A DNA stretch of 64,000 nucleotides, taken from positions 62,001-126,000 of the forward strand of contig NZ_QCZJ01000015.1 of NCBI RefSeq assembly GCF_003075435.1. The letters are read 5' to 3'. Positions 1-64,000 of this stretch are shown one piece after another. Below the pieces are notes generated by a model. The model saw only the letters and a program-made list of their open reading frames with translations, was not told the DNA's origin and did no database searches. Numbering within the stretch: position 1 is the stretch's first letter; every line of letters begins with the position of its first letter. This stretch comes from Terrimonas sp. (lineage in GTDB: Bacteria; Bacteroidota; Bacteroidia; Chitinophagales; Chitinophagaceae). Both the position numbers and the translations under genes were made by a program.

Positions 1-119
1 AGGAAATTGCCGATAAAACCGGTGAAAAGTTAAAAACCATTATCAGCAGAAAAGGGTATGCGGTAAAACATTTGCGCAACCGGCTGGCTGATTTATATAA
101 TGAATTAAATATACTGTAA
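1..119 (+). CDS. C-terminus of an RNA polymerase sigma-70 (ECF-type) factor, 5' truncated by window
   Basis: The last 38 codons of a gene are open from the window edge to TAA at 117-119. They begin EIADKTGEKLKTIISRKGYA and end in a basic and acidic helix. The pattern 'EIA-x-TG ... T-(I/L)-(I/L)-SR-(K/R)-x-YAV-x-HLR' resembles region 4 (helix-turn-helix that reads the -35 element) of Bacteroidota sigma-70 factors. The next gene starts 1 nt after the stop, so the sigma factor and the small membrane protein are probably co-transcribed. The family call rests on this short tail only; another helix-turn-helix protein is possible. Confidence 0.6.
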   Translation, partial: EIADKTGEKLKTIISRKGYAVKHLRNRLADLYNELNIL

Positions 120-120
120 T

Positions 121-453
121 ATGAGCAGCAATAACAGCGCATTCAGGAGAAGGCGCCCACCTTTTTTTCCTGTTATGATAATCGGGCTTTTTGCAATGTC
201 GGGAGTGGTGATGTGGTTATGGAATGCCATATTACCCGACCTGGTACATGTAAATAATATTACTTACTGGAAGGCAATGGGCTTACTGGTATTATGCCGC
301 ATACTTTTTGGCGGATTTAAATTTGGACCACCCCGCAATAATGTTCCATTTGGAGGGCCAGGCCGCTGGCGGGAAAAATGGATGAATATGAGCGAAGAAG
401 AAAAAGCAAAATTTAAAGAACAGTGGCGGGAGCGGTGCGGAAGAAGAGGATAG
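121..453 (+). CDS. small membrane protein of unknown function
   Basis: This 110-residue protein has a basic N-terminus (RRRRPP), two hydrophobic segments at about residues 16-38 and 48-64, and a charged C-terminal tail with 'NMSEEEKAKFKEQW'. The topology suggests an inner-membrane protein with a cytoplasmic or periplasmic helical tail. A closely similar tail ('NMSDEEYQAFK') occurs in the next gene, so the two may be distant paralogues. The ATG lies 1 nt after the stop of the sigma-factor tail. The family is not recognised. A role in envelope stress would fit the neighbours (sigma factor before, Hsp20 after) but is only inference. Confidence 0.75.
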   Translation: MSSNNSAFRRRRPPFFPVMIIGLFAMSGVVMWLWNAILPDLVHVNNITYWKAMGLLVLCRILFGGFKFGPPRNNVPFGGPGRWREKWMNMSEEEKAKFKEQWRERCGRRG

Positions 454-454
454 T

Positions 455-482
455 GTTTGTGGTTTGTAGTTTGTGGTTTAGC
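455..482 (+). repeat. heptamer array (period 7, GTTTGTR units)
   Basis: Four consecutive 7-nt units begin GTTT: GTTTGTG, GTTTGTA, GTTTGTG, GTTTAGC. They start one base after the preceding stop codon. The same unit type occurs inside argF' at 44195-44226. Confidence 0.75.
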
Positions 483-504
483 GTTATATGTTCCAGGTTT
501 ATAG

Positions 505-530
505 AGACAAGGCATGCCTTGTCTTTTATA
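505..530. terminator. perfect palindrome, probable terminator
   Basis: AGACAAGGCA is followed directly by its exact reverse complement TGCCTTGTCT (505-524), then TTTATA. A 10-bp stem after the 121-453 gene could terminate transcription or be a short dispersed palindrome. A perfect palindrome can only form a hairpin with some pairs open, so termination is uncertain. Confidence 0.5.
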
Positions 531-538
531 TTCTGCAT

Positions 539-587
539 CCTTTGTCTTTCTCCCTTTATCTTTCTTCCTCCTGCTTTCTTCTCTTTA
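539..587 (+). repeat. heptamer array (period 7, CTTTCTY/CCTTTRT units)
   Basis: Seven consecutive pyrimidine-rich 7-nt units: CCTTTGT, CTTTCTC, CCTTTAT, CTTTCTT, CCTCCTG, CTTTCTT, CTCTTTA. The C-Y-T-T-Y phase is kept although the individual bases vary. The array lies in the gap between two small genes. Confidence 0.6.
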
Positions 588-650
588 AAGTAAAAATGAA
601 AGTCATCCGTCTGCATAGTAAAGCATTTGCAAACAATAAAAATTTATACA

Positions 651-959
651 ATGAACAGAAGTATTGTAAAACCAATAGTGGTTGGTGTATTAATTGGCAC
701 GGCGCTGTTTTTTATTCCATTTTTTGTACTTAGGGTGATAGCATTCTTTCTTATTGCAGGCCTGGTTTTCCGCCTGTTTGCAGGAAGGCGAAGAAGGTTC
801 GGCAGGAATTTCAGCGAAGAGCGTTTTGTGTTTGTTGACCACATCCGCAATATGAGCGATGAAGAATACCAGGCATTCAAATCAAATCCCCGTGGTGCAT
901 TTGGATGTGGCGGATTTAACAGGAATCAACATTCATCAACCAATCAAAATCCTCAATAA
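651..959 (+). CDS. small membrane protein of unknown function
   Basis: The start is placed at ATG 651 (MNRSIVKPIVV); an in-frame ATG at 627 would add eight residues without hydrophobic character. The 102-residue product has one or two hydrophobic segments (about residues 7-40), then a strongly basic stretch (GRRRRFGR), then 'NMSDEEYQAFKSNPRG' and a Gly/Asn/Gln-rich tail. The layout and 'NMS-(D/E)-EE' tail match the protein at 121-453. The stop overlaps the next start (TAATG at 957-961), so translation of the following 58-residue gene is probably coupled. Function unknown. Confidence 0.75.
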   Translation: MNRSIVKPIVVGVLIGTALFFIPFFVLRVIAFFLIAGLVFRLFAGRRRRFGRNFSEERFVFVDHIRNMSDEEYQAFKSNPRGAFGCGGFNRNQHSSTNQNPQ

Positions 960-1135
960 TGAGCTACAGGAACAGATTTTTAACAGGCCTGGCTGCTGCA
1001 GCCATTACGTTCGCAAGCCTGATGGCATTTGTGGGGCCAAAACGTTTTGCAGATTACAAAAAACATCGTCCTGGCTATGAAAGACATTGTGGCGAAAAAG
1101 AACAAATACGGGAAGAAATGAAAAGAAGTGAATAA
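959..1135 (+). CDS. 58-residue small exported or membrane protein
   Basis: ATG 959 overlaps the preceding stop by one base. The product begins MSYRNRFLTGLAAAAITFAS and continues with a hydrophobic stretch to 'MAFVGPKRF', then a charged tail containing one His-Cys pair (ERHCGEKEQ) and ending KRSE. It reads as a signal peptide or single N-terminal membrane helix with a short polar domain. Similar 'YRNRFLTG' micro-proteins accompany small membrane genes in related bacteria, but no function is recognised. Translational coupling and the short gap to hsp20 support it being real. Confidence 0.6.
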   Translation: MSYRNRFLTGLAAAAITFASLMAFVGPKRFADYKKHRPGYERHCGEKEQIREEMKRSE

Positions 1136-1172
1136 ACAAATATTTTATTATTAACAAAAACAGGAAAGTAAA

Positions 1173-1598
1173 ATGTATACAAACCAATTTACAGGTTTCG
1201 GTCCGCAATTGCGCAGACTGAAAAAGGAGTTCCATGGACATCACCCGTTTTTCAAAGAATTCCGCAGGCCAAAATATAATGTACCGATCAATATTATCGA
1301 AAACGAAAATGAGTTTGAAGTACATGTTTTTGCCAGTGGTTTTACCAGGGATGATATTAAGATCACGGTTGCCAATGACGTACTTCTCATCAGTGGGGCA
1401 AAAACGTTACCAGAGGATTATAAACCTAATTTCAGCAGGCAGGAATTTCCCATCAAAAGCTTTGAACGTTCACTAGCATTGAATAATAAAGTAGATGCAG
1501 CATCAATAGCGGCCAGGCATGAAAACGGCGTATTGATCATTACACTGCCTAAAAATGAAGAAGCAAAAACGCAGGAGAAAGTGATTGAGGTGATGTGA
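1173..1598 (+). CDS. Hsp20/alpha-crystallin family small heat shock protein
   Basis: This 141-residue ATP-independent holdase chaperone binds unfolding proteins as oligomers in the cytoplasm. The N-terminal arm (1-35) is followed by the alpha-crystallin domain (about 36-128): 'PINIIENENEFEVHVFASGF' start, 'DDIKITVANDVLLISG' strands, and the family-typical 'ARHENGVLIITLPKNE' near the end. The C-terminal 'VIEVM' resembles the I-x-V anchoring motif. A purine-rich AGGAAAG lies about 6 nt before the ATG. It follows three small membrane-protein genes and a hairpin follows its stop, so it may be the last gene of a stress-related unit headed by the sigma factor. Confidence 0.93.
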   Translation: MYTNQFTGFGPQLRRLKKEFHGHHPFFKEFRRPKYNVPINIIENENEFEVHVFASGFTRDDIKITVANDVLLISGAKTLPEDYKPNFSRQEFPIKSFERSLALNNKVDAASIAARHENGVLIITLPKNEEAKTQEKVIEVM

Positions 1599-1611
1599 TG
1601 CCTTAGTAATA

Positions 1612-1640
1612 ATAAACACCAGTGTAAAGCTGGTGTTTAT
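1612..1640 (+). terminator. hairpin terminator after hsp20
   Basis: ATAAACACCAG, a 7-nt loop, then CTGGTGTTTAT: an 11-bp perfect stem starting 14 nt after the hsp20 stop. The T-rich right arm runs into TTC. Both strands look alike, but only the plus-strand gene ends here. Confidence 0.65.
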
Positions 1641-1679
1641 TTCATCAACAGCGTATATTAGTATTCACAAAGCAATACT

Positions 1680-2087
1680 ATGCCGGCCGGTTATTCAAAA
1701 ACTCCCCTTGCAAAAAAGCTGGGTATAAAAGAGGGAAATACCATACGTATCATCAATGCACCGGATTACTATGCTGCCTTATTTTCTGATTTTCCTGAAA
1801 AAGTAACCATCACAACAGATAAAAAAGGGAAAAAGGATTGTATTCATTTCTTCGCAAAGCGTGCAAAAGATTTACAGGAAAATATACTTCGGCTCCGCGG
1901 TGAAATTTTTCCTGATGGTATGATATGGGTTTCATGGCCTAAAAAAGCGTCAAAAGTTGAAACAGATATTACAGAAGATGTTATAAGAGCTTTAGCTCTG
2001 GATAATGGATTGGTTGATATTAAAGTATGTGCAGTTGATGAAATTTGGTCTGGATTAAAGCTGGTAATACCTCTGAAAGGCAGATGA
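1680..2087 (+). CDS. DUF3052 family protein
   Basis: This 135-residue soluble protein has no signal peptide. It opens 'AGYSKTPLAKKLGIKEGN' and carries the hallmark stretch 'IWVSWPKKASKVETDITED' (about residues 81-100) followed by 'GLVDIKVCAVDEIWSGLKLV'. These are the conserved blocks of the DUF3052 family. The biochemical role is not established. The preceding gap is short and a HAD phosphatase follows in the same direction. Confidence 0.85.
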   Translation: MPAGYSKTPLAKKLGIKEGNTIRIINAPDYYAALFSDFPEKVTITTDKKGKKDCIHFFAKRAKDLQENILRLRGEIFPDGMIWVSWPKKASKVETDITEDVIRALALDNGLVDIKVCAVDEIWSGLKLVIPLKGR

Positions 2088-2121
2088 ACCTTACCTTCGC
2101 GTCGCAACAAACCAACAATTG

Positions 2122-2943
2122 ATGAACCTGTCTGGAGTTAAGCTTATTGCCACGGATATGGATGGCACATTACTCAATTCAAAAAAACAGCTCAGCGAAT
2201 CCTTCTATAGCATATTTGATAAATTAAAAGCGAAAGGCATTTTGTTTGCTGCAGCCAGCGGCAGGCAATTATATAATTTGCAAAATGAATTTTTGCCTGT
2301 AAAAAACGATATGATATTTATAGGCGAGAATGGAAGCTTTGTAACATACAAAGATAAAGAACTGCTGGTGCAACCGCTCGATAAAGCCATTGTTCCGGAG
2401 CTTATCCGTATTGCCAGAACCATACCTGACGCCTACACAATATTATGCGGTAAAAAGCAGGCATATATTGAGGATACGAATGAAGATTTTATGAGGAACG
2501 TGGAAATGTATTATGACAGGCGTACTTCCGTTGATGATTTATTAAAGGTAACAGATGACGAAATTCTGAAAATCGCTATCTGCGATTTTGGCGGCTCTGA
2601 GCAGAACAGCTATATTTTTTATAAACAGTTTGAAGGTGAGTTACAGGTAAAGGTTTCCGGTAATATATGGCTTGACATTTCAGATAAGATGGCAGATAAA
2701 GGGCGGGCGATCAAAGCCTTGCAAAAACGATTTAATATTGGCTTTGATGAAACAATGGTATTTGGTGATTACATGAATGATCTTGAAATGATGAAAGAAG
2801 CTTATTTCAGCTATGCGGTAGAAAATGCACACCCGGAAATAAAAGAAGCCGCACGGTTTATTACAACATCTAATGATGAGGATGGAGTGGTAAAAGTATT
2901 GGAAGAGCTATTAAATGCTTTGCTTCACCAAACAAAAAAATAG
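2122..2943 (+). CDS. Cof-type HAD-superfamily phosphatase
   Basis: Predicted soluble sugar-phosphate or nucleotide phosphatase of HAD subclass IIB (273 residues). Motif I with the nucleophile is 'ATDMDGTLL' near residues 10-18, motif II is the Ser in 'AAASGRQ', and motif IV is 'VFGDYMNDLEMM' near 215-226 with the Mg-binding acidic pair. The conserved Lys of motif III is probably K195 in 'DKMADKGRAIK'. ATG 2122 is preferred over an adjacent TTG at 2119. Substrates of Cof-type enzymes are broad and cannot be read from sequence. Confidence 0.9.
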   Translation: MNLSGVKLIATDMDGTLLNSKKQLSESFYSIFDKLKAKGILFAAASGRQLYNLQNEFLPVKNDMIFIGENGSFVTYKDKELLVQPLDKAIVPELIRIARTIPDAYTILCGKKQAYIEDTNEDFMRNVEMYYDRRTSVDDLLKVTDDEILKIAICDFGGSEQNSYIFYKQFEGELQVKVSGNIWLDISDKMADKGRAIKALQKRFNIGFDETMVFGDYMNDLEMMKEAYFSYAVENAHPEIKEAARFITTSNDEDGVVKVLEELLNALLHQTKK

Positions 2944-3034
2944 ATACACTCTTTTTAAAGCGAATAAATTATCAGAATTAAAACCGGTTTCAAAAACTTC
3001 CCTTAATTTTCATGCTGGTTTTGAAATTCCCGCA

Positions 3035-3823
3035 ATGAGCAGACAAAACAGCATACGAACAGTAAATGTTACCCGCTATGTAACTCCTTTACGCGAAGGC
3101 GGTTCTTTGCCCGCTATTGCGGAAGCTGATGATGGCTTTTTATATGTGCTCAAATTCAGGGGAGCGGGTCAGGGACCAAAATCACTGATTGCAGATTTAA
3201 TTGGTGGAGAAATTGCCAGGGCGCTCGGGTTGAAAGTGCCTGAAATTGTTTTTGCAAACCTTGATGAAGCCTTTGGACGCACAGAGCCCGATGAAGAAAT
3301 ACAGGATCTGCTGAAAGCAAGCACAGGACTAAATTTAGCGCTGCATTATTTATCCGGCGCCATTACATTTGATCCGGCGGCAAATAAAGCAGCACCGGCA
3401 CTTGCATCACAGATTGTTTGGCTTGATGCGCTTTTAACCAATGTAGACAGAACAGCAAGGAATACCAATATGCTGATATGGCATAAAGAATTGTGGCTGA
3501 TTGATCACGGTGCATCATTATACTTTCATCACTCCTGGCAAAATTGGGAAGAGCAGGCAAAAAAACCATTTGTACAAATTAAAGATCATGTATTGCTGCG
3601 TTGGGCAAATGATATTGATAAAGCAGATGAAGCATCCAGGAAAATACTTACACCGGAGCGCATTAAAGATATTGTATCGTTGGTGCCGGATGCCTGGCTT
3701 GTACACGACAATGAAACAGCCGAAGCGCAACGAAAAGTATATATTGAATTTTTGAATACACGCATTAACTCATCTCATATTTTCGTAAAAGAAGCACAGC
3801 ATGCAAGACAACAGGTTATTTGA
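3035..3823 (+). CDS. HipA-like kinase domain protein
   Basis: This is a 263-residue HipA-like kinase-fold protein. From ATG 3035: a glycine-containing N-lobe (LREGGSLPA, residues 19-27), a probable ATP-binding Lys at 40 (YVLKFRG), a catalytic-loop-like 'NVDRTARNTN' with D138, N143 and N145, and a metal-binding 'LIDHG' with D157. An upstream in-frame ATG overlapping the HAD gene would add 40 residues with no domain character, so it is rejected. There is no HipB-like antitoxin beside it, so classic HipA toxin function is not indicated. The 3' end overlaps a DUF3037 gene by 23 nt; the two families often occur together. Its substrate is unknown. Confidence 0.8.
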   Translation: MSRQNSIRTVNVTRYVTPLREGGSLPAIAEADDGFLYVLKFRGAGQGPKSLIADLIGGEIARALGLKVPEIVFANLDEAFGRTEPDEEIQDLLKASTGLNLALHYLSGAITFDPAANKAAPALASQIVWLDALLTNVDRTARNTNMLIWHKELWLIDHGASLYFHHSWQNWEEQAKKPFVQIKDHVLLRWANDIDKADEASRKILTPERIKDIVSLVPDAWLVHDNETAEAQRKVYIEFLNTRINSSHIFVKEAQHARQQVI

Positions 3824-4184
3824 ATACGCAGTGATCCGTGTTGTGCCGCGGGTAGACAGGGAGGAGTTCCTGAACGTGGGGGTCATCCTCTATTCGAGAG
3901 ATCATAAATTTCTTCAGGCAATATATACGATTGATGAAAAAAGACTACAAGCTTTTTCCCATGAGCTTGATATTGAGCTTGTAAAAAATCATATATGTGC
4001 TTTTGAAAAAATCTGTGCTGCTGATGTTGATGGCGGGCCTATTGCATTACTTGATATGGCATCAAGATTTCGTTGGCTCACTGCAACAAGAAGCACTATA
4101 GTGCAAACCTCTAAAGTGCACCCGGGATTAACCAAAGACCCGCAGAAAACTTTGATCAAACTGCATAATGAATTAGTACTCTGA
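3801..4184 (+). CDS. DUF3037 family protein
   Basis: This 127-residue soluble protein carries the family-typical opening 'FEYAVIRVVPRVDREEFLNVGVILYSRD' (residues 7-34, here summarised by its RVVPR and NVGVIL blocks). It starts 23 nt inside the HipA-like kinase gene, implying translational coupling and a shared task. DUF3037 has no assigned activity as far as I know. The pair may form a kinase with a partner or substrate protein, which is inference from linkage only. Confidence 0.82.
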   Translation: MQDNRLFEYAVIRVVPRVDREEFLNVGVILYSRDHKFLQAIYTIDEKRLQAFSHELDIELVKNHICAFEKICAADVDGGPIALLDMASRFRWLTATRSTIVQTSKVHPGLTKDPQKTLIKLHNELVL

Positions 4185-4206
4185 ATTAGTTAAATAATAA
4201 TCAGCC

Positions 4207-5145
4207 ATGCTTAACAGACGCGATTTACTGAAGTATACAGGCATTACAGCCATCGGCGCCGTTTTACCGGGATTTTCCATACATGCTCAAACGAATAAAA
4301 CCGGAGCAGGCCCATTCAGGTATTGCCTTAATACCAGCACTATTATGGGACAAAAACCCGGCTTGCTTAAAATGCTTGATATTGCTGCTGCCGCAGGCTA
4401 TGATGGCGTGGAACTCTGGATAAATGATATCAGGGAATGTCTTAAAACTAATTCAGTAGATTCACTGGCAAAGTATATCAAAAATAAAAATCTCTCTTTT
4501 GAAAATGCCATCAGCTTTACCACATGGATGGTTAATGATGATATTAAGCGCAACGCAGGGCTGAAGGAACTGGAAGACGAAATGAAATTATTAGCTGCAT
4601 TGGGTTGCAGGCGTGTTGCCGCTCCTCCTTCCGGAGTAAATAAAGGAGATGTGATTGATTTTCAAAAAGCGGGTAGCTATTACCGTGAGATACTGGAACT
4701 GGGAAGAAAATATGGCGTGATGCCACAGCTTGAGTTTTGGGGAGCTTCTGGCACGCTGTACAATTTAGGGCAGGCATTAGCTATAGCCGCGGCTGCCAAT
4801 GATCCAGACGCCAGGGTACTGCCGGATGTGTATCATCTTTTCAGAGGAGGATCAGGTTTTAACGGATTGAAGCTTGTAAATGGAAGCGTTATAGAAATTA
4901 TTCATATCAATGATTACCCGGCCTCCAAACCAGTGAATGAGCAAACAGATGCTGACCGTGTATACCCGGGAGATGGCGCAGCTCCGATGAAACAGATTCT
5001 TACCATTCTTAAAGAAATAGGTGGAACAAAAGTGCTCTCATTAGAGCTGTTCAATAAAACATACTGGCAGCAGGACGCATTACTGGTTGCCAAAACAGGT
5101 TTGGATAAGGTGAAGAAAGTGGTGAGGGAGGTGGTAAGTGAATAG
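4207..5145 (+). CDS. sugar phosphate isomerase/epimerase-like TIM-barrel protein with Tat-type signal
   Basis: The 312-residue product begins with a twin-arginine-like signal (MLNRRDLLKYTG, hydrophobic IGAVLPGF, cleavage near IHAQ), so it is probably exported folded. The body is an AP-endonuclease-2/xylose-isomerase-type TIM barrel: 'MLDIAAAAGYDGVELW' after strand 1, 'QLEFWG' with a metal-ligand Glu, 'DVYHLFRGG' with Asp/His, and 'IIHINDYP' near the C-terminus. Such proteins act on sugars or inositol derivatives with a divalent metal. It follows the DUF3037 gene by 22 nt and ends converging on the helicase gene; the exact substrate is unknown. Confidence 0.87.
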   Translation: MLNRRDLLKYTGITAIGAVLPGFSIHAQTNKTGAGPFRYCLNTSTIMGQKPGLLKMLDIAAAAGYDGVELWINDIRECLKTNSVDSLAKYIKNKNLSFENAISFTTWMVNDDIKRNAGLKELEDEMKLLAALGCRRVAAPPSGVNKGDVIDFQKAGSYYREILELGRKYGVMPQLEFWGASGTLYNLGQALAIAAAANDPDARVLPDVYHLFRGGSGFNGLKLVNGSVIEIIHINDYPASKPVNEQTDADRVYPGDGAAPMKQILTILKEIGGTKVLSLELFNKTYWQQDALLVAKTGLDKVKKVVREVVSE

Positions 5146-5234
5146 CAGCAAAGCAGTTCGTTATCCCTATTTTAGAAGAATCTGGTTTAATGCCTGCAAG
5201 AAGTAGTAAAATTGGAATAGTACCATCCCATCAA

Positions 5235-7142
5235 TCACTCATCCATAAACTCCCATGCGCTCTGGTATGCATTGTGCTTCTCCGTGTACGCAATAAAATT
5301 TACATAAAATGGGAACTGGCTGAGTGTAGCGCTGTCTCCAATCACTACCAGCTTTTTTCTTGCTCTTGTCATAGCAACATTCATGCGGCGGATATCAGAA
5401 AGAAACCCGATTTTACTGTCCGCATTACTGCGCGTCATGCTGATGTAAATAATATCCCGCTCCTGCCCTTGAAAACTATCAATGGTGTTGACCGTAATTT
5501 TATTTGCATAATCTTTAAGATGAGCTGCATGCTGCATTTGTTCCTGCAATAATACAATCTGCTGGCGATAAGGCGATATTACGCCGATCGTTGGAAAATT
5601 TTCTAAAGTATAGTACTGTGCAAGCGCATTCACCAGTTGCGAAAGATGCCTGAATAAAAACGCGGCTTCTTCGGGGTTGGATATACTTGTACCTTCTGTT
5701 TTTTCTTCAAAGCCGCAACCGGCAGTATCAATAAAGTGCAGAGGCTCTTCGGCATCGGAGAGCAAATGCCTTGCAACAGAATGATGCGCTTTCAGCCTGC
5801 TTTCATAAAATACATCGGAAGAATAACCCATAATGATCTCATGCATACGGTATTGCTCTCCCAGCAGGCTAATGGCTTCCGGGTGCAGCGCAACAACTTT
5901 TTCCAGTAATGTAGTTGCCAGTCCTGCTCTTGCGGCGGCTTCTGATTTTATTGTTGGCGGTAACTGGCAATGATCGCCGGCAAGTATTACTTTTTTTGTT
6001 TTTAAAATGGGTATCCAGCAGGCGGGCTCCAGCGCCTGCCCGGCTTCATCAATCACTGCAATATCATAGGTAAGATTACGAACCGTATAATGATTTGCGC
6101 CAACCAGTGTAGCGGTAATTACCTGCGCCCTGGCCAACAGATCATTCATGATATACTGCTCTGTTTTGTCAACCTCCTTCATTATTTTATGCGCTTCATC
6201 AAACAATGCTTTCCGCTGTTCTCTTTCTGCTTTGCCAAAGTTCCGCTTGTACTTGTGCGCCATGTTCATGAATTCACTTGCCTGCTTCTTCATTTTCTTA
6301 ATATCTTTCATGCCGCTGTGCTGCATCATCTTACTGTCGAGCGTAAGCAACATCAACGATTCTGAAACTCTCGCCGGGTTTCCTATGCGCAATACATTCA
6401 AATTTTCAGCCGATAATTTTTCACTTAATAAATCAACAGCGGCATTGCTTGGCGCAACCACCAGTATTTTTTTGTATCCCTTTTGTGTCAGCGCTTTAAT
6501 AGCCTGTACCAATGTAGTGGTTTTGCCCGTGCCCGGAGGGCCATGTACTATTGTCAGTTCATTAGCTTCGAGTATTTTATTAACTGCATCTTGTTGCGAC
6601 GTATTTAGTTTATCACTTTTATATGAAATATCCGGAGTATTGAAAGATGGTTTCTTTTCACCGGTTAATATTTTAATAAGCGTATTCTCTTTTTCATTTG
6701 CTGAAATGGAAATAGCATTTTTAAGCGCATACTGCATTTCATCATAGCTGTTATCATCAAACAACAGGTCAATACCAAGCTTACCATCGCGGCTCCAGTC
6801 TGGCAGTTCATCGGTGCGTAAAGTAATTTTTAAGCGATTTCCGGATTGATGGCTTATAACGCCTTCCACCCTGTATTCTTTAGGAGAATGATTAGAGAAT
6901 AAAGCCGCTGCTGATCCAAACCGCAGCTGGTGCGGAATATCATGATTGGTTGTCCGTTCAACTTCAACCACCAGATAGTCGCCTCTGCTCATTTCAGTAT
7001 CCCTTATAGCAATTGGATACCAGCTTATACCATTCGCTCTTCTATCCTGTATGGATGAACGTTCAATTAACTCCCTGTAAGCATTTTCGTCTTCCTGCCG
7101 TTCCGTTTTTAATAGTTCCAACAGCTTCTTAAAATAATCCAT
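5235..7142 (-). CDS. superfamily 1 (UPF1/IGHMBP2-like) DNA/RNA helicase
   Basis: This 635-residue ATP-dependent helicase has an N-terminal oligonucleotide-binding region (about 35-130). It carries motif I GPPGTGKT (201-208), Ia 'VVAPSNAAVD', motif II DEAGQ (365-369), motif III 'LAGDHCQLPPT' (387-397), 'QYRMH', motif V 'VNTIDSFQGQERDIIYISMTRSN' (summarised) and motif VI 'NVAMTRARKKLVVIGD'. The whole set is intact and the length matches bacterial IGHMBP2-like proteins. It is cytoplasmic, with a likely role in nucleic-acid unwinding or repair. It is transcribed alone and converges on the TIM-barrel gene. Confidence 0.93.
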   Translation of the reverse strand: MDYFKKLLELLKTERQEDENAYRELIERSSIQDRRANGISWYPIAIRDTEMSRGDYLVVEVERTTNHDIPHQLRFGSAAALFSNHSPKEYRVEGVISHQSGNRLKITLRTDELPDWSRDGKLGIDLLFDDNSYDEMQYALKNAISISANEKENTLIKILTGEKKPSFNTPDISYKSDKLNTSQQDAVNKILEANELTIVHGPPGTGKTTTLVQAIKALTQKGYKKILVVAPSNAAVDLLSEKLSAENLNVLRIGNPARVSESLMLLTLDSKMMQHSGMKDIKKMKKQASEFMNMAHKYKRNFGKAEREQRKALFDEAHKIMKEVDKTEQYIMNDLLARAQVITATLVGANHYTVRNLTYDIAVIDEAGQALEPACWIPILKTKKVILAGDHCQLPPTIKSEAAARAGLATTLLEKVVALHPEAISLLGEQYRMHEIIMGYSSDVFYESRLKAHHSVARHLLSDAEEPLHFIDTAGCGFEEKTEGTSISNPEEAAFLFRHLSQLVNALAQYYTLENFPTIGVISPYRQQIVLLQEQMQHAAHLKDYANKITVNTIDSFQGQERDIIYISMTRSNADSKIGFLSDIRRMNVAMTRARKKLVVIGDSATLSQFPFYVNFIAYTEKHNAYQSAWEFMDE

Positions 7143-7225
7143 CAGGCAAAGGTAAACAGGAATTAAGGATTGGAGAAAGATGGACTATAAACGAACATAA
7201 TATAAAATAGTTGCCGCAGCCCGTT

Positions 7226-7450
7226 CTAATCTGGCAGTGCTTCGGCATAATAACCATATTCATTTAACAGGCCGACTATATTTTCATTAACGATTTGCAA
7301 GCGACTGCTTTCTATTCTCAGAATATTGTCGCAATCGTGCAAATCAAAATTAGCAATATATGCCGGAAAGCGCAGACGAATGGCCTGCAGCAGCAATATG
7401 CTCTGCCTGCTATCAGCAACATTAGTTTTAAATACTTCAATTATTTTCAT
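7226..7450 (-). CDS. small conserved protein, ferredoxin-like/HMA-type fold suspected
   Basis: The start is placed at ATG 7450 (MKIIEVFKTNVADSRQ); the longer frame back to 7489 adds a Cys-rich segment encoded by non-coding-looking DNA. The 74-residue product has a beta-alpha-beta-beta-alpha-beta look: 'IIEVFKTNV', a helix with 'SILLLQAIRLRFP', 'ANFDLHDCDNILRIES', a helix 'IVNENIVGLLNEYGYYAEAL'. Short proteins of this type are common in Bacteroidota and resemble heavy-metal-associated domains without the CxxC. Function unknown. It lies between the helicase and the secreted PA14-like gene. Confidence 0.65.
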   Translation of the reverse strand: MKIIEVFKTNVADSRQSILLLQAIRLRFPAYIANFDLHDCDNILRIESSRLQIVNENIVGLLNEYGYYAEALPD

Positions 7451-7540
7451 ACTGATGTTTTTTACAAAAAAAATACAGCAGCATGACAACCCTATGGCAG
7501 TTCGAAACAGCCTGTAAATATTTTTTCGGCATAAAAGCTA

Positions 7541-7564
7541 AGAGCCACGATAAATCGTGGCTCT
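7541..7564 (-). terminator. terminator hairpin after the PA14-like gene
   Basis: AGAGCCACGA, loop TAAA, TCGTGGCTCT: a perfect 10-bp stem 33 nt past the stop of the minus-strand gene at 7597. On the minus strand it is followed by TAGCTTTTAT. Confidence 0.75.
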
Positions 7565-7596
7565 GCCTGCATTATTCTTAAAAAGCAAAGATTTAG

Positions 7597-9090
7597 CTAT
7601 TGTATAATTATTTTACCTGTAGATATCTGGGCGTCGTTTGTAGTTACAGAAACGAAATATATTCCTTTTGCCTGTATGTTTTCAGTTGTGATTTTTACAG
7701 GGGTGCCGGCAGTTATATTACCTGCAGACTGCCTTTTAACAATCCTTCCGCTCAAATCAGCAATAATTATTTCCGCTTTGCCGGTTGTTTTATTTACCGC
7801 TATTGAAAAGTAATTATTGGTTACTACTGTTGGGTAAATATTAACCGCCTGCTGCGATAAAACTTTTAAACGTACTGACACAATTTTTGAATAAGTAACC
7901 ACACCGGTAAGGTCGGTTATTTTAAGCCGGTAGTAATTTATGCCGCTAACAGGATGCTTATCAGTATAACTATATGTTGTGGTATTAACTGATCCTGTTA
8001 TTTGCTGTACTGGCGAGAAAGTATTGCCGTCTGCACTTCTTTCTACTTCAAAAACATCAGGATTGCTTCCATTCGCTATAACCCAGCTTAATTCAACTGT
8101 ATTATTTTTTTCAATCGCGGTAAAAGCTTCAAGCGAAACCGGCAGAAGCGATAATGTTTGAAGTGTAAAGCTCACCCGGTTATCTCCTGAATTTTCATAA
8201 TACTCTAATACCATATTATAAGAGCCATTGAGTGAAATTGATGCTGTAGTAGTAGCATAAGACTGTAAAACCCATCTATCAATAAACCAAGTAGCGCCAC
8301 CATCAAGGCTTAGCCTGTACCCGTCATCGCCACCTACTGTAAACATATAGGTACCTGCCGCAAAAGTTTTTGTTAATCTATAACGGGCACTGTAAGTTTC
8401 AGTTTGAACACCACAACCGCTTGTTGCATAAGTAGTGTTGCTACCGCCAAAGCTCTCATCAAAATTTGGGTTTGAAGCAGAGCCTTCTGTTACACGACCC
8501 ATATAGGTATCAAAATTTGTTCCGTCATATATATATCCATACCATACATTACTGCTGCCATACACCGTAGTATTCTCTGTGCCGTTACAAACCGCTGCCA
8601 CTGAAAAAGAAACCCTGTTGGCTCCGCCATTTTCATAAAATTCCAACACCATATTATAGGTTCCGTTCAAGCTGACTGTGTAGGTTGTTGTAGCATAGCT
8701 CTGGTCAACCCACCTGTTAATAACCCAGGTAGTACCACCATCCAGACTTAACCTGTATCCATCATCTCCACCTGCCACAAAAGTGTATATACCACTTGCA
8801 AAAGTTTTGGAAAGCCTGTAGCGAACACTGAAAGTTTCTGTTTGCACGCTACATGACGTAGTATTATAAGTTACATTATCACCACCAAAACTTTGATCAA
8901 AATTGGGGCTTGAGGCGCTGCCCTGGTTTACATAACCCCTGTAATTAGTAAGATTTGAGTTGTCATATACATACCCGATCCACACATTGCCGGTACCGTA
9001 GGTGTTCTGGTTTCCTGTGGGCGTACACTGGCTATATACAACCAGTGCTGATACAATAACATTAAAAGAAAGAAGTAAAATTTTTTTCAT
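7597..9090 (-). CDS. secreted protein with two PA14-like repeats and a type IX secretion C-terminal domain
   Basis: From ATG 9090 (MKKILLLSFNV) a Sec signal peptide ends near 'VYSQC'. Two tandem ~144-residue repeats follow, each running from a 'GNVW/SNVW-x-GY' strand through 'SFGG', a Cys pair, 'YRLxKTFA', 'GGDDGYRLSLDGG' and ending 'YNMVLEFYENG'. The 'GDDGYRLSLDG' and 'YYEN' blocks resemble PA14 carbohydrate- or surface-binding modules. A fibronectin-like linker (ELSWVIANGS ... YYRLKITD) precedes a type A T9SS sorting domain (NIYPTVVTNN ... GIYFVSVTTND ... GKIIIQ). It is therefore an extracellular or surface protein, probably an adhesin or binding protein with no visible enzyme domain. An in-frame ATG at 9114 adds eight residues. 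Confidence 0.85.
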   Translation of the reverse strand: MKKILLLSFNVIVSALVVYSQCTPTGNQNTYGTGNVWIGYVYDNSNLTNYRGYVNQGSASSPNFDQSFGGDNVTYNTTSCSVQTETFSVRYRLSKTFASGIYTFVAGGDDGYRLSLDGGTTWVINRWVDQSYATTTYTVSLNGTYNMVLEFYENGGANRVSFSVAAVCNGTENTTVYGSSNVWYGYIYDGTNFDTYMGRVTEGSASNPNFDESFGGSNTTYATSGCGVQTETYSARYRLTKTFAAGTYMFTVGGDDGYRLSLDGGATWFIDRWVLQSYATTTASISLNGSYNMVLEYYENSGDNRVSFTLQTLSLLPVSLEAFTAIEKNNTVELSWVIANGSNPDVFEVERSADGNTFSPVQQITGSVNTTTYSYTDKHPVSGINYYRLKITDLTGVVTYSKIVSVRLKVLSQQAVNIYPTVVTNNYFSIAVNKTTGKAEIIIADLSGRIVKRQSAGNITAGTPVKITTENIQAKGIYFVSVTTNDAQISTGKIIIQ

Positions 9091-9514
9091 AATATTTTGC
9101 TTTAAGAACTTCATGCTGATAAATAAACGAGACTTAATAAGTGTTATTGCTTATTATATTATCAGTGAAATATTTATTTTTATTGAGTGTTTTTATGAAA
9201 ATTCATAAGCATATATTAAATAACAACATATATTATATTGATTATCAGAATAAATATTGTTTATATTGAATGGGGGATTATATTTCTTATAACCCAGGCA
9301 GGAAATTCATGATTCAACCCTTTTCGATCTTCCACCAGATATGTTCGATAAAAATTTATGACACTCAGTTGATATTCATCAACGGCATAAAGTATTCTGT
9401 ACCGACCTACCTGATAAGGGTTACTGGTTTCATTTTATATATTGCTGTTTTTAAGCTTCAACTTTGATATATATCAATCCGGAAGTAAGTGATAAGTTTG
9501 TTTAAATCGAAAAC
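9091..9514. other. AT-rich intergenic region between divergent genes
   Basis: No open frame with protein character was found in 424 nt. It must hold the promoters of both flanking genes. On the plus strand TAAGTTTG (9493-9500) matches the Bacteroidota -7 element TAnnTTTG 14 nt before the DUF4286 ATG, but no TTTG at the usual spacing was found. Nothing else could be supported. Confidence 0.5.
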
Positions 9515-9820
9515 ATGGTAGTATATAACATCACTACAAAAGTTACCTGGCAAATTGCGGATGAATGGTTGAAGTGGCAGCAGGAAGAACATATTCCGGA
9601 AATGCTGGCAACATTATTATTTGCTGATTATAAAATTTTCAAATTACTTGAACAGGATGACGATGAAGGACCAACATTCACCATCCAGTTTTTTTTCAGC
9701 GACGCGGAAAAATACGAAGCGTATATACGATTACATTCAGCAAGGCTGCGTGAGAAAGCTATCACAAGATGGGGAAATCAAAGTATTTCATTCCGCACAC
9801 TAATGCAGCTTGTTAACTAA
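9515..9820 (+). CDS. DUF4286 family protein
   Basis: This 101-residue cytoplasmic protein opens 'VVYNITTKVTWQIADEWLKW' and continues '...EEHIPEMLATLLFADYKIFKLLEQDDDEGPTFTIQFFF' (blocks given in part). This is the typical layout of DUF4286, a small ferredoxin-like-fold family found in Bacteroidota whose role is unknown. It is monocistronic. Confidence 0.85.
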   Translation: MVVYNITTKVTWQIADEWLKWQQEEHIPEMLATLLFADYKIFKLLEQDDDEGPTFTIQFFFSDAEKYEAYIRLHSARLREKAITRWGNQSISFRTLMQLVN

Positions 9821-10044
9821 TTGTGGAAAATAGCTAAGCCGGGTAAACATTCAGCCAAAATATATTCTCCATTCTTTAAATGAAGTATGGCATTCATCAT
9901 TCATCTGCTGAAACTCAATACAGCAGCGGATTTCATCGATTCGGTATTCTATTACCGAAAATCATCTTTTTTCATTAGCCGCATACAACCCTTGTCCACA
10001 GCGGGTTCGGCGGCATTGAGTCAAATATATGACGACAGAAAAAT

Positions 10045-10074
10045 TTTGCCAGATATAAAAAGCATCTATATTTG
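10045..10074 (+). promoter_or_regulatory. Bacteroidota-type promoter for HU
   Basis: TTTG at 10045-10048 and TATATTTG at 10067-10074 match the Bacteroidota -33/-7 consensus (TTTG and TAnnTTTG) with an 18-nt spacer, 32 nt before the HU start. This is the best promoter match I found in the window. Confidence 0.7.
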
Positions 10075-10106
10075 CCCACCTAAATACATTTATAAAACGC
10101 TATATC

Positions 10107-10376
10107 ATGAACAAAGCAGAATTAATCGCAAAGATCGCTGATGATGCCGGCATCACAAAAACCCAGGCTAATGATGCATTGGATTCTTTTACAGAAGCCG
10201 TTACCAAAACTTTGAAAGGTGGTGGTAAAGTAACATTGGTTGGTTTCGGAACTTTCTCAGTTTCTAAACGTGCTGCACGTAATGGCCGTAACCCTCAGAC
10301 TGGCGCGGTTATTAAAATCAAAGCTAAAAAAGTTGCCCGCTTTAAAGCCGGCAAAGAATTATCTGCTAAATTATAA
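10107..10376 (+). CDS. HU family DNA-binding protein
   Basis: This 89-residue nucleoid protein begins [20 protein letters not shown] and has the helix-turn-helix dimer core, the '[23 protein letters not shown]' arm with the DNA-bending Pro (residue 64, within RNPQTG), and the ending '[16 protein letters not shown]'. It is full length for HU. A strong promoter and a terminator flank it, so it is a monocistronic, highly expressed gene. It bends DNA as a dimer. Confidence 0.96.
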
Positions 10377-10394
10377 CAGCATATTCAACTATTT

Positions 10395-10430
10395 AAAAGC
10401 AGGATGCACATCTTGTATCTTGCTTTTTTT
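10395..10430 (+). terminator. intrinsic terminator of HU
   Basis: AAAAGCAGGATGCA, loop CATCT, TGTATCTTGCTTTT form a 14-bp stem with two G-U pairs, followed by TTTATTTTT. It lies 19 nt after the HU stop. Confidence 0.85.
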
Positions 10431-10471
10431 ATTTTTGCCATACTGTTTTAAATAATATTCAATTTACTATT

Positions 10472-10579
10472 ATGGGTAGAGGAGATAAAAAAACTAAGAA
10501 AGGAAAAATCGCACAGGGTTCTTTTGGCAAAAGCAGACCAGCTAAGCCAAAGAAAGCCGCTGCAAAAAAATCCGCATAA
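10472..10579 (+). CDS. 30S ribosomal protein THX family (small basic protein)
   Basis: A 35-residue ORF, MGRGDKKTKKGKIAQGSFGK followed by SRPAKPKKAAAKKSA. The 'MG-(K/R)-GDKKTK-(K/R)-GKI...G-(S/T)-(F/Y)-GK-x-RP' pattern is the Bacteroidota THX-type peptide. In Thermus the THX peptide sits in the 30S head; Bacteroidota homologues are annotated by similarity only. A clear terminator follows. It lies between the HU gene and pdxH. Confidence 0.85.
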   Translation: MGRGDKKTKKGKIAQGSFGKSRPAKPKKAAAKKSA

Positions 10580-10609
10580 CAATTACAAAGATTGGTAAGG
10601 TTATGAATG

Positions 10610-10643
10610 ACTGCGAAGTATATGCTTCGCAGTTTTTATTTTA
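10610..10643 (+). terminator. intrinsic terminator of the THX gene
   Basis: ACTGCGAAG, loop TATATG, CTTCGCAGT (9-bp perfect stem), then TTTTATTTTAT. It starts 31 nt after the THX stop. Confidence 0.88.
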
Positions 10644-10714
10644 TGAATAGTATTTACACGGAGATCACTAATGCATTTCCTTTATCTCTTTACAGTGCTT
10701 TGCGTGAAAATGCT

Positions 10715-11362
10715 TTAAGGCGCCAGTCTTTCCATTTTCCATTCGTTATTTTCCTGCAGTGTATACTGTAACCTGTCGTGCAGGCGGCCTGGTCTTCCCT
10801 GCCAGAACTCTATAACAACCGGCCGCACAATATATCCTCCCCAATAATCAGGGCGTTCAATTTTTTTTCCTGCAAAGAGTGAAGCATTTTTTTGATACAG
10901 ATCATCAAGCCATTTCCTGCTTTCAATTACATGGCTTTGCGGTGAAGTAACAGCACCAATCCTTGAACCTTCCGGCCGCGACTGAAAGTAGCTATCACTT
11001 TCAGGTGCAGGTACCTGCTGCACCAGTCCTGTTATGCGTATCTGGCGCTCTAATTCTTTCCAAAAAAACACAAGGCATGCCCTGGGATTATCAGCCAGTT
11101 GATGCCCTTTAAAGCTTTCATAATTGGTAAAAAAAGTAAAACCCTTTTCAGAAAAATCTTTTAGTAAAACAATCCTGGCGGATGGTATACCGTCAGCGGA
11201 AGCGGTGGCAAGTGTCATCGCGTTTACTTCCAGTATCTCAGATTCAATGGCTTCCTTCCACCATTTGCTGAACTGTTGTATAGGGTCGTACTCCGCATCT
11301 TCTTCAAGTAATTGCTTTTTCGCGTAATTGATGCGTATATCTGCAATAGATTTGTTTGCCAT
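10715..11362 (-). CDS. pdxH: pyridoxamine 5'-phosphate oxidase
   Basis: This FMN-dependent enzyme oxidises pyridoxine or pyridoxamine 5'-phosphate to the cofactor pyridoxal phosphate. From ATG 11362 (MANKSIADIR) the 215 residues match the family length. Blocks seen: 'AMTLATASADGIPSARIVLLKDF', 'FTFFTNYESFKGHQLADNP', 'FFWKELERQIRITG', 'SRPEGSRIGA', and the C-terminal 'EFWQGRPGRLHDRLQY' with active-site Arg and His, ending 'ERLAP'. The eight residues upstream of MANKS are not needed. It is transcribed alone, convergent with the THX gene. Confidence 0.95.
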   Translation of the reverse strand: MANKSIADIRINYAKKQLLEEDAEYDPIQQFSKWWKEAIESEILEVNAMTLATASADGIPSARIVLLKDFSEKGFTFFTNYESFKGHQLADNPRACLVFFWKELERQIRITGLVQQVPAPESDSYFQSRPEGSRIGAVTSPQSHVIESRKWLDDLYQKNASLFAGKKIERPDYWGGYIVRPVVIEFWQGRPGRLHDRLQYTLQENNEWKMERLAP

Positions 11363-11586
11363 AGTTGATTGTTGAAAATAGTACACGGAATACGCGGCTG
11401 ATACTGATTAATACGTATGTCTTCAGTAAATATTTGTTATACCCTTTTTACCTGTGTTCCATCCTTCTCATGATAATATATCCTGCACTTCATTCGCGTA
11501 TTCGTAACAATATTTACCTGTAAAGGTAACCCCAAAAAACTTTCATTTAATTTTTTATCATGTGCGTTATATATCTTCAATCCTTT

Positions 11587-11594
11587 TATTTTTG
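11587..11594 (+). promoter_or_regulatory. possible -7 element for the SNF2 helicase
   Basis: TATTTTTG fits TAnnTTTG and ends 27 nt before ATG 11622. No convincing TTTG at -33 was found, so this is tentative. Confidence 0.35.
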
Positions 11595-11621
11595 TCGCCC
11601 TGTGTTATAATTTTTTGCGTG

Positions 11622-14477
11622 ATGGATAAAAAGGAGCTTATTATTTTACAGATTTCTCCCGGAGATTTTTTGAGCGCTTCGCCTGTTATAAACAAATTAA
11701 ATATTGTTAAGAAGGGAACAAATATCAATCTTACTACAGAGGTATTGGATTGGTCGCTTGTGCGTAAAATTTTCAGAGATGCCCCCAAGCCATTCAGGGA
11801 TGTGTTGATGGATTGCTGTGAGGAGGCAATTGTGGAGCAGAAGCAGCATATTAAACATCTGCACAGTGTGCAAAGAACGGATATCGGGTGGGACGCATTT
11901 TTCTCAAAAAACATTGCGGCATACTGGCATAAAGCATTCGAATCGCTTAAGCCATATTTTTCATTGGTAAAATGGTATCAAAAGAAACCACAGCCCGGTA
12001 AAAAAAGTTTTCTTTCAGGTCCTTGCTCATTCAGCACATTCAGACCTTCGTTGCAATTTGACGTACATAAAAAAAATGATTTACTCTCACTGCATTGTAA
12101 TGTTGTACTCAATGGCATATCGTATGCACTAAGTACATTTAACCGGTTTGAATTTTTACTGGAAAGCAAAAGCGAATATTTTATTCTTGCTTACCGAGAT
12201 TATGTAATGCTTGAAAAAATAAAAGCGCTTCCTGTTGACAGGTATGCCTCTGAGCCGCAGGAGTTTGCCAAACATATTCTTGCCGACATAGAGAAAAATT
12301 ACACAGTAAACAGGAATGATCATTTTCCTGTAAATGAACTTGTAATAAAGCCCATAAACCGGCTTTTGCTGAGCGAACTGAATAATGCTTTTTTAATGCT
12401 CACGCCACAATGGGTATATGATGGCACTTTAATAGACGGCGCCTATAAAGAAACGTTTGAAATAGTAAAAGATGGGGAATCGGTAATTATAAAACGCGAT
12501 AAAACAGCAGAAGATGATTTCGTAAAAACGCTGATAGCCCTTCATCCCAATTTTGCCAACCAGAGAAATGGCTACTATTATCTTTCTTTTGCTGACGCCC
12601 AAAAAAAGCAGTGGTTTATGAAAGTGTATCATCAACTGCTGCAGATGGATATTGAGATTGTCGGTATGGATATGCTGAAGCATTTCCGTTACTCTCCGCA
12701 TGAAGCCTTAACAGAAATGGAACCTGTAAGAGAAAGTGAGCGGTGGATAGTGTATGAAATGGATATTTCATTTGGAAAAGAAAAAGTGCCGCTGGCAGAG
12801 TTGCAGAAAATGTTACTGGCGGGTCAAAAGGCATTGCTGCTGAAAGACGGGTCTCTTGGAGTGCTGGGCGATGTATGGATGCAACAATATGCTTCTATTG
12901 TAAAGCATGGAAAGATTACTAATAATGAAATAGAAGTCTTGCGCTGGATGGCGGTTGCAACACAGGAAAGTAATGCGCCGCTGAAAGAAGCTGTACAAAA
13001 AAGCTGGTGGCAAAAATGGCAGCAATGGCAACGGGAAGACGGATTACAATACGCTTTACCAGGCTCATTGAATGTGAGTTTGCGCCCGTATCAGCAAAAA
13101 GGCTATGAGTGGCTATTACTGCTGAATGAAATAGGTGCAGGGGCCTGCCTTGCAGATGATATGGGCCTGGGTAAAACCTTGCAGAGTATAGCCGCAATAG
13201 TATCTTATATTACCCAACAACCATCCTCGAAAAATATCATTATCTGCCCGTCATCACTTATTTATAACTGGCAAAAAGAGTTTGAGCGATTTGCGCCTGC
13301 TATACAAACAATAGTATATCACGGCGTTAACCGAAAAAAAGAAATACTTACTGAACCAGAACACCAGGTGATCATCACCACGTACAGTACGATGCGCAAT
13401 GATGTGGATGATATAGCGCAACAAGGGTATGGTATGGCAGTTATTGATGAAAGCCATAATATAAAAAACCCTTCAACACAAATAGCGCAGGCGGTAATGA
13501 AAATACGCGCTGATTTTCGTTTAGCCCTCAGCGGTACTCCTGTGGTGAACAATACATTCGATCTTTATTCGCAACTCAATTTCGTGGTGCCGGGTTTATT
13601 TGGCAGCAGGGAATTTTTTAAAAGAGAATATGCCGACCCGATAGACAGCTGGCAGGATGAAGAAAAAGTAATCGCTTTAAAAAAGTTAACCGCGCCATTT
13701 ATTCTACGCCGTACAAAAGAGCAGGTAGCGAAAGACCTGCCTGATAAAACAGAATCAATATTGTGGTGTGATATGAACGGGCTGCAGCGCAGTGTATACG
13801 AAGATATCTTACAACAAACACGCAAAAGTATCTTTCTTGAAGTGGAGAAAAACGGTTTATCGAAAAGTAAGTTCTCTATTCTGCAGGGCATGACGAAATT
13901 GAGGCAGGTTTGCAGCTCTCCGTTATTATTACCTGAAGATGATAAGCAGGTGCCTTGCTCAGAATCTGTAAAAATGCAGGTATTGATGGATGAGCTGACG
14001 AATATATTATCGTCGCATAAAGCGCTGGTATTTTCTCAATTCAGTTCTATGTTGCATTTGCTGGCGGAGGAATGCGGGAAAAGAGGTTTTGATTATTATC
14101 ATTTTGACGGGCAGACGCCTCCTGTAAAAAGAGCTGAAATGGTAGAAGCTTTTCAACAGCCCGGCAATACAGTTCCGCTATTCCTGATCAGTCTTAAGGC
14201 AGGTAATACCGGGCTTACTTTAACCGCAGCGGATTATGTTTTTCTCTTTGACCCCTGGTGGAATACTGCCGTGGAAGACCAGGCAGTCGACAGAACACAC
14301 CGCATAGGACAAACCAAAAATGTTTTTGCTTATAAGATGATCTGCAAGGATACTATCGAAGAAAAAATTATCAACCTGCAGCAGAAGAAGAAAAAATTAT
14401 CCGAAGACCTGGTATCAGCCGATGAAGGATTTATTCAATCACTTACGGAAGAGGATGTGGCGTATTTATTTGGTTAA
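11622..14477 (+). CDS. SNF2-family (Swi2/Snf2, RapA-like) ATP-dependent helicase/translocase
   Basis: The start is placed at ATG 11622 (MDKKELIILQ), after the putative -7 element; the longer frame adds a hydrophobic stretch with no role. The 951-residue protein has a ~480-residue N-terminal region seen in Bacteroidota SNF2 proteins. The ATPase follows: 'LADDMGLGKTLQ' Walker A near 509-519, DESH box near 607, 'LALSGTPVVNNTFDLYSQL', 'FILRRTKEQV', the C-terminal helicase lobe with 'LVFSQFSSML', 'GLTLTAADYVFLFDPWWN' and 'DRTHRIGQ' near 893. It translocates on double-stranded DNA and may remodel DNA-protein complexes. No restriction or defence partner lies next to it. Confidence 0.93.
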   Translation: MDKKELIILQISPGDFLSASPVINKLNIVKKGTNINLTTEVLDWSLVRKIFRDAPKPFRDVLMDCCEEAIVEQKQHIKHLHSVQRTDIGWDAFFSKNIAAYWHKAFESLKPYFSLVKWYQKKPQPGKKSFLSGPCSFSTFRPSLQFDVHKKNDLLSLHCNVVLNGISYALSTFNRFEFLLESKSEYFILAYRDYVMLEKIKALPVDRYASEPQEFAKHILADIEKNYTVNRNDHFPVNELVIKPINRLLLSELNNAFLMLTPQWVYDGTLIDGAYKETFEIVKDGESVIIKRDKTAEDDFVKTLIALHPNFANQRNGYYYLSFADAQKKQWFMKVYHQLLQMDIEIVGMDMLKHFRYSPHEALTEMEPVRESERWIVYEMDISFGKEKVPLAELQKMLLAGQKALLLKDGSLGVLGDVWMQQYASIVKHGKITNNEIEVLRWMAVATQESNAPLKEAVQKSWWQKWQQWQREDGLQYALPGSLNVSLRPYQQKGYEWLLLLNEIGAGACLADDMGLGKTLQSIAAIVSYITQQPSSKNIIICPSSLIYNWQKEFERFAPAIQTIVYHGVNRKKEILTEPEHQVIITTYSTMRNDVDDIAQQGYGMAVIDESHNIKNPSTQIAQAVMKIRADFRLALSGTPVVNNTFDLYSQLNFVVPGLFGSREFFKREYADPIDSWQDEEKVIALKKLTAPFILRRTKEQVAKDLPDKTESILWCDMNGLQRSVYEDILQQTRKSIFLEVEKNGLSKSKFSILQGMTKLRQVCSSPLLLPEDDKQVPCSESVKMQVLMDELTNILSSHKALVFSQFSSMLHLLAEECGKRGFDYYHFDGQTPPVKRAEMVEAFQQPGNTVPLFLISLKAGNTGLTLTAADYVFLFDPWWNTAVEDQAVDRTHRIGQTKNVFAYKMICKDTIEEKIINLQQKKKKLSEDLVSADEGFIQSLTEEDVAYLFG

Positions 14478-14763
14478 GGACAAAAGTCAAACAGCCCCTT
14501 CATTTGGTTGCCTTCCACGTTTTCGCTTGTTTAGGATGGTGTGCAAAGTTATTGTATGCATTAACCTTTGCTTATGGGTAAGCAGGCAAACACCTCCGGG
14601 GCTATATCTTATGCCAGGGCTTGTTTTGTCATACGAAAATTATATATACACTCTGCTGCACGCTATGGTTACCATGCTATTGTGCAGCAAATTCGTTTTA
14701 TATGTACAATCCTCAGCATATTTCAAATCATACAATATTCCTTTACAAAAATCGAACCTTATG

Positions 14764-14904
14764 ACCTTAGTAACGAAACGTGAAACTTAGCTCAACCTTA
14801 TTACATTATTGCATCTCGTTTCAATAACTGTCAGATTTAACTTTAACCGGCTGCGGTTATAAGCTAATAAGGTTGTACAATTATTAGCAATGTGTTACTA
14901 AGGT
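14764..14904. repeat. symmetric nested inverted repeat
   Basis: Three pairs of arms share one centre. Outer ACCTTAGTAAC (14764-14774) pairs with GTTACTAAGGT (14894-14904). Middle AACCTTATTA (14794-14803) pairs with TAATAAGGTT (14865-14874). Inner TAACCG (14844-14849) and CGGTTA (14854-14859) flank a GCTG loop. The unpaired segments between outer and middle arms are 19 nt on both sides. The outer and middle arms resemble each other (ACCTTAnTAA). It lies in the 705-nt gap between the SNF2 gene and the fluoride locus. Function unknown. Confidence 0.7.
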
Positions 14905-15079
14905 TTTAAGAAAACGCTATTACAGGCTGCCTTCTCTGATATCGGGATATTTGGTTAGGTGCGTTGGTGTATATCCCTTGTTTTGCAGGCGCACCTGCGG
15001 GACCGATTTGAAATACCCCTATCAGGTTCCGATATAATTTTTGTGATATAAAACATCTATCTTCGTGTTTTGCGGCAAA

Positions 15080-15139
15080 GGAAATGGTGTCTTCCTATTT
15101 GAACCGTCCCGCTAAAGGCAGGACTGATGGCGCCTACAG
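15080..15139 (+). promoter_or_regulatory. fluoride riboswitch (crcB motif)
   Basis: The segment starts GGAAATGGTGTCTTCC (P1 stem GGAA/TTCC enclosing ATGGTGTC), continues with AAC after a short linker, then a GTCC...GGAC stem around CGCTAAAGGC, and ends TGATGGCGCCTACAG. The conserved 'ATGGTGT', 'AAC' and 'CTGATGGCGCCTAC' blocks and the possible GGTGTC/GGCGCC pseudoknot are those of the crcB RNA, which binds fluoride with Mg. It lies 43 nt before the CLC-type gene and heads an operon with crcB. A weak stem-loop between 15141 and 15165 could be part of the expression platform. It probably turns genes on when fluoride rises. Confidence 0.93.
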
Positions 15140-15182
15140 ATTATAAGCATTTTTATTGCTGTATATATTATAATTTGTAGGA

Positions 15183-16535
15183 ATGAAAAAAATCAAGGCT
15201 CCTTTTGAACATCTTTTTATTGTTTCTTATCTTTTTAAATGGACTTTATTAGTGCTACCTGTTTCATTGGTGACAGGTTCGCTGGTAGCATTGTTTTTAT
15301 GGCTACTTGAAAAAGCAATTAACCTGAGATTCGCCTATCCGTGGCTGTTATTCCTGTTGCCTGTTGCCGGTATTTTTATTTACATGTTATACAAATACCT
15401 GGGCAAAAATTCTGAAGGCGGTAATAATCTTATTATGGATGAGATTCACGAACCCGGAGGTGGTATCCCCTTCAGGATGGCTCCGCTTGTGCTCATTACT
15501 ACGGTTATTACACATTTGTTTGGCGGATCGGCAGGCAGGGAAGGCACTGCTGTGCAGATAGGAGGGAGTATTGCGCAATTCTTTGCAAAAAAATTAAAGC
15601 TGTCGCAGGAGAATGTAAAAACACTTTTGATGACAGGTATTGCAGCGGGATTTGGCGCCGTGTTCGGTACACCTGTTACAGGAGCAATATTCGCGCTTGA
15701 AGTACTTGCACTGGGCAGAATAAAACATGATGCACTGATGCCCTGCTTTATTGCAAGTGTGCTTGCTGATATAGTATGCACGGCATGGGGTATTCATCAC
15801 ACACATTACCATATTGATTTTACCAGCGAAGCGGTTGTATTCTTCAATTATTTTCATTTTAATTTTCCACTGCTTATTAAAACAATTATAGCCGGTGTGG
15901 CATTTGGGCTTGCCGGTTATATGTTTGCTGAATTATCACACACTATAAAAAATTACAGTAACCGGTTTGTCAAAATTAAGTGGCTGATCCCGGCTATAGG
16001 GGGTGTTATCATTATCCTCTTCACTTTTATATCAGGCACACAGGATTACCTGAGCCTTGGCGTAAGCAGTCCTGATCCGAAAGCCGTATCAATCGTTTCA
16101 AGCTTTAATGAAGGAGGCGCAACCTGGTTCAGCTGGTTGTGGAAATTATTGTTCACAGCAATTACGCTCGGCACCGGGTTTAAAGGCGGAGAGGTAACGC
16201 CACTGTTTTTTATTGGCGCGGCTCTGGGCAATACGATTGCCGTATTAACGGGCGCGCCTGTTGACCTGATGGCGGGGCTGGGTTTTATTGCCGTGTTTGC
16301 CGGGGCAACCAATACTCCCATCGCGTGTACAATTATGGGAGTGGAATTATTTGGAGCAGACAACGTATTATATTATGCAGTAGCCTGCTTCACCGCGTAT
16401 TATTTCAGCGGGCATTCTGGTATTTATCATGCGCAGCGTATTGGTGTTTCCAAAGTAGATAAGTTAAATCATCATACCAATGAAACCTTACATACCGTGC
16501 GGCAGAAGCGCATTAAAAACAGAAAATTATGGTAA
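15183..16535 (+). CDS. CLC-F type fluoride/proton antiporter
   Basis: This 450-residue polytopic CLC-family membrane protein expels fluoride in exchange for protons. It has CLC landmarks with the fluoride-clade changes: '[19 protein letters not shown]' in place of the usual GSGIP anion loop, and '[15 protein letters not shown]' (GREGT-x-x-Q rather than GREGP-x-x-H). Later blocks include '[19 protein letters not shown]' and '[20 protein letters not shown]'. No CBS domains follow, as expected for this clade. It is the first gene after the fluoride riboswitch and overlaps the DUF190 gene by 7 nt. Confidence 0.92.
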
Positions 16536-16897
16536 AGAAACTTAAACATCGTTCTTTAGGGAAACTGGAAATTTATATAGCTCCCGCGCATAAGGTTCAG
16601 CATGGCAGAAGAAGCCTGTTCAGAAAATTGTTTCCCAAGTCAACGTATATACACCTGATAGAGGAAGCAAAAAAAGATGGCATTATCAACGCGGCTGCTC
16701 ATAGCACACATACCAGCTTTACTACTGATGGAAAAATCATTGCATTCAGCGCAGAAGGCGATAATGCTAAACTGGCCATGTGCGTGGAGCTTGTGGACAA
16801 AAGAGAAAAACTGGAAATCTTTTTTTTAAAACACCAGGAATTACTGAGAGAAAAAGTGGTTATTTACAAAGAAGTGGAATTCTGGGATGCAGAATAA
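16529..16897 (+). CDS. DUF190 family protein
   Basis: This 122-residue soluble protein has a PII-like ferredoxin appearance. It contains '[20 protein letters not shown]' near the start and ends '[18 protein letters not shown]'. DUF190 genes very often sit beside or are fused to crcB, and that is the case here: it starts inside the CLC gene and ends 6 nt before crcB. A regulatory or accessory role in fluoride export is inferred from linkage; no activity is established to my knowledge. The usual G-rich motif region is replaced by a shorter stretch, so it may be a divergent member. Confidence 0.8.
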
Positions 16898-16903
16898 ATA
16901 AAC

Positions 16904-17272
16904 ATGAGAGCAATACTTTTTATATGGCTTGGTGGTGGTTTCGGCAGCGTGTTACGGTACCTTGTGCAACTGGGTACGAGTAAATTATTCACCGTTACTT
17001 TTCCTGCGGGTACTTTCGTTGTCAATATTTCCGGCTGCTTTGTTATTGGTTTGTTATACGGGCTCGCCACCAAATACGCTGCGCTTACCATGGAATGGAG
17101 GTTGTTTTTAATAACCGGTATATGTGGCGGTTATACTACATTCTCCAGTTTTTCGTATGAAGGGATCAGCTTATTCAGGCAAGGGAATTACACCTACTTT
17201 ATTTTGTATACCGTGCTCAGTGTTGTGGTTGGGCTGCTTTCTACTTTTTTTGGAATGACTGTTGTTAAATAA
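16904..17272 (+). CDS. crcB: CrcB/Fluc fluoride channel
   Basis: This 122-residue protein has four membrane helices and forms a dual-topology dimeric channel that lets fluoride leave the cell. Seen: 'WLGGGFGSVLRYLVQ' in helix 1, 'FPAGTFVVNISGCFVIGLLYG' in helix 2 (conserved Asn), 'TGICGGYTTFSSFSYEG' in helix 3 (the break with the central Na site and the Phe-box), and a hydrophobic helix 4. Full length. It lies 6 nt after the DUF190 gene and 6 nt before a universal stress gene, in the riboswitch-led operon. Confidence 0.95.
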   Translation: MRAILFIWLGGGFGSVLRYLVQLGTSKLFTVTFPAGTFVVNISGCFVIGLLYGLATKYAALTMEWRLFLITGICGGYTTFSSFSYEGISLFRQGNYTYFILYTVLSVVVGLLSTFFGMTVVK

Positions 17273-17278
17273 TATTTT

Positions 17279-17725
17279 ATGGAACGCGAATACAAACGGA
17301 TACTTATAGCGATTGATAACAGTTCGTATTCTATGAAGGCAGCGGATGTTGGCTTTTCGCTTGCCCATGGCTTAAAAGCCACCGTTGGCCTGATATATGT
17401 GGTTGACAGGTCAAAAGAAGTTGTGAATGCTGATTTGGGCATTACGCCAGGGGAAAGCCAGACAGTTTTATTAAGTGAAGCAGAAAAAACAATTGAACAG
17501 TATATTCATTTATATGACGGTGTTGAACATGTTGAACAATTTACACCGGAAGGATTGCCTGAACATGAGATCATTAATATCGCGAAGGAATGGAAGGCAG
17601 ATATGATTGTAATGGGTACTCACGGGCGGTCAGGTATTGAAAAAATATTAACGGGTTCAACAACTGAATATGTTATAAGGCATGCAACTATACCGGTATT
17701 GGTATCACCTTCGCTGATGGAATAA
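17279..17725 (+). CDS. universal stress protein (UspA family)
   Basis: This 148-residue single Usp domain begins 'YKRILIAIDNSSYSMKAADVGFSLA' and carries the ATP-binding signature 'MGTHGRSGIEKILTGSTTEYV' (G-x2-G-x9-G-S/T), so it is probably an ATP-binding member. It starts 6 nt after crcB and is likely expressed with the fluoride exporters. It ends 13 nt from the convergent pyrH gene, so the operon stops here. Confidence 0.93.
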   Translation: MEREYKRILIAIDNSSYSMKAADVGFSLAHGLKATVGLIYVVDRSKEVVNADLGITPGESQTVLLSEAEKTIEQYIHLYDGVEHVEQFTPEGLPEHEIINIAKEWKADMIVMGTHGRSGIEKILTGSTTEYVIRHATIPVLVSPSLME

Positions 17726-17738
17726 ATCTATATTTTTA

Positions 17739-18452
17739 TTACCCTGTAACCAGCGTTCCCACTTTCTCCCCGTTTACCACTTTAAGCAGGTTGCCGGGCT
17801 TGTTCATATCAAAAACAATGATCGGCAATTTGTTTTCCATACAAAGTGTAAAAGCGGTCATATCCATCACTTTCAGGTTTTTGTCAATACACTCTCTAAA
17901 AGTAATGGTCTCATATTTTTTTGCGTCAGGATTTTTTTCAGGATCGGCAGTATATATACCATCAACTCTTGTACCTTTTAGTATTACATCTGCTTTTATT
18001 TCTATTGCTCTCAGTGAGCCTGCGGTATCTGTGGTGAAATAAGGATTACCTGTGCCTGCGCCAAAAATCACTATTCGCTTTTTTTCCAGGTGGCGCATTG
18101 CTCTTCTGCGGATATAAGGTTCCGCTATCTGTTCCATTTTTATGGCGCTCAGTAACCTGGTAAATAATCCCTCCTTTTCCATAGATGCCTGCAATGCCAT
18201 GCCGTTTATTACGGTGGCAAGCATGCCCATATAATCACCATGCGCTCTCTCAATACCGGTTTCGGATTCATTCATCCCCCTGTAAATATTTCCGCCGCCA
18301 ATCACTATTGCTACTTCTACTCCTTCATCATGAATGGATTTAATTTCAGTTGCATATTGCTTTAAAACAACAGGGTCTAGTCCAAAACCGCTGTTCCCAA
18401 TCAGTGATTCACCGGAGAGCTTTAAAAGAATGCGCTTGTATTTTTGTGCCAT
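17739..18452 (-). CDS. pyrH: UMP kinase
   Basis: This amino-acid-kinase-family enzyme phosphorylates UMP to UDP in pyrimidine synthesis. The 237-residue protein has '[13 protein letters not shown]' at the N-terminus, '[13 protein letters not shown]', '[20 protein letters not shown]', '[23 protein letters not shown]', and the C-terminal '[18 protein letters not shown]'. All standard blocks and the length match bacterial PyrH, which works as a hexamer. It is monocistronic here. Confidence 0.96.
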
Positions 18453-18645
18453 AGAGAGGAAAAATTTGCGCAGCGAAGATAGGGGAAGAAATTTTTACCG
18501 GCAATAGTTAAACTTCAAATGGAAGCATTTCAATTTTCCGCATTAATGGTTTAATCGAGGACAAGAGTTCTTTTGATTGATGTTTTATCCAGTTTTATTT
18601 TAGTTACCCGGCGGGATTTACCTAATTCCGGTAAGATATCCGTCT

Positions 18646-19323
18646 TCACACCCAATTATTCTTATGCGCCAGACTAATAACCTGTGCTTTGGAATTAACG
18701 TGCAGCTTTTCATATATATTGGCGATATGCTTGCGCACCGTCAGCACACTCAGGTTTAACGCGGAAGCAATGCGCTTGGCATCCCAGCCGTTTACCATTT
18801 GCTGTAATATTTCTTTTTCTCTTTCGGTGATGGCAGCAGGCAAGTTAGTTTCTGCTTTTGTTTCTGCACTACCACCCGAGCGACTTAACAATTGAAGCGC
18901 TTTCCTGGCAATGGCCGGGCTCATGGGCGCGCCCTGGTATTTCAGCACATTTATTATGGCATCTTCCAGGGCGGCAGCGCTTTCATGTTTCAGCAAATAT
19001 CCTGATGCACCGGCTTTAATGGCATCGAATATTTTTTCATCATCGTCAAATACGGTCAGCACAATAAAATGGATCTGAGGGTATAAGCTCTTTGCAAGCG
19101 CTATGGTTTGTATGCCGTCTAATTCCGGCATTTCAATATCCATAAAAATGATCTGCGGCAGCGCGTTAAAAGGCAGGCCTTTCAGTTCCTCTAAGCATTC
19201 ATGGCCATTTTTGGCGATGAATGAAAGCTTGTAATCATGCAGTACATTTATTTTCTGCAGAAAAGTATTCCTGTTGATCGCATTATCTTCTGCAAGCGCT
19301 ATTATTACCGGCTTATTTTCCAT
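18646..19323 (-). CDS. NarL/LuxR-type response regulator
   Basis: From ATG 19323 (MENKPVIIALAEDNAINRN) the 225-residue protein has a receiver domain with the acidic 'EDN' pocket and the phosphoacceptor Asp in 'IIFMDIEMPELDG' (about residue 59), the conserved Thr/Lys region 'TVFDDDE...AGASGYLLKH', and a C-terminal LuxR helix-turn-helix ('TEREKEILQQMVNGWDAKRI ... LSVLTVRKHIANIYEKLHV'). It lies just after the histidine kinase gene; a TTG at 19368 would overlap the kinase stop but adds 15 residues with no domain role. It controls transcription as the partner of that kinase. Confidence 0.92.
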   Translation of the reverse strand: MENKPVIIALAEDNAINRNTFLQKINVLHDYKLSFIAKNGHECLEELKGLPFNALPQIIFMDIEMPELDGIQTIALAKSLYPQIHFIVLTVFDDDEKIFDAIKAGASGYLLKHESAAALEDAIINVLKYQGAPMSPAIARKALQLLSRSGGSAETKAETNLPAAITEREKEILQQMVNGWDAKRIASALNLSVLTVRKHIANIYEKLHVNSKAQVISLAHKNNWV

Positions 19324-19364
19324 ATTATACACAATTTCGTTTTGGCGTAAATATTTTCCAATAA

Positions 19365-21332
19365 TCAATTTGTAGTAGGTGAAATGATTACGCTTGTTCC
19401 CCTTCCCGGCTCAGATAGCCATTCTATATCCCAGCCTGTTTCCTTAGCTCTTCCTTTCATATTGCTCAGTCCGTTACCATCTTTTGATCGCTGCATTATT
19501 CCTGCCCCGTTATCGGCAATGCTGATTTTCCAGCCTGCAGTTGTGCTTTCAATAATTATATCAACTTTTGTTCCCTTGCTATGCTTCAGCGCATTGTTGA
19601 TGGCTTCCTGCACTATACGGAAAAGATGAAACGCATGAGAGGGGCTCAGCATCCTGTCGTCATCAATGTTTTCCGCAACATTTATTGAAATAGCCGGGTA
19701 ACTGTTTTGTATACGTTGTATAAATATCTTAATACGGTCGCTGATGGCGGTTAATGAAAGTGCGTCTTTCTTTAATGCCCATATTGTATCGTTCAACTGG
19801 GCTACGATTGCCTGCGAATTATTACGCAGTTCCTGAACAGCTATATTTCCGGATACATTGCCTGCTATAGGTTCAATAAAGTCGAGGTTCGAAACAATAG
19901 ACGCGGCATAAGCGCCAAGATTATCATGCAGATCGGCAGCTATGCGCTTCCGTTCATTTTCTTCCGCTTGTGCTATAGATTGTGCGGCAAGGCTTTTTTC
20001 TTTTTCCAGCATCGCGTTCAGCCTGATCTTTTCCCTCTTGCGATACCCTGTAAACATGACCCACGCGATCACCAAAGCAAAAAAAGCAATGCCGAGCAAA
20101 GCATAAAACCGGTTGTTTTTATTGGTGATGTCAAGTTTTTGCTGAATAATGGTATTTTCCTTTTTCTGCACTTCGTATTGGGTTTGCAATTCGGCTATGG
20201 CCTGTGCTGAATTGTATTTGTAGAGCGAGTCTTTGGCTATAATGATCTGTTCAAGCATTTGCTGGTATTCATTATTATCTTCAAGCATTTTATAACACCT
20301 GGCAAGCACCTGGTAATAGCCTAACCTTATAGTAATAGCGTTAGCATAACTTTGTTCATCGCCCGGTAGAGGAGCACGGACATCGCCAACCAGCAGGGCA
20401 TCTTTACAGAACTGAATAGCCTTTTTAACCTGGTTGGTTTGCAAATAAAACTCGGCAAGGCTGGTATTGTCATCCGCATACAAATTGCCATCTCCTGCTT
20501 CTTTTCGTAAAGCGATCATTTCCTTTAATGATTGTTCCGCCTCATCCAATCTTCCGGCGGCAATAAAAACAGACGACTGTTTTTGCAGCGCAAGCGCAAG
20601 GCTGGAAAGGTTTTCAACTTTTTTAAAAAGCGCTACTCCTTTTCCACTATATTGTACCGCCGAATCCGTTTTGCCCAATTGGAGATAAGCCTCAGACATA
20701 TTTATAAAAATGCCTGCCCTTATTTCGTCAAAGCGTTTATCATTGCCGCATGCTGTTAAAGCTCTCGACAGCCACGTAAGAGCGTCTCTCGTATTGCTGC
20801 GGGCAAGCGCAACAGACCCTATTGAATTGAGGTTTTCGCCCAACGTAATTGAATCTTTATACGCTTCAGCTTCGCTTACAATCCTGTAAAGTATAGTGAG
20901 CGCATCCTGGAAACGCGACCGCCCGGCATAGGTCATGGCTTTAAGCCGGGATGCTTTAAAATAAATATCTCTTTGTTCGGGAATAGTAACTTTATTGGCG
21001 GCAATCAGGGGGTCAACAGTAAAGATGGCGCTGTCTGCCCATCCCCAACGGGCATAATCGCAGGCTACGGCAAATTCAGCCATCTGCTTTAACCTTGCAT
21101 TATCGGTATTGGCGGCAAGCTCTCTCGCTAAAAAAGTATAATGATCAAGCGTATCTCTTGTAATGCTTTTGTATTCGTTGCAAAGCATATAAATAGCTTC
21201 AATTTTCTGTTGATCATTTTTTGCCTGAAATACATATTGCTTAAGACTATCAATGAGGCGGGTTTGCGTTTTCCCGGTTAAAGAAAAAAGCAGCAGCAAA
21301 GGGATCGGCGTATAACGATAAATGATAGTCAT
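19365..21332 (-). CDS. sensor histidine kinase with N-terminal tetratricopeptide repeats (HisKA_3 type)
   Basis: The 655-residue protein has an N-terminal signal or membrane segment (IPLLLLFSLTG), then a helical TPR-rich periplasmic sensor region (about 60-390), a coiled coil, and one membrane helix near 409-428 (ALLGIAFFALVIAWVMF). The phosphoacceptor region follows, 'NERKRIAADLHDNLGAYAA' (His near 469), then a HATPase domain with 'EAINNALKHSKGT', 'DNGAGI' and 'GLSNMKGRAKE'. This is the common Bacteroidota TPR-kinase architecture paired with NarL regulators, and the regulator gene follows at once. The signal sensed is not evident. Confidence 0.92.
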   Translation of the reverse strand: MTIIYRYTPIPLLLLFSLTGKTQTRLIDSLKQYVFQAKNDQQKIEAIYMLCNEYKSITRDTLDHYTFLARELAANTDNARLKQMAEFAVACDYARWGWADSAIFTVDPLIAANKVTIPEQRDIYFKASRLKAMTYAGRSRFQDALTILYRIVSEAEAYKDSITLGENLNSIGSVALARSNTRDALTWLSRALTACGNDKRFDEIRAGIFINMSEAYLQLGKTDSAVQYSGKGVALFKKVENLSSLALALQKQSSVFIAAGRLDEAEQSLKEMIALRKEAGDGNLYADDNTSLAEFYLQTNQVKKAIQFCKDALLVGDVRAPLPGDEQSYANAITIRLGYYQVLARCYKMLEDNNEYQQMLEQIIIAKDSLYKYNSAQAIAELQTQYEVQKKENTIIQQKLDITNKNNRFYALLGIAFFALVIAWVMFTGYRKREKIRLNAMLEKEKSLAAQSIAQAEENERKRIAADLHDNLGAYAASIVSNLDFIEPIAGNVSGNIAVQELRNNSQAIVAQLNDTIWALKKDALSLTAISDRIKIFIQRIQNSYPAISINVAENIDDDRMLSPSHAFHLFRIVQEAINNALKHSKGTKVDIIIESTTAGWKISIADNGAGIMQRSKDGNGLSNMKGRAKETGWDIEWLSEPGRGTSVIISPTTN

Positions 21333-21404
21333 GTATGACGGGATAAAAGTAAATAAAGCTTTTAATTAGTAAAGGAGCGTACTGCAAATTGAGTATATTT
21401 CTTC

Positions 21405-21432
21405 GTGAGACGTGAAAAGTGAGAGGTGAGTA
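21405..21432 (+). repeat. heptamer array (GTGARAN units)
   Basis: GTGAGAC, GTGAAAA, GTGAGAG, GTGAGTA in exact 7-nt phase, followed by CCTCACATC. It lies in the 396-nt gap upstream of the histidine kinase gene and resembles the array at 34099. Confidence 0.7.
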
Positions 21433-21590
21433 CCTCACATCTATCGCTTGCCTCTTGGCAGCTACCCTGCATACACAAGTATATAATCACTATTGTCCGA
21501 CAAATATGAATAGGCGATTAAATATTCATCACACTTTTAGATTTTAAACCACCCCCTAATGCAATTCGTCAACCTGATTTGAATTTGGCT

Positions 21591-21615
21591 CCCCTCTCCG
21601 CTGTGCGGAGAGGGG
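21591..21615. repeat. 11-bp inverted repeat CCCCTCTCCGC
   Basis: CCCCTCTCCGC, loop TGT, GCGGAGAGGGG is a perfect hairpin followed by a G-rich tract with GGGTGAGGGGG. It lies about 115 nt before the large lipoprotein gene. A shorter relative (CCTCTCC TTT GGAGAGG) is at 29237-29253, suggesting a dispersed palindrome family. The rest of the 21333-21728 gap shows only the heptamer array. Confidence 0.6.
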
Positions 21616-21728
21616 TTGGGGGTGAGGGGGTATTATTGCCCTACTATAAATTAAGTATTTCCCCCTACTTTGATTAGAGCCATTTTTGTTCTGCTAAAAA
21701 AATCTATTCAACTCAAAGCTAAGGCAGA

Positions 21729-24700
21729 ATGAAAAAGATAATCTTTTACTCCATGATGGTGCTGTTGATAATGGTCAACAGTTGCCAGAAAAATGATCTC
21801 CCTAACCCTCCCGGCGGCGGAGGAGACACGACCCGTTTACCAGAACTGCCCAAAGAAGGCGTTCCGGTTAAAACCAGTGTATTCGGAAGAATAGTGGATG
21901 AACAGGATAAGCCGCTCCAGGGTGTAACGGTGACCGGCGGTGGATCTGCGGCCTCTACTGATGTGAACGGCATTTTTATCCTGAAAGATATAATGCTCGA
22001 CCAGGCGCGTGCCTATATTACTGCTACCAAAACGGGTTATTTCAGCGGCTCCCGTATTTTTCAGCCGATAAAGGATGACATGTCAAGACCGCCACTGATA
22101 AAGCTGCTGGCGCAGAAAAATATCGGCTCTATTAATGCGGCTTCGGGTGGTGCGGCAGAATCCAAAGGAGGCATTAAAGTAGAGCTGCCGGCCAATGCTA
22201 TTGAAGGATACAGCGGGCAGGTAAATGTAGTTTCATCTTATATCAACCCTACCAGCCCTGATTTCTTTGCAAGGATGCCGGGCGATCTTGCCGCAGACAA
22301 TGCGGAGAACAAGCGCGGCTCCCTGGTATCGTATGGAATGGCTGCCATTGACCTGCTGGATGGCGCCGGTAAGAAATTAAAATTAAAGCCGGGCATGCAG
22401 GCTACCATCACTTTGCCTGTGCCGCAGTCCCTGCAATCGTCGGCCGCACCTACCATAGCCATGTGGCATTTTGATGAAACAAAAGGTATATGGAAAGAAG
22501 AAGGCAGTGGTACCCTGCAAAATGGTAAATATGTAGGTAAGGTATCACATTTTTCTATGTGGAACTACGACCACTGGAATCCGATGATGGCGCTCCCGAT
22601 GATCCTGCGCTGGATGCTTTCCAAACTGTCGAGCGTGCCGCCTGAGGGCGAGGACGAAATATTGAACCATCCGCCTGATTTTATTTTGACCGTAAAAGAT
22701 AAAAAAACAAAAACAACCCTGTATAGTAATACGTTCCCCACACCCAGGCCCGTACCCAACAGCAGCCCGAAGGAATCGAAAAGCGAGGTTAATTTTCCAC
22801 TGCCCAATATCGCGGAAGTGATGGAGGTAACGGTTACTCCGGTACAGCCTGGCGGCCCGGATTATCCTACCAACACAGACCATTCACCTGTGGGAGATGA
22901 AGTGCCGCCTGCATTGCCAACCATTGCTACCGAGGGCGAAAGCGTAACGGTTGAAGTAAGACCCACCAACCCGCCTACCACCATTACCATTACCATTCCC
23001 CCGCAAAGCGGCGGTGGTGGTGGAAATGGGGAAACAGTGGTAAATGTAAATGGCAAGGCCGTGAACTGCGACAACAAACCGGTAACCACGGGCTATGCCT
23101 TTATGAGCATGAGAAGCGGCAACACCATCGTAAAAAGCACCACTTCACCTATTTATGGAAATGAGGGGCGCTTTACCGTGCAGTATGTTTTTTATACTGC
23201 GTTGCAAAACCGGATAGACAATGTGGTACTGACGATATACGATGTAACCACCGGCAAAAAAAGCCCGGATATGAAGATCAATGTCACCCCTTCTGTTGCT
23301 TATATGCTGCAGGAACCGGTAAAGATATGCGATAACAATAATAGCGGTGGCAACAACGACAATGCAAAAGTATTTAAAGGAAATTACGTCATTGAAAATG
23401 CCGCAACGTTGAAGGCGTTCATTGACTCTGCTTATACAGAGGTAACCGGTATACTCTATGTTTCTAACATGAGCGATCTCGGCGGCATCATCAAGCTTAA
23501 AAAAGTGGGGGGCATTGAGCTGAGAAGAAATACAATAACCTCTCTTGGCGGACTAGCGGAACTGGAAGATATGTCTTCTTTAACATTGGTGGAAAACGGG
23601 CAACTGGTAAATGCCGCCTTTCCCAAACTGGCCAATAAAAACATGCAGAGTATAAATATATCCTATAGCCTGAGTCTTGTCGGGCTTACCTTACCATCTA
23701 TCGAGAATATAGGCGCGTCGGGAGGTAGCATCACCATTACAGGAAATCCTGTTCTCAAAACATTGTCTATTCCTAACCTGAAGTCGGTAAATAAGTGTGG
23801 TTATATTGTGATCTCTAATTCATTGCTTGAGAACCTGAATACCTTTGCCAATGCCAGCGGTACATTAGGCACCTGGGGACTAACATTAACGGATAATTCC
23901 GCACTTACTTCTGTAAGCGGCCTGAGTAAAATTGTATGTACGGCAAGGCTCACCATTGACCAGTGTGTTAAACTTCCCACATTACAGGGTATTAATATTC
24001 CGGCTGATATGGCAGACTGGGTAAGCATTACCAGAAATGATGTATTAACAGATATTACGGCAGTATCCGATAAGCTGAAATCATCAGGAACACAGGGAGG
24101 GCTCACCATTACGTCCAATGCGGCGTTGAAAACAGCCGGCTTCCCTTTATATGAAAAAGGAAATGTGGTTTGTAAAGAAAACGGGTTGCTTGCCACGCTA
24201 AGCATGCCTAAACTTAAAGAAGCTGAATCTGTTGACATTACACACAATATAAAGCTGGCAGGTATTGATATGAGTGCATTGGAATCGTTGCCGGATGGAT
24301 TGTACCTGAATGGCGGCTATGAAACAGTGCAGGCATTGGCTTCATTTGATCTACCCTCGCTAAAAACATGCGGGCGGTTCACTATTTTAAATTGCCCCGG
24401 TATTACCAACTTAGATGGTTTTGGCAACCTTGAAACCGTAACCGGCGACCTGACTATTTCCAATGCCCAAATCCCGGGGACCAGTATAAAACTGAAAACG
24501 ATCAACGGGTTCAATAAGCTCAGCAGCCTTCCCTATTCCCTGCTTCTTGAACAGGCTGCAAGCGCGGGTGACGGGCTAGTAGGTTATGATGGCCCGCTTA
24601 CAAGTATCAGGGGGTTCAAAAACCTGAAATCAATAGGCGCCATGTTTGCAATTGGCGGTAAAAATCTTACCGATATCTCCGGTTTTTCCAACCTGGAATC

Positions 24701-25157
24701 AATAGGGCAGGATACGAGGATAATAACGACAAGCCTGACCGGGCTGGAAGGGCTGGCAAAATTAAAATCAGCAGGCTTAAAAGAGAACAGGCTCATTTAT
24801 ATCCATACCAATACCAAACTTACCTCTCTCAAAGGGCTGGCTGCGCTTACAGATATTTCAGGTATTTATTTTACGCGTAACCCGGAGTTAAAAAGCCTGG
24901 AGGGGCTCGAAAAAATAAAATCAATGAAATATGGTATTGTCCTGTCCACCAATGATAAGCTCGCCAATGTTGACGGACTGGCAAATGTAGAAGGCGCGGT
25001 TAACGGTATCACTATATCGGAGAATAAAATATTAAGCAGTTTGTGCGGCATAACCAAACTCGTAAAAGGCGGCGGTAATACCAGTGTTTACCGTGTTTCA
25101 GGCAACGCTTATAATCCCACAGAAGATGATATAAAGAGCGGCAAGTGTAATAAGTAG
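21729..25157 (+). CDS. large surface lipoprotein with carboxypeptidase-regulatory domain and receptor-L/leucine-rich-like solenoid
   Basis: This 1142-residue lipoprotein has a signal peptide with lipobox 'MVNSC' (Cys 19). A Pro/Gly linker leads to a carboxypeptidase-regulatory beta-sandwich (about 50-110; 'GRIVDEQDKPLQGVTVTGG'), then a ZU5-like region ('GIKVELPANAIEGYSGQVNV' to 'VSHFSMWNYDHW', about 145-280). A Pro/Thr-rich middle precedes a long C-terminal solenoid (about 545-1130) of ~22-25-residue units with 'L..L..I.....I..L.GL..L' patterns such as 'SLEGLEKIKSM', 'TSLKGLAALTDI' and 'DISGFSNLESIG'. The solenoid resembles receptor-L or BspA-like leucine-rich domains that bind ligands. Likely outer-membrane or surface exposed; ligand unknown. 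Confidence 0.85.
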   Translation: MKKIIFYSMMVLLIMVNSCQKNDLPNPPGGGGDTTRLPELPKEGVPVKTSVFGRIVDEQDKPLQGVTVTGGGSAASTDVNGIFILKDIMLDQARAYITATKTGYFSGSRIFQPIKDDMSRPPLIKLLAQKNIGSINAASGGAAESKGGIKVELPANAIEGYSGQVNVVSSYINPTSPDFFARMPGDLAADNAENKRGSLVSYGMAAIDLLDGAGKKLKLKPGMQATITLPVPQSLQSSAAPTIAMWHFDETKGIWKEEGSGTLQNGKYVGKVSHFSMWNYDHWNPMMALPMILRWMLSKLSSVPPEGEDEILNHPPDFILTVKDKKTKTTLYSNTFPTPRPVPNSSPKESKSEVNFPLPNIAEVMEVTVTPVQPGGPDYPTNTDHSPVGDEVPPALPTIATEGESVTVEVRPTNPPTTITITIPPQSGGGGGNGETVVNVNGKAVNCDNKPVTTGYAFMSMRSGNTIVKSTTSPIYGNEGRFTVQYVFYTALQNRIDNVVLTIYDVTTGKKSPDMKINVTPSVAYMLQEPVKICDNNNSGGNNDNAKVFKGNYVIENAATLKAFIDSAYTEVTGILYVSNMSDLGGIIKLKKVGGIELRRNTITSLGGLAELEDMSSLTLVENGQLVNAAFPKLANKNMQSINISYSLSLVGLTLPSIENIGASGGSITITGNPVLKTLSIPNLKSVNKCGYIVISNSLLENLNTFANASGTLGTWGLTLTDNSALTSVSGLSKIVCTARLTIDQCVKLPTLQGINIPADMADWVSITRNDVLTDITAVSDKLKSSGTQGGLTITSNAALKTAGFPLYEKGNVVCKENGLLATLSMPKLKEAESVDITHNIKLAGIDMSALESLPDGLYLNGGYETVQALASFDLPSLKTCGRFTILNCPGITNLDGFGNLETVTGDLTISNAQIPGTSIKLKTINGFNKLSSLPYSLLLEQAASAGDGLVGYDGPLTSIRGFKNLKSIGAMFAIGGKNLTDISGFSNLESIGQDTRIITTSLTGLEGLAKLKSAGLKENRLIYIHTNTKLTSLKGLAALTDISGIYFTRNPELKSLEGLEKIKSMKYGIVLSTNDKLANVDGLANVEGAVNGITISENKILSSLCGITKLVKGGGNTSVYRVSGNAYNPTEDDIKSGKCNK

Positions 25158-25174
25158 GTTTTTTTAGTTAACAC

Positions 25175-25240
25175 AATCACGGAGAGAGATTATCAGGTTA
25201 GCCAACGACCTGATGATTCAGCTCTTCGTGATTTTATTTT
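25175..25240 (+). terminator. two-part terminator after the large lipoprotein
   Basis: AATCACGGAGAG (25175-25186) pairs with CTCTTCGTGATT (25222-25233, one G-U). The loop contains a second stem, ATCAGGT/ACCTGAT. TTATTTT follows. Confidence 0.75.
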
Positions 25241-25366
25241 CCATGGCCGTGTTCCGGCAAAAAAATCAGCGTTGTATTTTTGCGTATTCTTTTATTCTTC
25301 CTCTTTCCGTTTCTTTTAAATATTTTTCTCTTTTTACAATTAACTTTAAAATATCTACGCATCTAT

Positions 25367-25933
25367 TCATGAGAAATACAGGTTAGCTTCCCTTATCCTT
25401 CTTTTCAACAGTATAGGTTTGCCTCCGGCATTTTTCCACATTTTAAATGCGTCGGTAATTTTAGGATCAGATGGATTTTTGTTTACGAGTTTTAAAACCG
25501 TGCTATTCTTAAAACCGTTTACCCCAATATTATAAGTGAGGCTCACAAGCGCATCAAACTGATTTTGATTAATATCGTTTCGGGTGTTACTCCATACCGC
25601 TTTTTCATAAAAGCCCAGTATATTTAAAAAAAGAGAAAGCGCCCGGTCTTTAGATATAGGCGGGTCACTCATTTTAACTCTCACACCATTTTCGTAATAA
25701 GTATTACCATACCCGATCGTAGGTACTCCAACGGAATCTAAATACGGCTTTAACATACACCCCTCTTCCTGCCCGATAAATTCAAGTCCCTTTTTGCTGA
25801 GATGCTGAATTTCAGATATTACAGTCATTGCTCTTACTGCGCCCATTAATGTTACGTCTGCGGGCTGTTTGTTCCTGCTTTTTGCAGCAGCATGCTTTTT
25901 ATTGCTACGTACTGCTTTTTTTGATTTTGCCAT
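25367..25933 (-). CDS. GH24 lysozyme (T4-lysozyme/endolysin family)
   Basis: Predicted muramidase that cuts the MurNAc-GlcNAc bond of peptidoglycan. From ATG 25933 (MAKSKKAVRSNKK) the 188-residue protein has a very basic N-terminal tail without a signal peptide. The GH24 domain follows with the catalytic E57, D66 and T72, spaced E-8x-D-5x-T exactly as in T4 lysozyme, within 'EEGCMLKPYLDSVGVPTIGYG' (summarised). Later 'NQNQFDALVSLTYNIGV' and 'RRIREANLYFS' match the family. No holin, spanin or phage structural genes are nearby, so it looks like a domesticated phage gene or a toxin-like lysozyme. How it reaches the cell wall is unclear. Confidence 0.88.
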   Translation of the reverse strand: MAKSKKAVRSNKKHAAAKSRNKQPADVTLMGAVRAMTVISEIQHLSKKGLEFIGQEEGCMLKPYLDSVGVPTIGYGNTYYENGVRVKMSDPPISKDRALSLFLNILGFYEKAVWSNTRNDINQNQFDALVSLTYNIGVNGFKNSTVLKLVNKNPSDPKITDAFKMWKNAGGKPILLKRRIREANLYFS

Positions 25934-26446
25934 GTTTACAATTTGTATTGATAAATGCATGCAGCCTGCACAACAGGCAACATCTGTTTAAAAATAAATA
26001 AGCCGGTACTAAAGAGTGCGGAATATTAAGGTTTTTATTATTGGAGCATTGCCTGCCAAACAGCACTTATAAAAAACTGCCGCGTTAATCGTACGAAGTC
26101 ATATCTGTCTGCAGGTTTACCTGTAAAAGGACGGGCAGGCGGGCGATTAAAGTCAGCATCTTACATTTCCTTAACCTATTAATTTAATGGTTGTACAGGA
26201 TAGACACAACACATTAGAATATTACACAACTAATGTACTAACAAAAAAATTCAGGTACAATGTATTTATATAGGAAGTTGAAAATAAATATTACCTGGTG
26301 GAAGAAATTTAACATCGACAGTTTCCCGGGCAACAGTCAAGAATGTTACATTAATCGTGAAAGGCAGTCTGGACACATGAGCCTTCCCTGTCTTTCATTT
26401 CAGCTCTTACACATGTAATATTAATTAACCCTGCATAACATCAATA
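25934..26446. other. 513-nt non-coding region between argH and the lysozyme gene
   Basis: No credible open frame. On the minus strand, downstream of argH, TGAAAGACAG/CTGCCTTTCA (arms at 26389-26398 and 26358-26367, one G-U) can form a 10-bp stem, but no U-run follows. The lysozyme promoter must lie here; no clear TAnnTTTG was found. Confidence 0.4.
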
Positions 26447-27745
26447 TTAGAATTTCTGCAGCACCTTCTGCATCTCCGCAACAATGCCATCATTACTCAA
26501 ATTACCAATACTCCCCTCATGTATATGATGTAGCTGCTTCTTGTAATCAAAATTAAATTTACCCTGCTCAATATCATTACCTACCTGGCGGTAAGCATCA
26601 CGGAATGAAACGCCTTTATTTACAAGCTCATTTACTGCCTCCACGCTAAAAAGATACCTGTACTTTTCATCATCCAGGATATTCTCTTTTATGCTGATAT
26701 TCGAGAGCATTAGTTTTGTCATTTGTATACAGGCTTTCAGCTCTTCAATAGCAGGAAATAAAATTTCTTTTGTCAATTGCATTTCGCGGTGATAGCCTGA
26801 AGGCAGATTGTTGATGAGCAGCGTAAGCTCATTGGGTGTTGACTGTATACGGTTGCATTTACCTCTTATCAACTCAAATACATCCGGATTTTTTTTATGC
26901 GGCATGATGCTGCTGCCTGTAGTCAGTTCATTAGGAAAAGAAATAAAACCGAAATTCTGGTTAATATACAGGCAGGCATCCATCGCCAGCTTGCTTAATG
27001 TTGCGGCTACGCTGCTGATGCCAATCGCGACAATCTTTTCTGTTTTACCGCGGCTCATTTGTGCATATACCGAATTGTAATTCAGCGACCCGAATTGCAA
27101 TAGTTCAGTTGTTAAATTTCTGTTCAGCGGAAAAGAAGATCCATAACCGGCTCCGCTGCCCAAAGGATTTTTGTTGGCCACATGATATGCGGCTGCCAGC
27201 AGTTCCATATCATCGGTTAAGCTTTCGGCATAAGCGCCAAACCACAATCCGAATGATGAAGGCATGGCTATCTGGAGATGTGTATAGCCAGGCAGTAATT
27301 TGTCTTTGAACTTCTCGCTCTGGCTGAGGAGCAAATCGAACAATGCTTTCACTTCATCCTTTATGGCCAATACTTCTGCACGGAGGTATAGCTTCAGATC
27401 AACGGCAACCTGGTCGTTCCGGCTTCTGCCGCTATGAATTTTTTTACCTGCTTCGCCTATACGTTGCGTTAACAGGTATTCCACCTGAGAGTGCACATCT
27501 TCAATTCCTTCTTCTATGGTAAATTTTGAATTAAGTATATCCTCCAAAATGCCTTCGAGCCCTTTTACCGCCTCAGCTGCGTCTTTTTCATTCATCAGGC
27601 CCACTTCTTTCAGCATTTTTACATGCGCTATTGAACCCTGCACATCGTATTGCGCCAGCAGCAGGTCAAATTCTTTATCCCTGCCTACGGTAAATTTTTC
27701 AATCAGTTGGTTTACGGAAGAATTGTCTTTTTGCCAGAGCTTCAT
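26447..27745 (-). CDS. argH: argininosuccinate lyase
   Basis: It splits argininosuccinate into arginine and fumarate, the last step of arginine synthesis. From ATG 27745 (MKLWQKDNSSVNQLIEKFTVG) the 432-residue protein has the superfamily blocks 'EGIEDVHSQVEYLL', 'GRSRNDQVAVDLKLY', 'GYTHLQIAMPSSFG', 'NPLGSGAGYGSSFPL' and the signature 'GSSIMPHKKNPDVFE' with the catalytic Ser loop. The longer frame to 27790 is not needed. It stands apart from the arginine cluster at 41868-49461, about 14 kb away, and is divergent from a Cys/Met enzyme. Confidence 0.95.
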   Translation of the reverse strand: MKLWQKDNSSVNQLIEKFTVGRDKEFDLLLAQYDVQGSIAHVKMLKEVGLMNEKDAAEAVKGLEGILEDILNSKFTIEEGIEDVHSQVEYLLTQRIGEAGKKIHSGRSRNDQVAVDLKLYLRAEVLAIKDEVKALFDLLLSQSEKFKDKLLPGYTHLQIAMPSSFGLWFGAYAESLTDDMELLAAAYHVANKNPLGSGAGYGSSFPLNRNLTTELLQFGSLNYNSVYAQMSRGKTEKIVAIGISSVAATLSKLAMDACLYINQNFGFISFPNELTTGSSIMPHKKNPDVFELIRGKCNRIQSTPNELTLLINNLPSGYHREMQLTKEILFPAIEELKACIQMTKLMLSNISIKENILDDEKYRYLFSVEAVNELVNKGVSFRDAYRQVGNDIEQGKFNFDYKKQLHHIHEGSIGNLSNDGIVAEMQKVLQKF

Positions 27746-27849
27746 CTGCATTATATTTGAGGCTGCAAGATACAAGTTTAGCGGTAACACACATTGCAGG
27801 CAATTTCACCTGTTACCGCTGTCATCAATTATCATAATATTTAATCAAC

Positions 27850-29031
27850 ATGGATTTTTCATCATACAAAAAAGGAACAAAAGCTATCTGGGCAGGCGAA
27901 GACCTGTTTTCAGTGAATGGATCAGCTACCACACCTGTTGTAGGCAGTGTGGCATTTTCTTATAATGATCTTGACAAATGGTATGATGTAGCTACGGGCA
28001 ATACAGAGGGCTTTATTTATAGCCGTAATACCAATCCTACCGTGAGCGTATTGGAAGAAAAAATACGCCAACTGGAATCCGGAGAAGCAGCTACTGCTTT
28101 TGCCACGGGGATGGCTGCTATCAGTAATACTTTGTTTACATTTCTTACTCCCGGGAAACGGGTTGTATCCCTGAAAGATACTTACGGCGGCACCAGTAAA
28201 ATCTTCCTTGACTTTTTGCCTGAATATAATGTTGACGTGAAGCTTTGCGACACAACTGATCATGAGCAGATAGAGGCTGAAATAGCAAAAGGCTGCGACC
28301 TGCTTTATCTTGAAACGCCCACCAATCCAACATTAAAAATAGTTGATATCAGAAGGCTGGTTGAAGCCGCTAAAAAATCAGGCGCTATAGTGGTGGTTGA
28401 TAATACTTTCGCCACGCCCATTAATCAAAATCCCTTAGTGCTTGGCGCTGACCTGGTTTTGCATAGCGCCACAAAATTTTTATGCGGGCATTCAGACGCA
28501 ATGGGTGGCGTGCTTACAGGAAAAAAGGAACTGGTGCAAAAAGTATTTCAGTTCAGGGAAATCAATGGCGCCAGCCTGCAGGCCGATCCTGCATATATGA
28601 TTGCAAGAGGAATGAAAACGCTTGAACTGCGGATCGAAAGGCAAAACGCATCTGCGCTTACTATTGCCCGTTATCTTAAAGCACACCCTAAGGTTACTGA
28701 TGTGTTTTACCCGGGGCTGGAAACACATCCGGGGCATGAGATAGCCAAAACACAAATGAAAGGGTTCGGTGGCATTTTAAGCTTTTCTGTTGATGGCGGC
28801 TATGATAATGTAAAGAAAGTATTGCCCCAACTTAAGCTCGTGCATCTTGCTGCAAGCCTTGGTTCTGTAAGCACCCTTGCAGGTCCGCCGCGCACAACAA
28901 GTCATGTGGAATTAACACAGGAACAAAGAAAGCTATTGGGTATTCCTGAAGGATTGATACGATATTCAGTAGGTATTGAAAATGTGGATGATTTATTGGG
29001 GGACCTGGAACAGGCGTTGGGGAAGATGTGA
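27850..29031 (+). CDS. Cys/Met metabolism PLP-dependent enzyme (cystathionine gamma-synthase/lyase or methionine gamma-lyase type)
   Basis: This 393-residue fold-type I PLP enzyme has 'YSRNTNPTVSVLEEKIRQLE', 'GMAAISNTLFTFLTPGKRVV', 'LYLETPTNPTLKIVDI', the Schiff-base Lys in 'LHSATKFLCGHSDAMGG' (about residue 203), and the C-terminal 'HLAASLGSVSTLAGPPRTTSH' and 'RYSVGIENVDDLLGDLEQAL' (shown in part). These are the family blocks shared by CGS, CBL, CGL and MGL enzymes. The exact reaction cannot be fixed from sequence alone; the neighbour argH does not help. Confidence 0.92.
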   Translation: MDFSSYKKGTKAIWAGEDLFSVNGSATTPVVGSVAFSYNDLDKWYDVATGNTEGFIYSRNTNPTVSVLEEKIRQLESGEAATAFATGMAAISNTLFTFLTPGKRVVSLKDTYGGTSKIFLDFLPEYNVDVKLCDTTDHEQIEAEIAKGCDLLYLETPTNPTLKIVDIRRLVEAAKKSGAIVVVDNTFATPINQNPLVLGADLVLHSATKFLCGHSDAMGGVLTGKKELVQKVFQFREINGASLQADPAYMIARGMKTLELRIERQNASALTIARYLKAHPKVTDVFYPGLETHPGHEIAKTQMKGFGGILSFSVDGGYDNVKKVLPQLKLVHLAASLGSVSTLAGPPRTTSHVELTQEQRKLLGIPEGLIRYSVGIENVDDLLGDLEQALGKM

Positions 29032-29233
29032 AAAAAGCCGAAAGCCTCTCCTCCCATCATCCTCTCCGAAAGATAGGAGGTGGTGCTGCATCTTTAATCA
29101 ACTTTATATCTTCCAATTCAACTACATTACCTTTACTGTTCAACAATCAGCCTCTTCGCATTTTTATCAGTTTAGTTGAAAAGCGGGCCTTTATGCTCAG
29201 GTCTCCTTCTCTTTGGGAAGGCCGGGATGGGCT

Positions 29234-30166
29234 TCACCTCTCCTTTGGAGAGGCCGGGAGAGGCTTTTTTGTCACCTCCTCATACACCAGCCTGCTCACT
29301 TCCGCCAATGCCGCCGCGGATTTTTCATCATCTTCTATTCCCCTTGATAATAATACAATCACATATTTTCTTCCATCGGGCAAAAACACAATTCCTGAAT
29401 CATGCCTCACACCTTTGAAAGCGCCTGTTTTGTTGGCAACTTTTACATCTGCCGGAAGTTTACCCCCAATTACCCGTTTAAACCGCTGGTGCAGTAATAT
29501 ATCCAGCATATCGTCGGTAGATCTTTTATCAGCAACAGTTCCTTTTGCTATACTTTCCATTACAAGCACTAAATCATAAGCAGTAGTAATATTATTCAGG
29601 CCCTTTTCAAATGCTTTCTTGTCTTCCACACCACGGAGCACCTGCATATTTTTTGTACCCAGCTTGCGCATGGTAGCGGTTACGTTTTTTGCACCAACCA
29701 GCTCAATAATATTATTGGTGGCTAGATTGCTGCTTACGGTTATCATTCTGAAAACAATATCTCTTATTGGTAGTTTTTTCCCTATATGGAGATAGAGATC
29801 GTGTTCGCTGTCGTCTGTTGAATCAAGAGAGTATGTGCTGCCATCAACAATACTTGAAAAAGTATTTTTCACCAGCATGGAATCTGTTACGGAAAATTTT
29901 CCCTGTGCGGCTTGTTTATATACTTCTATCATTACCGGTGTTTTCATGGTGCTGGCCGAATGAAAGATGTCTTCAGCATTCCAGAAAAAAGTTGCTGACG
30001 TGTTCAGGTTTTTAAAAGCTACTCCAAATGTTGCTTCAGGGAACTGTGAAAATATATTCGATATTTTTTCTCGCAGGGCGCTGGTGTCATTTACTGGTTT
30101 TGCCGGAGATGAATGACATATAAATGCAGTTGTTAGTATTGTAAATAAATATTTCATCGTATTCAT
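29234..30166 (-). CDS. class A beta-lactamase-like serine hydrolase
   Basis: The 310-residue protein has a signal peptide (KYLFTILTTAFICHSSPA). Class A landmarks are present in order: S72-T-M-K75 (nucleophile and general base), S145-S-N147 at the SDN position, E187-K-G-L-N191 (the E166-type Glu), and K246-T-G248. The middle Asp of SDN is Ser. Its start overlaps the stop of the preceding serine-hydrolase gene by one base, so the two are co-translated. The last residues (KPLPASPKER) are encoded in a repeat-like palindrome, suggesting the ORF has run into non-coding DNA. It could be a true beta-lactamase or a D,D-peptidase-like protein. Confidence 0.85.
   Translation of the reverse strand: MNTMKYLFTILTTAFICHSSPAKPVNDTSALREKISNIFSQFPEATFGVAFKNLNTSATFFWNAEDIFHSASTMKTPVMIEVYKQAAQGKFSVTDSMLVKNTFSSIVDGSTYSLDSTDDSEHDLYLHIGKKLPIRDIVFRMITVSSNLATNNIIELVGAKNVTATMRKLGTKNMQVLRGVEDKKAFEKGLNNITTAYDLVLVMESIAKGTVADKRSTDDMLDILLHQRFKRVIGGKLPADVKVANKTGAFKGVRHDSGIVFLPDGRKYVIVLLSRGIEDDEKSAAALAEVSRLVYEEVTKKPLPASPKER
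29237..29253. repeat. small inverted repeat CCTCTCC/GGAGAGG
   Basis: CCTCTCC, TTT, GGAGAGG, followed by GGGAGAGGCTTTTTT. It lies in the last codons of the next minus-strand gene and resembles the palindrome at 21591-21615. It may also act as the terminator of the plus-strand gene ending at 29031, though the distance is large. Confidence 0.5.
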
Positions 30167-31737
30167 TATCTTTTCTTTACAGGAATTAAACGGAGTGCGG
30201 AAAAATTTAAATCAGAATCAGGATCAATAAGTTGCAGCTTTATCTGGTCTATACTTAAATCAGGGTTTAATGCATAACTCAGGTATGCATCAGCTTTAAG
30301 ATCTTTATTGCGGAAACGTGCGATAAAAACATCCCGGTGAAAATGCTCTACATCAGCAATCAGCTGTGGATTGAAATCAAATTGAAAAATCATTTTATCG
30401 CCGTTTTGGGTAATCGTGAAATCACCGCATAACTCATCCCTGAAAGTACCGGTATATTTTTCCAGTGATAATGATGCCCCGGCTGCTGAATCCCGTTTTA
30501 TCATTTCCTTTTGCTGAGTGGTTGCAAGCCTGGCAAGCGCAGAATCAAGCGTTTGTTTATAACCGGCTATCCAGTTAAAGGGTTTGTTGTTCATATAATA
30601 ATCCAGCACATGGTAGATCACCGACCAGTAAGAGCCTGTAGTTTCCTGGTTGGTCAGTACGCAGATGCCAAGGTTCAGTTCAGGCACCATGGTTACCTGC
30701 GACACAAAACCATCAAGCTTACCACCGTGAATGACCAGTTTGTATTTTCCATAGTTCAGCGCACGAAATCCTAACGCATAACCGTAGAAATTTGCCTGTG
30801 ATGGCTTAATACTTTCCGCTGCTTTGTAAACAGGCATCGGGCGGACAATCTTCCAGAGCTCATTTGCAGTAGAAGGTTTGAACAAAACCTGTTTGTCTAT
30901 AGTACGTCCTGAGTCAAGCTGGGTGATCAGCCATTTGGCCATATCATTGGCATTAGAAAGCACGCCACCGGCAGGATTGCCCGCATCTCCCATCATCTGA
31001 TCATATACGCCGGGAATGTCTTTTACTTTCCCGTTCAGCCTGAAATGCGCAGCCGAAATATTAGGCTGGGCTTTGAAAGATGAGATTTTTGACATACTAC
31101 CGGTCATGCCTACCCTGCTAAAAATTTTTGTCCTGATAAACTCTTCCCATTCCAGGCCCGAAACAGCATGAATCACTTCTCCGGCTACGAGATAAAAAAC
31201 ATTGTCGTATGCGTATGTGCTTCTGAAGCCATTAACGAAAGGTATATACCTGATGCGGCGGATAATTTCCTGCCGGGAATAATTGGAAGGAGGGAATAAC
31301 ATGAGGTCACCTGCATAAGCGGGAATACCGCTATGATGCACCAGCAGATCACGAACAGTAAGATTGGCAGTGATATAGGTATCAGCTGTTTTAAACCATG
31401 GCAAATAATTCACTACCGGCTCATCCCATTTCAGCTTTCCTTCTTCAACCAGTATTGCCAGCGCGGTAGCGGTAAAAGCTTTTGAGTTGGAAGCGATAGC
31501 AAATAGTGTATTAGCATCCACCTGTGCCGTTTCTCCTGCCTTTTTAACTCCATAGCCTTTGGCAAGCAACACTTGTCCGTCTTTTACTATGGCAACACTC
31601 ATGCCCGGTACTTCAAATGTTTGCAGCACTTTGGTTATATAGGCATCTAAACCTGGCGGTAATGCATTTCGTTTATCCTGCGCTGTTATGAGTTTTATAG
31701 AAAGCAGCAGCAATAGTATTATTTTGTATTGTTTCAT
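30166..31737 (-). CDS. class C beta-lactamase-like serine hydrolase with C-terminal DUF3471-type domain
   Basis: The 523-residue exported protein has a signal peptide (ILLLLLSIKLITAQ), then the AmpC/PBP4*-type domain: S83-N-S-K86 nucleophile motif, Y177-D-N179 (YxN) and 'HGGKLDG' (the KTG-equivalent HxG) near 335. A smaller C-terminal beta domain (about 430-520, 'LEKYTGTFRDELCGDFTI') resembles DUF3471. Such proteins are peptidases or esterases rather than proven beta-lactamases. It is the first gene of a two-gene unit with the class A-like protein; the gap upstream holds the structured element at 31796. Confidence 0.9.
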   Translation of the reverse strand: MKQYKIILLLLLSIKLITAQDKRNALPPGLDAYITKVLQTFEVPGMSVAIVKDGQVLLAKGYGVKKAGETAQVDANTLFAIASNSKAFTATALAILVEEGKLKWDEPVVNYLPWFKTADTYITANLTVRDLLVHHSGIPAYAGDLMLFPPSNYSRQEIIRRIRYIPFVNGFRSTYAYDNVFYLVAGEVIHAVSGLEWEEFIRTKIFSRVGMTGSMSKISSFKAQPNISAAHFRLNGKVKDIPGVYDQMMGDAGNPAGGVLSNANDMAKWLITQLDSGRTIDKQVLFKPSTANELWKIVRPMPVYKAAESIKPSQANFYGYALGFRALNYGKYKLVIHGGKLDGFVSQVTMVPELNLGICVLTNQETTGSYWSVIYHVLDYYMNNKPFNWIAGYKQTLDSALARLATTQQKEMIKRDSAAGASLSLEKYTGTFRDELCGDFTITQNGDKMIFQFDFNPQLIADVEHFHRDVFIARFRNKDLKADAYLSYALNPDLSIDQIKLQLIDPDSDLNFSALRLIPVKKR

Positions 31738-31795
31738 TTTTTTAAAATAATTATAATAGGATTAAGAAGGTAAGGTTACATGCATTCATACTTTT

Positions 31796-31933
31796 TTGCC
31801 TCCGCAGCCGGCGGGCTGCGTAACCGGAACGCCGCTGCTTTTTGCCTTTTGAAAAAATATGCCTCGCATTTTTTCAATTCCGCCTTCGGTGGAACCAGAC
31901 AAAAAAAGGCGGCTAACCCGGTTACTGGTAACA
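31796..31933. repeat. dispersed covarying inverted-repeat element, copy A
   Basis: Starts TTGCCTC and ends ACTGGTAACA. Hairpin 1 is CGCAGCC (31803-31809), GGCG loop, GGCTGCG. A long stem pairs GTAACCGG (31820-31827) with CCGGTTAC (31918-31925) and GCCGC (31831-31835) with GCGGC (31909-31913); CTTTTTG and CAAAAAG extend it. Two smaller hairpins lie inside (31850-31876 and 31878-31894). It fills the gap between the S9 peptidase stop and the serine hydrolase start. Copy B is at 60621-60773. A 50-residue frame crosses it on the minus strand (31786-31938), probably incidental. Confidence 0.8.
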
Positions 31934-31969
31934 TTCATTTAAAATACATTGATACTACATTCTGACTAA

Positions 31970-34078
31970 TCATTTCTTCCCTCCCACCTTCCGTATCAAA
32001 AATTCCGCAACCGCTTCATCTACTTTCAGCTGGTTGGAAAACTTCATCCAGTGATGGGTTTCATCAGGGATGACCAGTGTTTCAAAATCAGTAAACCCTT
32101 TTTCCTCAAATCTCCTCACCAGGTCTACACTTTGCTTAAACGGAACATTGCCATCATCATCGCCATGCATAATTAATACAGGAGAAGTCCATAAATCAAT
32201 ATACGCCACAGGAGAGGATTGCCAGCTAAGTTTTCGTGACAGCTCAGCATCAGGTGCCTGTTCCAGCTTTGTAACTTCAGGAGCAAATACCATCAGGTTA
32301 TGCTCACCATGAATATCCACTCCGGCAGCAAATAGTTTTGAATCTTTAGCCAGTGCCATAGCGGTAAGGAAACCGCCATACGATCCTCCGTATACACCAA
32401 TACGTTTTGCATCAACAAAAGATTGTGATGTCAGCCATTCTCCTGCCGCTTTAATATCCAGGTATTCTGACGCGCCATTATTCCATACACTACCGGGATT
32501 TTGAAATTCATAGCCATACCCTATACCTAACCGGTAATTTACAGATAACACCACAAACCCTTTGCTCACCAGGTATTGATTAAGCGCATAGGTATTAGCG
32601 TAATAATCGCCATAATGCCAACCCAGCAGCATTTGCCGCTGCGGGCCGCCATGTATAAATACTATCGCCGGTTTTTTACCGAGCTTATTTGCCGGCTCAA
32701 ATAACTGAGCATATACTGTTTTGCCATCACCGGCTTTAAAAATTACCGGCCGGGGCATTACAAACTGAGCTGAAGGAAATTGCTTTGGTATCAGTGATTC
32801 ACCAACGAGTTTGGGGCTTTTCCCATTAAATGACATTACTGCCAGTGCAGTCGGGCGTTGCGCAGTTGCACTGAAAAAAGCAATGGTTGCTCCGTCACCT
32901 GTAATTACGGGAAAGGTTTCAATACCTATGCCCGGCGTTATTATTTCCATGGCAGCTTTATCAACAGGCACACAGGCAATATGCCTGCGTTCATAATCAT
33001 TCTTATCAGGCCCGGTATTGGTGCTGAATATAATCCATTTCTTATCAGGGCTAAGCCGCACATGCTCCACCATAAAACTGCCCGGTGTAAGCAGGGTTGG
33101 TTTTCCGCCTGTGGCAGGAATGGAATACAAATGTGGCCAACCATCTTCATACGAAACATATATGATGCGGTTATCCGCAGCCCAGTGCAGGTTATACCTG
33201 CCATTGGTTGCCGGCACAGAACCGCGTAGTGTTTCAGGCGCTTTCCATATTCGTGTAGCCTTTCCTGTTATAACATCTGTAGTATACAACGACCATGGCT
33301 CATGTTTGGGAGCAGTTAACGAATCAGGCTTGCCACCGGCGGCAGGTCGTCTTACAAAAACAATATGCTTACCATCAGGCGACCACCTCGGTGACTGATC
33401 GCGGGCAAATGCCGGAGCTATCCATTGTATGGGAGAAGCGGAATCTCTGAATATGCCGGTAAAAGAATGATCACCGCGAAAAACGGTGAACAATAATTTT
33501 TTTCCATCAGGCGACCATTGTAATCCTCCTACGTTGCCTTTTGTATAAAATAAATTACGCGGTGCAGCAGAAGCATCGGTGGCGGCTACGCGAACCTGGT
33601 TGTTTTTTATGTACACCACTGTTTTACTATCCGGTGAAACAGCGGCATCATCACCTTCATCCAGCAGCATGGATTCACTTCCTGCAAAGCTTATACTATA
33701 CAATTGAATTTTAGGAGCTGTAGTATAAGCATACGGGTTACGGGGAATAGTTTCATCAAATGCGCCGTGGTCGCCTCCGAGTGTGTAGATAATACGGTTC
33801 CCATCCGGCGTAAATGTGATGCCGGTAATTTCCCGTCCATCATCAACAGTGTAATGTGTAAGTTGCCGCAATGCAAAATCCGGGGCTTCTGCCACATAAA
33901 TATTCCTAAGTCCTTTTTGATTGATCGCTACAGCAATTTTTGAACCGTTCGATGCCGCAGTAAGCTCTGAAGGAAAAGGATAGGAGAGCGCGGACTCCAA
34001 AGAAAATGACTGGGCAAAACTGTTGTTTTGAATAATACAGGAAATAAATACAAATAGGGGTATGATAATACGAAGCAT
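31970..34078 (-). CDS. S9 family (prolyl-oligopeptidase-type) serine peptidase
   Basis: From ATG 34078 (MLRIIIPLFVFISCIIQ) the 702-residue protein has a signal peptide ending near 'SFAQ'. An N-terminal beta-propeller with repeated 'SPDGKK/TPDGNR' motifs follows (about 40-430), then an alpha/beta-hydrolase domain with the nucleophile in 'GVYGGSYGGFLTAM' (Ser near 565), Asp in 'MHGDDDGNVP' (near 642) and His in 'DETHHWM' (near 676). The catalytic set is complete. It is probably a periplasmic or secreted aminopeptidase or oligopeptidase. The in-frame start at 34132 would be encoded by a heptamer repeat and is rejected. Confidence 0.92.
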   Translation of the reverse strand: MLRIIIPLFVFISCIIQNNSFAQSFSLESALSYPFPSELTAASNGSKIAVAINQKGLRNIYVAEAPDFALRQLTHYTVDDGREITGITFTPDGNRIIYTLGGDHGAFDETIPRNPYAYTTAPKIQLYSISFAGSESMLLDEGDDAAVSPDSKTVVYIKNNQVRVAATDASAAPRNLFYTKGNVGGLQWSPDGKKLLFTVFRGDHSFTGIFRDSASPIQWIAPAFARDQSPRWSPDGKHIVFVRRPAAGGKPDSLTAPKHEPWSLYTTDVITGKATRIWKAPETLRGSVPATNGRYNLHWAADNRIIYVSYEDGWPHLYSIPATGGKPTLLTPGSFMVEHVRLSPDKKWIIFSTNTGPDKNDYERRHIACVPVDKAAMEIITPGIGIETFPVITGDGATIAFFSATAQRPTALAVMSFNGKSPKLVGESLIPKQFPSAQFVMPRPVIFKAGDGKTVYAQLFEPANKLGKKPAIVFIHGGPQRQMLLGWHYGDYYANTYALNQYLVSKGFVVLSVNYRLGIGYGYEFQNPGSVWNNGASEYLDIKAAGEWLTSQSFVDAKRIGVYGGSYGGFLTAMALAKDSKLFAAGVDIHGEHNLMVFAPEVTKLEQAPDAELSRKLSWQSSPVAYIDLWTSPVLIMHGDDDGNVPFKQSVDLVRRFEEKGFTDFETLVIPDETHHWMKFSNQLKVDEAVAEFLIRKVGGKK

Positions 34079-34098
34079 AAGAATATTTATTTTTTTTC

Positions 34099-34147
34099 GT
34101 GAGAAGTGAAATGACAAATGTGAGATTCTCATTTCTGTTGTTTCACG
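34099..34147 (+). repeat. heptamer array upstream of the S9 peptidase
   Basis: GTGAGAA, GTGAAAT, GACAAAT, GTGAGAT, TCTCATT, TCTGTTG, TTTCACG follow in 7-nt phase, 21 nt before the S9 start. The first units match the array at 21405; the later ones are their approximate complement, giving an inverted arrangement. Confidence 0.6.
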
Positions 34148-34171
34148 CTTTCCTTAACACTACCAATGCGG

Positions 34172-34206
34172 TAAAAAAAGCAGCCCTTTGCAGGGCTGGC
34201 TTTTTG
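34172..34206. terminator. hairpin terminator between the small secreted protein and the S9 peptidase
   Basis: An A-run, then AGCAGCCCT, TTGC, AGGGCTGGCT and a T-run make a hairpin usable in both directions. It lies about 140 nt after the stop of the minus-strand gene at 34344. Confidence 0.7.
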
Positions 34207-34343
34207 CATAATAAGCTTTGCTATTATTAAATTGAGGTGTATTTATTTTAATGATTTTAGAACTTTAACGAACAAGTAAAAAAACCATTACTAAATAACA
34301 TTATCTTTTGCAAATTAGTTTCATTCTTAAAAAAGAAAGAAGA

Positions 34344-34772
34344 TCAATATATGACTTTGATCTGATAATCAAGATAGCAATTAGCATCAAAGGATACAAC
34401 AGATAAATGAGGAATCTCAAATGGTTCATTGGCTATGTGTGTTGAAAAATTGGTAACATCAATAGAACCTTCTGAACCAGAAGAACCTTGAAAAATAAAT
34501 CGAACATTGCAAGGTCCTGCGCAATTATTCAAATAAGAAAATGGGAAAACAGGATTATTAAAAGTTTTACTAGTAGTGCAATCCACGTATGATATTATAA
34601 TTTTAGACACAGTGTATGAAGTTTGATTATAAAAGAAAAATGTTGGAGCACAAAACTTCTCGCTATGAGATTTTGATATTACATGGGATACTTTAATAGG
34701 TTCATTAGAAGAATGCCCATTGAATGTTAGTAAAGCAGGTATTAAAATGGTTATTAAATAAAATGTTTTCAT
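34344..34772 (-). CDS. small secreted protein of unknown function
   Basis: The 142-residue product has a signal peptide (MKTFYLITILIPALLTFNG) and a beta-rich body with four Cys after the signal (positions about 42, 65, 84 and 88), plus a fifth near 133; disulfides are possible. The gene and its flanks are more AT-rich than the surroundings. No family is recognised. It is flanked by the S9 peptidase and a SusCD operon and may have its own promoter. Confidence 0.65.
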   Translation of the reverse strand: MKTFYLITILIPALLTFNGHSSNEPIKVSHVISKSHSEKFCAPTFFFYNQTSYTVSKIIISYVDCTTSKTFNNPVFPFSYLNNCAGPCNVRFIFQGSSGSEGSIDVTNFSTHIANEPFEIPHLSVVSFDANCYLDYQIKVIY

Positions 34773-34960
34773 AAATAAAATTTAAACTAAAATAAATATA
34801 ATCTTTTATCATTATTTTTTATACATAATAGTTTACCATACTTTCAACTTTATCACTTTCTCAGTCCAAAAGTATCTCCTTGCATTCGCTACAACGGGCA
34901 AGTCGAAAGTTTAGAAATATCCCTATTAATTTCCTAAAAAATGCTTCATGAAAAGAAAGA

Positions 34961-36373
34961 TTACATATCCCACCAAAGTCTTTCGTCCAGTCCTGAAATT
35001 TCCGGAACATTTGGTCCATTGCGGCTGATCTCAACAGAAGGATATGCAAGACGACGGATAAAATCAGGCAGTGCTGCATTTAACGGCATTTCAAACCCAT
35101 CATAATCATAATCAAACCTGCGCATATCAACCCATGATTCAGTGTTAAGCATCATGACAATATACTTCTCTTTAAAAATCAACTTAAGTGTAATATTATC
35201 TTTGCCGACACTTACAACCGGATCGTTGATATAAGTTTGCTTATCTGCTGAGCTAACGCCTATTTTATCCATATTAGCGGCTATGCCAGCCAGGTAGGCA
35301 TTATAAGCAGTTTCCTTATCGCCGGCTCTGAAGGCTGCTTCTGCCTCAATAAATTTCATTTCTGCATAAGTAACCAATTGTAATGGCGCTCCTCCTTTGG
35401 AATAAAATCCATCTAAAGAAAGATAGGATTCTTCATCATCGGTACCTGTACCAATTCTTCCCGCGCCATTGCGGGTACCTCTATAATCTCCAAATTTTGT
35501 TATGGTAGCAATAAGCGGCAATCTTGGGTCAAATACCCCATACGTTGTGCCATTCATCGCGTTTACAATATTAGTACTCAGCCACCCGTCAAGATTAAGG
35601 TTAGCATTATCCACTGCCACACTATTCCAGGGGCTTAATCCGTCAAATGCAGTTGCTGTTGCATCATCATTATTTGATTCATAAGCACTTTCCAAGGCAG
35701 ATAATATGTCGGTGCTGTTATAGCTGCCTGTTTTTGATAGTTGATTTAAGAAGCGGGCCTTCATTGCATAAGCCGTTTTAAGCCATGCTGCAACATTACC
35801 TCCATGTATTACATCACTTGGTTTATCTATCTCCGCTAATGCATCGGTTCTTTCCAGGTTGGTAATGCCCTCTTCTACCAATTGCAAAGTAGTAGCGTGC
35901 AGCGTTTGCTGGTTGTCAAATGCAGGTGTAAGTTCATCTAACCCTTTTAAAGATTCGCTATAGGGCACATCGCCAAATGCGGTAATCAGCATGTTAAGAT
36001 TATATGCCATCAAAAGTTTCCCAACACCTAAATGATAATACGCAGATGTTTTTTCAGCGAGCTTATTCATTTCTGAAATGTTCATCATGGTTGAATAAAA
36101 ATTTCTCCACGTAGTAGAATAATCTACTTCATTATAAATATCTGCATCACTTCCTTGTGAACTTGATGACTGGTACTGCGTTAAATAAGAAACATTATAT
36201 CCGAGACGATATTCATTCATTGCCGTTCCATAAGTTGCAGTCGCAAATAATGGATTAATAGGTGCTTCACTAACAAGATTGGGATTTTCAAATTTATCGT
36301 CAAGGTATTTTTCGCATGCGGAAAAACTTAATGCTAAAACCGCCAGTAATGCTATATTAAGTATCTTTTTCAT
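34961..36373 (-). CDS. SusD/RagB family outer-membrane lipoprotein (SusD-like_2)
   Basis: The 470-residue lipoprotein has a lipobox in 'LALSFSACEKYL' (Cys 20). The helical TPR-like fold follows, with 'NPNLVSEAPINPLFATATYG', 'TWRNFYSTMMNISEMNKLAE', 'YNLNMLITAFGDVPYSES' and 'TYAEMKFIEAEAAFRAGD'. It caps the SusC transporter at the cell surface and binds the substrate. It starts 11 nt after susC and is the last gene of the sigma-FecR-SusC-SusD unit. The substrate cannot be read from sequence; no glycoside hydrolase is adjacent. Confidence 0.93.
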   Translation of the reverse strand: MKKILNIALLAVLALSFSACEKYLDDKFENPNLVSEAPINPLFATATYGTAMNEYRLGYNVSYLTQYQSSSSQGSDADIYNEVDYSTTWRNFYSTMMNISEMNKLAEKTSAYYHLGVGKLLMAYNLNMLITAFGDVPYSESLKGLDELTPAFDNQQTLHATTLQLVEEGITNLERTDALAEIDKPSDVIHGGNVAAWLKTAYAMKARFLNQLSKTGSYNSTDILSALESAYESNNDDATATAFDGLSPWNSVAVDNANLNLDGWLSTNIVNAMNGTTYGVFDPRLPLIATITKFGDYRGTRNGAGRIGTGTDDEESYLSLDGFYSKGGAPLQLVTYAEMKFIEAEAAFRAGDKETAYNAYLAGIAANMDKIGVSSADKQTYINDPVVSVGKDNITLKLIFKEKYIVMMLNTESWVDMRRFDYDYDGFEMPLNAALPDFIRRLAYPSVEISRNGPNVPEISGLDERLWWDM

Positions 36374-36384
36374 TGTTTGTGGTT

Positions 36385-39300
36385 TTAGAAGTTAAGATTT
36401 AATGAAATAATAAAACTGCGTGTAGCAGGATAGGTGAATCCTGCAAAACCATCTACTACACTTCCCGAACTGAATGAGCTTGACTCAGGATCGAAAGTGC
36501 TGTATTTAGTATTGAGCCAAAGATTTGTTCCGGTAGCGGTGAGCGTAGCGCCTTCAATAAACCCGCTTTGCTTCATCAATGAGGATGGTAAAGTATACCC
36601 CAATGATAGCGTGCGTAACCTGATCCATGAAGCGTCTTCTATAAATGTTTCTGATGCACCACGATAATAGTTTCTATAATAGCCATTGCCATAGTCTACT
36701 CCATCGGGGCCTACACCCTGACCCAACCAAACAGCCTTTGTGTTTTTTGAACCATCAGCCAGCACCCCGTCAAAAACAATGACGTCGTTGCGGTTTTCTG
36801 ATCCTTTCTGTAATGCAAAGGAAGCAAGGAAATTAGCAAATTGGTTATACCTGTAAACACCTTGTTGTGCGTCAAATAAAAAATATAAACTTAATCCTTT
36901 GTAACGAAGTGTGCTGCTAAGACTGCCTATCCATTTAGGTTGGGAGTTGGCAATGTATTGCTGTTTTGATGCAGGGTTTAATACAGGAAATCCATTTGAA
37001 CCAATCACTATCGGACGGCTTCTGTCTAAAACGGTGGGGTCTTCTGTATCATTACCAAAATAGCGCTTATAGGTTCTGCCATACAGATCTCCTACAGGAT
37101 GACCGGGAATATTTTTCTGCGTAACAGTTGCACTCAGATAGCCATAATGACTTGCCATGATCATTTCTGTAAGATCAGGATAGATTGACAATACTTTATT
37201 TCTGTTGGCTGTATAGTTTATTCTCAGATCCCAGCTAAAGTCTTTTGTTTGCACCGGTGTTCCTGATAAACTTATTTCAACCCCTTTATTTCTTATACTC
37301 CCTGAATTGAGGTAAATGCTTTCATACCCACTGGTTACCGGCACATTTACAGGAATAATCAGGTCTTTACTGGTATTGTTATAATAAGTGAAGTCAAGGC
37401 CAAATCTGTTTCTTAAAAATTTTAATTCAATGCCACCTTCATATGATGTGGTAAATTCGGGACGAAGATTTGCATCTCCTTTTGTATTATACAATGAAAA
37501 AGGTATAGCGCCATTTGTAAGTGGCAATTCAGGACTATACCCTTCCGATGTGGCATACGGTGGTGCATCTTTACCAATTTTTGCTACAGAGAAGCGAAAC
37601 TTTCCATACGACCACCATTCAGGTAATTTAAAGTTTTCAGAAAAAACCCAACTTGCACTTACAGATGGATAAAAAAATGACCTGTTGGCTTTTGAAAGTG
37701 TAGATGTCCAGTCGTTTCTTGCGGTTATAGTCAGATACAGAAAATTATCCCAGCTTAAAGTCCAATCTCCAAACAAACCAATGATGCGATAGTCTTTCTG
37801 ATAAAAGTTTGAAGTAACCCTTTTGGCGTTATTCAAATTATAAAATGTTGGTTCAACCAGCGTATCACCTTGTACATAAACGGAGCTTCTTCTTGACTCA
37901 AAAAGGTCGTGGCCGATTTTAAAAGAAGACTGCAAATGCTCTCCGATATCGTTTTTAAAATTGAGCATTAATGTAGAATTAATAATTCTGTTATTAATCC
38001 CATAAGTCATAATAGTTCCAAAACCAAAATCAGAAGTGGGATAAATTTCATCAACAAAACCAAACTTTCCAGGTGTAGTTTGTTTTCTGTTATCATTATA
38101 AATATCTATCCCCAGTCTATAGTTAATATCCAACCATTTAACCGGTGAGTAAGTAAAGTTTGCATTGGAAATAACCCGATCTACATCATCTACATATTTT
38201 TTACCATACAAAAGATAAATGGGATTATCGATGTCTGCACCAACAATGGTTTTTTGAGTACCGTCTGGTTTAATATAATCCCAAATATCCCAACGGGGGG
38301 CATAGTAGGTGAGTACTTCATTATAGCGATCTGAGTTGCCGCGTCGTCCACCAGATTTTATATAATTTACTGACATTCCCATTCTGAATTTTTCGGAAAA
38401 TTTTAATTCTCCTCCTACTTTGGCAGAGTAATTTTTATAATCAGTAAAAGGCATAATACCTTCCTGGTTAAAATGAGAGAAAGCTGCGTTAAGTATTACT
38501 TTTTCTGTTCCCCCGGTTAAGGTTAAAGTATTACGGAAAGAGTTTCCTGTTTTATAACCATGTTTAAAATTATTAAACAATTCATCAGGATGTGTTGGGT
38601 CAATAGCTTTTGCTTCTTCAACTGTTGGCCCGTAAGCAGACCAAAAACTATTAGGGTCATATTCACCAAACCATCCTTGAGTATATTTTTTTTGTGTGTC
38701 GGGATATTTGTTAATCTCATCTACACTGTAGGTAGAAGTATAACCAGCTCTTAACTTACCTGCCTTTCCGGATTTAGTAGTTATAATGATGGCTCCCGTT
38801 GAAGCACGCAAGCCATATAAGGCTGTTGCCGCCCCGCCTTTTAATATATTGATGCTTTCAATATCATCAGGATTTATATCGGCAGCCCTGTTGCTCATTC
38901 CCAAGAGGCTGCTGCCATCGGCAACATCCGTTGAGTTATCAATAGGTACGCCATCAATAACAAATAATGGTTGAAAATCCCTGTTTGCATCAAGTGAGTT
39001 AATACCACGCAATATAATTTTCGCGCCCTGTCCCGGAGCGCCACCACCGGAATTGATCTGTAAGCCTGCCGCCTGACCCTGTAAAGCATTAACCACATTA
39101 ACCTGCTTGCTTGCAGAAAGCGCTTCGCTGCTCACCTCCTGGGCAGCATAACCTAAGGAGCGTTTTTCCTTTTTAATACCGAGCGCGGTAACTGTTACTT
39201 CTGTAAGGTTGCTTTTATCTTCCAGCATCAGCACATCTGCTGTTGCTATGGCATTATCTGCTACGGTAACATTCTGGGTGATCGTTCCAAAACCAACCGC

Positions 39301-39924
39301 AGATATCTGCAGCTTATAACTGCCGGCTTTAACACCGCTAATAATAAATTCGCCATTGTCGTTGGCTACAGAAACTTTTTGCGTTCCAAGCAACATTACA
39401 GTTGCGTTAGGAACAGGCTCACCGGCGGTCGTAGTTACACGTCCTTTTATTCCTCCGTCGGCCTGTATTATATTTAAATCCTGCATGCCGGAATATGTTG
39501 CGGTAATTTTGTTTTTTTTAATAATGATATTGGAGTTTACTACTTCATATTGTAAATCTGTATTTTCAAGAATACCGGATAATACTTTATCGAGCCCTGT
39601 ATGAGCAGCGCTATAGCTGATGCCGTTGTATGTGCTTACATCGCTGGTTTTGTAAGAAAAGGATAAATGGCTTAACGCTTCAATCTTTCTGATGGCTGTT
39701 TTCAGCGATACATTTTTAAGCTCTACTGAAATTTTGATATTACTCAAATCCTGCCCGGAAGTATTTCCGGCAACCAGGACCCCATTGATAGTCAACATCA
39801 AAATCATTAAACATGCTCTCATAAGAATCACTTTCATTTTTACTTCCCCGGCAGACGGAAAAAGGAAGCGAAATTTTTGAATACATAGAGAAAGTACACT
39901 ATGCTTCTTCCAATTAAAACCCAT
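36385..39924 (-). CDS. SusC/RagA TonB-linked outer-membrane receptor with STN signalling domain
   Basis: The 1179-residue TonB-dependent transporter has a long leader with hydrophobic core at about 31-55. The STN domain (about 62-137, 'VELKNVSLKTAIRKIEALS') passes the signal to FecR. A carboxypeptidase-like domain (158-236) precedes the SusC motif and plug ('TEVTVTALGIKKEKRSLGYA', near 241-260; 'NVVNALQGQAAGLQI') and a 22-strand barrel ending 'RSFIISLNLNF'. A shorter start at the MKVILMRAC methionine (residue 30) is possible. It is preceded by the FecR gene and followed by susD. Confidence 0.94.
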   Translation of the reverse strand: MGFNWKKHSVLSLCIQKFRFLFPSAGEVKMKVILMRACLMILMLTINGVLVAGNTSGQDLSNIKISVELKNVSLKTAIRKIEALSHLSFSYKTSDVSTYNGISYSAAHTGLDKVLSGILENTDLQYEVVNSNIIIKKNKITATYSGMQDLNIIQADGGIKGRVTTTAGEPVPNATVMLLGTQKVSVANDNGEFIISGVKAGSYKLQISAVGFGTITQNVTVADNAIATADVLMLEDKSNLTEVTVTALGIKKEKRSLGYAAQEVSSEALSASKQVNVVNALQGQAAGLQINSGGGAPGQGAKIILRGINSLDANRDFQPLFVIDGVPIDNSTDVADGSSLLGMSNRAADINPDDIESINILKGGAATALYGLRASTGAIIITTKSGKAGKLRAGYTSTYSVDEINKYPDTQKKYTQGWFGEYDPNSFWSAYGPTVEEAKAIDPTHPDELFNNFKHGYKTGNSFRNTLTLTGGTEKVILNAAFSHFNQEGIMPFTDYKNYSAKVGGELKFSEKFRMGMSVNYIKSGGRRGNSDRYNEVLTYYAPRWDIWDYIKPDGTQKTIVGADIDNPIYLLYGKKYVDDVDRVISNANFTYSPVKWLDINYRLGIDIYNDNRKQTTPGKFGFVDEIYPTSDFGFGTIMTYGINNRIINSTLMLNFKNDIGEHLQSSFKIGHDLFESRRSSVYVQGDTLVEPTFYNLNNAKRVTSNFYQKDYRIIGLFGDWTLSWDNFLYLTITARNDWTSTLSKANRSFFYPSVSASWVFSENFKLPEWWSYGKFRFSVAKIGKDAPPYATSEGYSPELPLTNGAIPFSLYNTKGDANLRPEFTTSYEGGIELKFLRNRFGLDFTYYNNTSKDLIIPVNVPVTSGYESIYLNSGSIRNKGVEISLSGTPVQTKDFSWDLRINYTANRNKVLSIYPDLTEMIMASHYGYLSATVTQKNIPGHPVGDLYGRTYKRYFGNDTEDPTVLDRSRPIVIGSNGFPVLNPASKQQYIANSQPKWIGSLSSTLRYKGLSLYFLFDAQQGVYRYNQFANFLASFALQKGSENRNDVIVFDGVLADGSKNTKAVWLGQGVGPDGVDYGNGYYRNYYRGASETFIEDASWIRLRTLSLGYTLPSSLMKQSGFIEGATLTATGTNLWLNTKYSTFDPESSSFSSGSVVDGFAGFTYPATRSFIISLNLNF

Positions 39925-39972
39925 AGTTTTGGATGGTTTAAAAATTCTGAAATAAGATTTACTTTAAACTCC

Positions 39973-40003
39973 GGGCCGTAACAGGTGCGAACTGTTGCGG
40001 TCC
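39973..40003 (-). other. 12-bp hairpin in the susC leader
   Basis: GGGCCGTAACAG, 7-nt loop, CTGTTGCGGTCC (two G-U pairs). It lies between fecR and susC, about 50 nt before the susC start. On the transcribed minus strand it lacks a following U-run, so it is more likely a 5' leader structure or RNA-processing site than a terminator. Confidence 0.55.
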
Positions 40004-40034
40004 TTATTTTTTATGGTGGTGACATTATGTTTTA

Positions 40035-41042
40035 CTATTTTATATAATAAATATTATTCTCCTTAATAAGTTTGGTATCAGTAAGCCTGCACAATATTTC
40101 CAATGCTTTTTCAAGCCCTGTTTCTTTATCAAATGAAGTAGAAACCCTAAGGTCTCTTATCGTATCGTTCTTAACCTGTATTTTGCTGTTAAATACTCTT
40201 TCCAGGTCCTTAGTAATATCTTCTACCGTATAATCATCATATACCAGCTTACCCTGCTGCCATGCTGAAACTTCTATTTCATCCAGTTTTTTTTCTTTTA
40301 CAGTACTGTCGTTTACAGCAATACTAACCTGCTCCCCAATGCCCAGCATAGCTACGGGCTTATCAACATATTTAACCTGAACCTTTCCCCGTTTAACCGA
40401 TACCGTTATCTTATCCATATCGGGATAGGCTTTAATATTGAAGGCCGTTCCCAATACCACCGTGCTCACTTTGCCTGTGTATATGATAAATGGTATTTTA
40501 TCCGCATGCTTCACATCAAAAAAAGCTTCACCGGTCAGCAGCACCTCCCTTTTATCATTGCCGAACTTTTCCGGGAATTCCAGTTCGCTGGCTGCATTCA
40601 ACCACACTTCTGTACTATCCGGTAGCAAAAGATGCCTGTATTGTGATTTTTCTGTTGCCTGTTTAATGCTCGCTCTTACTATTTCCCCGGTACGATTTTT
40701 AGCATTACCGCCATTATTTACCCACAACATAAACGCCATAATACATGTGCAGGCTGCCGCGCTGTACCATATCAATTTCCGGCTACCGCGTTTCCGTTGC
40801 CGGGGTAATTGCAACGGGTCATTCAAAAGCGCTTCTATCTCACCACTGCGGTTAACAAATACATTTGCTTTTTCCGGATCTGTATTCGCTGTTTCATGCA
40901 CTGCGAGTGTTGCATCTAACAGGGCACGGATTTCATTATCTGACTCCGCCATCTTAATAAATGCGAATATTTCTTCAAATTCCTCTTTTGAGCAGGTATT
41001 ATTCAAAAATTTTTTAAATAAATATTGTATCCGTTCCTGCAT
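40035..41042 (-). CDS. FecR-type anti-sigma factor
   Basis: The 335-residue protein has a cytoplasmic N-terminal sigma-binding region (about 1-85), one membrane helix near 89-108 (KLIWYSAAACTCIMAFMLW), a FecR periplasmic domain with 'LLLPDSTEVWLNAASELEFP' and 'VLLTGEAFFDVKH', and a C-terminal DUF4974/STN-like part ('GLEKALEILCRLTDTKLI'). It keeps the ECF sigma factor in check until SusC signals substrate. It lies between the sigma gene (102 nt upstream) and susC (110 nt downstream). Confidence 0.94.
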   Translation of the reverse strand: MQERIQYLFKKFLNNTCSKEEFEEIFAFIKMAESDNEIRALLDATLAVHETANTDPEKANVFVNRSGEIEALLNDPLQLPRQRKRGSRKLIWYSAAACTCIMAFMLWVNNGGNAKNRTGEIVRASIKQATEKSQYRHLLLPDSTEVWLNAASELEFPEKFGNDKREVLLTGEAFFDVKHADKIPFIIYTGKVSTVVLGTAFNIKAYPDMDKITVSVKRGKVQVKYVDKPVAMLGIGEQVSIAVNDSTVKEKKLDEIEVSAWQQGKLVYDDYTVEDITKDLERVFNSKIQVKNDTIRDLRVSTSFDKETGLEKALEILCRLTDTKLIKENNIYYIK

Positions 41043-41144
41043 TGTAACTGACTTAAATATGAGCGGGCAATCTTATATAATAAAATATGACGAAGCAACG
41101 AGGCGATGTTCCTAATCAGGCTGGAATTTTTTTTAATAATAATT

Positions 41145-41717
41145 TTACCTGAAAAGGTAAAGCAATATCAATCCCATGCTGCCTGATACAAATTGCTGTA
41201 TAGAACGTAACGCAAGGGATAAATGATTTTTTACAGTATGCTTTGATATAGCTAATTTATCGGCAATTTGCTGGTAATTCAACCCTTTGTCCCGGTTAAG
41301 CGTGTATATTAATTTTCGCTGGGGAGGAAGCAGATTTACAGCCTGGTCAATAATGAGCCTGCAATACTTTCCATCTACCTGCTCTTCTGTATCGGAAGTT
41401 GCAGCATGCATAGCTTCCCATAGTTTATGCTTCAGCTTATTATCTGCAGCGGTTTTACGCAAAAAATCTATTAATTCATTTTTGGTAACACGATACAACC
41501 ATGCTTCTATATTATGAATAGCGGAAAGCTGTGTTCTGTATTCCCATAATTTCAGAAATACGTTTTGTACAATATCGCCTGCTGTTTGTGGAGACTTCAC
41601 TACTTTGAGCGCCATCCGGTACAATTTTACCCGATATTGATTGCAGATGCACCCAATAGCTACATTGTATTGTTCATCATTTCCCGAAATTGGTATGTCA
41701 GGGAAATTTTCTGTCAT
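41145..41717 (-). CDS. ECF RNA polymerase sigma factor
   Basis: The 190-residue sigma factor has region 2 ('YRMALKVVKSPQTAGDIVQNVFLKLWEYR' blocks, DIVQ-x-VFLKLW) and region 4 ('LPPQRKLIYTLNRDKGLNYQQIADKLAISKHTVKNHL', summarised; helix-turn-helix at about 140-165). The C-terminal hydrophobic end 'GSMGLILLYLF' is typical of Bacteroidota SusCD-linked ECF factors. It heads the FecR-SusC-SusD block and presumably directs its transcription when released from FecR. Confidence 0.94.
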   Translation of the reverse strand: MTENFPDIPISGNDEQYNVAIGCICNQYRVKLYRMALKVVKSPQTAGDIVQNVFLKLWEYRTQLSAIHNIEAWLYRVTKNELIDFLRKTAADNKLKHKLWEAMHAATSDTEEQVDGKYCRLIIDQAVNLLPPQRKLIYTLNRDKGLNYQQIADKLAISKHTVKNHLSLALRSIQQFVSGSMGLILLYLFR

Positions 41718-41867
41718 GTGGAATAAAGCAGTTGTTTATGCTTTAAAATTAGGGAAAATCAAGAATAAAAGAAGAGGTGTTGAAATTTTTTTAAGCAAGT
41801 GCAGCGAATCAATAGATATTTTATACCCTGATATGTTTGAGGTTTGAAAATTTCCGAACCGGTTAAG

Positions 41868-42956
41868 CTATAAAATTTTCTCCAGCAATGCTATATATAA
41901 TTGTATGCCCTGTTCTATTTCTTCAACAAAAAGAAATTCATCCGCGGTATGACTTCTCGCGGAGTCACCCGGGCCAATTTTAAGAGCGCTAAACGGGATG
42001 AGCGCTTTATCGGAAGTAGTGGGTGAGCCGTAATATGTTCTTCCCAAATCAAGCCCGGCTTTTACTACAGGGTGATCAAGCGATATGGAAGAAGACCGCA
42101 TTCTTACACTTCTCGGTTGTGCATCACAGTTAGTATTGGCGTTAATGATATCAAGTATTTCTTCAAATGTATATAATTCATTTACCCTGATGTCAATCAC
42201 AAATGAACAGTGGGAGGGAACTACATTGTGCGCTTTGTTTTCCGTATTGATAACAGTAACACTCATCTTAACCGGGCCCAAAAGGTCAGACACTTTCGGA
42301 AACCGGTATGTACTGAACCACTCAATATCTTTTATAGCTTTATAAATAGCGTTCTCGCCCTCATTCCTTGCCGCATGACCTGCTTTGCCCGTGGCTACAC
42401 AATCAAGCACCAGCAATCCTTTTTCCGCAACAGCCATCTGCATCTGGGTTGGTTCACCCACGATAGCAAAAGCCCAGTTTCTTCCCTCAGGATTAAAAGC
42501 CGGTGTTTGAAATAATAGTTCAACACCATTCCTGCCTGATATTTCTTCTTCTGCACTGGCTGCAAATACGAGATTATACTTCAGGCCTGACTGGTCATAA
42601 TAATATAGAAAGGTTGCAGCCAGCGATACCAGGCATCCGCCGGCATCATTGCTTCCCAATCCGTATAGCTTGCCGTCTTTTTCAATCGGGGCGAAAGGAT
42701 CAATCGTATATCCCTGGTTTGGCTTTACCGTATCGTGGTGAGAGTTGAGTAAAATGGTGGGTTTGCTTTCATCAAAAAACCTATTGGAGGCATATATATT
42801 ATTGCCGATGCGGAAATGCGGAATACCTTTCTCCGCAAAAAAGTGGCAGAGTATATCCGCAGTTTTATCTTCTTCTTTGCTGAAAGAGGGTGTTGCAATC
42901 AACGCTTTTAATAAGCTGACAGCACCTTCATATAATATGGCTGTTGTATTACTCAT
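41868..42956 (-). CDS. argE: M20 metallo-hydrolase, acetylornithine/acetylcitrulline deacetylase type
   Basis: The 362-residue zinc enzyme removes the N-acyl group in arginine synthesis, probably from N-acyl-citrulline given the partner carbamoyltransferase. M20 landmarks: 'ILLNSHHDTVKP' (His and Asp metal ligands), 'GLGSNDAGGCLVS' (bridging Asp), 'AASAEEEISGRNG' (catalytic Glu pair), 'AIVGEPTQMQMAVAEKG', and a C-terminal 'DSARSHTADEFL' with His ligand. The start overlaps argB by 8 nt. It is the last gene of the cluster. Confidence 0.9.
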   Translation of the reverse strand: MSNTTAILYEGAVSLLKALIATPSFSKEEDKTADILCHFFAEKGIPHFRIGNNIYASNRFFDESKPTILLNSHHDTVKPNQGYTIDPFAPIEKDGKLYGLGSNDAGGCLVSLAATFLYYYDQSGLKYNLVFAASAEEEISGRNGVELLFQTPAFNPEGRNWAFAIVGEPTQMQMAVAEKGLLVLDCVATGKAGHAARNEGENAIYKAIKDIEWFSTYRFPKVSDLLGPVKMSVTVINTENKAHNVVPSHCSFVIDIRVNELYTFEEILDIINANTNCDAQPRSVRMRSSSISLDHPVVKAGLDLGRTYYGSPTTSDKALIPFSALKIGPGDSARSHTADEFLFVEEIEQGIQLYIALLEKIL

Positions 42957-43743
42957 TTATTATAGTTGTTCCTGAAGAACCATTAATTAAACCGGGCAGT
43001 GCCTCTGCTTTTCCGATGATGACTTTTTTTACACCGCTGTTAAGCGCGGCAAATGCATTGTCAAGCTTGGGTATCATGCCGGCAAAAATTTTTTGCTCAG
43101 CTTTTAATTGCGCATAATACGCAGGATTTATTTTACAGATAACAGTATCATCATCATCCGCATCAAGCAGCACGCCACTCTTTTCAAATGAATAGATCAA
43201 TGAAACATCATAATGTTTGGATAATGCTTTAGCGGTTTCCTGGGCAATGGTATCGGCGTTCGTATTGAGCAGTTGCCCCTTTTTATCGTGCGTGATCGGC
43301 GCTAACACAATATTTATATTTTGTTGCAGCAGCCCGTGAAGGAAATCTGCATTCACAGCATCCACATCTCCTGCAAAACCATAATTTATATTATTCTTGC
43401 TAATTCTTTTATGAGCAAGTATTGCGTTGCCATCGGCGCCGCTTAATCCGATAGCATTGCAACCATTTGCCTGCAATTGCGCTACAATATTTTTATTAAT
43501 ATACCCGGCATACACCATTGTTACGATCTTCAGTGTCTCTGCGTCTGTAATTCTCCGGCCATCTACCATTTGCTGCTCAACGCCCATTTTTTCGGCAAGG
43601 CGGGTGGCAAGTTTGCCGCCACCATGTATCAACACAAGCTGGTTTGATAAAGTAATATGGGCAAATAATTGAAGAAAAGCTTTCAGCTTTTCTTCATCGT
43701 CAATGATATTTCCACCAATCTTTACAACAAAAACTTTATCCAT
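42949..43743 (-). CDS. argB: acetylglutamate kinase
   Basis: It phosphorylates N-acetylglutamate (or its acyl analogue) in arginine synthesis. The 264-residue amino-acid-kinase protein has 'FVVKIGGNIID', 'LVLIHGGGKLATRLAEKMG', 'AIGLSGADGNAI', 'NTNADTIAQETAKAL' and the C-terminal 'GGMI'-like 'FAGMIPKLDNAFAALNSGVK'. The N-terminal helix of arginine-inhibited AGKs is absent, so direct arginine feedback is not expected. The start overlaps the stop of the carbamoyltransferase gene by one base. Confidence 0.95.
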   Translation of the reverse strand: MDKVFVVKIGGNIIDDEEKLKAFLQLFAHITLSNQLVLIHGGGKLATRLAEKMGVEQQMVDGRRITDAETLKIVTMVYAGYINKNIVAQLQANGCNAIGLSGADGNAILAHKRISKNNINYGFAGDVDAVNADFLHGLLQQNINIVLAPITHDKKGQLLNTNADTIAQETAKALSKHYDVSLIYSFEKSGVLLDADDDDTVICKINPAYYAQLKAEQKIFAGMIPKLDNAFAALNSGVKKVIIGKAEALPGLINGSSGTTIINE

Positions 43744-44714
43744 TATTTTGTTTTCAGAATTTCAGAGAGTATAGTTTGTGCAGCCCAAACCCTGTTTGAT
43801 GCTTGTTGTGTAATGATGCTGTTGCTTCCATCTAATATTTCATCGCTCAACTCCACATTTCTTCTCACCGGTAAGCAATGCATAACCTTTGCATTATTCG
43901 TTAATTTTAATTTTTCGTTAGTGAGCATCCACTCCGGATCGTTACAATATATTTTACCGTAATCATTATAAGTGCTCCAGTTTTTCACGTACACGAAATC
44001 CGCATCTTTCAGCGCTTCTTCCTGGTTGTGGGTAATGGTAGCGCCTTTTGTAAATTGTTCATCCAGTTCATAATCTTCAGGATGGGTTATTACAAATTCT
44101 GCTTCACCCCATGCATTTACCCACTGTGAAAAGCTATTGGAAACACATTGCGGCAATGCCTTTACGTGCGGCGCCCAGGTGAGAACGATTTTGGGTTTAT
44201 GGTTTGTAGTTTGCGGTTTGCGGTTTTGCAGCACTTCTGTTATGGTAATGATATCTGTAAAACTCTGCAATGGATGTAATGTGGAGCTTTCAAGACTTAC
44301 CACCGGTATGTCTGAATATTTAATAAACTGCTTTATATACAGTTCACTGTAATCGTCTTCACGGTTTTGCAACGACGGAAATGTACGGATGCAAAGTATA
44401 TCAAAATACTTTCCCATAATCGGAGCTGCATCTTTTACATGTTCCACCTTATTACCGCTCATGATGGCCTCATCCTCAAACTCCAGTGCCCAGCCCTCAC
44501 TGCCTACATTAAATACTATCGGCTCCATGCCCAGGTTTTGTGCCGCTATCTGTGTGCTCAGGCGTGTGCGCATACTTGGGTTAAGAAATAATAATCCAAT
44601 GCGTTTGTTTGTGCCAAGTGATTTATCCTTAAATGGATTTGCTTTATACTCCAACGCTTTTTTTACAAAAGCATTAATGTCGCTAACATCACGGGCGGAA
44701 ATAAACTGTTTCAA
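43743..44714 (-). CDS. argF': N-acyl-L-ornithine carbamoyltransferase (acetyl- or succinyl-ornithine)
   Basis: It carbamoylates an N-acylated ornithine to N-acyl-citrulline, the Bacteroidota/Xanthomonas variant of the ArgF step. The 323-residue protein has 'FLNPSMRTRLSTQ' (phosphate-binding, with STRTR replaced by SMRTR), 'GSEGWALEFE', 'LHPLQSFTDI' and 'HCLPVRRNVELSDE'. Residue 90 (in 'SGNKVEHV'), which I recall as the position separating succinyl- (Pro) from acetyl- (Glu) specific enzymes, is Val. Residues about 163-175 (QNRKPQTTNHKPK) come from a heptamer repeat and appear to be an insertion of about seven residues. It lies between argD and argB. Confidence 0.92.
   Translation of the reverse strand: MKQFISARDVSDINAFVKKALEYKANPFKDKSLGTNKRIGLLFLNPSMRTRLSTQIAAQNLGMEPIVFNVGSEGWALEFEDEAIMSGNKVEHVKDAAPIMGKYFDILCIRTFPSLQNREDDYSELYIKQFIKYSDIPVVSLESSTLHPLQSFTDIITITEVLQNRKPQTTNHKPKIVLTWAPHVKALPQCVSNSFSQWVNAWGEAEFVITHPEDYELDEQFTKGATITHNQEEALKDADFVYVKNWSTYNDYGKIYCNDPEWMLTNEKLKLTNNAKVMHCLPVRRNVELSDEILDGSNSIITQQASNRVWAAQTILSEILKTK
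44195..44226 (-). repeat. heptamer array inside argF'
   Basis: On the plus strand GTTTATG, GTTTGTA, GTTTGCG, GTTTGCG, GTTT follow in exact 7-nt phase. The units match those at 455-482. The array encodes argF' residues around 163-174, and three units (21 nt) equal the apparent seven-residue insertion. Confidence 0.75.
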
Positions 44715-44730
44715 TGTAGTTGATTTTAAA

Positions 44731-44792
44731 GTGATAAGTGGTAGATGGTAAGTGATAAGCTTTATTCACTATTCACTATTGCTCATTCACTT
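44731..44792. repeat. heptamer array between argD and argF'
   Basis: GTGATAA, GTGGTAG, ATGGTAA, GTGATAA (44731-44758), then after a short spacer TTCACTA, TTCACTA, TTGCTCA, TTCACTT (44765-44792). The second half is roughly the reverse complement of the first, so it can fold back. It fills the whole argD-argF' gap. Confidence 0.75.
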
Positions 44793-44794
44793 CC

Positions 44795-45940
44795 TCATAC
44801 CGTTTCCAACACTCCAATCTCTTCTTTCAATGCCTCAATAAAATCTTCAGCATCCCTTCTCTTCAATGCAAGTGAAGGTAATAACCGGATAACATTTGGT
44901 TTAGCTTCACCGGTAAATATTTTCTGATTGATCAATAAATTCTTTTTAAGATCTTTTAGTTCTTCCGGCACATCAAATCCAATCATCAACCCCCGGCCTC
45001 TTACATTCTGTATCTGTGGTATTTCGCTTAATGCTTCTTTCAAATATTTGCCAACCATCACCGCATTGCCTAATAATTTTTCTGACTCCAATACTTCCAG
45101 AACTGCAATAGCCGCGGCACATGCAAGATGGTTACCGCCGAAGGTAGTGCCTAACTGGAAATGCTTTGGCTTGATATGCGGCGCGATAATAAGTCCTGCA
45201 ACCGGAAAACCATTGCCCATACCTTTCGCCATCGTATATATATCTGCTTTAACGCCTGCAAAATCATGACTGAAAAATTTACCTGTTCTGCCATAACCAC
45301 ATTGCACGCTGTCTGCTATATATACTGCGCCGTATTTATCACACAAGCTCCTGATCTTTTTCAGAAAATCTTCGCTGGCTACATTAATGCCGCCAACGCC
45401 CTGTATACCTTCGATAATAACAGAAGAAATTTTGTCACCATGCTTTGCAAAATAATCTTCTAATGCCTGTTCATCATTAAAGGGAAGAAAGACCACATTA
45501 TCCGTTTCATTAACCGGCGCTATATAGTTTTTGTTGTCTGTTGCAGATACGGCTAAAGATGTTCTGCCATGAAATGCTTTGCTGAAGGCAACTACTTTTT
45601 TTCTTCCGTTATGAAAAGAAGCCAGTTTCAACGCGTTTTCATTTGCTTCAGCGCCGCTATTGCATAAAAACAACTGGTAATCTTCTTTGCCCGATAGTTT
45701 GCCAAGCCTTGTTGCCAGCTCTTCCTGCAAAGGAATTTTTATGGAATTGCTGTAGAAGGCTATTTTCTTTAACTGATCTTCGATCCGCTGCACCCAGTGC
45801 GGGTGTGTATGGCCGATAGATATTACCGCGTGACCACCATAGAGGTCAAGGTATTGTTCTCCTTTATCATCCCACACATAAGAGCCTTTTGCTTTTACAA
45901 TGGAGATATTGTTGATGGGATATACGTCGAATAAGTTCAT
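44795..45940 (-). CDS. argD: acetylornithine aminotransferase family (N-acyl-ornithine aminotransferase)
   Basis: This class III PLP aminotransferase makes N-acyl-ornithine from the semialdehyde. The 381-residue protein has 'YLDLYGGHAVISIGHTHP', 'FLCNSGAEANENALKLA', 'AFHGRTSLAVSATDN', 'DSVQCGYGRTGKFFSHDF' and the Schiff-base Lys in 'YTMAKGMGNGFPVAG'. The length is slightly short but complete. 237 nt separate it from argC; that gap has no coding character. Confidence 0.94.
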   Translation of the reverse strand: MNLFDVYPINNISIVKAKGSYVWDDKGEQYLDLYGGHAVISIGHTHPHWVQRIEDQLKKIAFYSNSIKIPLQEELATRLGKLSGKEDYQLFLCNSGAEANENALKLASFHNGRKKVVAFSKAFHGRTSLAVSATDNKNYIAPVNETDNVVFLPFNDEQALEDYFAKHGDKISSVIIEGIQGVGGINVASEDFLKKIRSLCDKYGAVYIADSVQCGYGRTGKFFSHDFAGVKADIYTMAKGMGNGFPVAGLIIAPHIKPKHFQLGTTFGGNHLACAAAIAVLEVLESEKLLGNAVMVGKYLKEALSEIPQIQNVRGRGLMIGFDVPEELKDLKKNLLINQKIFTGEAKPNVIRLLPSLALKRRDAEDFIEALKEEIGVLETV

Positions 45941-46177
45941 GGTATGTTTGAGTTATTTAGTTTGTGATAAAGGTTCATTCTTAATTTTCTTAATGCCTTA
46001 ATGGTTCATATTTTTAAAACATTAAGGAGTTAAGAGTAGTTAAGGTATAAGGTCGGGGGTGTAATAAAAAACGTATTCATCGTCGTATGAATTTTATAAA
46101 GGAAATCAGCATTGCTCTTGTTTCATTTAATGATCCTGAAGCATTATCAGGAAAGTGTGCAAAACCTTCTGCCTTTC

Positions 46178-47167
46178 TCAGAATCCCGCCGCTTTCAGCC
46201 TCAGTCCAGCCGTTTCAGCAAGCCCAAACATCAGGTTCATATTCTGTACCGCCTGGCCGCTTGCGCCTTTTAATAAATTGTCAGCTATGGAATGTACTAC
46301 CAGCTTGCTGCCTACTTTCTCTAACTGAATAATGGCTTTATTGGTGTTTACTACCTGTTTTAAAAATATAGGCTGATCACTTACAAAGGTGAAAGCCGCG
46401 TTTTTATAAAAATCTTTGTACAGTATTTTGAGCTCTTCAGCGCTCAGATTGCAATGCACGGTAGAGCTGATAAAAATCCCTCTTGTAAAATCACCACGCC
46501 AGGGCACAAAATTCAAATCAATCGTTCCTTTGGATTGTAATTGCATTAATGACTCGCCTATTTCGCCAAGATGCTGATGCGTTAATGTTTTATATGCCTG
46601 TATATTATTGGCACGCCAGCTAAAATGCGAAGTAGCAGAAAGACTTTGGCCTGCGCCGGTACTGCCGGTTATACCTGTGGTATATATTTCTTCCAGCAAC
46701 CCTGCTTTTGCCAGCGGCAGTAAGCCCAATTGTATGGTTGTGGCAAAGCAGCCGGGGTTGGCAATATGCTGCGCGGTTTTTATTTCCGCTTTATTCAGTT
46801 CGGGCAAACCATATACAAACTTACGGTTACCAATAACCGATTGTTTGCTGAGGCGGAAATCATTGGCAAGATCAATGATCTTTATATTATCCGCTATGGT
46901 ATTTCCCTCCAGGAATTTTTTTGATTCACCGTGCCCGAGGCAAAGAAACACTACATCAACGCCGCCGCCTAATGCGGAAAGATCATCAGAAAAAAACAGC
47001 TCGGTATCTCCCAGTAAATCCTGGTGAATAGCCGAAACCGGTTTGCCTGCATTGCTGCGGCTGTTTATAAAAACAATATCCGCGGCAGGGTGGTTAATGA
47101 GCAACCTTATCAGTTCGCCGCCCGTATATCCTGCTCCGCCTATTATTCCAACTTTAATTTTTTGCAT
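46178..47167 (-). CDS. argC: N-acetyl-gamma-glutamyl-phosphate reductase
   Basis: This NADPH-dependent reductase gives N-acyl-glutamate semialdehyde. The 329-residue protein has the Rossmann start 'KVGIIGGAGYTGGELIRLL', 'DVVFLCLGHGES', the active-site Cys in 'ANPGCFATTIQLGLLPL' (about residue 139) and 'GSTGAGQSLSATSHF'. It starts 1 nt after the cupin gene stop, so they are probably translated together. Confidence 0.95.
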   Translation of the reverse strand: MQKIKVGIIGGAGYTGGELIRLLINHPAADIVFINSRSNAGKPVSAIHQDLLGDTELFFSDDLSALGGGVDVVFLCLGHGESKKFLEGNTIADNIKIIDLANDFRLSKQSVIGNRKFVYGLPELNKAEIKTAQHIANPGCFATTIQLGLLPLAKAGLLEEIYTTGITGSTGAGQSLSATSHFSWRANNIQAYKTLTHQHLGEIGESLMQLQSKGTIDLNFVPWRGDFTRGIFISSTVHCNLSAEELKILYKDFYKNAAFTFVSDQPIFLKQVVNTNKAIIQLEKVGSKLVVHSIADNLLKGASGQAVQNMNLMFGLAETAGLRLKAAGF

Positions 47168-47168
47168 G

Positions 47169-47516
47169 TCAAATGATATTATACCTGTCGTTGTTAGTAG
47201 AAGGCTGGGAGCTTAGTAAAAATTCAAGAGGCTCCGCAGCATAATTGCAAACCCGGTGTATAATGCCGGGTAAAATATGAAATCCTTCTCCTCGTCGGAC
47301 AGTATATATTTTATTATCCGCCTCAAAAGTGGCTGTGCCGCTGAGTATGTAAAAAAACTGCTGCGCTTTTTTATGATAATGAAGCGCTTCTGAGGCCAAA
47401 GGTGGCATTTTTTCCTGTTTTACAGAAAGTGTTTCTGCATCAACAAGTATCCATCCATCACATGAATTTCCCCATTGGTAATGAGCAAGCGGCTGATATT
47501 TACTTACCGTCTGCAT
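47169..47516 (-). CDS. small cupin-domain protein embedded in the arginine cluster
   Basis: The 115-residue single cupin has motif 1-like 'SEALHYHKKAQQFFYILSGTATFE' (two His, Gln-Glu position occupied by QQ) and motif 2-like 'GFHILPGIIHRVCN'. Its start lies 17 nt inside argG and it ends 1 nt before argC, so it is tightly embedded in the operon. Such cupins can be sugar- or amino-acid-metabolite isomerases or sensors. No defined arginine step needs it; it may be an accessory or regulatory protein. Confidence 0.85.
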   Translation of the reverse strand: MQTVSKYQPLAHYQWGNSCDGWILVDAETLSVKQEKMPPLASEALHYHKKAQQFFYILSGTATFEADNKIYTVRRGEGFHILPGIIHRVCNYAAEPLEFLLSSQPSTNNDRYNII

Positions 47517-48699
47517 CCTGCTTTACCAGTTGATAGATGGATGTCTGATTACCGAATATTTTGCTGAATCCTCTCACATCATCCCCGGTAAAACCGGTAT
47601 TCATCTCACCATATTTACCAAACCTGCTGTTCATTAAATCGTATGGAGACTCAATGCCAATAACCTGGAAACGGTAAGGTTGCAGTTGCACAAACACATC
47701 CCCTGTTACGTTTTGCTGTGAGTTGCTGAGGTATGCTTCTATATCGCGCATTACAGGATCGAGTATCTGCCCTTCATGCAACCAGTTGCCGTAAAACTGT
47801 GCAAGCTGATCTTTCCAGTTCAGCTGCCATTTGGAAAGCACATGTTTTTCCAATGCATGATGCGCTTTAAGAATTACCATCGGCGCGGCAGCTTCAAAAC
47901 CAACACGTCCTTTAATGCCAATAATGGTATCGCCTACATGTATATCGCGGCCAATCCCGTAGGGCCCGGCTATAGATTGTAAATATTGTATGGCTTCCGT
48001 TGGATGAGCAAAAGTTTTACCGTCAATACCTTTTAATTCACCTTTCACAAAACTCAGCTTCACTTCGCGGCTATCCGTAGCTGTTACCTGTGTGGGCCAG
48101 GCTTCTTCAGGCAACAGGCCTTTTGAAGATAATGTTTCTTTACCACCCACGCTGGTTCCCCATAAGCCTTTGTTGATGGAGTATACCGCTTTCCCAAAAT
48201 TCATCTGCACACCTTTGTTCTTCAGGTATTCAATTTCCTGTTCACGGCTCAGTTTCAAATCACGTATCGGCGTAATGATCTCAACACCGGGTATTATAAT
48301 ATGAAATATCATATCAAACCTCACCTGGTCGTTACCCGCTCCGGTACTGCCATGCGCAACGGCATCAGCATTGAGTTTTTTAACATGCTCTGCAATATGC
48401 AAGGCCTGGCTTAATCTTTCAGCACTTACGCTTAATGGATAAGTATTATTTTTTAATACATTTCCGTAAACCAGGTATTTAATAATGCTGTCGTAGTAAG
48501 ATTTTACAGCATTTACGGTAGTATGGGTCTTTACACCTAAGGTATAAGCGTGTTCTTCAATTTTCTTTAATTCATCGTCGCTGAAACCTCCGGTGTTTAC
48601 AATAACGGAATGCACTTCATATCCTTTGTCTTCGCTCAGGTATTTTACGCAATAGGAAGTGTCAAGTCCGCCACTAAAGCCAAGAACTATTTTTTTCAT
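47500..48699 (-). CDS. argG: argininosuccinate synthase
   Basis: This ATP-dependent enzyme joins citrulline and aspartate. The 399-residue protein opens 'KKIVLGFSGGLDTSYCVKYL' (PP-loop SGGLDTS), then 'AHGSTGAGNDQVRFD', 'PIRDLKLSREQEIEYL', 'YSINKGLWGTSVGG' and 'GRVGFEAAAPMVILKAHHAL'. It resembles the shorter Bacteroidota form. It is the second gene of the cluster, 45 nt after the GNAT gene. Confidence 0.95.
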   Translation of the reverse strand: MKKIVLGFSGGLDTSYCVKYLSEDKGYEVHSVIVNTGGFSDDELKKIEEHAYTLGVKTHTTVNAVKSYYDSIIKYLVYGNVLKNNTYPLSVSAERLSQALHIAEHVKKLNADAVAHGSTGAGNDQVRFDMIFHIIIPGVEIITPIRDLKLSREQEIEYLKNKGVQMNFGKAVYSINKGLWGTSVGGKETLSSKGLLPEEAWPTQVTATDSREVKLSFVKGELKGIDGKTFAHPTEAIQYLQSIAGPYGIGRDIHVGDTIIGIKGRVGFEAAAPMVILKAHHALEKHVLSKWQLNWKDQLAQFYGNWLHEGQILDPVMRDIEAYLSNSQQNVTGDVFVQLQPYRFQVIGIESPYDLMNSRFGKYGEMNTGFTGDDVRGFSKIFGNQTSIYQLVKQDADGK

Positions 48700-48744
48700 T
48701 GTTGTGTAGTTGGTTTATAACGTGTAATGGAAAAATCCAATTCA

Positions 48745-49461
48745 CTACAGGTTAAAAAAGTAATGCAGCACTGCTTTCATGTTTTTCCTGGGAGCTTTTT
48801 CCTCTTTATCCTTTTTCAGGAAAGGTTGAAGCAACTTCCATTTTTTTATACGCATAAAGCGTTCGTATAATTTGGAGTGCTGCTGAAAGTTTTCTTTGGT
48901 TTCTTCAGGCTCGTAATGATCTTTGGGATCATACAACATCGCTGTGCAAAAGCAATTCTTTCTTTCCTTGCTCATCAGTATATCATAATTCACACAGCTT
49001 TTACATCCGGCCCAAAAGGCTTCATCCTGTGTAAGCTCTGAATAGGTTACGGGTTCGTATCCTAACTCTGAGTTGATCTTCATTACCGCAAGCCCTGTAG
49101 TAAGCCCGAATATTTTTGATTCAGGATACAATTTCCTGCTCAGCTCAAATATTTTTCTTTTAATACCGCGTGCCAGTCCGCCTTTCCGGAAGGCAGGCGC
49201 TACGATCAATCCTGAATTTGCCACATATTCACCATGGCTCCATGTTTCTATGTAGCAAAATCCGGCCCAAATGCCATCGTGGCTAAAAGCGATTACAGAC
49301 TTGCCTTCCCTCATTTTCTGCTGTATATATTCGGGGCTTCTTTTAGCTATACCCGTTCCGCGGGCTTTGGCTGAAGAAGCCATTTCATCACAAATTATTT
49401 GTGCAAAGTCGAGGTGACTTTCATTGGCAACGAGTATCTTAAATTGTTCCTGGGTTTTCAT
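48745..49461 (-). CDS. GNAT acetyltransferase, candidate N-acetylglutamate synthase
   Basis: This 238-residue GNAT protein has 'EMASSAKARGTGIAKRSPEY' near the start and the acetyl-CoA loop region 'GLIVAPAFRKGGLARGIKRKIFEL' (R-K-G-G-L-A-R-G). A Cys-rich C-terminal section (about 150-180: 'CKSCVNYD', 'CFCTAM') follows, with a basic tail. It is the first gene of the arginine cluster, where an acylglutamate synthase is otherwise missing, so an ArgA-like role is a reasonable inference from position. Direct evidence for glutamate as substrate is absent. Confidence 0.78.
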   Translation of the reverse strand: MKTQEQFKILVANESHLDFAQIICDEMASSAKARGTGIAKRSPEYIQQKMREGKSVIAFSHDGIWAGFCYIETWSHGEYVANSGLIVAPAFRKGGLARGIKRKIFELSRKLYPESKIFGLTTGLAVMKINSELGYEPVTYSELTQDEAFWAGCKSCVNYDILMSKERKNCFCTAMLYDPKDHYEPEETKENFQQHSKLYERFMRIKKWKLLQPFLKKDKEEKAPRKNMKAVLHYFFNL

Positions 49462-49579
49462 TCTTTTAATACTGATAAACTGAATAGATAGTACGTAAAC
49501 TGGTTACTTTCCCGGTAAGGCTGAAACAGTGCCAGCTTCCGGCGTTATCTGTGATAACGATAAAGTTCTGGATTGGGTA

Positions 49580-49708
49580 TCAACGTCGTACCCTGAAGGG
49601 GATTGGTGGACAGAAAAAAACTGCTCCAGGCAGAACAGGAAAAACCCCACGCAATGTAGCGGCGTTTTGTGCCGCATCAGCGATTACTGTGGTGAGATTT
49701 TTTTGCAT
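49580..49708 (-). CDS. possible 42-residue leader peptide upstream of the arginine cluster
   Basis: Open frame from ATG 49708 to TGA 49580, beginning MQKNLTTVIADAAQNAATLR and ending PPIPFRVRR, with Arg codons at 39, 41 and 42 (AGG GTA CGA CGT then TGA). The last codons lie in the loop of a small stem, GGGTA/TACCC. Clustered Arg codons at the end of a short frame ahead of arginine genes recall an attenuator leader, but no U-run terminator follows and the cluster starts 119 nt later. Chance is a real alternative. Confidence 0.3.
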   Translation of the reverse strand: MQKNLTTVIADAAQNAATLRGVFPVLPGAVFFCPPIPFRVRR

Positions 49709-49814
49709 TTCAGTATGTCTATACTTTGATTAAAAATTTTGACGATGCAAAGAAAATACTTTTTTCAGTTGCAGGGGACTTTTTTATGTGAAATTTTAAT
49801 AATCAAATGTAAAA

Positions 49815-50570
49815 TTATACCCTTAAAGGCACGCTGTGTACGGCAGCGCTCATTTCCATGATAAGGGAGGCGTCTTTTTCGATGGCATTGCCTACTACGA
49901 TCAGGTCGGCACCGGCTTTGCAGTTGCGGTACGCTTTTTCAGGATCAGCTATGCCGCCGCCTATCACCAGCGGAACATCTATAACGCCCGCTACTTTGGA
50001 GATCATGCTTTCTGTAATGCTTTTTTGCGCTCCGCTGCCGGCATCCATATAAATCAGTTTCATGCCCAGCATTTCGCCGGCCATAGCCGTGCACATGGCT
50101 ATTTCATTTTTGTTGGAAGGTATGGGCGTGGCATTGCTTATATAGGATACGGTTGTTGGCGCGCCACCGTCAATTACCATATAACCGGTGGAAATAATTT
50201 CAAGACCACTCTTTCGTACCGCCGGCGCGGAAATAACATGCTGGCCTATCAATAATTCGGGATTTCGCCCGGAGATAAGCGAAAGATATAAAAGCGCATC
50301 TGCATGCGGTGTTATTTGAGAGGAGGTACCCGGGAAAAGGATCACAGGAATATTGCTCTGCTGTTTGATCTGCATTACCACTTCATCCAGGTGATTGCTG
50401 ATAACAAGGCTGCCGCCTACCAGTAAATAATCAACTTCCGCCAGGGCGGTAAGCTCCGCCAATTCACTGATTTTCGCGTCATCTACCTTATCGGGGTCAA
50501 TGAGTACCGCAAAGGACTTTTTCCCGGCTTTCTTTTTTTCTGTTATGGATTGATAAATGCGGTTGCTCAT
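49815..50570 (-). CDS. geranylgeranylglyceryl/heptaprenylglyceryl phosphate synthase family (PcrB/GGGPS-like)
   Basis: From ATG 50570 (MSNRIYQSITEKKKAGKKS) the 251-residue TIM-barrel prenyltransferase joins a polyprenyl diphosphate to glycerol-1-phosphate. Blocks seen: 'FAVLIDPDKVDD', 'DYLLVGGSLV', 'VILFPGTSSQITPHADALLYLSLISGRNP' (shown by FPGTSSQ and SLISGRNP), 'IYMDAGSGAQ', 'PLVIGGGIADPE' and 'AGADLIVVGNAIEKD'. Bacteroidota group II members of this family exist; the prenyl chain length is not evident. It is monocistronic and divergent from the ribonucleotide reductase gene. Confidence 0.92.
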   Translation of the reverse strand: MSNRIYQSITEKKKAGKKSFAVLIDPDKVDDAKISELAELTALAEVDYLLVGGSLVISNHLDEVVMQIKQQSNIPVILFPGTSSQITPHADALLYLSLISGRNPELLIGQHVISAPAVRKSGLEIISTGYMVIDGGAPTTVSYISNATPIPSNKNEIAMCTAMAGEMLGMKLIYMDAGSGAQKSITESMISKVAGVIDVPLVIGGGIADPEKAYRNCKAGADLIVVGNAIEKDASLIMEMSAAVHSVPLRV

Positions 50571-50622
50571 CATGCATACTGGTATTGTTCCGTATTTGCA
50601 AAAATGCAAAAAAATTCATTAC

Positions 50623-50737
50623 CCGCCCTGAAGGACAGGGCAATTCAAGTAGGTTCTGTCAAAATATTTTAATTATCCGGGGAGCAATTCAGGGTATTAT
50701 ATATGTTCAGCTTCAATTGCCCCGCCCTTCAGGGCGG
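50623..50737. repeat. pair of inverted palindromic units (REP/BIME-like)
   Basis: CCGCCCTGAAGGACAGGGCAATT (50623-50645, given as two blocks CCGCCCTGAAGG and GGGCAATT) is the near-perfect reverse complement of 50715-50737 (20 of 23 positions). Each unit is itself a small palindrome; the right one contains CCGCCCT, TC, AGGGCGG. About 69 nt separate them. They lie in the 420-nt divergent gap before the ribonucleotide reductase gene. Confidence 0.7.
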
Positions 50738-50990
50738 AATTAGTAAATGCAACAATACCCTTCGGAAAACTACTCAAGGGCTTCTACTATTTATAAAAAA
50801 ACTCCTTAAAATCCAAGTTTTTTTATCATCATAATGTGTAAAAAACAGCTAATACAATGCCGTATTGCATATGCGGCACTTATCCACAGACTGTTAATAT
50901 TTACAGGTTTGATAACACAATTAAGCCTGATATTTTCGCTTTCTTATCATTTGATAATACAAGTTTAACCCGATTAATTCCGGCTACATT

Positions 50991-53900
50991 ATGAACAGCG
51001 AAAAACAAAGCAAAGGACTGAGGTATAAACGTTTCTTTACCCGTGAAGGAGCAGATGTATTTGACCAGTTTGAATATGACTACCGTACTTCGGTTATTCG
51101 CAATCCAAATGGTGAGATAGTGTTTGAGATGAAGAACGTGGAAGTGCCTAAGCAATGGAGCCAGATAGCTACCGATATTCTCGCACAAAAATACTTCCGT
51201 AAAGCAGGTGTTCCTCAGCCGGATGGTTCATCAGGACGTGAAACTTCCGCAAAACAGGTAGCACACCGCATGGCCAATTGCTGGAAGGTTTGGGGCGAAA
51301 AGAACAGCTACTTTGCGTCTGCGGAAGATGCCAAAATATTTTACGAGGAGTTAGTATACTGTATTCTTAACCAGGCTTGCGTGCCCAACAGCCCGCAGTG
51401 GTTCAATACAGGTTTATATGAAAGCTATGGTATCAAAGGTAAGCCGCAGGGACATTATTATGTTGATGCGGTTGACGGACAATTAAAAAAATCTACTTCA
51501 GCTTATGAACGCCCCCAGCCTCATGCATGTTTTATATTGAGTGTGGAAGATGACCTGGTGAATGATGGCGGTATAATGGATCTGTGGGTTCGCGAAGCAC
51601 GCATTTTCAAATATGGGAGCGGTGTAGGTACCAACTATTCCAATATCCGTGGTGAAAATGAAAAATTAAGCGGTGGTGGAACTTCCTCCGGATTAATGAG
51701 CTTTTTGAAGATTGGCGACAGGGCTGCAGGCGCTATAAAAAGCGGCGGCACTACCAGGCGGGCGGCTAAAATGGTTTGTCTCGACCTTGACCACCCGGAA
51801 GTAATGGAGTTTATTAACTGGAAGGTAGAAGAGGAAAATAAGGTAGCTGCGCTGATAGCTGCCGGCTATGCATCTGATTATGAGGGAGAAGCATATAAAA
51901 CAGTAAGCGGGCAAAACTCAAATAATTCAATACGTATTCCAAACGATTTTTTTGAAAAACTACAGCATAATGAAGACTGGGAATTAAAAGCCCGTACTGA
52001 TGGCAGGATAATGAAAAAAATACCTGCCACCGCAGTATGGAATCAGATTGCATATGCAGCCTGGCGTTGTGCAGACCCGGGTACCCAATACGATACCACA
52101 ATAAATGAATGGCATACCAGCCCCAAAGGTGGTCGTATCCGGGCCTCCAACCCTTGCAGCGAATACATGTTTTTGGATAATACTGCATGTAACCTCGCTT
52201 CTGTAAATCTTCGTAAGTTCTTTAATGAAGCAACCAACCAGTTTGATGTAGAAGGTTTTGAATACACCGTTCGTTTATGGACCACGGTATTGGAGATATC
52301 TGTGCTGATGGCGCAATTTCCTTCAAAAGAAGTAGCACAGCTATCATACGATTATCGTACGTTGGGGCTTGGTTATGCAAACCTCGGCTCAATGCTGATG
52401 GTAAGCGGGATTCCTTATGATAGTGAAGAAGCCCGCGGTATTGCTGGTGCTATTACCGCTATCATGACAGGTATAGCTTATAAAACTTCTGCTGAAATAG
52501 CGGCACATCTCGGCGCTTTTGCAAAATATGAAGAGAACAAAGAAGATATGCTGAGGGTGATGCGCAATCACCGCCTGGCAGCTTATGATGCCGACGAATA
52601 TGAGCAACTCAGCATTAAACCGCAGGGAATACATGCAAAATACTGTCCTGACTATTTATTGAAAGCAGCCTGCAAGGCCTGGGACGACGCGGTTGAGCTT
52701 GGTGAAAAACATGGTTACCGCAATGCGCAAACAACTGTTATCGCGCCAACAGGTACTATTGGTTTGGTAATGGATTGCGATACAACCGGTGTAGAACCTG
52801 ATTTCGCGCTGGTAAAGTTCAAAAAACTCAGTGGTGGCGGTTATTTTAAGATCATCAACCAATCTGTGCCGCAGGCGCTTAAAAATCTTGGGTATAGTGA
52901 AAAGGAAAGAGACGCCATTATCAAATACGCGGTGGGTTCAGCAGCTTTTGCCGGAGCGCCATTTATTAATCCGCAAACATTGAGCGAAAAAGGATTTATA
53001 GCAGAAGAAATTAAAAAGCTGGATGCGGCGCTTGCTTCAGCATTTGAGATCGGTTTTGTATTCAACAAGTTTACTTTAGGTGAACCCTGTCTCGAAAGGC
53101 TCGGCTTTACACCCGAACAGTACAACGACTGGAATTTTAACCTGCTTGAAGCGCTTGGTTTTACTCCTGAAGAAATTGAAGCGGCAAATGATTATATATG
53201 CGGCACCATGACCATTGAGGGCGCACCATATTTAAAGAAAGAACATTACGCTGTTTTTGATTGCGCCAATAAATGTGGTAAGAAGGGTGAAAGATATATT
53301 CATGCACACGGACATATCCGCATGATGGGCGCGGCACAGCCATTTATCAGCGGGGCTATTTCAAAAACCATCAACCTGCCCAACGAAGCAACCGTTGAAG
53401 AAATAGCAGACAGCTATATGCTTAGCTGGAAGCTTGGGTTAAAAGCCTGTGCACTATATCGTGATGGCTCAAAACTGAGCCAGCCACTCAGCAATAAAAG
53501 CGACAGTAAAAAATCAAAAGATAAAGCTGAAGTAAAAGAAGAAGCAGCCGCGCAGGAAAGCCCGTTGATTGATATGGGTAAGCTTACAGTGGAAGAATTG
53601 CTGGATGAACTGCATAAGCGTATGCAGGCATCTACAGATACCAAGCTTAAGCGCCAGCTTTCAAGGATCGTGGAAAGAAAAACCCTGCCGCTTAAACGTC
53701 GCGGCTTTACACAAAAAGCCAAGATAAACGGGCAGGCGCTGTTTTTGCGCACCGGTGAATATGGTGATGGCACATTGGGTGAAATATTTATTGACCTGGC
53801 AAAAGAAGGCTCAACACTCAGAAGTTTAATGAACTGTTTTGCTATATCTATTTCTGTAGGCCTGCAATATGGCGTGCCGTTGGAAGAGTTTGTAGAGAAG

Positions 53901-54308
53901 TTTGTATTCACCAAGTTTGAGCCGGCGGGAATGGTAGATCACCCGAATATCAAGTCTACCACATCCATAGTGGATTTTGTATTCCGCTGCCTTGCATATG
54001 AATACCTGGGAAGAACAGACCTTGTGCATGTGTTGGATAAACCGGAGATAGGAAATTTGGGCACTGATGATTGGGATGATGTGCCAACCGGTTTGGAATA
54101 TGCGCCCAAGCCTGAGCTAAGCGATGTAAGAGTGGTAGGCTCTGTGCAACCCGGTAAAGCCCAGCGGGCTTCAGCCAACGCCGTGAGCGAGCATATGAAG
54201 AGTATGCAGAGCGACGCGCCGGCATGTAATACCTGCGGGCATATAACAGTAAGAAGCGGTACGTGCTATAAATGCTTAAACTGCGGCAACAGTATGGGCT
54301 GCAGTTAA
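50991..54308 (+). CDS. nrdJ: adenosylcobalamin-dependent (class II) ribonucleotide reductase
   Basis: The 1105-residue enzyme reduces ribonucleotides to deoxyribonucleotides. The catalytic barrel has the family signature '[21 protein letters not shown]' (about residues 386-406, with the Cys, Asn and Glu of the active site) and '[20 protein letters not shown]' (about 585-604). A TSCPD-type domain at about 920-1010 ('[19 protein letters not shown]') and a C-terminal zinc-ribbon '[21 protein letters not shown]' (summarised; redox Cys at the end, MGCS) mark the long class II form. No separate small subunit is present, as expected. A clear terminator follows. Confidence 0.95.
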
Positions 54309-54357
54309 GCTTCATCATATTTTCAATTAGGACGGTTAGGAATATAAACCTACATTA

Positions 54358-54390
54358 ATCCGTCCCGATTCTTCGGGATGGATTTTTTTG
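54358..54390 (+). terminator. intrinsic terminator after the ribonucleotide reductase gene
   Basis: ATCCGTCCCGA, loop TTCT, TCGGGATGGAT (one G-U) followed by TTTTTT. It lies 49 nt after the stop. Confidence 0.9.
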
Positions 54391-54494
54391 TTTTGGTAAT
54401 GGCAATTTCCCTTTGTTCGTTTTGACGCAGTTGAATATATGTAGGAGATAAATATAATTGCTGATATTGTTTTATTTGCAGTAAACTTTCTGAA

Positions 54495-55070
54495 ATGTTA
54501 CGATTAGCATTTATCCTATCTGTGTTTACCTCTATTACCATACTTGGCTCATGTCAGGTCAGGAAAGATAAGAGCCAAAATGCAAGATATTTGTTGTCAA
54601 GGATTGACAGTATTAATATAGACATTGATACATACGGGGACCCATTCGATAATTACAATCAGAAACTAATAAAAGAATTTACTGAAAATGATCGCATTCC
54701 TCTTCAGAAACAAAAAATTGACTCCTTCAATATATTATATAGAAACTATATGAAGGCGATCAACCGGGGACTTCATAAGCTGTATACATTTCAAGAAATT
54801 GATACAACCATAAAGGTAGTGGCTGCAAATATGACTTTTTTGCAGCATCAAAGAAAACTTTGGAATAAAATGGGTTCTGAATACTTGAAGATGTATAGCA
54901 CAGGCTGGTATAATCTTAGTATTGAAGAGCAAAATGCTTTTGTTGAATTTATTAATGAACTAAAGGAAGATCAGTCTTTATCTCATCAATTAGGCGATAG
55001 TGTTAATCATATCAGCCGGGAACTCGGAAAAAAATATGGATTTGAATATGTGCCGGAACCCGGCAAATAA
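54495..55070 (+). CDS. putative lipoprotein of unknown function
   Basis: The 191-residue product has a signal peptide and lipobox 'ILGSC' (Cys 20) followed by a polar, mostly helical body with 'NFLQHQRKLWNKMGSEYL'-like amphipathic stretches (middle) and ending 'EYVPEPGK'. No family is recognised. The gene starts about 105 nt after a strong terminator and ends at the palindrome shared with the convergent barrel gene. Confidence 0.7.
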   Translation: MLRLAFILSVFTSITILGSCQVRKDKSQNARYLLSRIDSINIDIDTYGDPFDNYNQKLIKEFTENDRIPLQKQKIDSFNILYRNYMKAINRGLHKLYTFQEIDTTIKVVAANMTFLQHQRKLWNKMGSEYLKMYSTGWYNLSIEEQNAFVEFINELKEDQSLSHQLGDSVNHISRELGKKYGFEYVPEPGK

Positions 55071-55080
55071 GTTGCCAATG

Positions 55081-55111
55081 GGGTTTCCAACCTTTGAAAG
55101 GTTGGAAACCC
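55081..55111. terminator. 31-nt palindrome between convergent genes
   Basis: GGGTTTCCAACCTTT, one central G, AAAGGTTGGAAACCC: 15-bp arms. It starts 11 nt after one stop and ends 15 nt before the other, so it can serve as a bidirectional terminator. It may also be a member of a dispersed palindrome family. Confidence 0.7.
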
Positions 55112-55126
55112 TGCTATCGTAAAGTC

Positions 55127-55825
55127 TTAAAATCTATACCCAATCGAAAGACCGCCCTGCACTGTTTTTAAAGAGCTTGTTTCATCGCTTACACCATCGT
55201 ACGACATATCAACATCCAGCAAACCCAATTGCCCGTTGAGGTGGATATACAGGTTTTTAGAAAATTCGTAACCTATAAGAATATTAGCTCCAAAATCAAA
55301 AGGTTTGGTATAGGGTACTGTCCGGTTGTTTCCACCCCAGGAAGAGTCGGTGCTGGAAAAGTCATTTAAAAATTTCAGCTTTCCTTTAACGCTCATGCCA
55401 TTAGCCTCGGCTTTCCAGCGGCCACCAAGTCCATAAGCAATATACGGGCCTGCTCCTAAAAGCATTTTACCATTTCCAACCTTTGGTTTAAAAATAAAGT
55501 TTACCGGTAATTCAATGTAATAACTGGTGAATTTAATTTTGTCAACACCATACAGATATTGAGCGCCTCCATCCTTATCTATCGTAAATCCTTTGCTGGT
55601 AAACAGTAATGCAGGCTGTAAAGAAAATTTATCTGATAGCGCCAGATCTGCAGTTCCTCCCAGGTGAAACCCCGGGCGTAATTTCACTTTAGTATAACCA
55701 GTTTCATCCTTTAATAACATTGCAGACAAATTGCCACCGGCTTTTATACCCCACTGCACCTGTGCCGAAATTTCATGAGTAATAGCAATATAGACTAATA
55801 GTAAGGCCGCAATTTTCAGTTTCAT
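55127..55825 (-). CDS. outer-membrane beta-barrel protein (PorT-like family)
   Basis: The 232-residue protein has a signal peptide (KIAALLLVYIAITHEISAQ) and a body of alternating beta strands with aromatic ends, 'WGIKAGGNLSAMLLKDETGY', 'PGFHLGGTADLALSDKFSLQ', 'ELPVNFIFKPK', and a final strand 'GGLSIGYRF' ending in Phe, as in outer-membrane proteins. It fits the PorT/OMP_b-brl family of 8-stranded barrels. The function is unknown. A degraded copy of its 3' end lies 1.3 kb away at 56524-56661. Confidence 0.87.
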   Translation of the reverse strand: MKLKIAALLLVYIAITHEISAQVQWGIKAGGNLSAMLLKDETGYTKVKLRPGFHLGGTADLALSDKFSLQPALLFTSKGFTIDKDGGAQYLYGVDKIKFTSYYIELPVNFIFKPKVGNGKMLLGAGPYIAYGLGGRWKAEANGMSVKGKLKFLNDFSSTDSSWGGNNRTVPYTKPFDFGANILIGYEFSKNLYIHLNGQLGLLDVDMSYDGVSDETSSLKTVQGGLSIGYRF

Positions 55826-56523
55826 GTTTTCCAGTTTAAATTTTTATATTATGAGGGTTTAATAACGTGTTGCATTGTGTCATACATTCTTCTGTATGCC
55901 GGAATAATACTTCCTGATAACGTCAGGAGATAACGCATGAATGTAAAGAATAATTTTAGGGGAACTATATGAGATTAATCACACTATGATGAAATATGAA
56001 TCAGCAATCCCCTGTTTAACTCCACTTTAACGTGTAAGGTGGCGCCAACAGCCTTCATATCCCTGATTCCAGCAGCCGTCCAATTTCTCATTAGTCCTGA
56101 AAATCATGAGGTCATGGTTTGTGTTTTATGAACTATAGGGAAGGCTATTACATTTGCTGCCGTTGTTAGTTTTGTGCATAGGCTGCTGTGCTTTCCCTGC
56201 TGTTGGGACACCACCCGCACTACCTCCCGGCATACCAATTTATCTGCCGTAGGCATGACAACGGCGCTTACTAACACCAACAATTGTAAAAACGTTCTTA
56301 TGAATATTTTATAAATACCGCACGTTTATCTGATGCTGAAGTTATAATCAGGAATGCAAAAGATACAACTATTCACAATATGCCTTAAATGCAAAATCTT
56401 TATTCAGATATTTCCGACTGAATATAAAATTATTCTTCGTTGTCCTCCCTTTTCATCTATTATAATTTGCAAAATGAAAAATATGGAAATTCTGCAATCA
56501 TAAAATCACGAACTAAAAAGCAT
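55826..56523. other. non-coding region upstream of the barrel gene
   Basis: About 700 nt without a convincing gene. One minus-strand frame near 56120-56310 has a hydrophobic start but no usable start codon. The barrel-gene promoter must lie here. It is followed directly by the pseudogene fragment. Confidence 0.4.
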
Positions 56524-56661
56524 TTAAAACCTATCCCCAATCGAAAGACCGCCCTGCACTGTTTTGAGAGAGCTGGTTTCATCGCTTACACCATCGTACG
56601 ACATATCAATATCCGGCAAACCCAATTGCGCGTTGAAGTGGATATACAGGTTTTTAGAAAA
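56524..56661 (-). pseudogene. decayed duplicate of the 3' end of the outer-membrane barrel gene
   Basis: 56524-56661 matches 55127-55264, the last ~45 codons of the barrel gene including the stop, with roughly 90% identity by eye. The match stops abruptly at TTTTTAGAAAA; there is no signal sequence or N-terminal part upstream. It is a partial tandem duplication or the relic of a former second copy. Not expected to be expressed as a protein. Confidence 0.85.
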
Positions 56662-56843
56662 ACTGAAAAGGGAAGACGTTAACGGCAAATCTTATTTGAC
56701 AGATGTAGGCAGATCCCCCTTTAAAAAAACACCTCCGCCCGGTTTAAACTGCGAAAAATAAAAAGCTCCCTACGAAAAATAAATCGCTATACATAAGGAC
56801 AATGCATCAGGCTATTTTTGATTCGTAACCAAAAGCAATAAAC

Positions 56844-57377
56844 ATGAACCCTCTTTCAATTTTAAAATCCGTAATAATTTCATTGTTGCTATTCAACCTG
56901 GCTTGGGCAATTACCGCCTGTAAAAAGAACAACAGTAATAGCATTAAAAGCTACATGAGGTATAAGGTTGATGGAGAACAAAAGCAATATGATACCTGTT
57001 ATGTAACCCTTATGGGACAGTTCCCAAACTCAACCCCGCCATTTTATTATTGTGCGATCGCCTGTGGCAGGTATGGCAATAGTGGCATTATTGCCACTTT
57101 GTATAATAACAATGAAATATCGGCAACACAGTATACCGAAGCCATTTTTTCCAGAACACAGATACCAACAGCTATACTGGGAGGTTACAGGGATGCCAAC
57201 AATGCCCTTTATATTTCCTGGCAAAACGGGTGGCCCAATTATCCTGTTACGGTTGATATTACTGAAGTTACTGCCCGGTATGTGAAGGGGAAATTTTCAG
57301 GAACCATGCGCATCGTAGACGGAACCAACGAGATAGCCATTACAGGCGGAGAATTTTTGGCACTGACTAATAAATAG
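56844..57377 (+). CDS. putative lipoprotein, paralogue of the next gene
   Basis: The 177-residue product has a signal peptide with lipobox-like 'WAITACKKN' (Cys 26) and a beta-rich body ending 'VTARYVKGKFSGTMRIVDGT ... ITGGEFLALTNK'. The C-terminal blocks 'YVKG-(K/R)-FS' and 'IT-x-G-x-F' recur in the next gene. The two are probably an ancient tandem duplication of a surface lipoprotein. Not assigned to a named family. Confidence 0.72.
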   Translation: MNPLSILKSVIISLLLFNLAWAITACKKNNSNSIKSYMRYKVDGEQKQYDTCYVTLMGQFPNSTPPFYYCAIACGRYGNSGIIATLYNNNEISATQYTEAIFSRTQIPTAILGGYRDANNALYISWQNGWPNYPVTVDITEVTARYVKGKFSGTMRIVDGTNEIAITGGEFLALTNK

Positions 57378-57400
57378 TTTACAATTAAATCATCAGATAT

Positions 57401-57943
57401 ATGAAATACATATTACCACGACTCCAATTAATACTACTGGTATTGCCTGCTTTACTATTGGCCGGCAGTTGCAATAAAGAAAAAACACAACAACCGGGAG
57501 AAGGCGAATATTTTGTAAAATTTAAGGTAAACGGTCAGCAGAAAGTATTTACTGCCGGCGCTGCCGGGCCTAAAAAACAAACTGCTACGGATGGAAAATA
57601 TCTTTTTAGCGTTACCGGAAATAAAAATACTGCCGGTGGTATAAACGATCATACGATTTTGATCACCCTGCTCAATTACAACCTTATAAAAGCAGGCACT
57701 TACAGAAACAGCGGATCCTCCACAAACCTGAATGTTGGCATCATATATATTGATGAAAGCGCAACCTCCTGGTCGAGCGTTTGGGTAACACTTAACAACT
57801 GGAAGGCAGATGCTGAAGTGATCATTGACGAGTTGAATGAGGAATACGTTAAAGGAAGGTTTTCCTCATCGGTTTACCGGGGAGATCAACTGGATGCCGC
57901 TCAATCAATTACTGAGGGATCATTTTTTGTACCGGTCTATTAA
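57401..57943 (+). CDS. putative lipoprotein, paralogue of the previous gene
   Basis: The 180-residue product has a lipobox 'LLAGSCNKE' (Cys 24), an early strand 'YFVKFKVNGQQKVF' comparable to 'MRYKVDGEQKQY' in the upstream protein, and a C-terminal 'EEYVKGRFSSSVY ... ITEGSFFVPVY'. It starts 23 nt after the upstream stop, consistent with an operon. A strong hairpin follows. Function unknown; likely anchored in the outer membrane. Confidence 0.75.
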   Translation: MKYILPRLQLILLVLPALLLAGSCNKEKTQQPGEGEYFVKFKVNGQQKVFTAGAAGPKKQTATDGKYLFSVTGNKNTAGGINDHTILITLLNYNLIKAGTYRNSGSSTNLNVGIIYIDESATSWSSVWVTLNNWKADAEVIIDELNEEYVKGRFSSSVYRGDQLDAAQSITEGSFFVPVY

Positions 57944-57953
57944 AAACAATTGC

Positions 57954-57991
57954 TGCAGGATTCTCAGCTTTTCCAGGCCCGGAATCCTGCA
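57954..57991 (+). terminator. hairpin after the lipoprotein pair
   Basis: TGCAGGATTC pairs perfectly with GAATCCTGCA across an 18-nt loop, 10 nt after the stop. No U-run follows, so it may be a stability hairpin rather than a classical terminator. Confidence 0.55.
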
Positions 57992-58190
57992 TTAACATCA
58001 ATTTTCGCATACATTTCACCGTTAGTCCCGGGCTTATAGCCTGAAAAACAACGCGTTTCCGATAAACAGCTCAATCCGTCCGATTTTTGCAGCTCATAGC
58101 TGTAAACCGGCGCTTTAGTAGAATAAGCGCTTAAATGCTTCCATTAACAAACTATTCACGTTTTCTTTACAGCCTAAACATCGATAAATC

Positions 58191-58307
58191 ATGAAAAGAA
58201 TCATCATCGCGGTTTTGTTTATTTGTTTTCTCGCTTCCTGTGCCAAATCAGTAACACCCTACCAGGCTGCTCACGGCGGCTATAAAAAATGTAGAACCCT
58301 CAGATAA
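58191..58307 (+). CDS. 38-residue micro-lipoprotein
   Basis: MKRIIIAVLFICFLASCAKS continues VTPYQAAHGGYKKCRTLR. A full lipoprotein signal with lipobox 'FLASC' (Cys 17) is followed by only 21 residues with a second Cys. 'SCAKSVTP-(Y/F)-(Q/E)-AA' peptides of this size recur in Bacteroidota genomes as unnamed small lipoproteins. A strong terminator lies 69 nt downstream. It could be anchored in either membrane; no role is known. Confidence 0.75.
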   Translation: MKRIIIAVLFICFLASCAKSVTPYQAAHGGYKKCRTLR

Positions 58308-58375
58308 AATTCAGTGGGCTTTATGTTTTCCCGCCTTTAGATGTTTATAATTTCATCGTTTTGCGGTTATTGTAT

Positions 58376-58426
58376 AAGTTTAAATTTCCGGCATAAGAAG
58401 CCGGGAGTTTAAACTTTTCTTTTATC
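58376..58426 (+). terminator. intrinsic terminator after the micro-lipoprotein
   Basis: AAGTTTAAATTTCCGGC pairs with GCCGGGAGTTTAAACTT (17 bp, two G-U) across a 7-nt loop, followed by TTCTTTTATC. It ends just before the next gene start at 58435. Confidence 0.85.
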
Positions 58427-58434
58427 TTCACCGC

Positions 58435-58911
58435 ATGCAGTTATTGGTTTCTTATAAAAAACCCCAGGTGTTGCAGGCCTTACGCTATCATTTTATCAGG
58501 AAGAAGGAAATAAGGTTAATGATCATCCTGGTAAATGTATTTGCCCTGTTGGCAGCAGGTTTGCTGGCCTACAGGAAAGTAACACCCCTGGCTTTTCTTA
58601 TCAGTTCTGTATTGTGGTTTACCATTATGCTGGCATTCTGGTGGTGGCTGCCGGCTACCATATATAAAAGGTCAGCTACATTTAAGGATAGCTTTAATGT
58701 AATGATTGAAAAAGATCATTTCTTCCTGGACAATAACCGCGGAACTGTAAAAACATGGAGCTGGCGTGAGTTCAGCGAGTTTGTAGAATCCCCTCAGTTT
58801 TTTCACCTGTATTTCGATTCCAGGAGTTTTTTTCTTTTGCCTAAAGATGTTTTTAAAAATGATGATGATATTCATGCTGCCAGAGCGCTCATGAAGGAAA
58901 AAATCGGGTAA
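58435..58911 (+). CDS. YcxB-like membrane protein
   Basis: The 158-residue protein has two membrane helices (about 31-46 and 51-70; 'LMIILVNVFALLAAGLLAY' and 'PLAFLISSVLWFTIMLAF'). A cytoplasmic YcxB-like domain with 'TFKDSFNVMIEKDHFFLDNNRGTVKTWSWREFSEFVES' follows (shown by the W-SWREF block) and ends 'FFLLPKDVF'. The layout matches the YcxB family, whose role is not established. It ends 68 nt from a convergent gene with a heptamer array between. Confidence 0.8.
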   Translation: MQLLVSYKKPQVLQALRYHFIRKKEIRLMIILVNVFALLAAGLLAYRKVTPLAFLISSVLWFTIMLAFWWWLPATIYKRSATFKDSFNVMIEKDHFFLDNNRGTVKTWSWREFSEFVESPQFFHLYFDSRSFFLLPKDVFKNDDDIHAARALMKEKIG

Positions 58912-58936
58912 TACTGATTAATTGCTTTCCCCCGTC

Positions 58937-58978
58937 TTTCACCCTATGCCTTACACCTTATGCCTTTTACCTTGCTCC
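58937..58978 (+). repeat. heptamer array between convergent genes
   Basis: TTTCACC, CTATGCC, TTACACC, TTATGCC, TTTTACC, TTGCTCC in exact 7-nt phase. It fills the gap between YcxB and the arylsulfotransferase-like gene. Confidence 0.75.
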
Positions 58979-58979
58979 C

Positions 58980-60461
58980 TCATTCTTTCAAAAGATACCT
59001 GCTCCATACCGTGCCTGGTATATACTCCGCTCTGTACGGAACAAAATAGCAATTCAATTGCCACAGTATTTTTCCCTTTTGATCTGTTACCATAACCGCG
59101 CCGGTTTTGGAACTGCATTGCAACAGGTTCTCATTAGGCAAAACATAGGCACTACCCATACGCGAAGTATATTTTGATGGTGGAAGCATGGCGTGAATTT
59201 TTGGTGTTGCGGTCCATTTAACTGTATCAAGCTGAAAGGATACAGCGCCTGATAACTTTTTCCATAAAGAATTATCAAACACCATTAAATCGCCGTAAGG
59301 ATTGATATGCACGGAATGCTGAAAAGAAAAATGATAGGCTGAATCCATTGCAAAGTTGCCATTCTTTCCCAGCTTCCACATGATCTTACCGGTTTCTTTA
59401 TTTACTTTCCATATCTGGTCTTCAATAGCAACAGATACGAGGTAATTGCTGTCTTTATCAAAGTTCAGCGAATTCATGTGAAAACGGTCGTAGGCAAACG
59501 CTTTCAGAAAAGGGTCCTGCTCAGTATCCCATTCATTCCATACATCCCATTCCCATATCTTGTTTCCCTTATTGTCCATCACTAATATACCATCACCACC
59601 CAGTGTATCAATTCCGCTGCCACCGATTTTTGACATATCAAATGCTTTTTGATTACGCGTAAGCACCACAATATTGCCATTGTCAGCCATTCTTACATCA
59701 TGATGTATTATTTTATGCTTGCCGCCATCAACGGTGTCCATATTAATGCGCCAAAGTACTTTACCGGTAAGATCAATTTCTGCCACAGCAGTGCCGCCGG
59801 CAAAACCCAAAGCACCGCGCCGGATAGGTTTTTCCATCTGGCGGAGACTATCGGCTTCTTCTTTTGGCGTATCATCAATCACATCCCGCATTGGGGGACG
59901 CAACATAGCGAGTATGGTGCCACGTGGTGTAAGCGTTGCCGCACGTACACCAATATCATCTATCTGCCAATACCATCTTACCGCGCCTTTGCCATCTACC
60001 ATAGCTATATATCCCGGAAGCCTGGCATTGCACAACATCACCATTCCATTATCAAGTGCAGCAGCGTCATGAGGCTGATCTTCTCTTACCCACTGATGTA
60101 TCAGCCACGGAGATTGCTCCCTGGTGCGGAATGTCATTTCCTTTGAAGAGATATCAAAAAGCTTATCTACAATAACCTGGAAATGATAAACCGTATTAGG
60201 CTCAAGCAATAATAATCTTATATCATGCTCCTTTGCCTTTTCAGTAAGGGGCGTTCTTAATTTTTCAGATGAGCTGTCTTTCCAGTAACGTACATATACC
60301 TTTTCTTCTTTATCCAGCACAATTTTTATTGCTTCGTTCATAGCTACATTGCCCGGCGATGACAACTCAATACTTGTAATGGAAACAGAACGGTTGATAT
60401 AAAAAAGCACGATCGCTACAATTGCTATAATACCCGCTACCAGTTTTATTCTTTTTCGCAT
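58980..60461 (-). CDS. arylsulfotransferase (ASST)-like protein
   Basis: The 493-residue protein has an N-terminal membrane anchor (LVAGIIAIVAIVLFYIN, about 8-24), a small beta domain (about 28-115) and a six-bladed-propeller region with ASST-type blocks: 'GAVRWYWQIDD', 'HKIIHHDVRMADNGNIVVLT', 'NKIWEWDVWNEWD', 'HMNSLNFDKDSNYLVSVAIEDQIWKV' and 'SFQHSVHINPYGDLMVFDN', with His residues at the conserved places. Arylsulfate sulfotransferases use the periplasmic space; whether this one acts on aryl sulfates is not shown. A terminator lies just before its start. Confidence 0.85.
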   Translation of the reverse strand: MRKRIKLVAGIIAIVAIVLFYINRSVSITSIELSSPGNVAMNEAIKIVLDKEEKVYVRYWKDSSSEKLRTPLTEKAKEHDIRLLLLEPNTVYHFQVIVDKLFDISSKEMTFRTREQSPWLIHQWVREDQPHDAAALDNGMVMLCNARLPGYIAMVDGKGAVRWYWQIDDIGVRAATLTPRGTILAMLRPPMRDVIDDTPKEEADSLRQMEKPIRRGALGFAGGTAVAEIDLTGKVLWRINMDTVDGGKHKIIHHDVRMADNGNIVVLTRNQKAFDMSKIGGSGIDTLGGDGILVMDNKGNKIWEWDVWNEWDTEQDPFLKAFAYDRFHMNSLNFDKDSNYLVSVAIEDQIWKVNKETGKIMWKLGKNGNFAMDSAYHFSFQHSVHINPYGDLMVFDNSLWKKLSGAVSFQLDTVKWTATPKIHAMLPPSKYTSRMGSAYVLPNENLLQCSSKTGAVMVTDQKGKILWQLNCYFVPYRAEYIPGTVWSRYLLKE

Positions 60462-60472
60462 ATTTCCAAATT

Positions 60473-60511
60473 AAGAAAAACCACCTGCCGGTTATAACAG
60501 TCAGGTGGTTT
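60473..60511 (-). terminator. minus-strand terminator upstream of the ASST-like gene
   Basis: AAACCACCTG and CAGGTGGTTT form a 10-bp stem; read on the minus strand it is followed by TTTTTCTT. It lies 17 nt before the ASST-like start and probably ends the SusCD transcript coming from 64000. Confidence 0.8.
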
Positions 60512-60620
60512 AAAATTATAATGATCTTATATTATCTCAAACATGAACTGAGGTAATTAGTGAATTTCACTATCAATATTGACCTTAAGAATACGTAGCT
60601 TCTTTAAGGTTAGGTGTTGA

Positions 60621-60773
60621 TTGCCTCAAGCCGGCGGGCTTCGTATCCGAAACGCCACTGATTTTTGCTTTGAGGAGACCTGTCAGCTTTATATCATTGT
60701 TCATCAATCACTTTAATCAGCGATAGTACAAATCTCACGCAAAAAAAGGTGGCTTTTTCGGATACTGGTAACA
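60621..60773. repeat. dispersed covarying inverted-repeat element, copy B
   Basis: Starts TTGCCTC and ends ACTGGTAACA like copy A. Hairpin 1 is AAGCC (60628-60632), GGCG, GGCTT. The long stem pairs GTATCCGAAA (60643-60652) with TTTCGGATAC (60756-60765) and GCCAC (60654-60658) with GTGGC (60749-60753); TTTTTGC and GCAAAAA extend it. The interior differs from copy A. It lies in the 415-nt gap between the SusD stop and the ASST-like gene; the rest of that gap holds only the terminator above. Confidence 0.8.
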
Positions 60774-60876
60774 GTTCGACAAATCTTTGCATTCCTGGCT
60801 ATCAAAAGTTTTATATTATACCCCTTAAGCATAGAATTAACGATATTGATTCACTATTGCCCCATTGGTCCATTAC

Positions 60877-62415
60877 CTACGGTACCCTGTTCAGATTCTC
60901 TGCTGCCATATTACTATTCAACTGTGCATCAATTAACGGGTAAGGCAGATACTTCATATTTGCAGTTACAACAGGTGACATTCCACGTGCGGTAAGATAA
61001 TCATTGCAAATGGTTTCATATTTACCAAAACGGATAAGGTCTGGTCTTCTCTTATATTCAAATACCAGCTCAAAACCACGTTCATCTAAAATTTTCTGTG
61101 CCATTTCTTCTTTAGATGCAGGAGCAGGGAATGCGCCACCTGAACCATATTCAGGAGCGCCGGCACGTGCTCTTATCATATTGATATAAGGCAATGCTGC
61201 TGTTGGCCCGTTCAATTCATTTTCTATTTCCGCTTTATACAGTATCACATCTTCAATACGGAAGATAGCGATGGTGCGCCCGTCATAATAAGAATTGGAA
61301 ACCATTTCGTATGAATATTTTTTGGTAGCCACATTCTTCATGAGCTTAACGGTATCAGCAGGAGGCGTGGTTTGCCCGGGTTCAGGGATCATATAATAAA
61401 ACCCATGGGTTGTATTACCATCACGTGGTGAAGCACCTTCATAGTTATAATAAAAGAATTGCTTGCGTGGGTCCTGGTCGTTGTATTTGCGCCAGAACTC
61501 AAGTGATACCGCATAGTATTGCCACCTGTCTGTTACCTCTGGATGATCTGAAGGTCCGAAGTGGTTAGTGATCTCTCCGCCGTTCATACCAGCTTCATGC
61601 AGAATACAAAAGATAAATCCTTTATCAAACTTGTTACTTTCAGACCATACCTTTTTAAAATCTGAATTGAGCTGATAAACGCCTGCATCTTTCAACGTCA
61701 GCACCATGTCAACATAGGTTTTGGCGTCCTGGTAGTTGTGCGCCCTCATATATACATTGGCTAACAGCGTAGCACATGCGCCTTTTGTAGCCCTTGATAA
61801 GCCCTCACTTTCATCCCACTGCTCAGGCAGGTTATCAATACCATATTTACAATCGTCAATGATCTGCTGATCAATTTCAGCTACTGTAGCTAAAGGAGCA
61901 TTTTCTGTTTGATCGGGTGGTGTCACAGTAGTATACAGCGGAGCTGGTCCCCAGGCATCAGTAATATCCCTGTATGCAAGTGCTCTTAAAAAGCGAGCTT
62001 GCGCCATTATTCTTTTTTTCTTTGTTTCATCCATTTCAACAGCATCCATTTTAGAGAGTAATAAATTGGAATTGCTGATGATATTATACATATACTGCCA
62101 GTTGTACCTGATATACCTGTTATTGGCATCATATGTAAAGTTGCTCATTTTAGTGGGGTCGCCGGCAGCGGTAGAAAAACCCATATCGGTAGAATAATCA
62201 GTAGTCATTACCAGGTAACCGGCATAATACATCCACGCGTCACCGGGGTAAGGGTTAAGATCAGCATAAATACCAACGAGTGCGGCATTGATATCGCTTT
62301 CCGTAGAGTACGCATTAGCGGTAGTAAGATCGCTGTATAGCTTGGGTTCCAGCTTCGTACAGCTTGTTACCAAAACCAGCATGCTTAAACTTATAATAGA
62401 AAAATATTTTTTCAT
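60877..62415 (-). CDS. SusD/RagB family outer-membrane lipoprotein
   Basis: From ATG 62415 (MKKYFSIISLSMLVLVTSC) the 512-residue lipoprotein has lipobox 'LVTSC' (Cys 19) and the SusD helical fold: 'TTANAYSTESDINAALVGIYA', 'QARFLRALAYRDITDAWGPAPL', 'GACATLLANVYMRAHNYQDA', 'IFRIEDVILYKAEIENELNGP' and a C-terminal 'LPYPLIDAQLNSNMAAENLN'. It belongs to the main SusD_RagB type, unlike the SusD-like_2 protein at 34961. It follows its SusC partner by 35 nt. The substrate is unknown. Confidence 0.93.
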   Translation of the reverse strand: MKKYFSIISLSMLVLVTSCTKLEPKLYSDLTTANAYSTESDINAALVGIYADLNPYPGDAWMYYAGYLVMTTDYSTDMGFSTAAGDPTKMSNFTYDANNRYIRYNWQYMYNIISNSNLLLSKMDAVEMDETKKKRIMAQARFLRALAYRDITDAWGPAPLYTTVTPPDQTENAPLATVAEIDQQIIDDCKYGIDNLPEQWDESEGLSRATKGACATLLANVYMRAHNYQDAKTYVDMVLTLKDAGVYQLNSDFKKVWSESNKFDKGFIFCILHEAGMNGGEITNHFGPSDHPEVTDRWQYYAVSLEFWRKYNDQDPRKQFFYYNYEGASPRDGNTTHGFYYMIPEPGQTTPPADTVKLMKNVATKKYSYEMVSNSYYDGRTIAIFRIEDVILYKAEIENELNGPTAALPYINMIRARAGAPEYGSGGAFPAPASKEEMAQKILDERGFELVFEYKRRPDLIRFGKYETICNDYLTARGMSPVVTANMKYLPYPLIDAQLNSNMAAENLNRVP

Positions 62416-62450
62416 CGAATACATTTTTAATGTAAGAGAAATTGTACAGG

Positions 62451-64000
62451 TTAAAAATTAATGCTCAAACCAAAGGTGTAAGAACGCATGGCCGGATATG
62501 CATTAAAATCAAGTCCAGCTCCTGCATTGGCTCCCTGTCCGCCATTGGCTGTTCCTGCGCCCGAAGTGCCGCTGGTTGTTGTTTCATACCCTTTGGTATC
62601 AACTTCAGGATCCCATCCGGAATACTTTGTGAAAGTGAGCAGATTTTCAACCATTACATAAAAGCGAACAGAGTTAAATGCCCTGGATATATTTTTAAGT
62701 GTATAACCTAATGTAATATTCCTTATCCGCATAAATGAAGCGCTCTCAATAAAATGAGAATTAATATAACCACCACTTTTCATATAATAAAAGCCATTTC
62801 TCGGAATATCTGTATTGGTATTTGCCGGCGTCCACCTGTTCAACGCATCTGTAGTACGGTTCCATTCAAGGTTCATGCGAGACATATTCAACAAATCATT
62901 ACCTACAGAACCATGTAAGAAAATACTCAGATCAAAATTGTTATAGTTGAATGTGTTGGTTAAACCATAAATGAATGCAGGATTTGCAGAGCCGATGATG
63001 GTACGATCGTAAGAATCAATTTTGCCATCTGGTTTTCCTTCAGGTCCTGAAATATCTGCAAACTTAGGATCTCCTGCTACCGAACCGGGCTGTGGGGCAT
63101 AGGTTTCTCCCTGCTGTATTACACCCGCATATACATAACCAAATAAAGATCCGAGCGATTCTCCTTCACGAATAACAGCAAACTGTTCTTCAGATACTGT
63201 TCCCATAGGTTTGGAAGATGTAAGGTAAATATCCTTTCCGCCTATATCAAGTACTTTATTCCTGTTGAAAGCTATATTAAACTTGGTATCCCAACTGAAG
63301 TTTTTGCTATTGATATTTTTAGATGAAATTTCAAATTCAACACCTTTGTTTTCAATAGAACCTAAATTAACCTGACCGGAGGTAAAACCAGAATACAAGG
63401 GGAAGCTTTTATTAATAAGCAGGTCGCTTGTTCTTTTATAATATGCGTCAACAGTTACCATCAGGCGCGAATCAAAAAATCCCATATCCAACCCTGCATT
63501 ATACTGAGAGGTAGTTTCCCATTTAAGCGCGGAGTTTTCCGGTGAACCCTGGTTTAAGTGTGTGCCTGCAGTATTGGTGCTGCCATCTAATGTTAAATGG
63601 GTTGTTGCCATTAATGCATAAGAAGCATAGTTACCAATCTGGTCGTTACCGGTGCGGCCATAACCAAGCCGGAGTTTTAATGTGGAGAAAAGATCCAGGT
63701 TCCTTATGAAATCTTCTTTATCCATTCTCCACGCGAAAGCGCCGGATGGAAAATATCCCCACTTATGGTCGGTACCGAAGCGGGAAGAACCATCACGCCT
63801 TACCGTAGCGGTAAACAAGTATTTGTCTTTATATCCATAATTCAATCTTCCGAAAAAAGATATTAAAAGACTCTCCTGCCTGTAATAATTGGTGTTGGTT
63901 ATAGTTGAAGCGGCATCTAAATTATTAAAGCTGAAAAGATCAGTGGAAAATCCTTTTACAGAAAGCGACCTGTAGCTGAAACCTGTTTTCTCATACGCGT
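62451..64000 (-). CDS. SusC/RagA TonB-dependent receptor, N-terminal part outside the window
   Basis: The reading frame is open from the stop at 62451 to the window edge, about 516 codons, although a TTG at 63845 could look like a start. It is the C-terminal half of the barrel: 'LNYGYKDKYLFTATVRRDGSSRFG', 'KLRLGYGRTGNDQIGNYASY', 'VNLGSIENKGVEFEISSKNI', 'NITLGYTLKNISRAFNSVRFYVMVENLLTFTKY' (given by NITLGYTL and ENLLTFTKY) and the outer-membrane terminal strand 'RSYTFGLSINF'. It is upstream of a SusD gene, so the two form a glycan or nutrient import pair. Confidence 0.93.
   Translation of the reverse strand, partial: AYEKTGFSYRSLSVKGFSTDLFSFNNLDAASTITNTNYYRQESLLISFFGRLNYGYKDKYLFTATVRRDGSSRFGTDHKWGYFPSGAFAWRMDKEDFIRNLDLFSTLKLRLGYGRTGNDQIGNYASYALMATTHLTLDGSTNTAGTHLNQGSPENSALKWETTSQYNAGLDMGFFDSRLMVTVDAYYKRTSDLLINKSFPLYSGFTSGQVNLGSIENKGVEFEISSKNINSKNFSWDTKFNIAFNRNKVLDIGGKDIYLTSSKPMGTVSEEQFAVIREGESLGSLFGYVYAGVIQQGETYAPQPGSVAGDPKFADISGPEGKPDGKIDSYDRTIIGSANPAFIYGLTNTFNYNNFDLSIFLHGSVGNDLLNMSRMNLEWNRTTDALNRWTPANTNTDIPRNGFYYMKSGGYINSHFIESASFMRIRNITLGYTLKNISRAFNSVRFYVMVENLLTFTKYSGWDPEVDTKGYETTTSGTSGAGTANGGQGANAGAGLDFNAYPAMRSYTFGLSINF

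Follow-up and report, generated by a model that had tools for sequence, protein, structure and literature searches.

ERIC, BOX and similar repeats are long, imperfect palindromes of 100–170 bp that lie in intergenic regions, and we know of no enzyme for them. The attC sites of integrons are folded DNA hairpins with variable stems that are recognised by their structure; they have AAC/GTT boxes at their ends and are arranged in cassette arrays. REP sequences measure 21–65 nt, carry GT[AG]G at the foot and are found flanking a tnpA_REP gene, each REP family going with its own RAYT (PMC6006769). The same source describes for subclass 2.6 of TnpA_REP, from Bacteroidetes, atypical structures that lack GT[AG]G and have copies elsewhere in the genome (PMC6006769). 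For the CGTC-tagged REPs, known from five phyla including Bacteroidetes, the description gives stems of 8–9 bp with loops of 4–5, arranged as inverted dimers with negligible head-to-tail dimers, and no dedicated transposase found (PMC3733652).

The window analysed here (the whole stretch of 64,000 nucleotides) contains two copies, A and B, of one dispersed element of about 120–215 nt (Table 1). It begins with a TTGCC-like and ends with a GGTRA-like sequence (alignment read by eye), and folds into a short hairpin (P2) and a long one (P3–P5) with a variable tip. The first-pass annotation had described two repeats with common outer sequence and fold and different interiors. This was borne out, the outer parts of A and B being alike and their interiors unlike, and both were found where it had placed them, our model stopping 2 bases before its right ends. 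As it had also reported, copy A lies between two minus-strand genes (ORFs 30166–31737 and 31970–34132); since both are on the minus strand, the copy is antisense to both. A further copy (L019:1491–1624) is chimeric, with B-type flanks and P2 and A-type stem and interior, pointing to a putative exchange of modules between subfamilies.

Table 1. Parts of element copies A and B and of the terminal repeats beside copy B, in window positions
Feature	Position	Strand	Remarks
Copy A, element core TTGCC ... GGTAA	31796–31931	+	isolated form; 167.2 bits; terminal repeats looked for, none seen
Copy A, hairpin P2	31804–31819	+	31804–31809 paired with 31814–31819
Copy A, stem P3, 5' arm GTAACCGG	31820–31827	+	
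Copy A, stem P3, 3' arm CCGGTTAC	31918–31925	+	
Copy A, stem P4	5' arm GCCGC 31831–31835; 3' arm GCGGC 31909–31913	+	
Copy A, stem P5	5' arm TTTTTG 31839–31844; 3' arm CAAAAA 31900–31905	+	
Copy A, variable tip domain, two small hairpins	31845–31899	+	from folding
Copy B, element core, longer tip than A	60621–60771	+	113.1 bits
Worn left terminal repeat, TIR-B type, beside copy B	60573–60589	+	6 edits from consensus
Worn right terminal repeat, TIR-B type, beside copy B	60823–60849	-	match 60823–60839; remainder to 60849 by eye

Set beside the known systems, the element works like a REP-type DNA hairpin and yet, on the features tested, falls outside REP membership, which had been one of the initial suggestions. 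Like REPs and BIMEs with their TnpA_REP (RAYT), as portrayed in PMC6006769, it is an intergenic, multi-copy, bulged DNA hairpin whose stem sequence is the family's own; it is a mostly intergenic palindrome (3 of 50 isolated copies lie within an ORF of at least 100 codons) in many copies (26 matches in its own genome). Its complete matches measure about 120–215 nt against the 21–65 nt given for REPs (PMC6006769). The GT[AG]G foot is absent: read by eye, the long hairpin has ACCA at its foot, opposite ..ACTGGT.., in most of 45 aligned rows; on the other strand, P2 has a CCTC/GCTC-like foot and P3 a TTC/TGC-like one. Close pairs of REPs are inverted (head-head or tail-tail), whereas those of the element are head-to-tail, 11 pairs less than 500 bp apart being on the same strand (three of them in one tandem array) and 1 on opposite strands in a list that is not exhaustive. 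A regular Y1/RAYT neighbour is lacking too, as detailed below. The structures of subclass 2.6 are described as weaker and as flanking the gene (PMC6006769), in contrast to the strong fold of the element, which has no such gene regularly near; the two may nonetheless be the same. The CGTC-tagged unit differs from the three stacked stems and second hairpin found here. With ERIC and BOX the element has a similar length and palindromic nature in common, a likeness taken from descriptions and not from sequence comparison; taxa and sequences are different. Unlike attC, it has no AAC/GTT boxes at its ends, carries the extra hairpin P2 and occurs as dispersed copies. We found no description naming this repeat in a literature search outside whose coverage lay most subscription papers and preprints.

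A covariance model and a search of this genome and its relatives, as proposed by the first-pass annotation, brought up further copies, dispersed and with unrelated flanks. The model (R1) was built from 10 own-genome copies and is the only one used, so weak relatives may be missed. It gave 26 matches in the own genome, 3 of them partial, and elsewhere in the genus 30 in G008, 7 in G005, 4 in G004, 3 in G001 and 2 in G002; six other genomes of the genus and 11 sampled outside it gave none (6 positive genomes of 23). In a sample of the family, 34 of 294 genomes and 24 of 101 genera had matches at E 0.01 or better, and in a sample of the phylum 3 of 395 genomes did at E 0.001, all of them Chitinophagaceae and the own genome included; both searches scored the best 8–11 candidates per genome, and copies can be missed. 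An exact-pattern scan of named genomes found 53 stretches under 17 accession prefixes, with titles naming Chitinophagaceae, Chitinophagales, Chitinophaga, Ferruginibacter, Sphingobacteriales, Bacteroidetes, Bacteroidota and Bacteroidales; the two matches with the last title may lie outside the family Chitinophagaceae. Viral contigs had 0 matches to one exact pattern. A short left-hand motif had 25 matches in the own genome, of which 22 exact ones and 1 mismatched one were elements and two (L031, L033) were not. A split, gene-carrying version of the core could be ruled out in this genome, all 22 exact matches being in complete cores. Four copies stand head-to-tail with a spacing of exactly 254 bp in G159 (L160:739–1639), and two copies on own-genome contigs C31 and C36 (L029, L030) have identical flanks, which is either a duplicated segment or assembly redundancy.

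The regions 31788–31933 and 60628–60773 fold with z scores of -4.2 to -5.2 on both strands, a value as low being reached by 0 of 200 dinucleotide shuffles. The four compensatory changes first read between copies A and B are present (A-T to T-A and G-C to A-T in P3, G-C to A-T in P4, C-G to A-T in P2). For the 10 own copies, none of 500 shuffles attained the covariation score or the count of double-change cells; 28 of the 500 came up to the 4 pairs with a double change and 316 to the number of further pair types, so these two measures alone are not decisive for this set. In the genus set (67 matches from six genomes, 66 loci, 65 of them distinct), 0 of 500 shuffles reached any of five covariation measures. 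Both sides change in 17 of 31 pairs, with 140 double-change cells against a shuffle mean of 47.2, never reaching 140, and 7–30 in slid versions. Stems broken as often as kept would have spoken against the claim that structure is selected; instead 92.3% of 1949 cells are paired, and the upkeep of the stems in further copies supports selection on, or maintenance of, the structure.

A second set comprised 45 matches from 39 loci. The structure that RNAalifold itself derived from it has 22 pairs, with double changes in 19, and at five of the eight P3 pairs each of the four Watson-Crick types is present (at one of them A-T 23, C-G 9, T-A 8, G-C 4). P1, paired in 94.1% of cells within the genus, pairs poorly beyond it; one P1 pair is a fixed G·T (38/45) and one P4 pair a fixed T·G (41/45), both omitted by RNAalifold. 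P3 is constant inside some genomes and different between genomes. Its 5' arm is identical in 6 of 6 copies in G250, where tips and flanks differ, and in 15 of 16 in G207, where the copies have long flanks in common; the 11 copies of G076 show several P3 forms, nearly all fully paired. Foreign GC-rich palindromes are found as nested hairpins within stems or replacing them (P2 or a P4 arm) at L052, L053, L067, L276, L277 and L278.

In helices under selection as RNA, G·U is expected to be common among the variable pairs. We have counted those pairs with at least 3 cells of minor Watson-Crick types, in the RNAalifold structure, for the element and for the RNase P RNA, which was found in 28 of 30 element-bearing genomes (25 aligned). 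The 16 variable pairs of the element (33 rows kept, 12 dropped, mostly extra copies from one genome) hold 499 Watson-Crick, 5 G·T, 6 A·C and 15 other cells; all 45 rows give 717, 6, 13 and 24, respectively. The 56 variable pairs of the RNase P RNA hold 1120 Watson-Crick, 158 G·U, 14 A·C and 64 other cells. Covariation in the element is almost purely Watson-Crick, and G·T (5/504, 1.0%) is about 12 times rarer than G·U in the RNase P RNA (158/1278, 12.4%; Fisher p 4e-18, a guide only as cells are not independent). The two genome sets overlap, being mostly the same genomes, and are not identical. The alignments also differ in origin (element fitted to R1, RNase P RNA by MAFFT), a difference that we do not expect to create the gap because R1 accepts G·T. 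This near-absence speaks for pairing that would be kept at the level of DNA, where both strands are alike, by selection on the folded DNA or partly by arm-to-arm correction, and it makes an RNA function unlikely. Rfam returned nothing on the element, either in the window at gathering thresholds or at six loci at E up to 10.

On balance, the repeat is probably an interspersed, non-autonomous DNA element in which it is the folded DNA, single-stranded or cruciform, that is maintained and recognised. P2 and the long P3–P5 hairpin with its conserved unpaired loops would form the structure by which a trans-acting protein recognises the element. This protein, which would copy or move the element into intergenic gaps, may be a single-strand-DNA (HUH-type) transposase or a different recombinase that reads structure. 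We infer that the element moves as single-stranded DNA and is read by a protein, and likewise which kind of enzyme acts on it. Weighing against this explanation are the absence of a mobilising gene, of an exact empty site or target duplication and of a lagging-strand bias in the searches reported below, together with the weakness of P1 outside the genus and the fixed G·T in P1 and in one P4 pair, for which a DNA reading has no need. The same covariation might instead come from template switching between the arms of the palindrome at replication, which would make double changes in one step and leave them with little to say about function. G·T and A·C intermediates are both rare in variable pairs, as such single-step changes predict, and foreign palindromes have taken the place of P2 or a P4 arm in several copies. 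Still, we consider this unlikely, for the asymmetric loops between P3 and P4 should have been corrected too, and yet they are nearly complementary in 0 of 43 rows (of the 45, one match on the reverse strand and one row containing an inserted palindrome were set aside). Across genera the loops keep their sequence (AACG in 24 of 43 rows, one flanking base counted, and TTAT in 23 of 43). Loops that are conserved though unpaired speak for selection on the folded DNA rather than for arm-to-arm correction.

Many copies have larger carriers. In the own genome, 18 are inside a MITE of 204–403 bp with the terminal repeat GGGCTTGCTGTTTAACT, and 10 of the 18, two of them with identical flanks, have identical 6-bp flanking duplications (by eye). 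Other copies, the worn copy B included, are inside a TIR-B element with the terminal repeat CAATGTCGTTTCCTTAAG; a third carrier was found in G008, and a fourth is a long repeat in G207. These observations would suit a core that is ordinary cargo of terminal-inverted-repeat elements, mobilised by common IS transposases. We regard this as quite unlikely, however: the terminal repeats that enclose this core in the genus are of at least three unrelated kinds, some short TIR-B elements lack the core, and isolated copies, copy A among them, show no such repeats. The core-less TIR-B elements measure about 105 bp and have two internal hairpins (L096–L099 in G005). At nine contig ends of G004 (L104–L111, L115) the TIR-B repeat stands about 110–120 bp from the end and is followed by the same sequence, as expected of a multi-copy full-length IS breaking the assembly.

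No terminal repeats were seen for the copies in G076, G091 and G250, nor for own copies A and L018. The isolated copies of the first three genomes agree from a left edge at TTGCC/TTCCC, or immediately before it, to the end of a short tail on the right of some 12–30 nt, beyond which they diverge; terminal repeats and target duplications, present in many carriers, were not seen at the edges of isolated copies. The two genes that flank copy A also flank a gap without the element in G005 and G002 (protein identity 80%; gap inspected by eye). The comparison of orthologous gaps proposed at the outset showed, by eye, the element to be absent from this gap in two congeners, whose spacer was too diverged to align or to fix the edges; no exact empty site or target duplication of an isolated copy was found. 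Together with the further copies, the element-less gap agrees with the initial proposal of a mobile element, dispersed and probably non-autonomous.

The element is biased in its orientation to neighbouring genes. The 50 isolated copies (status assigned by eye from the flanks) comprise 27 antisense between two genes, 4 sense, 8 between convergent and 7 between divergent genes, and 4 with one neighbour missing; antisense against sense gives p 3.4e-5, several copies sharing a genome. With the MITE-borne copies added (87 copies), antisense to sense is 38 to 17. This bias would be consistent with the element entering where transcription has opened the DNA, or with the opposite orientation being selected against; it could also reflect a role in, or harm to, transcripts. 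The lagging-strand bias of IS200/IS605-like single-strand movement was not seen, the element lying on the C-rich strand in 8 of 15 copies by long-range GC skew (skews weak); local GC skew, in mixed gene contexts, was negative at 6 of 15 and uninformative. A replication-strand bias was hinted at by G250 alone (5/6; elsewhere 3/9) and lost over all 15 copies, and replication does not account for the orientation to genes. That the element is a small RNA family, as the first-pass annotation allowed, or an RNA of intergenic regions that acts in cis and is transcribed together with the adjacent genes is very improbable: the fold is conserved and the complementary strand of isolated copies is co-directional with both flanking genes in 27 cases against 4, but G·T is nearly absent from variable pairs, at a level about 12 times below G·U in the RNase P RNA, the element has no Rfam match, and it occurs in many copies per genome with unrelated neighbours.

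A matching transposase or RAYT gene had also been proposed as something to look for. We have examined 45 Y1_Tnp loci (30 of 43 matches, all 8 of the own genome and 7 others), among which one complete and one cut-off element were nearby, both in G207. With an element at 2 of the 45 loci, a Y1 transposase or RAYT gene is rejected as regular neighbour. PF01797 had a match in 11 of the 14 element-bearing genomes searched and none in G091, G141 (85% complete) and G159, all with the element; in the genus, Y1 genes are present both with and without it. Clustering 756 ORFs from 214 loci gave no clear recurring partner gene. The largest cluster covers 14 loci and may have been joined through repeats; its longest ORF overlaps a copy at L077:2772–2916. 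Eight Y1 transposase matches of equal score in G207 (L170, L181, L190 and L198) are likely to be a recently active IS200-type element.

If the folded-DNA reading holds, one could tentatively go further and see here a mobile DNA hairpin of a new class, distinct from REP, MITE and attC and found to date in a single bacterial family. The element would be read by shape, its stems drifting while they stay paired, as a lock-and-key site for a putative enzyme. It would enter DNA opened by transcription, its orientation following local transcription and not replication, and would have been picked up by unrelated MITEs more than once. A large, fast-covarying family of this kind joins a short list of DNA elements seemingly kept for their fold. 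The near-absence of G·T beside an RNA control from the same genomes is a simple test of DNA-level versus RNA-level covariation that could flag repeats wrongly taken for non-coding RNAs. Both the presence of the core in unrelated MITEs and its orientation with respect to transcription offer leads to the enzyme and the mode of insertion.

The window contains a fluoride riboswitch at 15071–15143 (RF01734, 48.7 bits), and a second one lies at L053:1912–1989, about 250 nt from an element copy.
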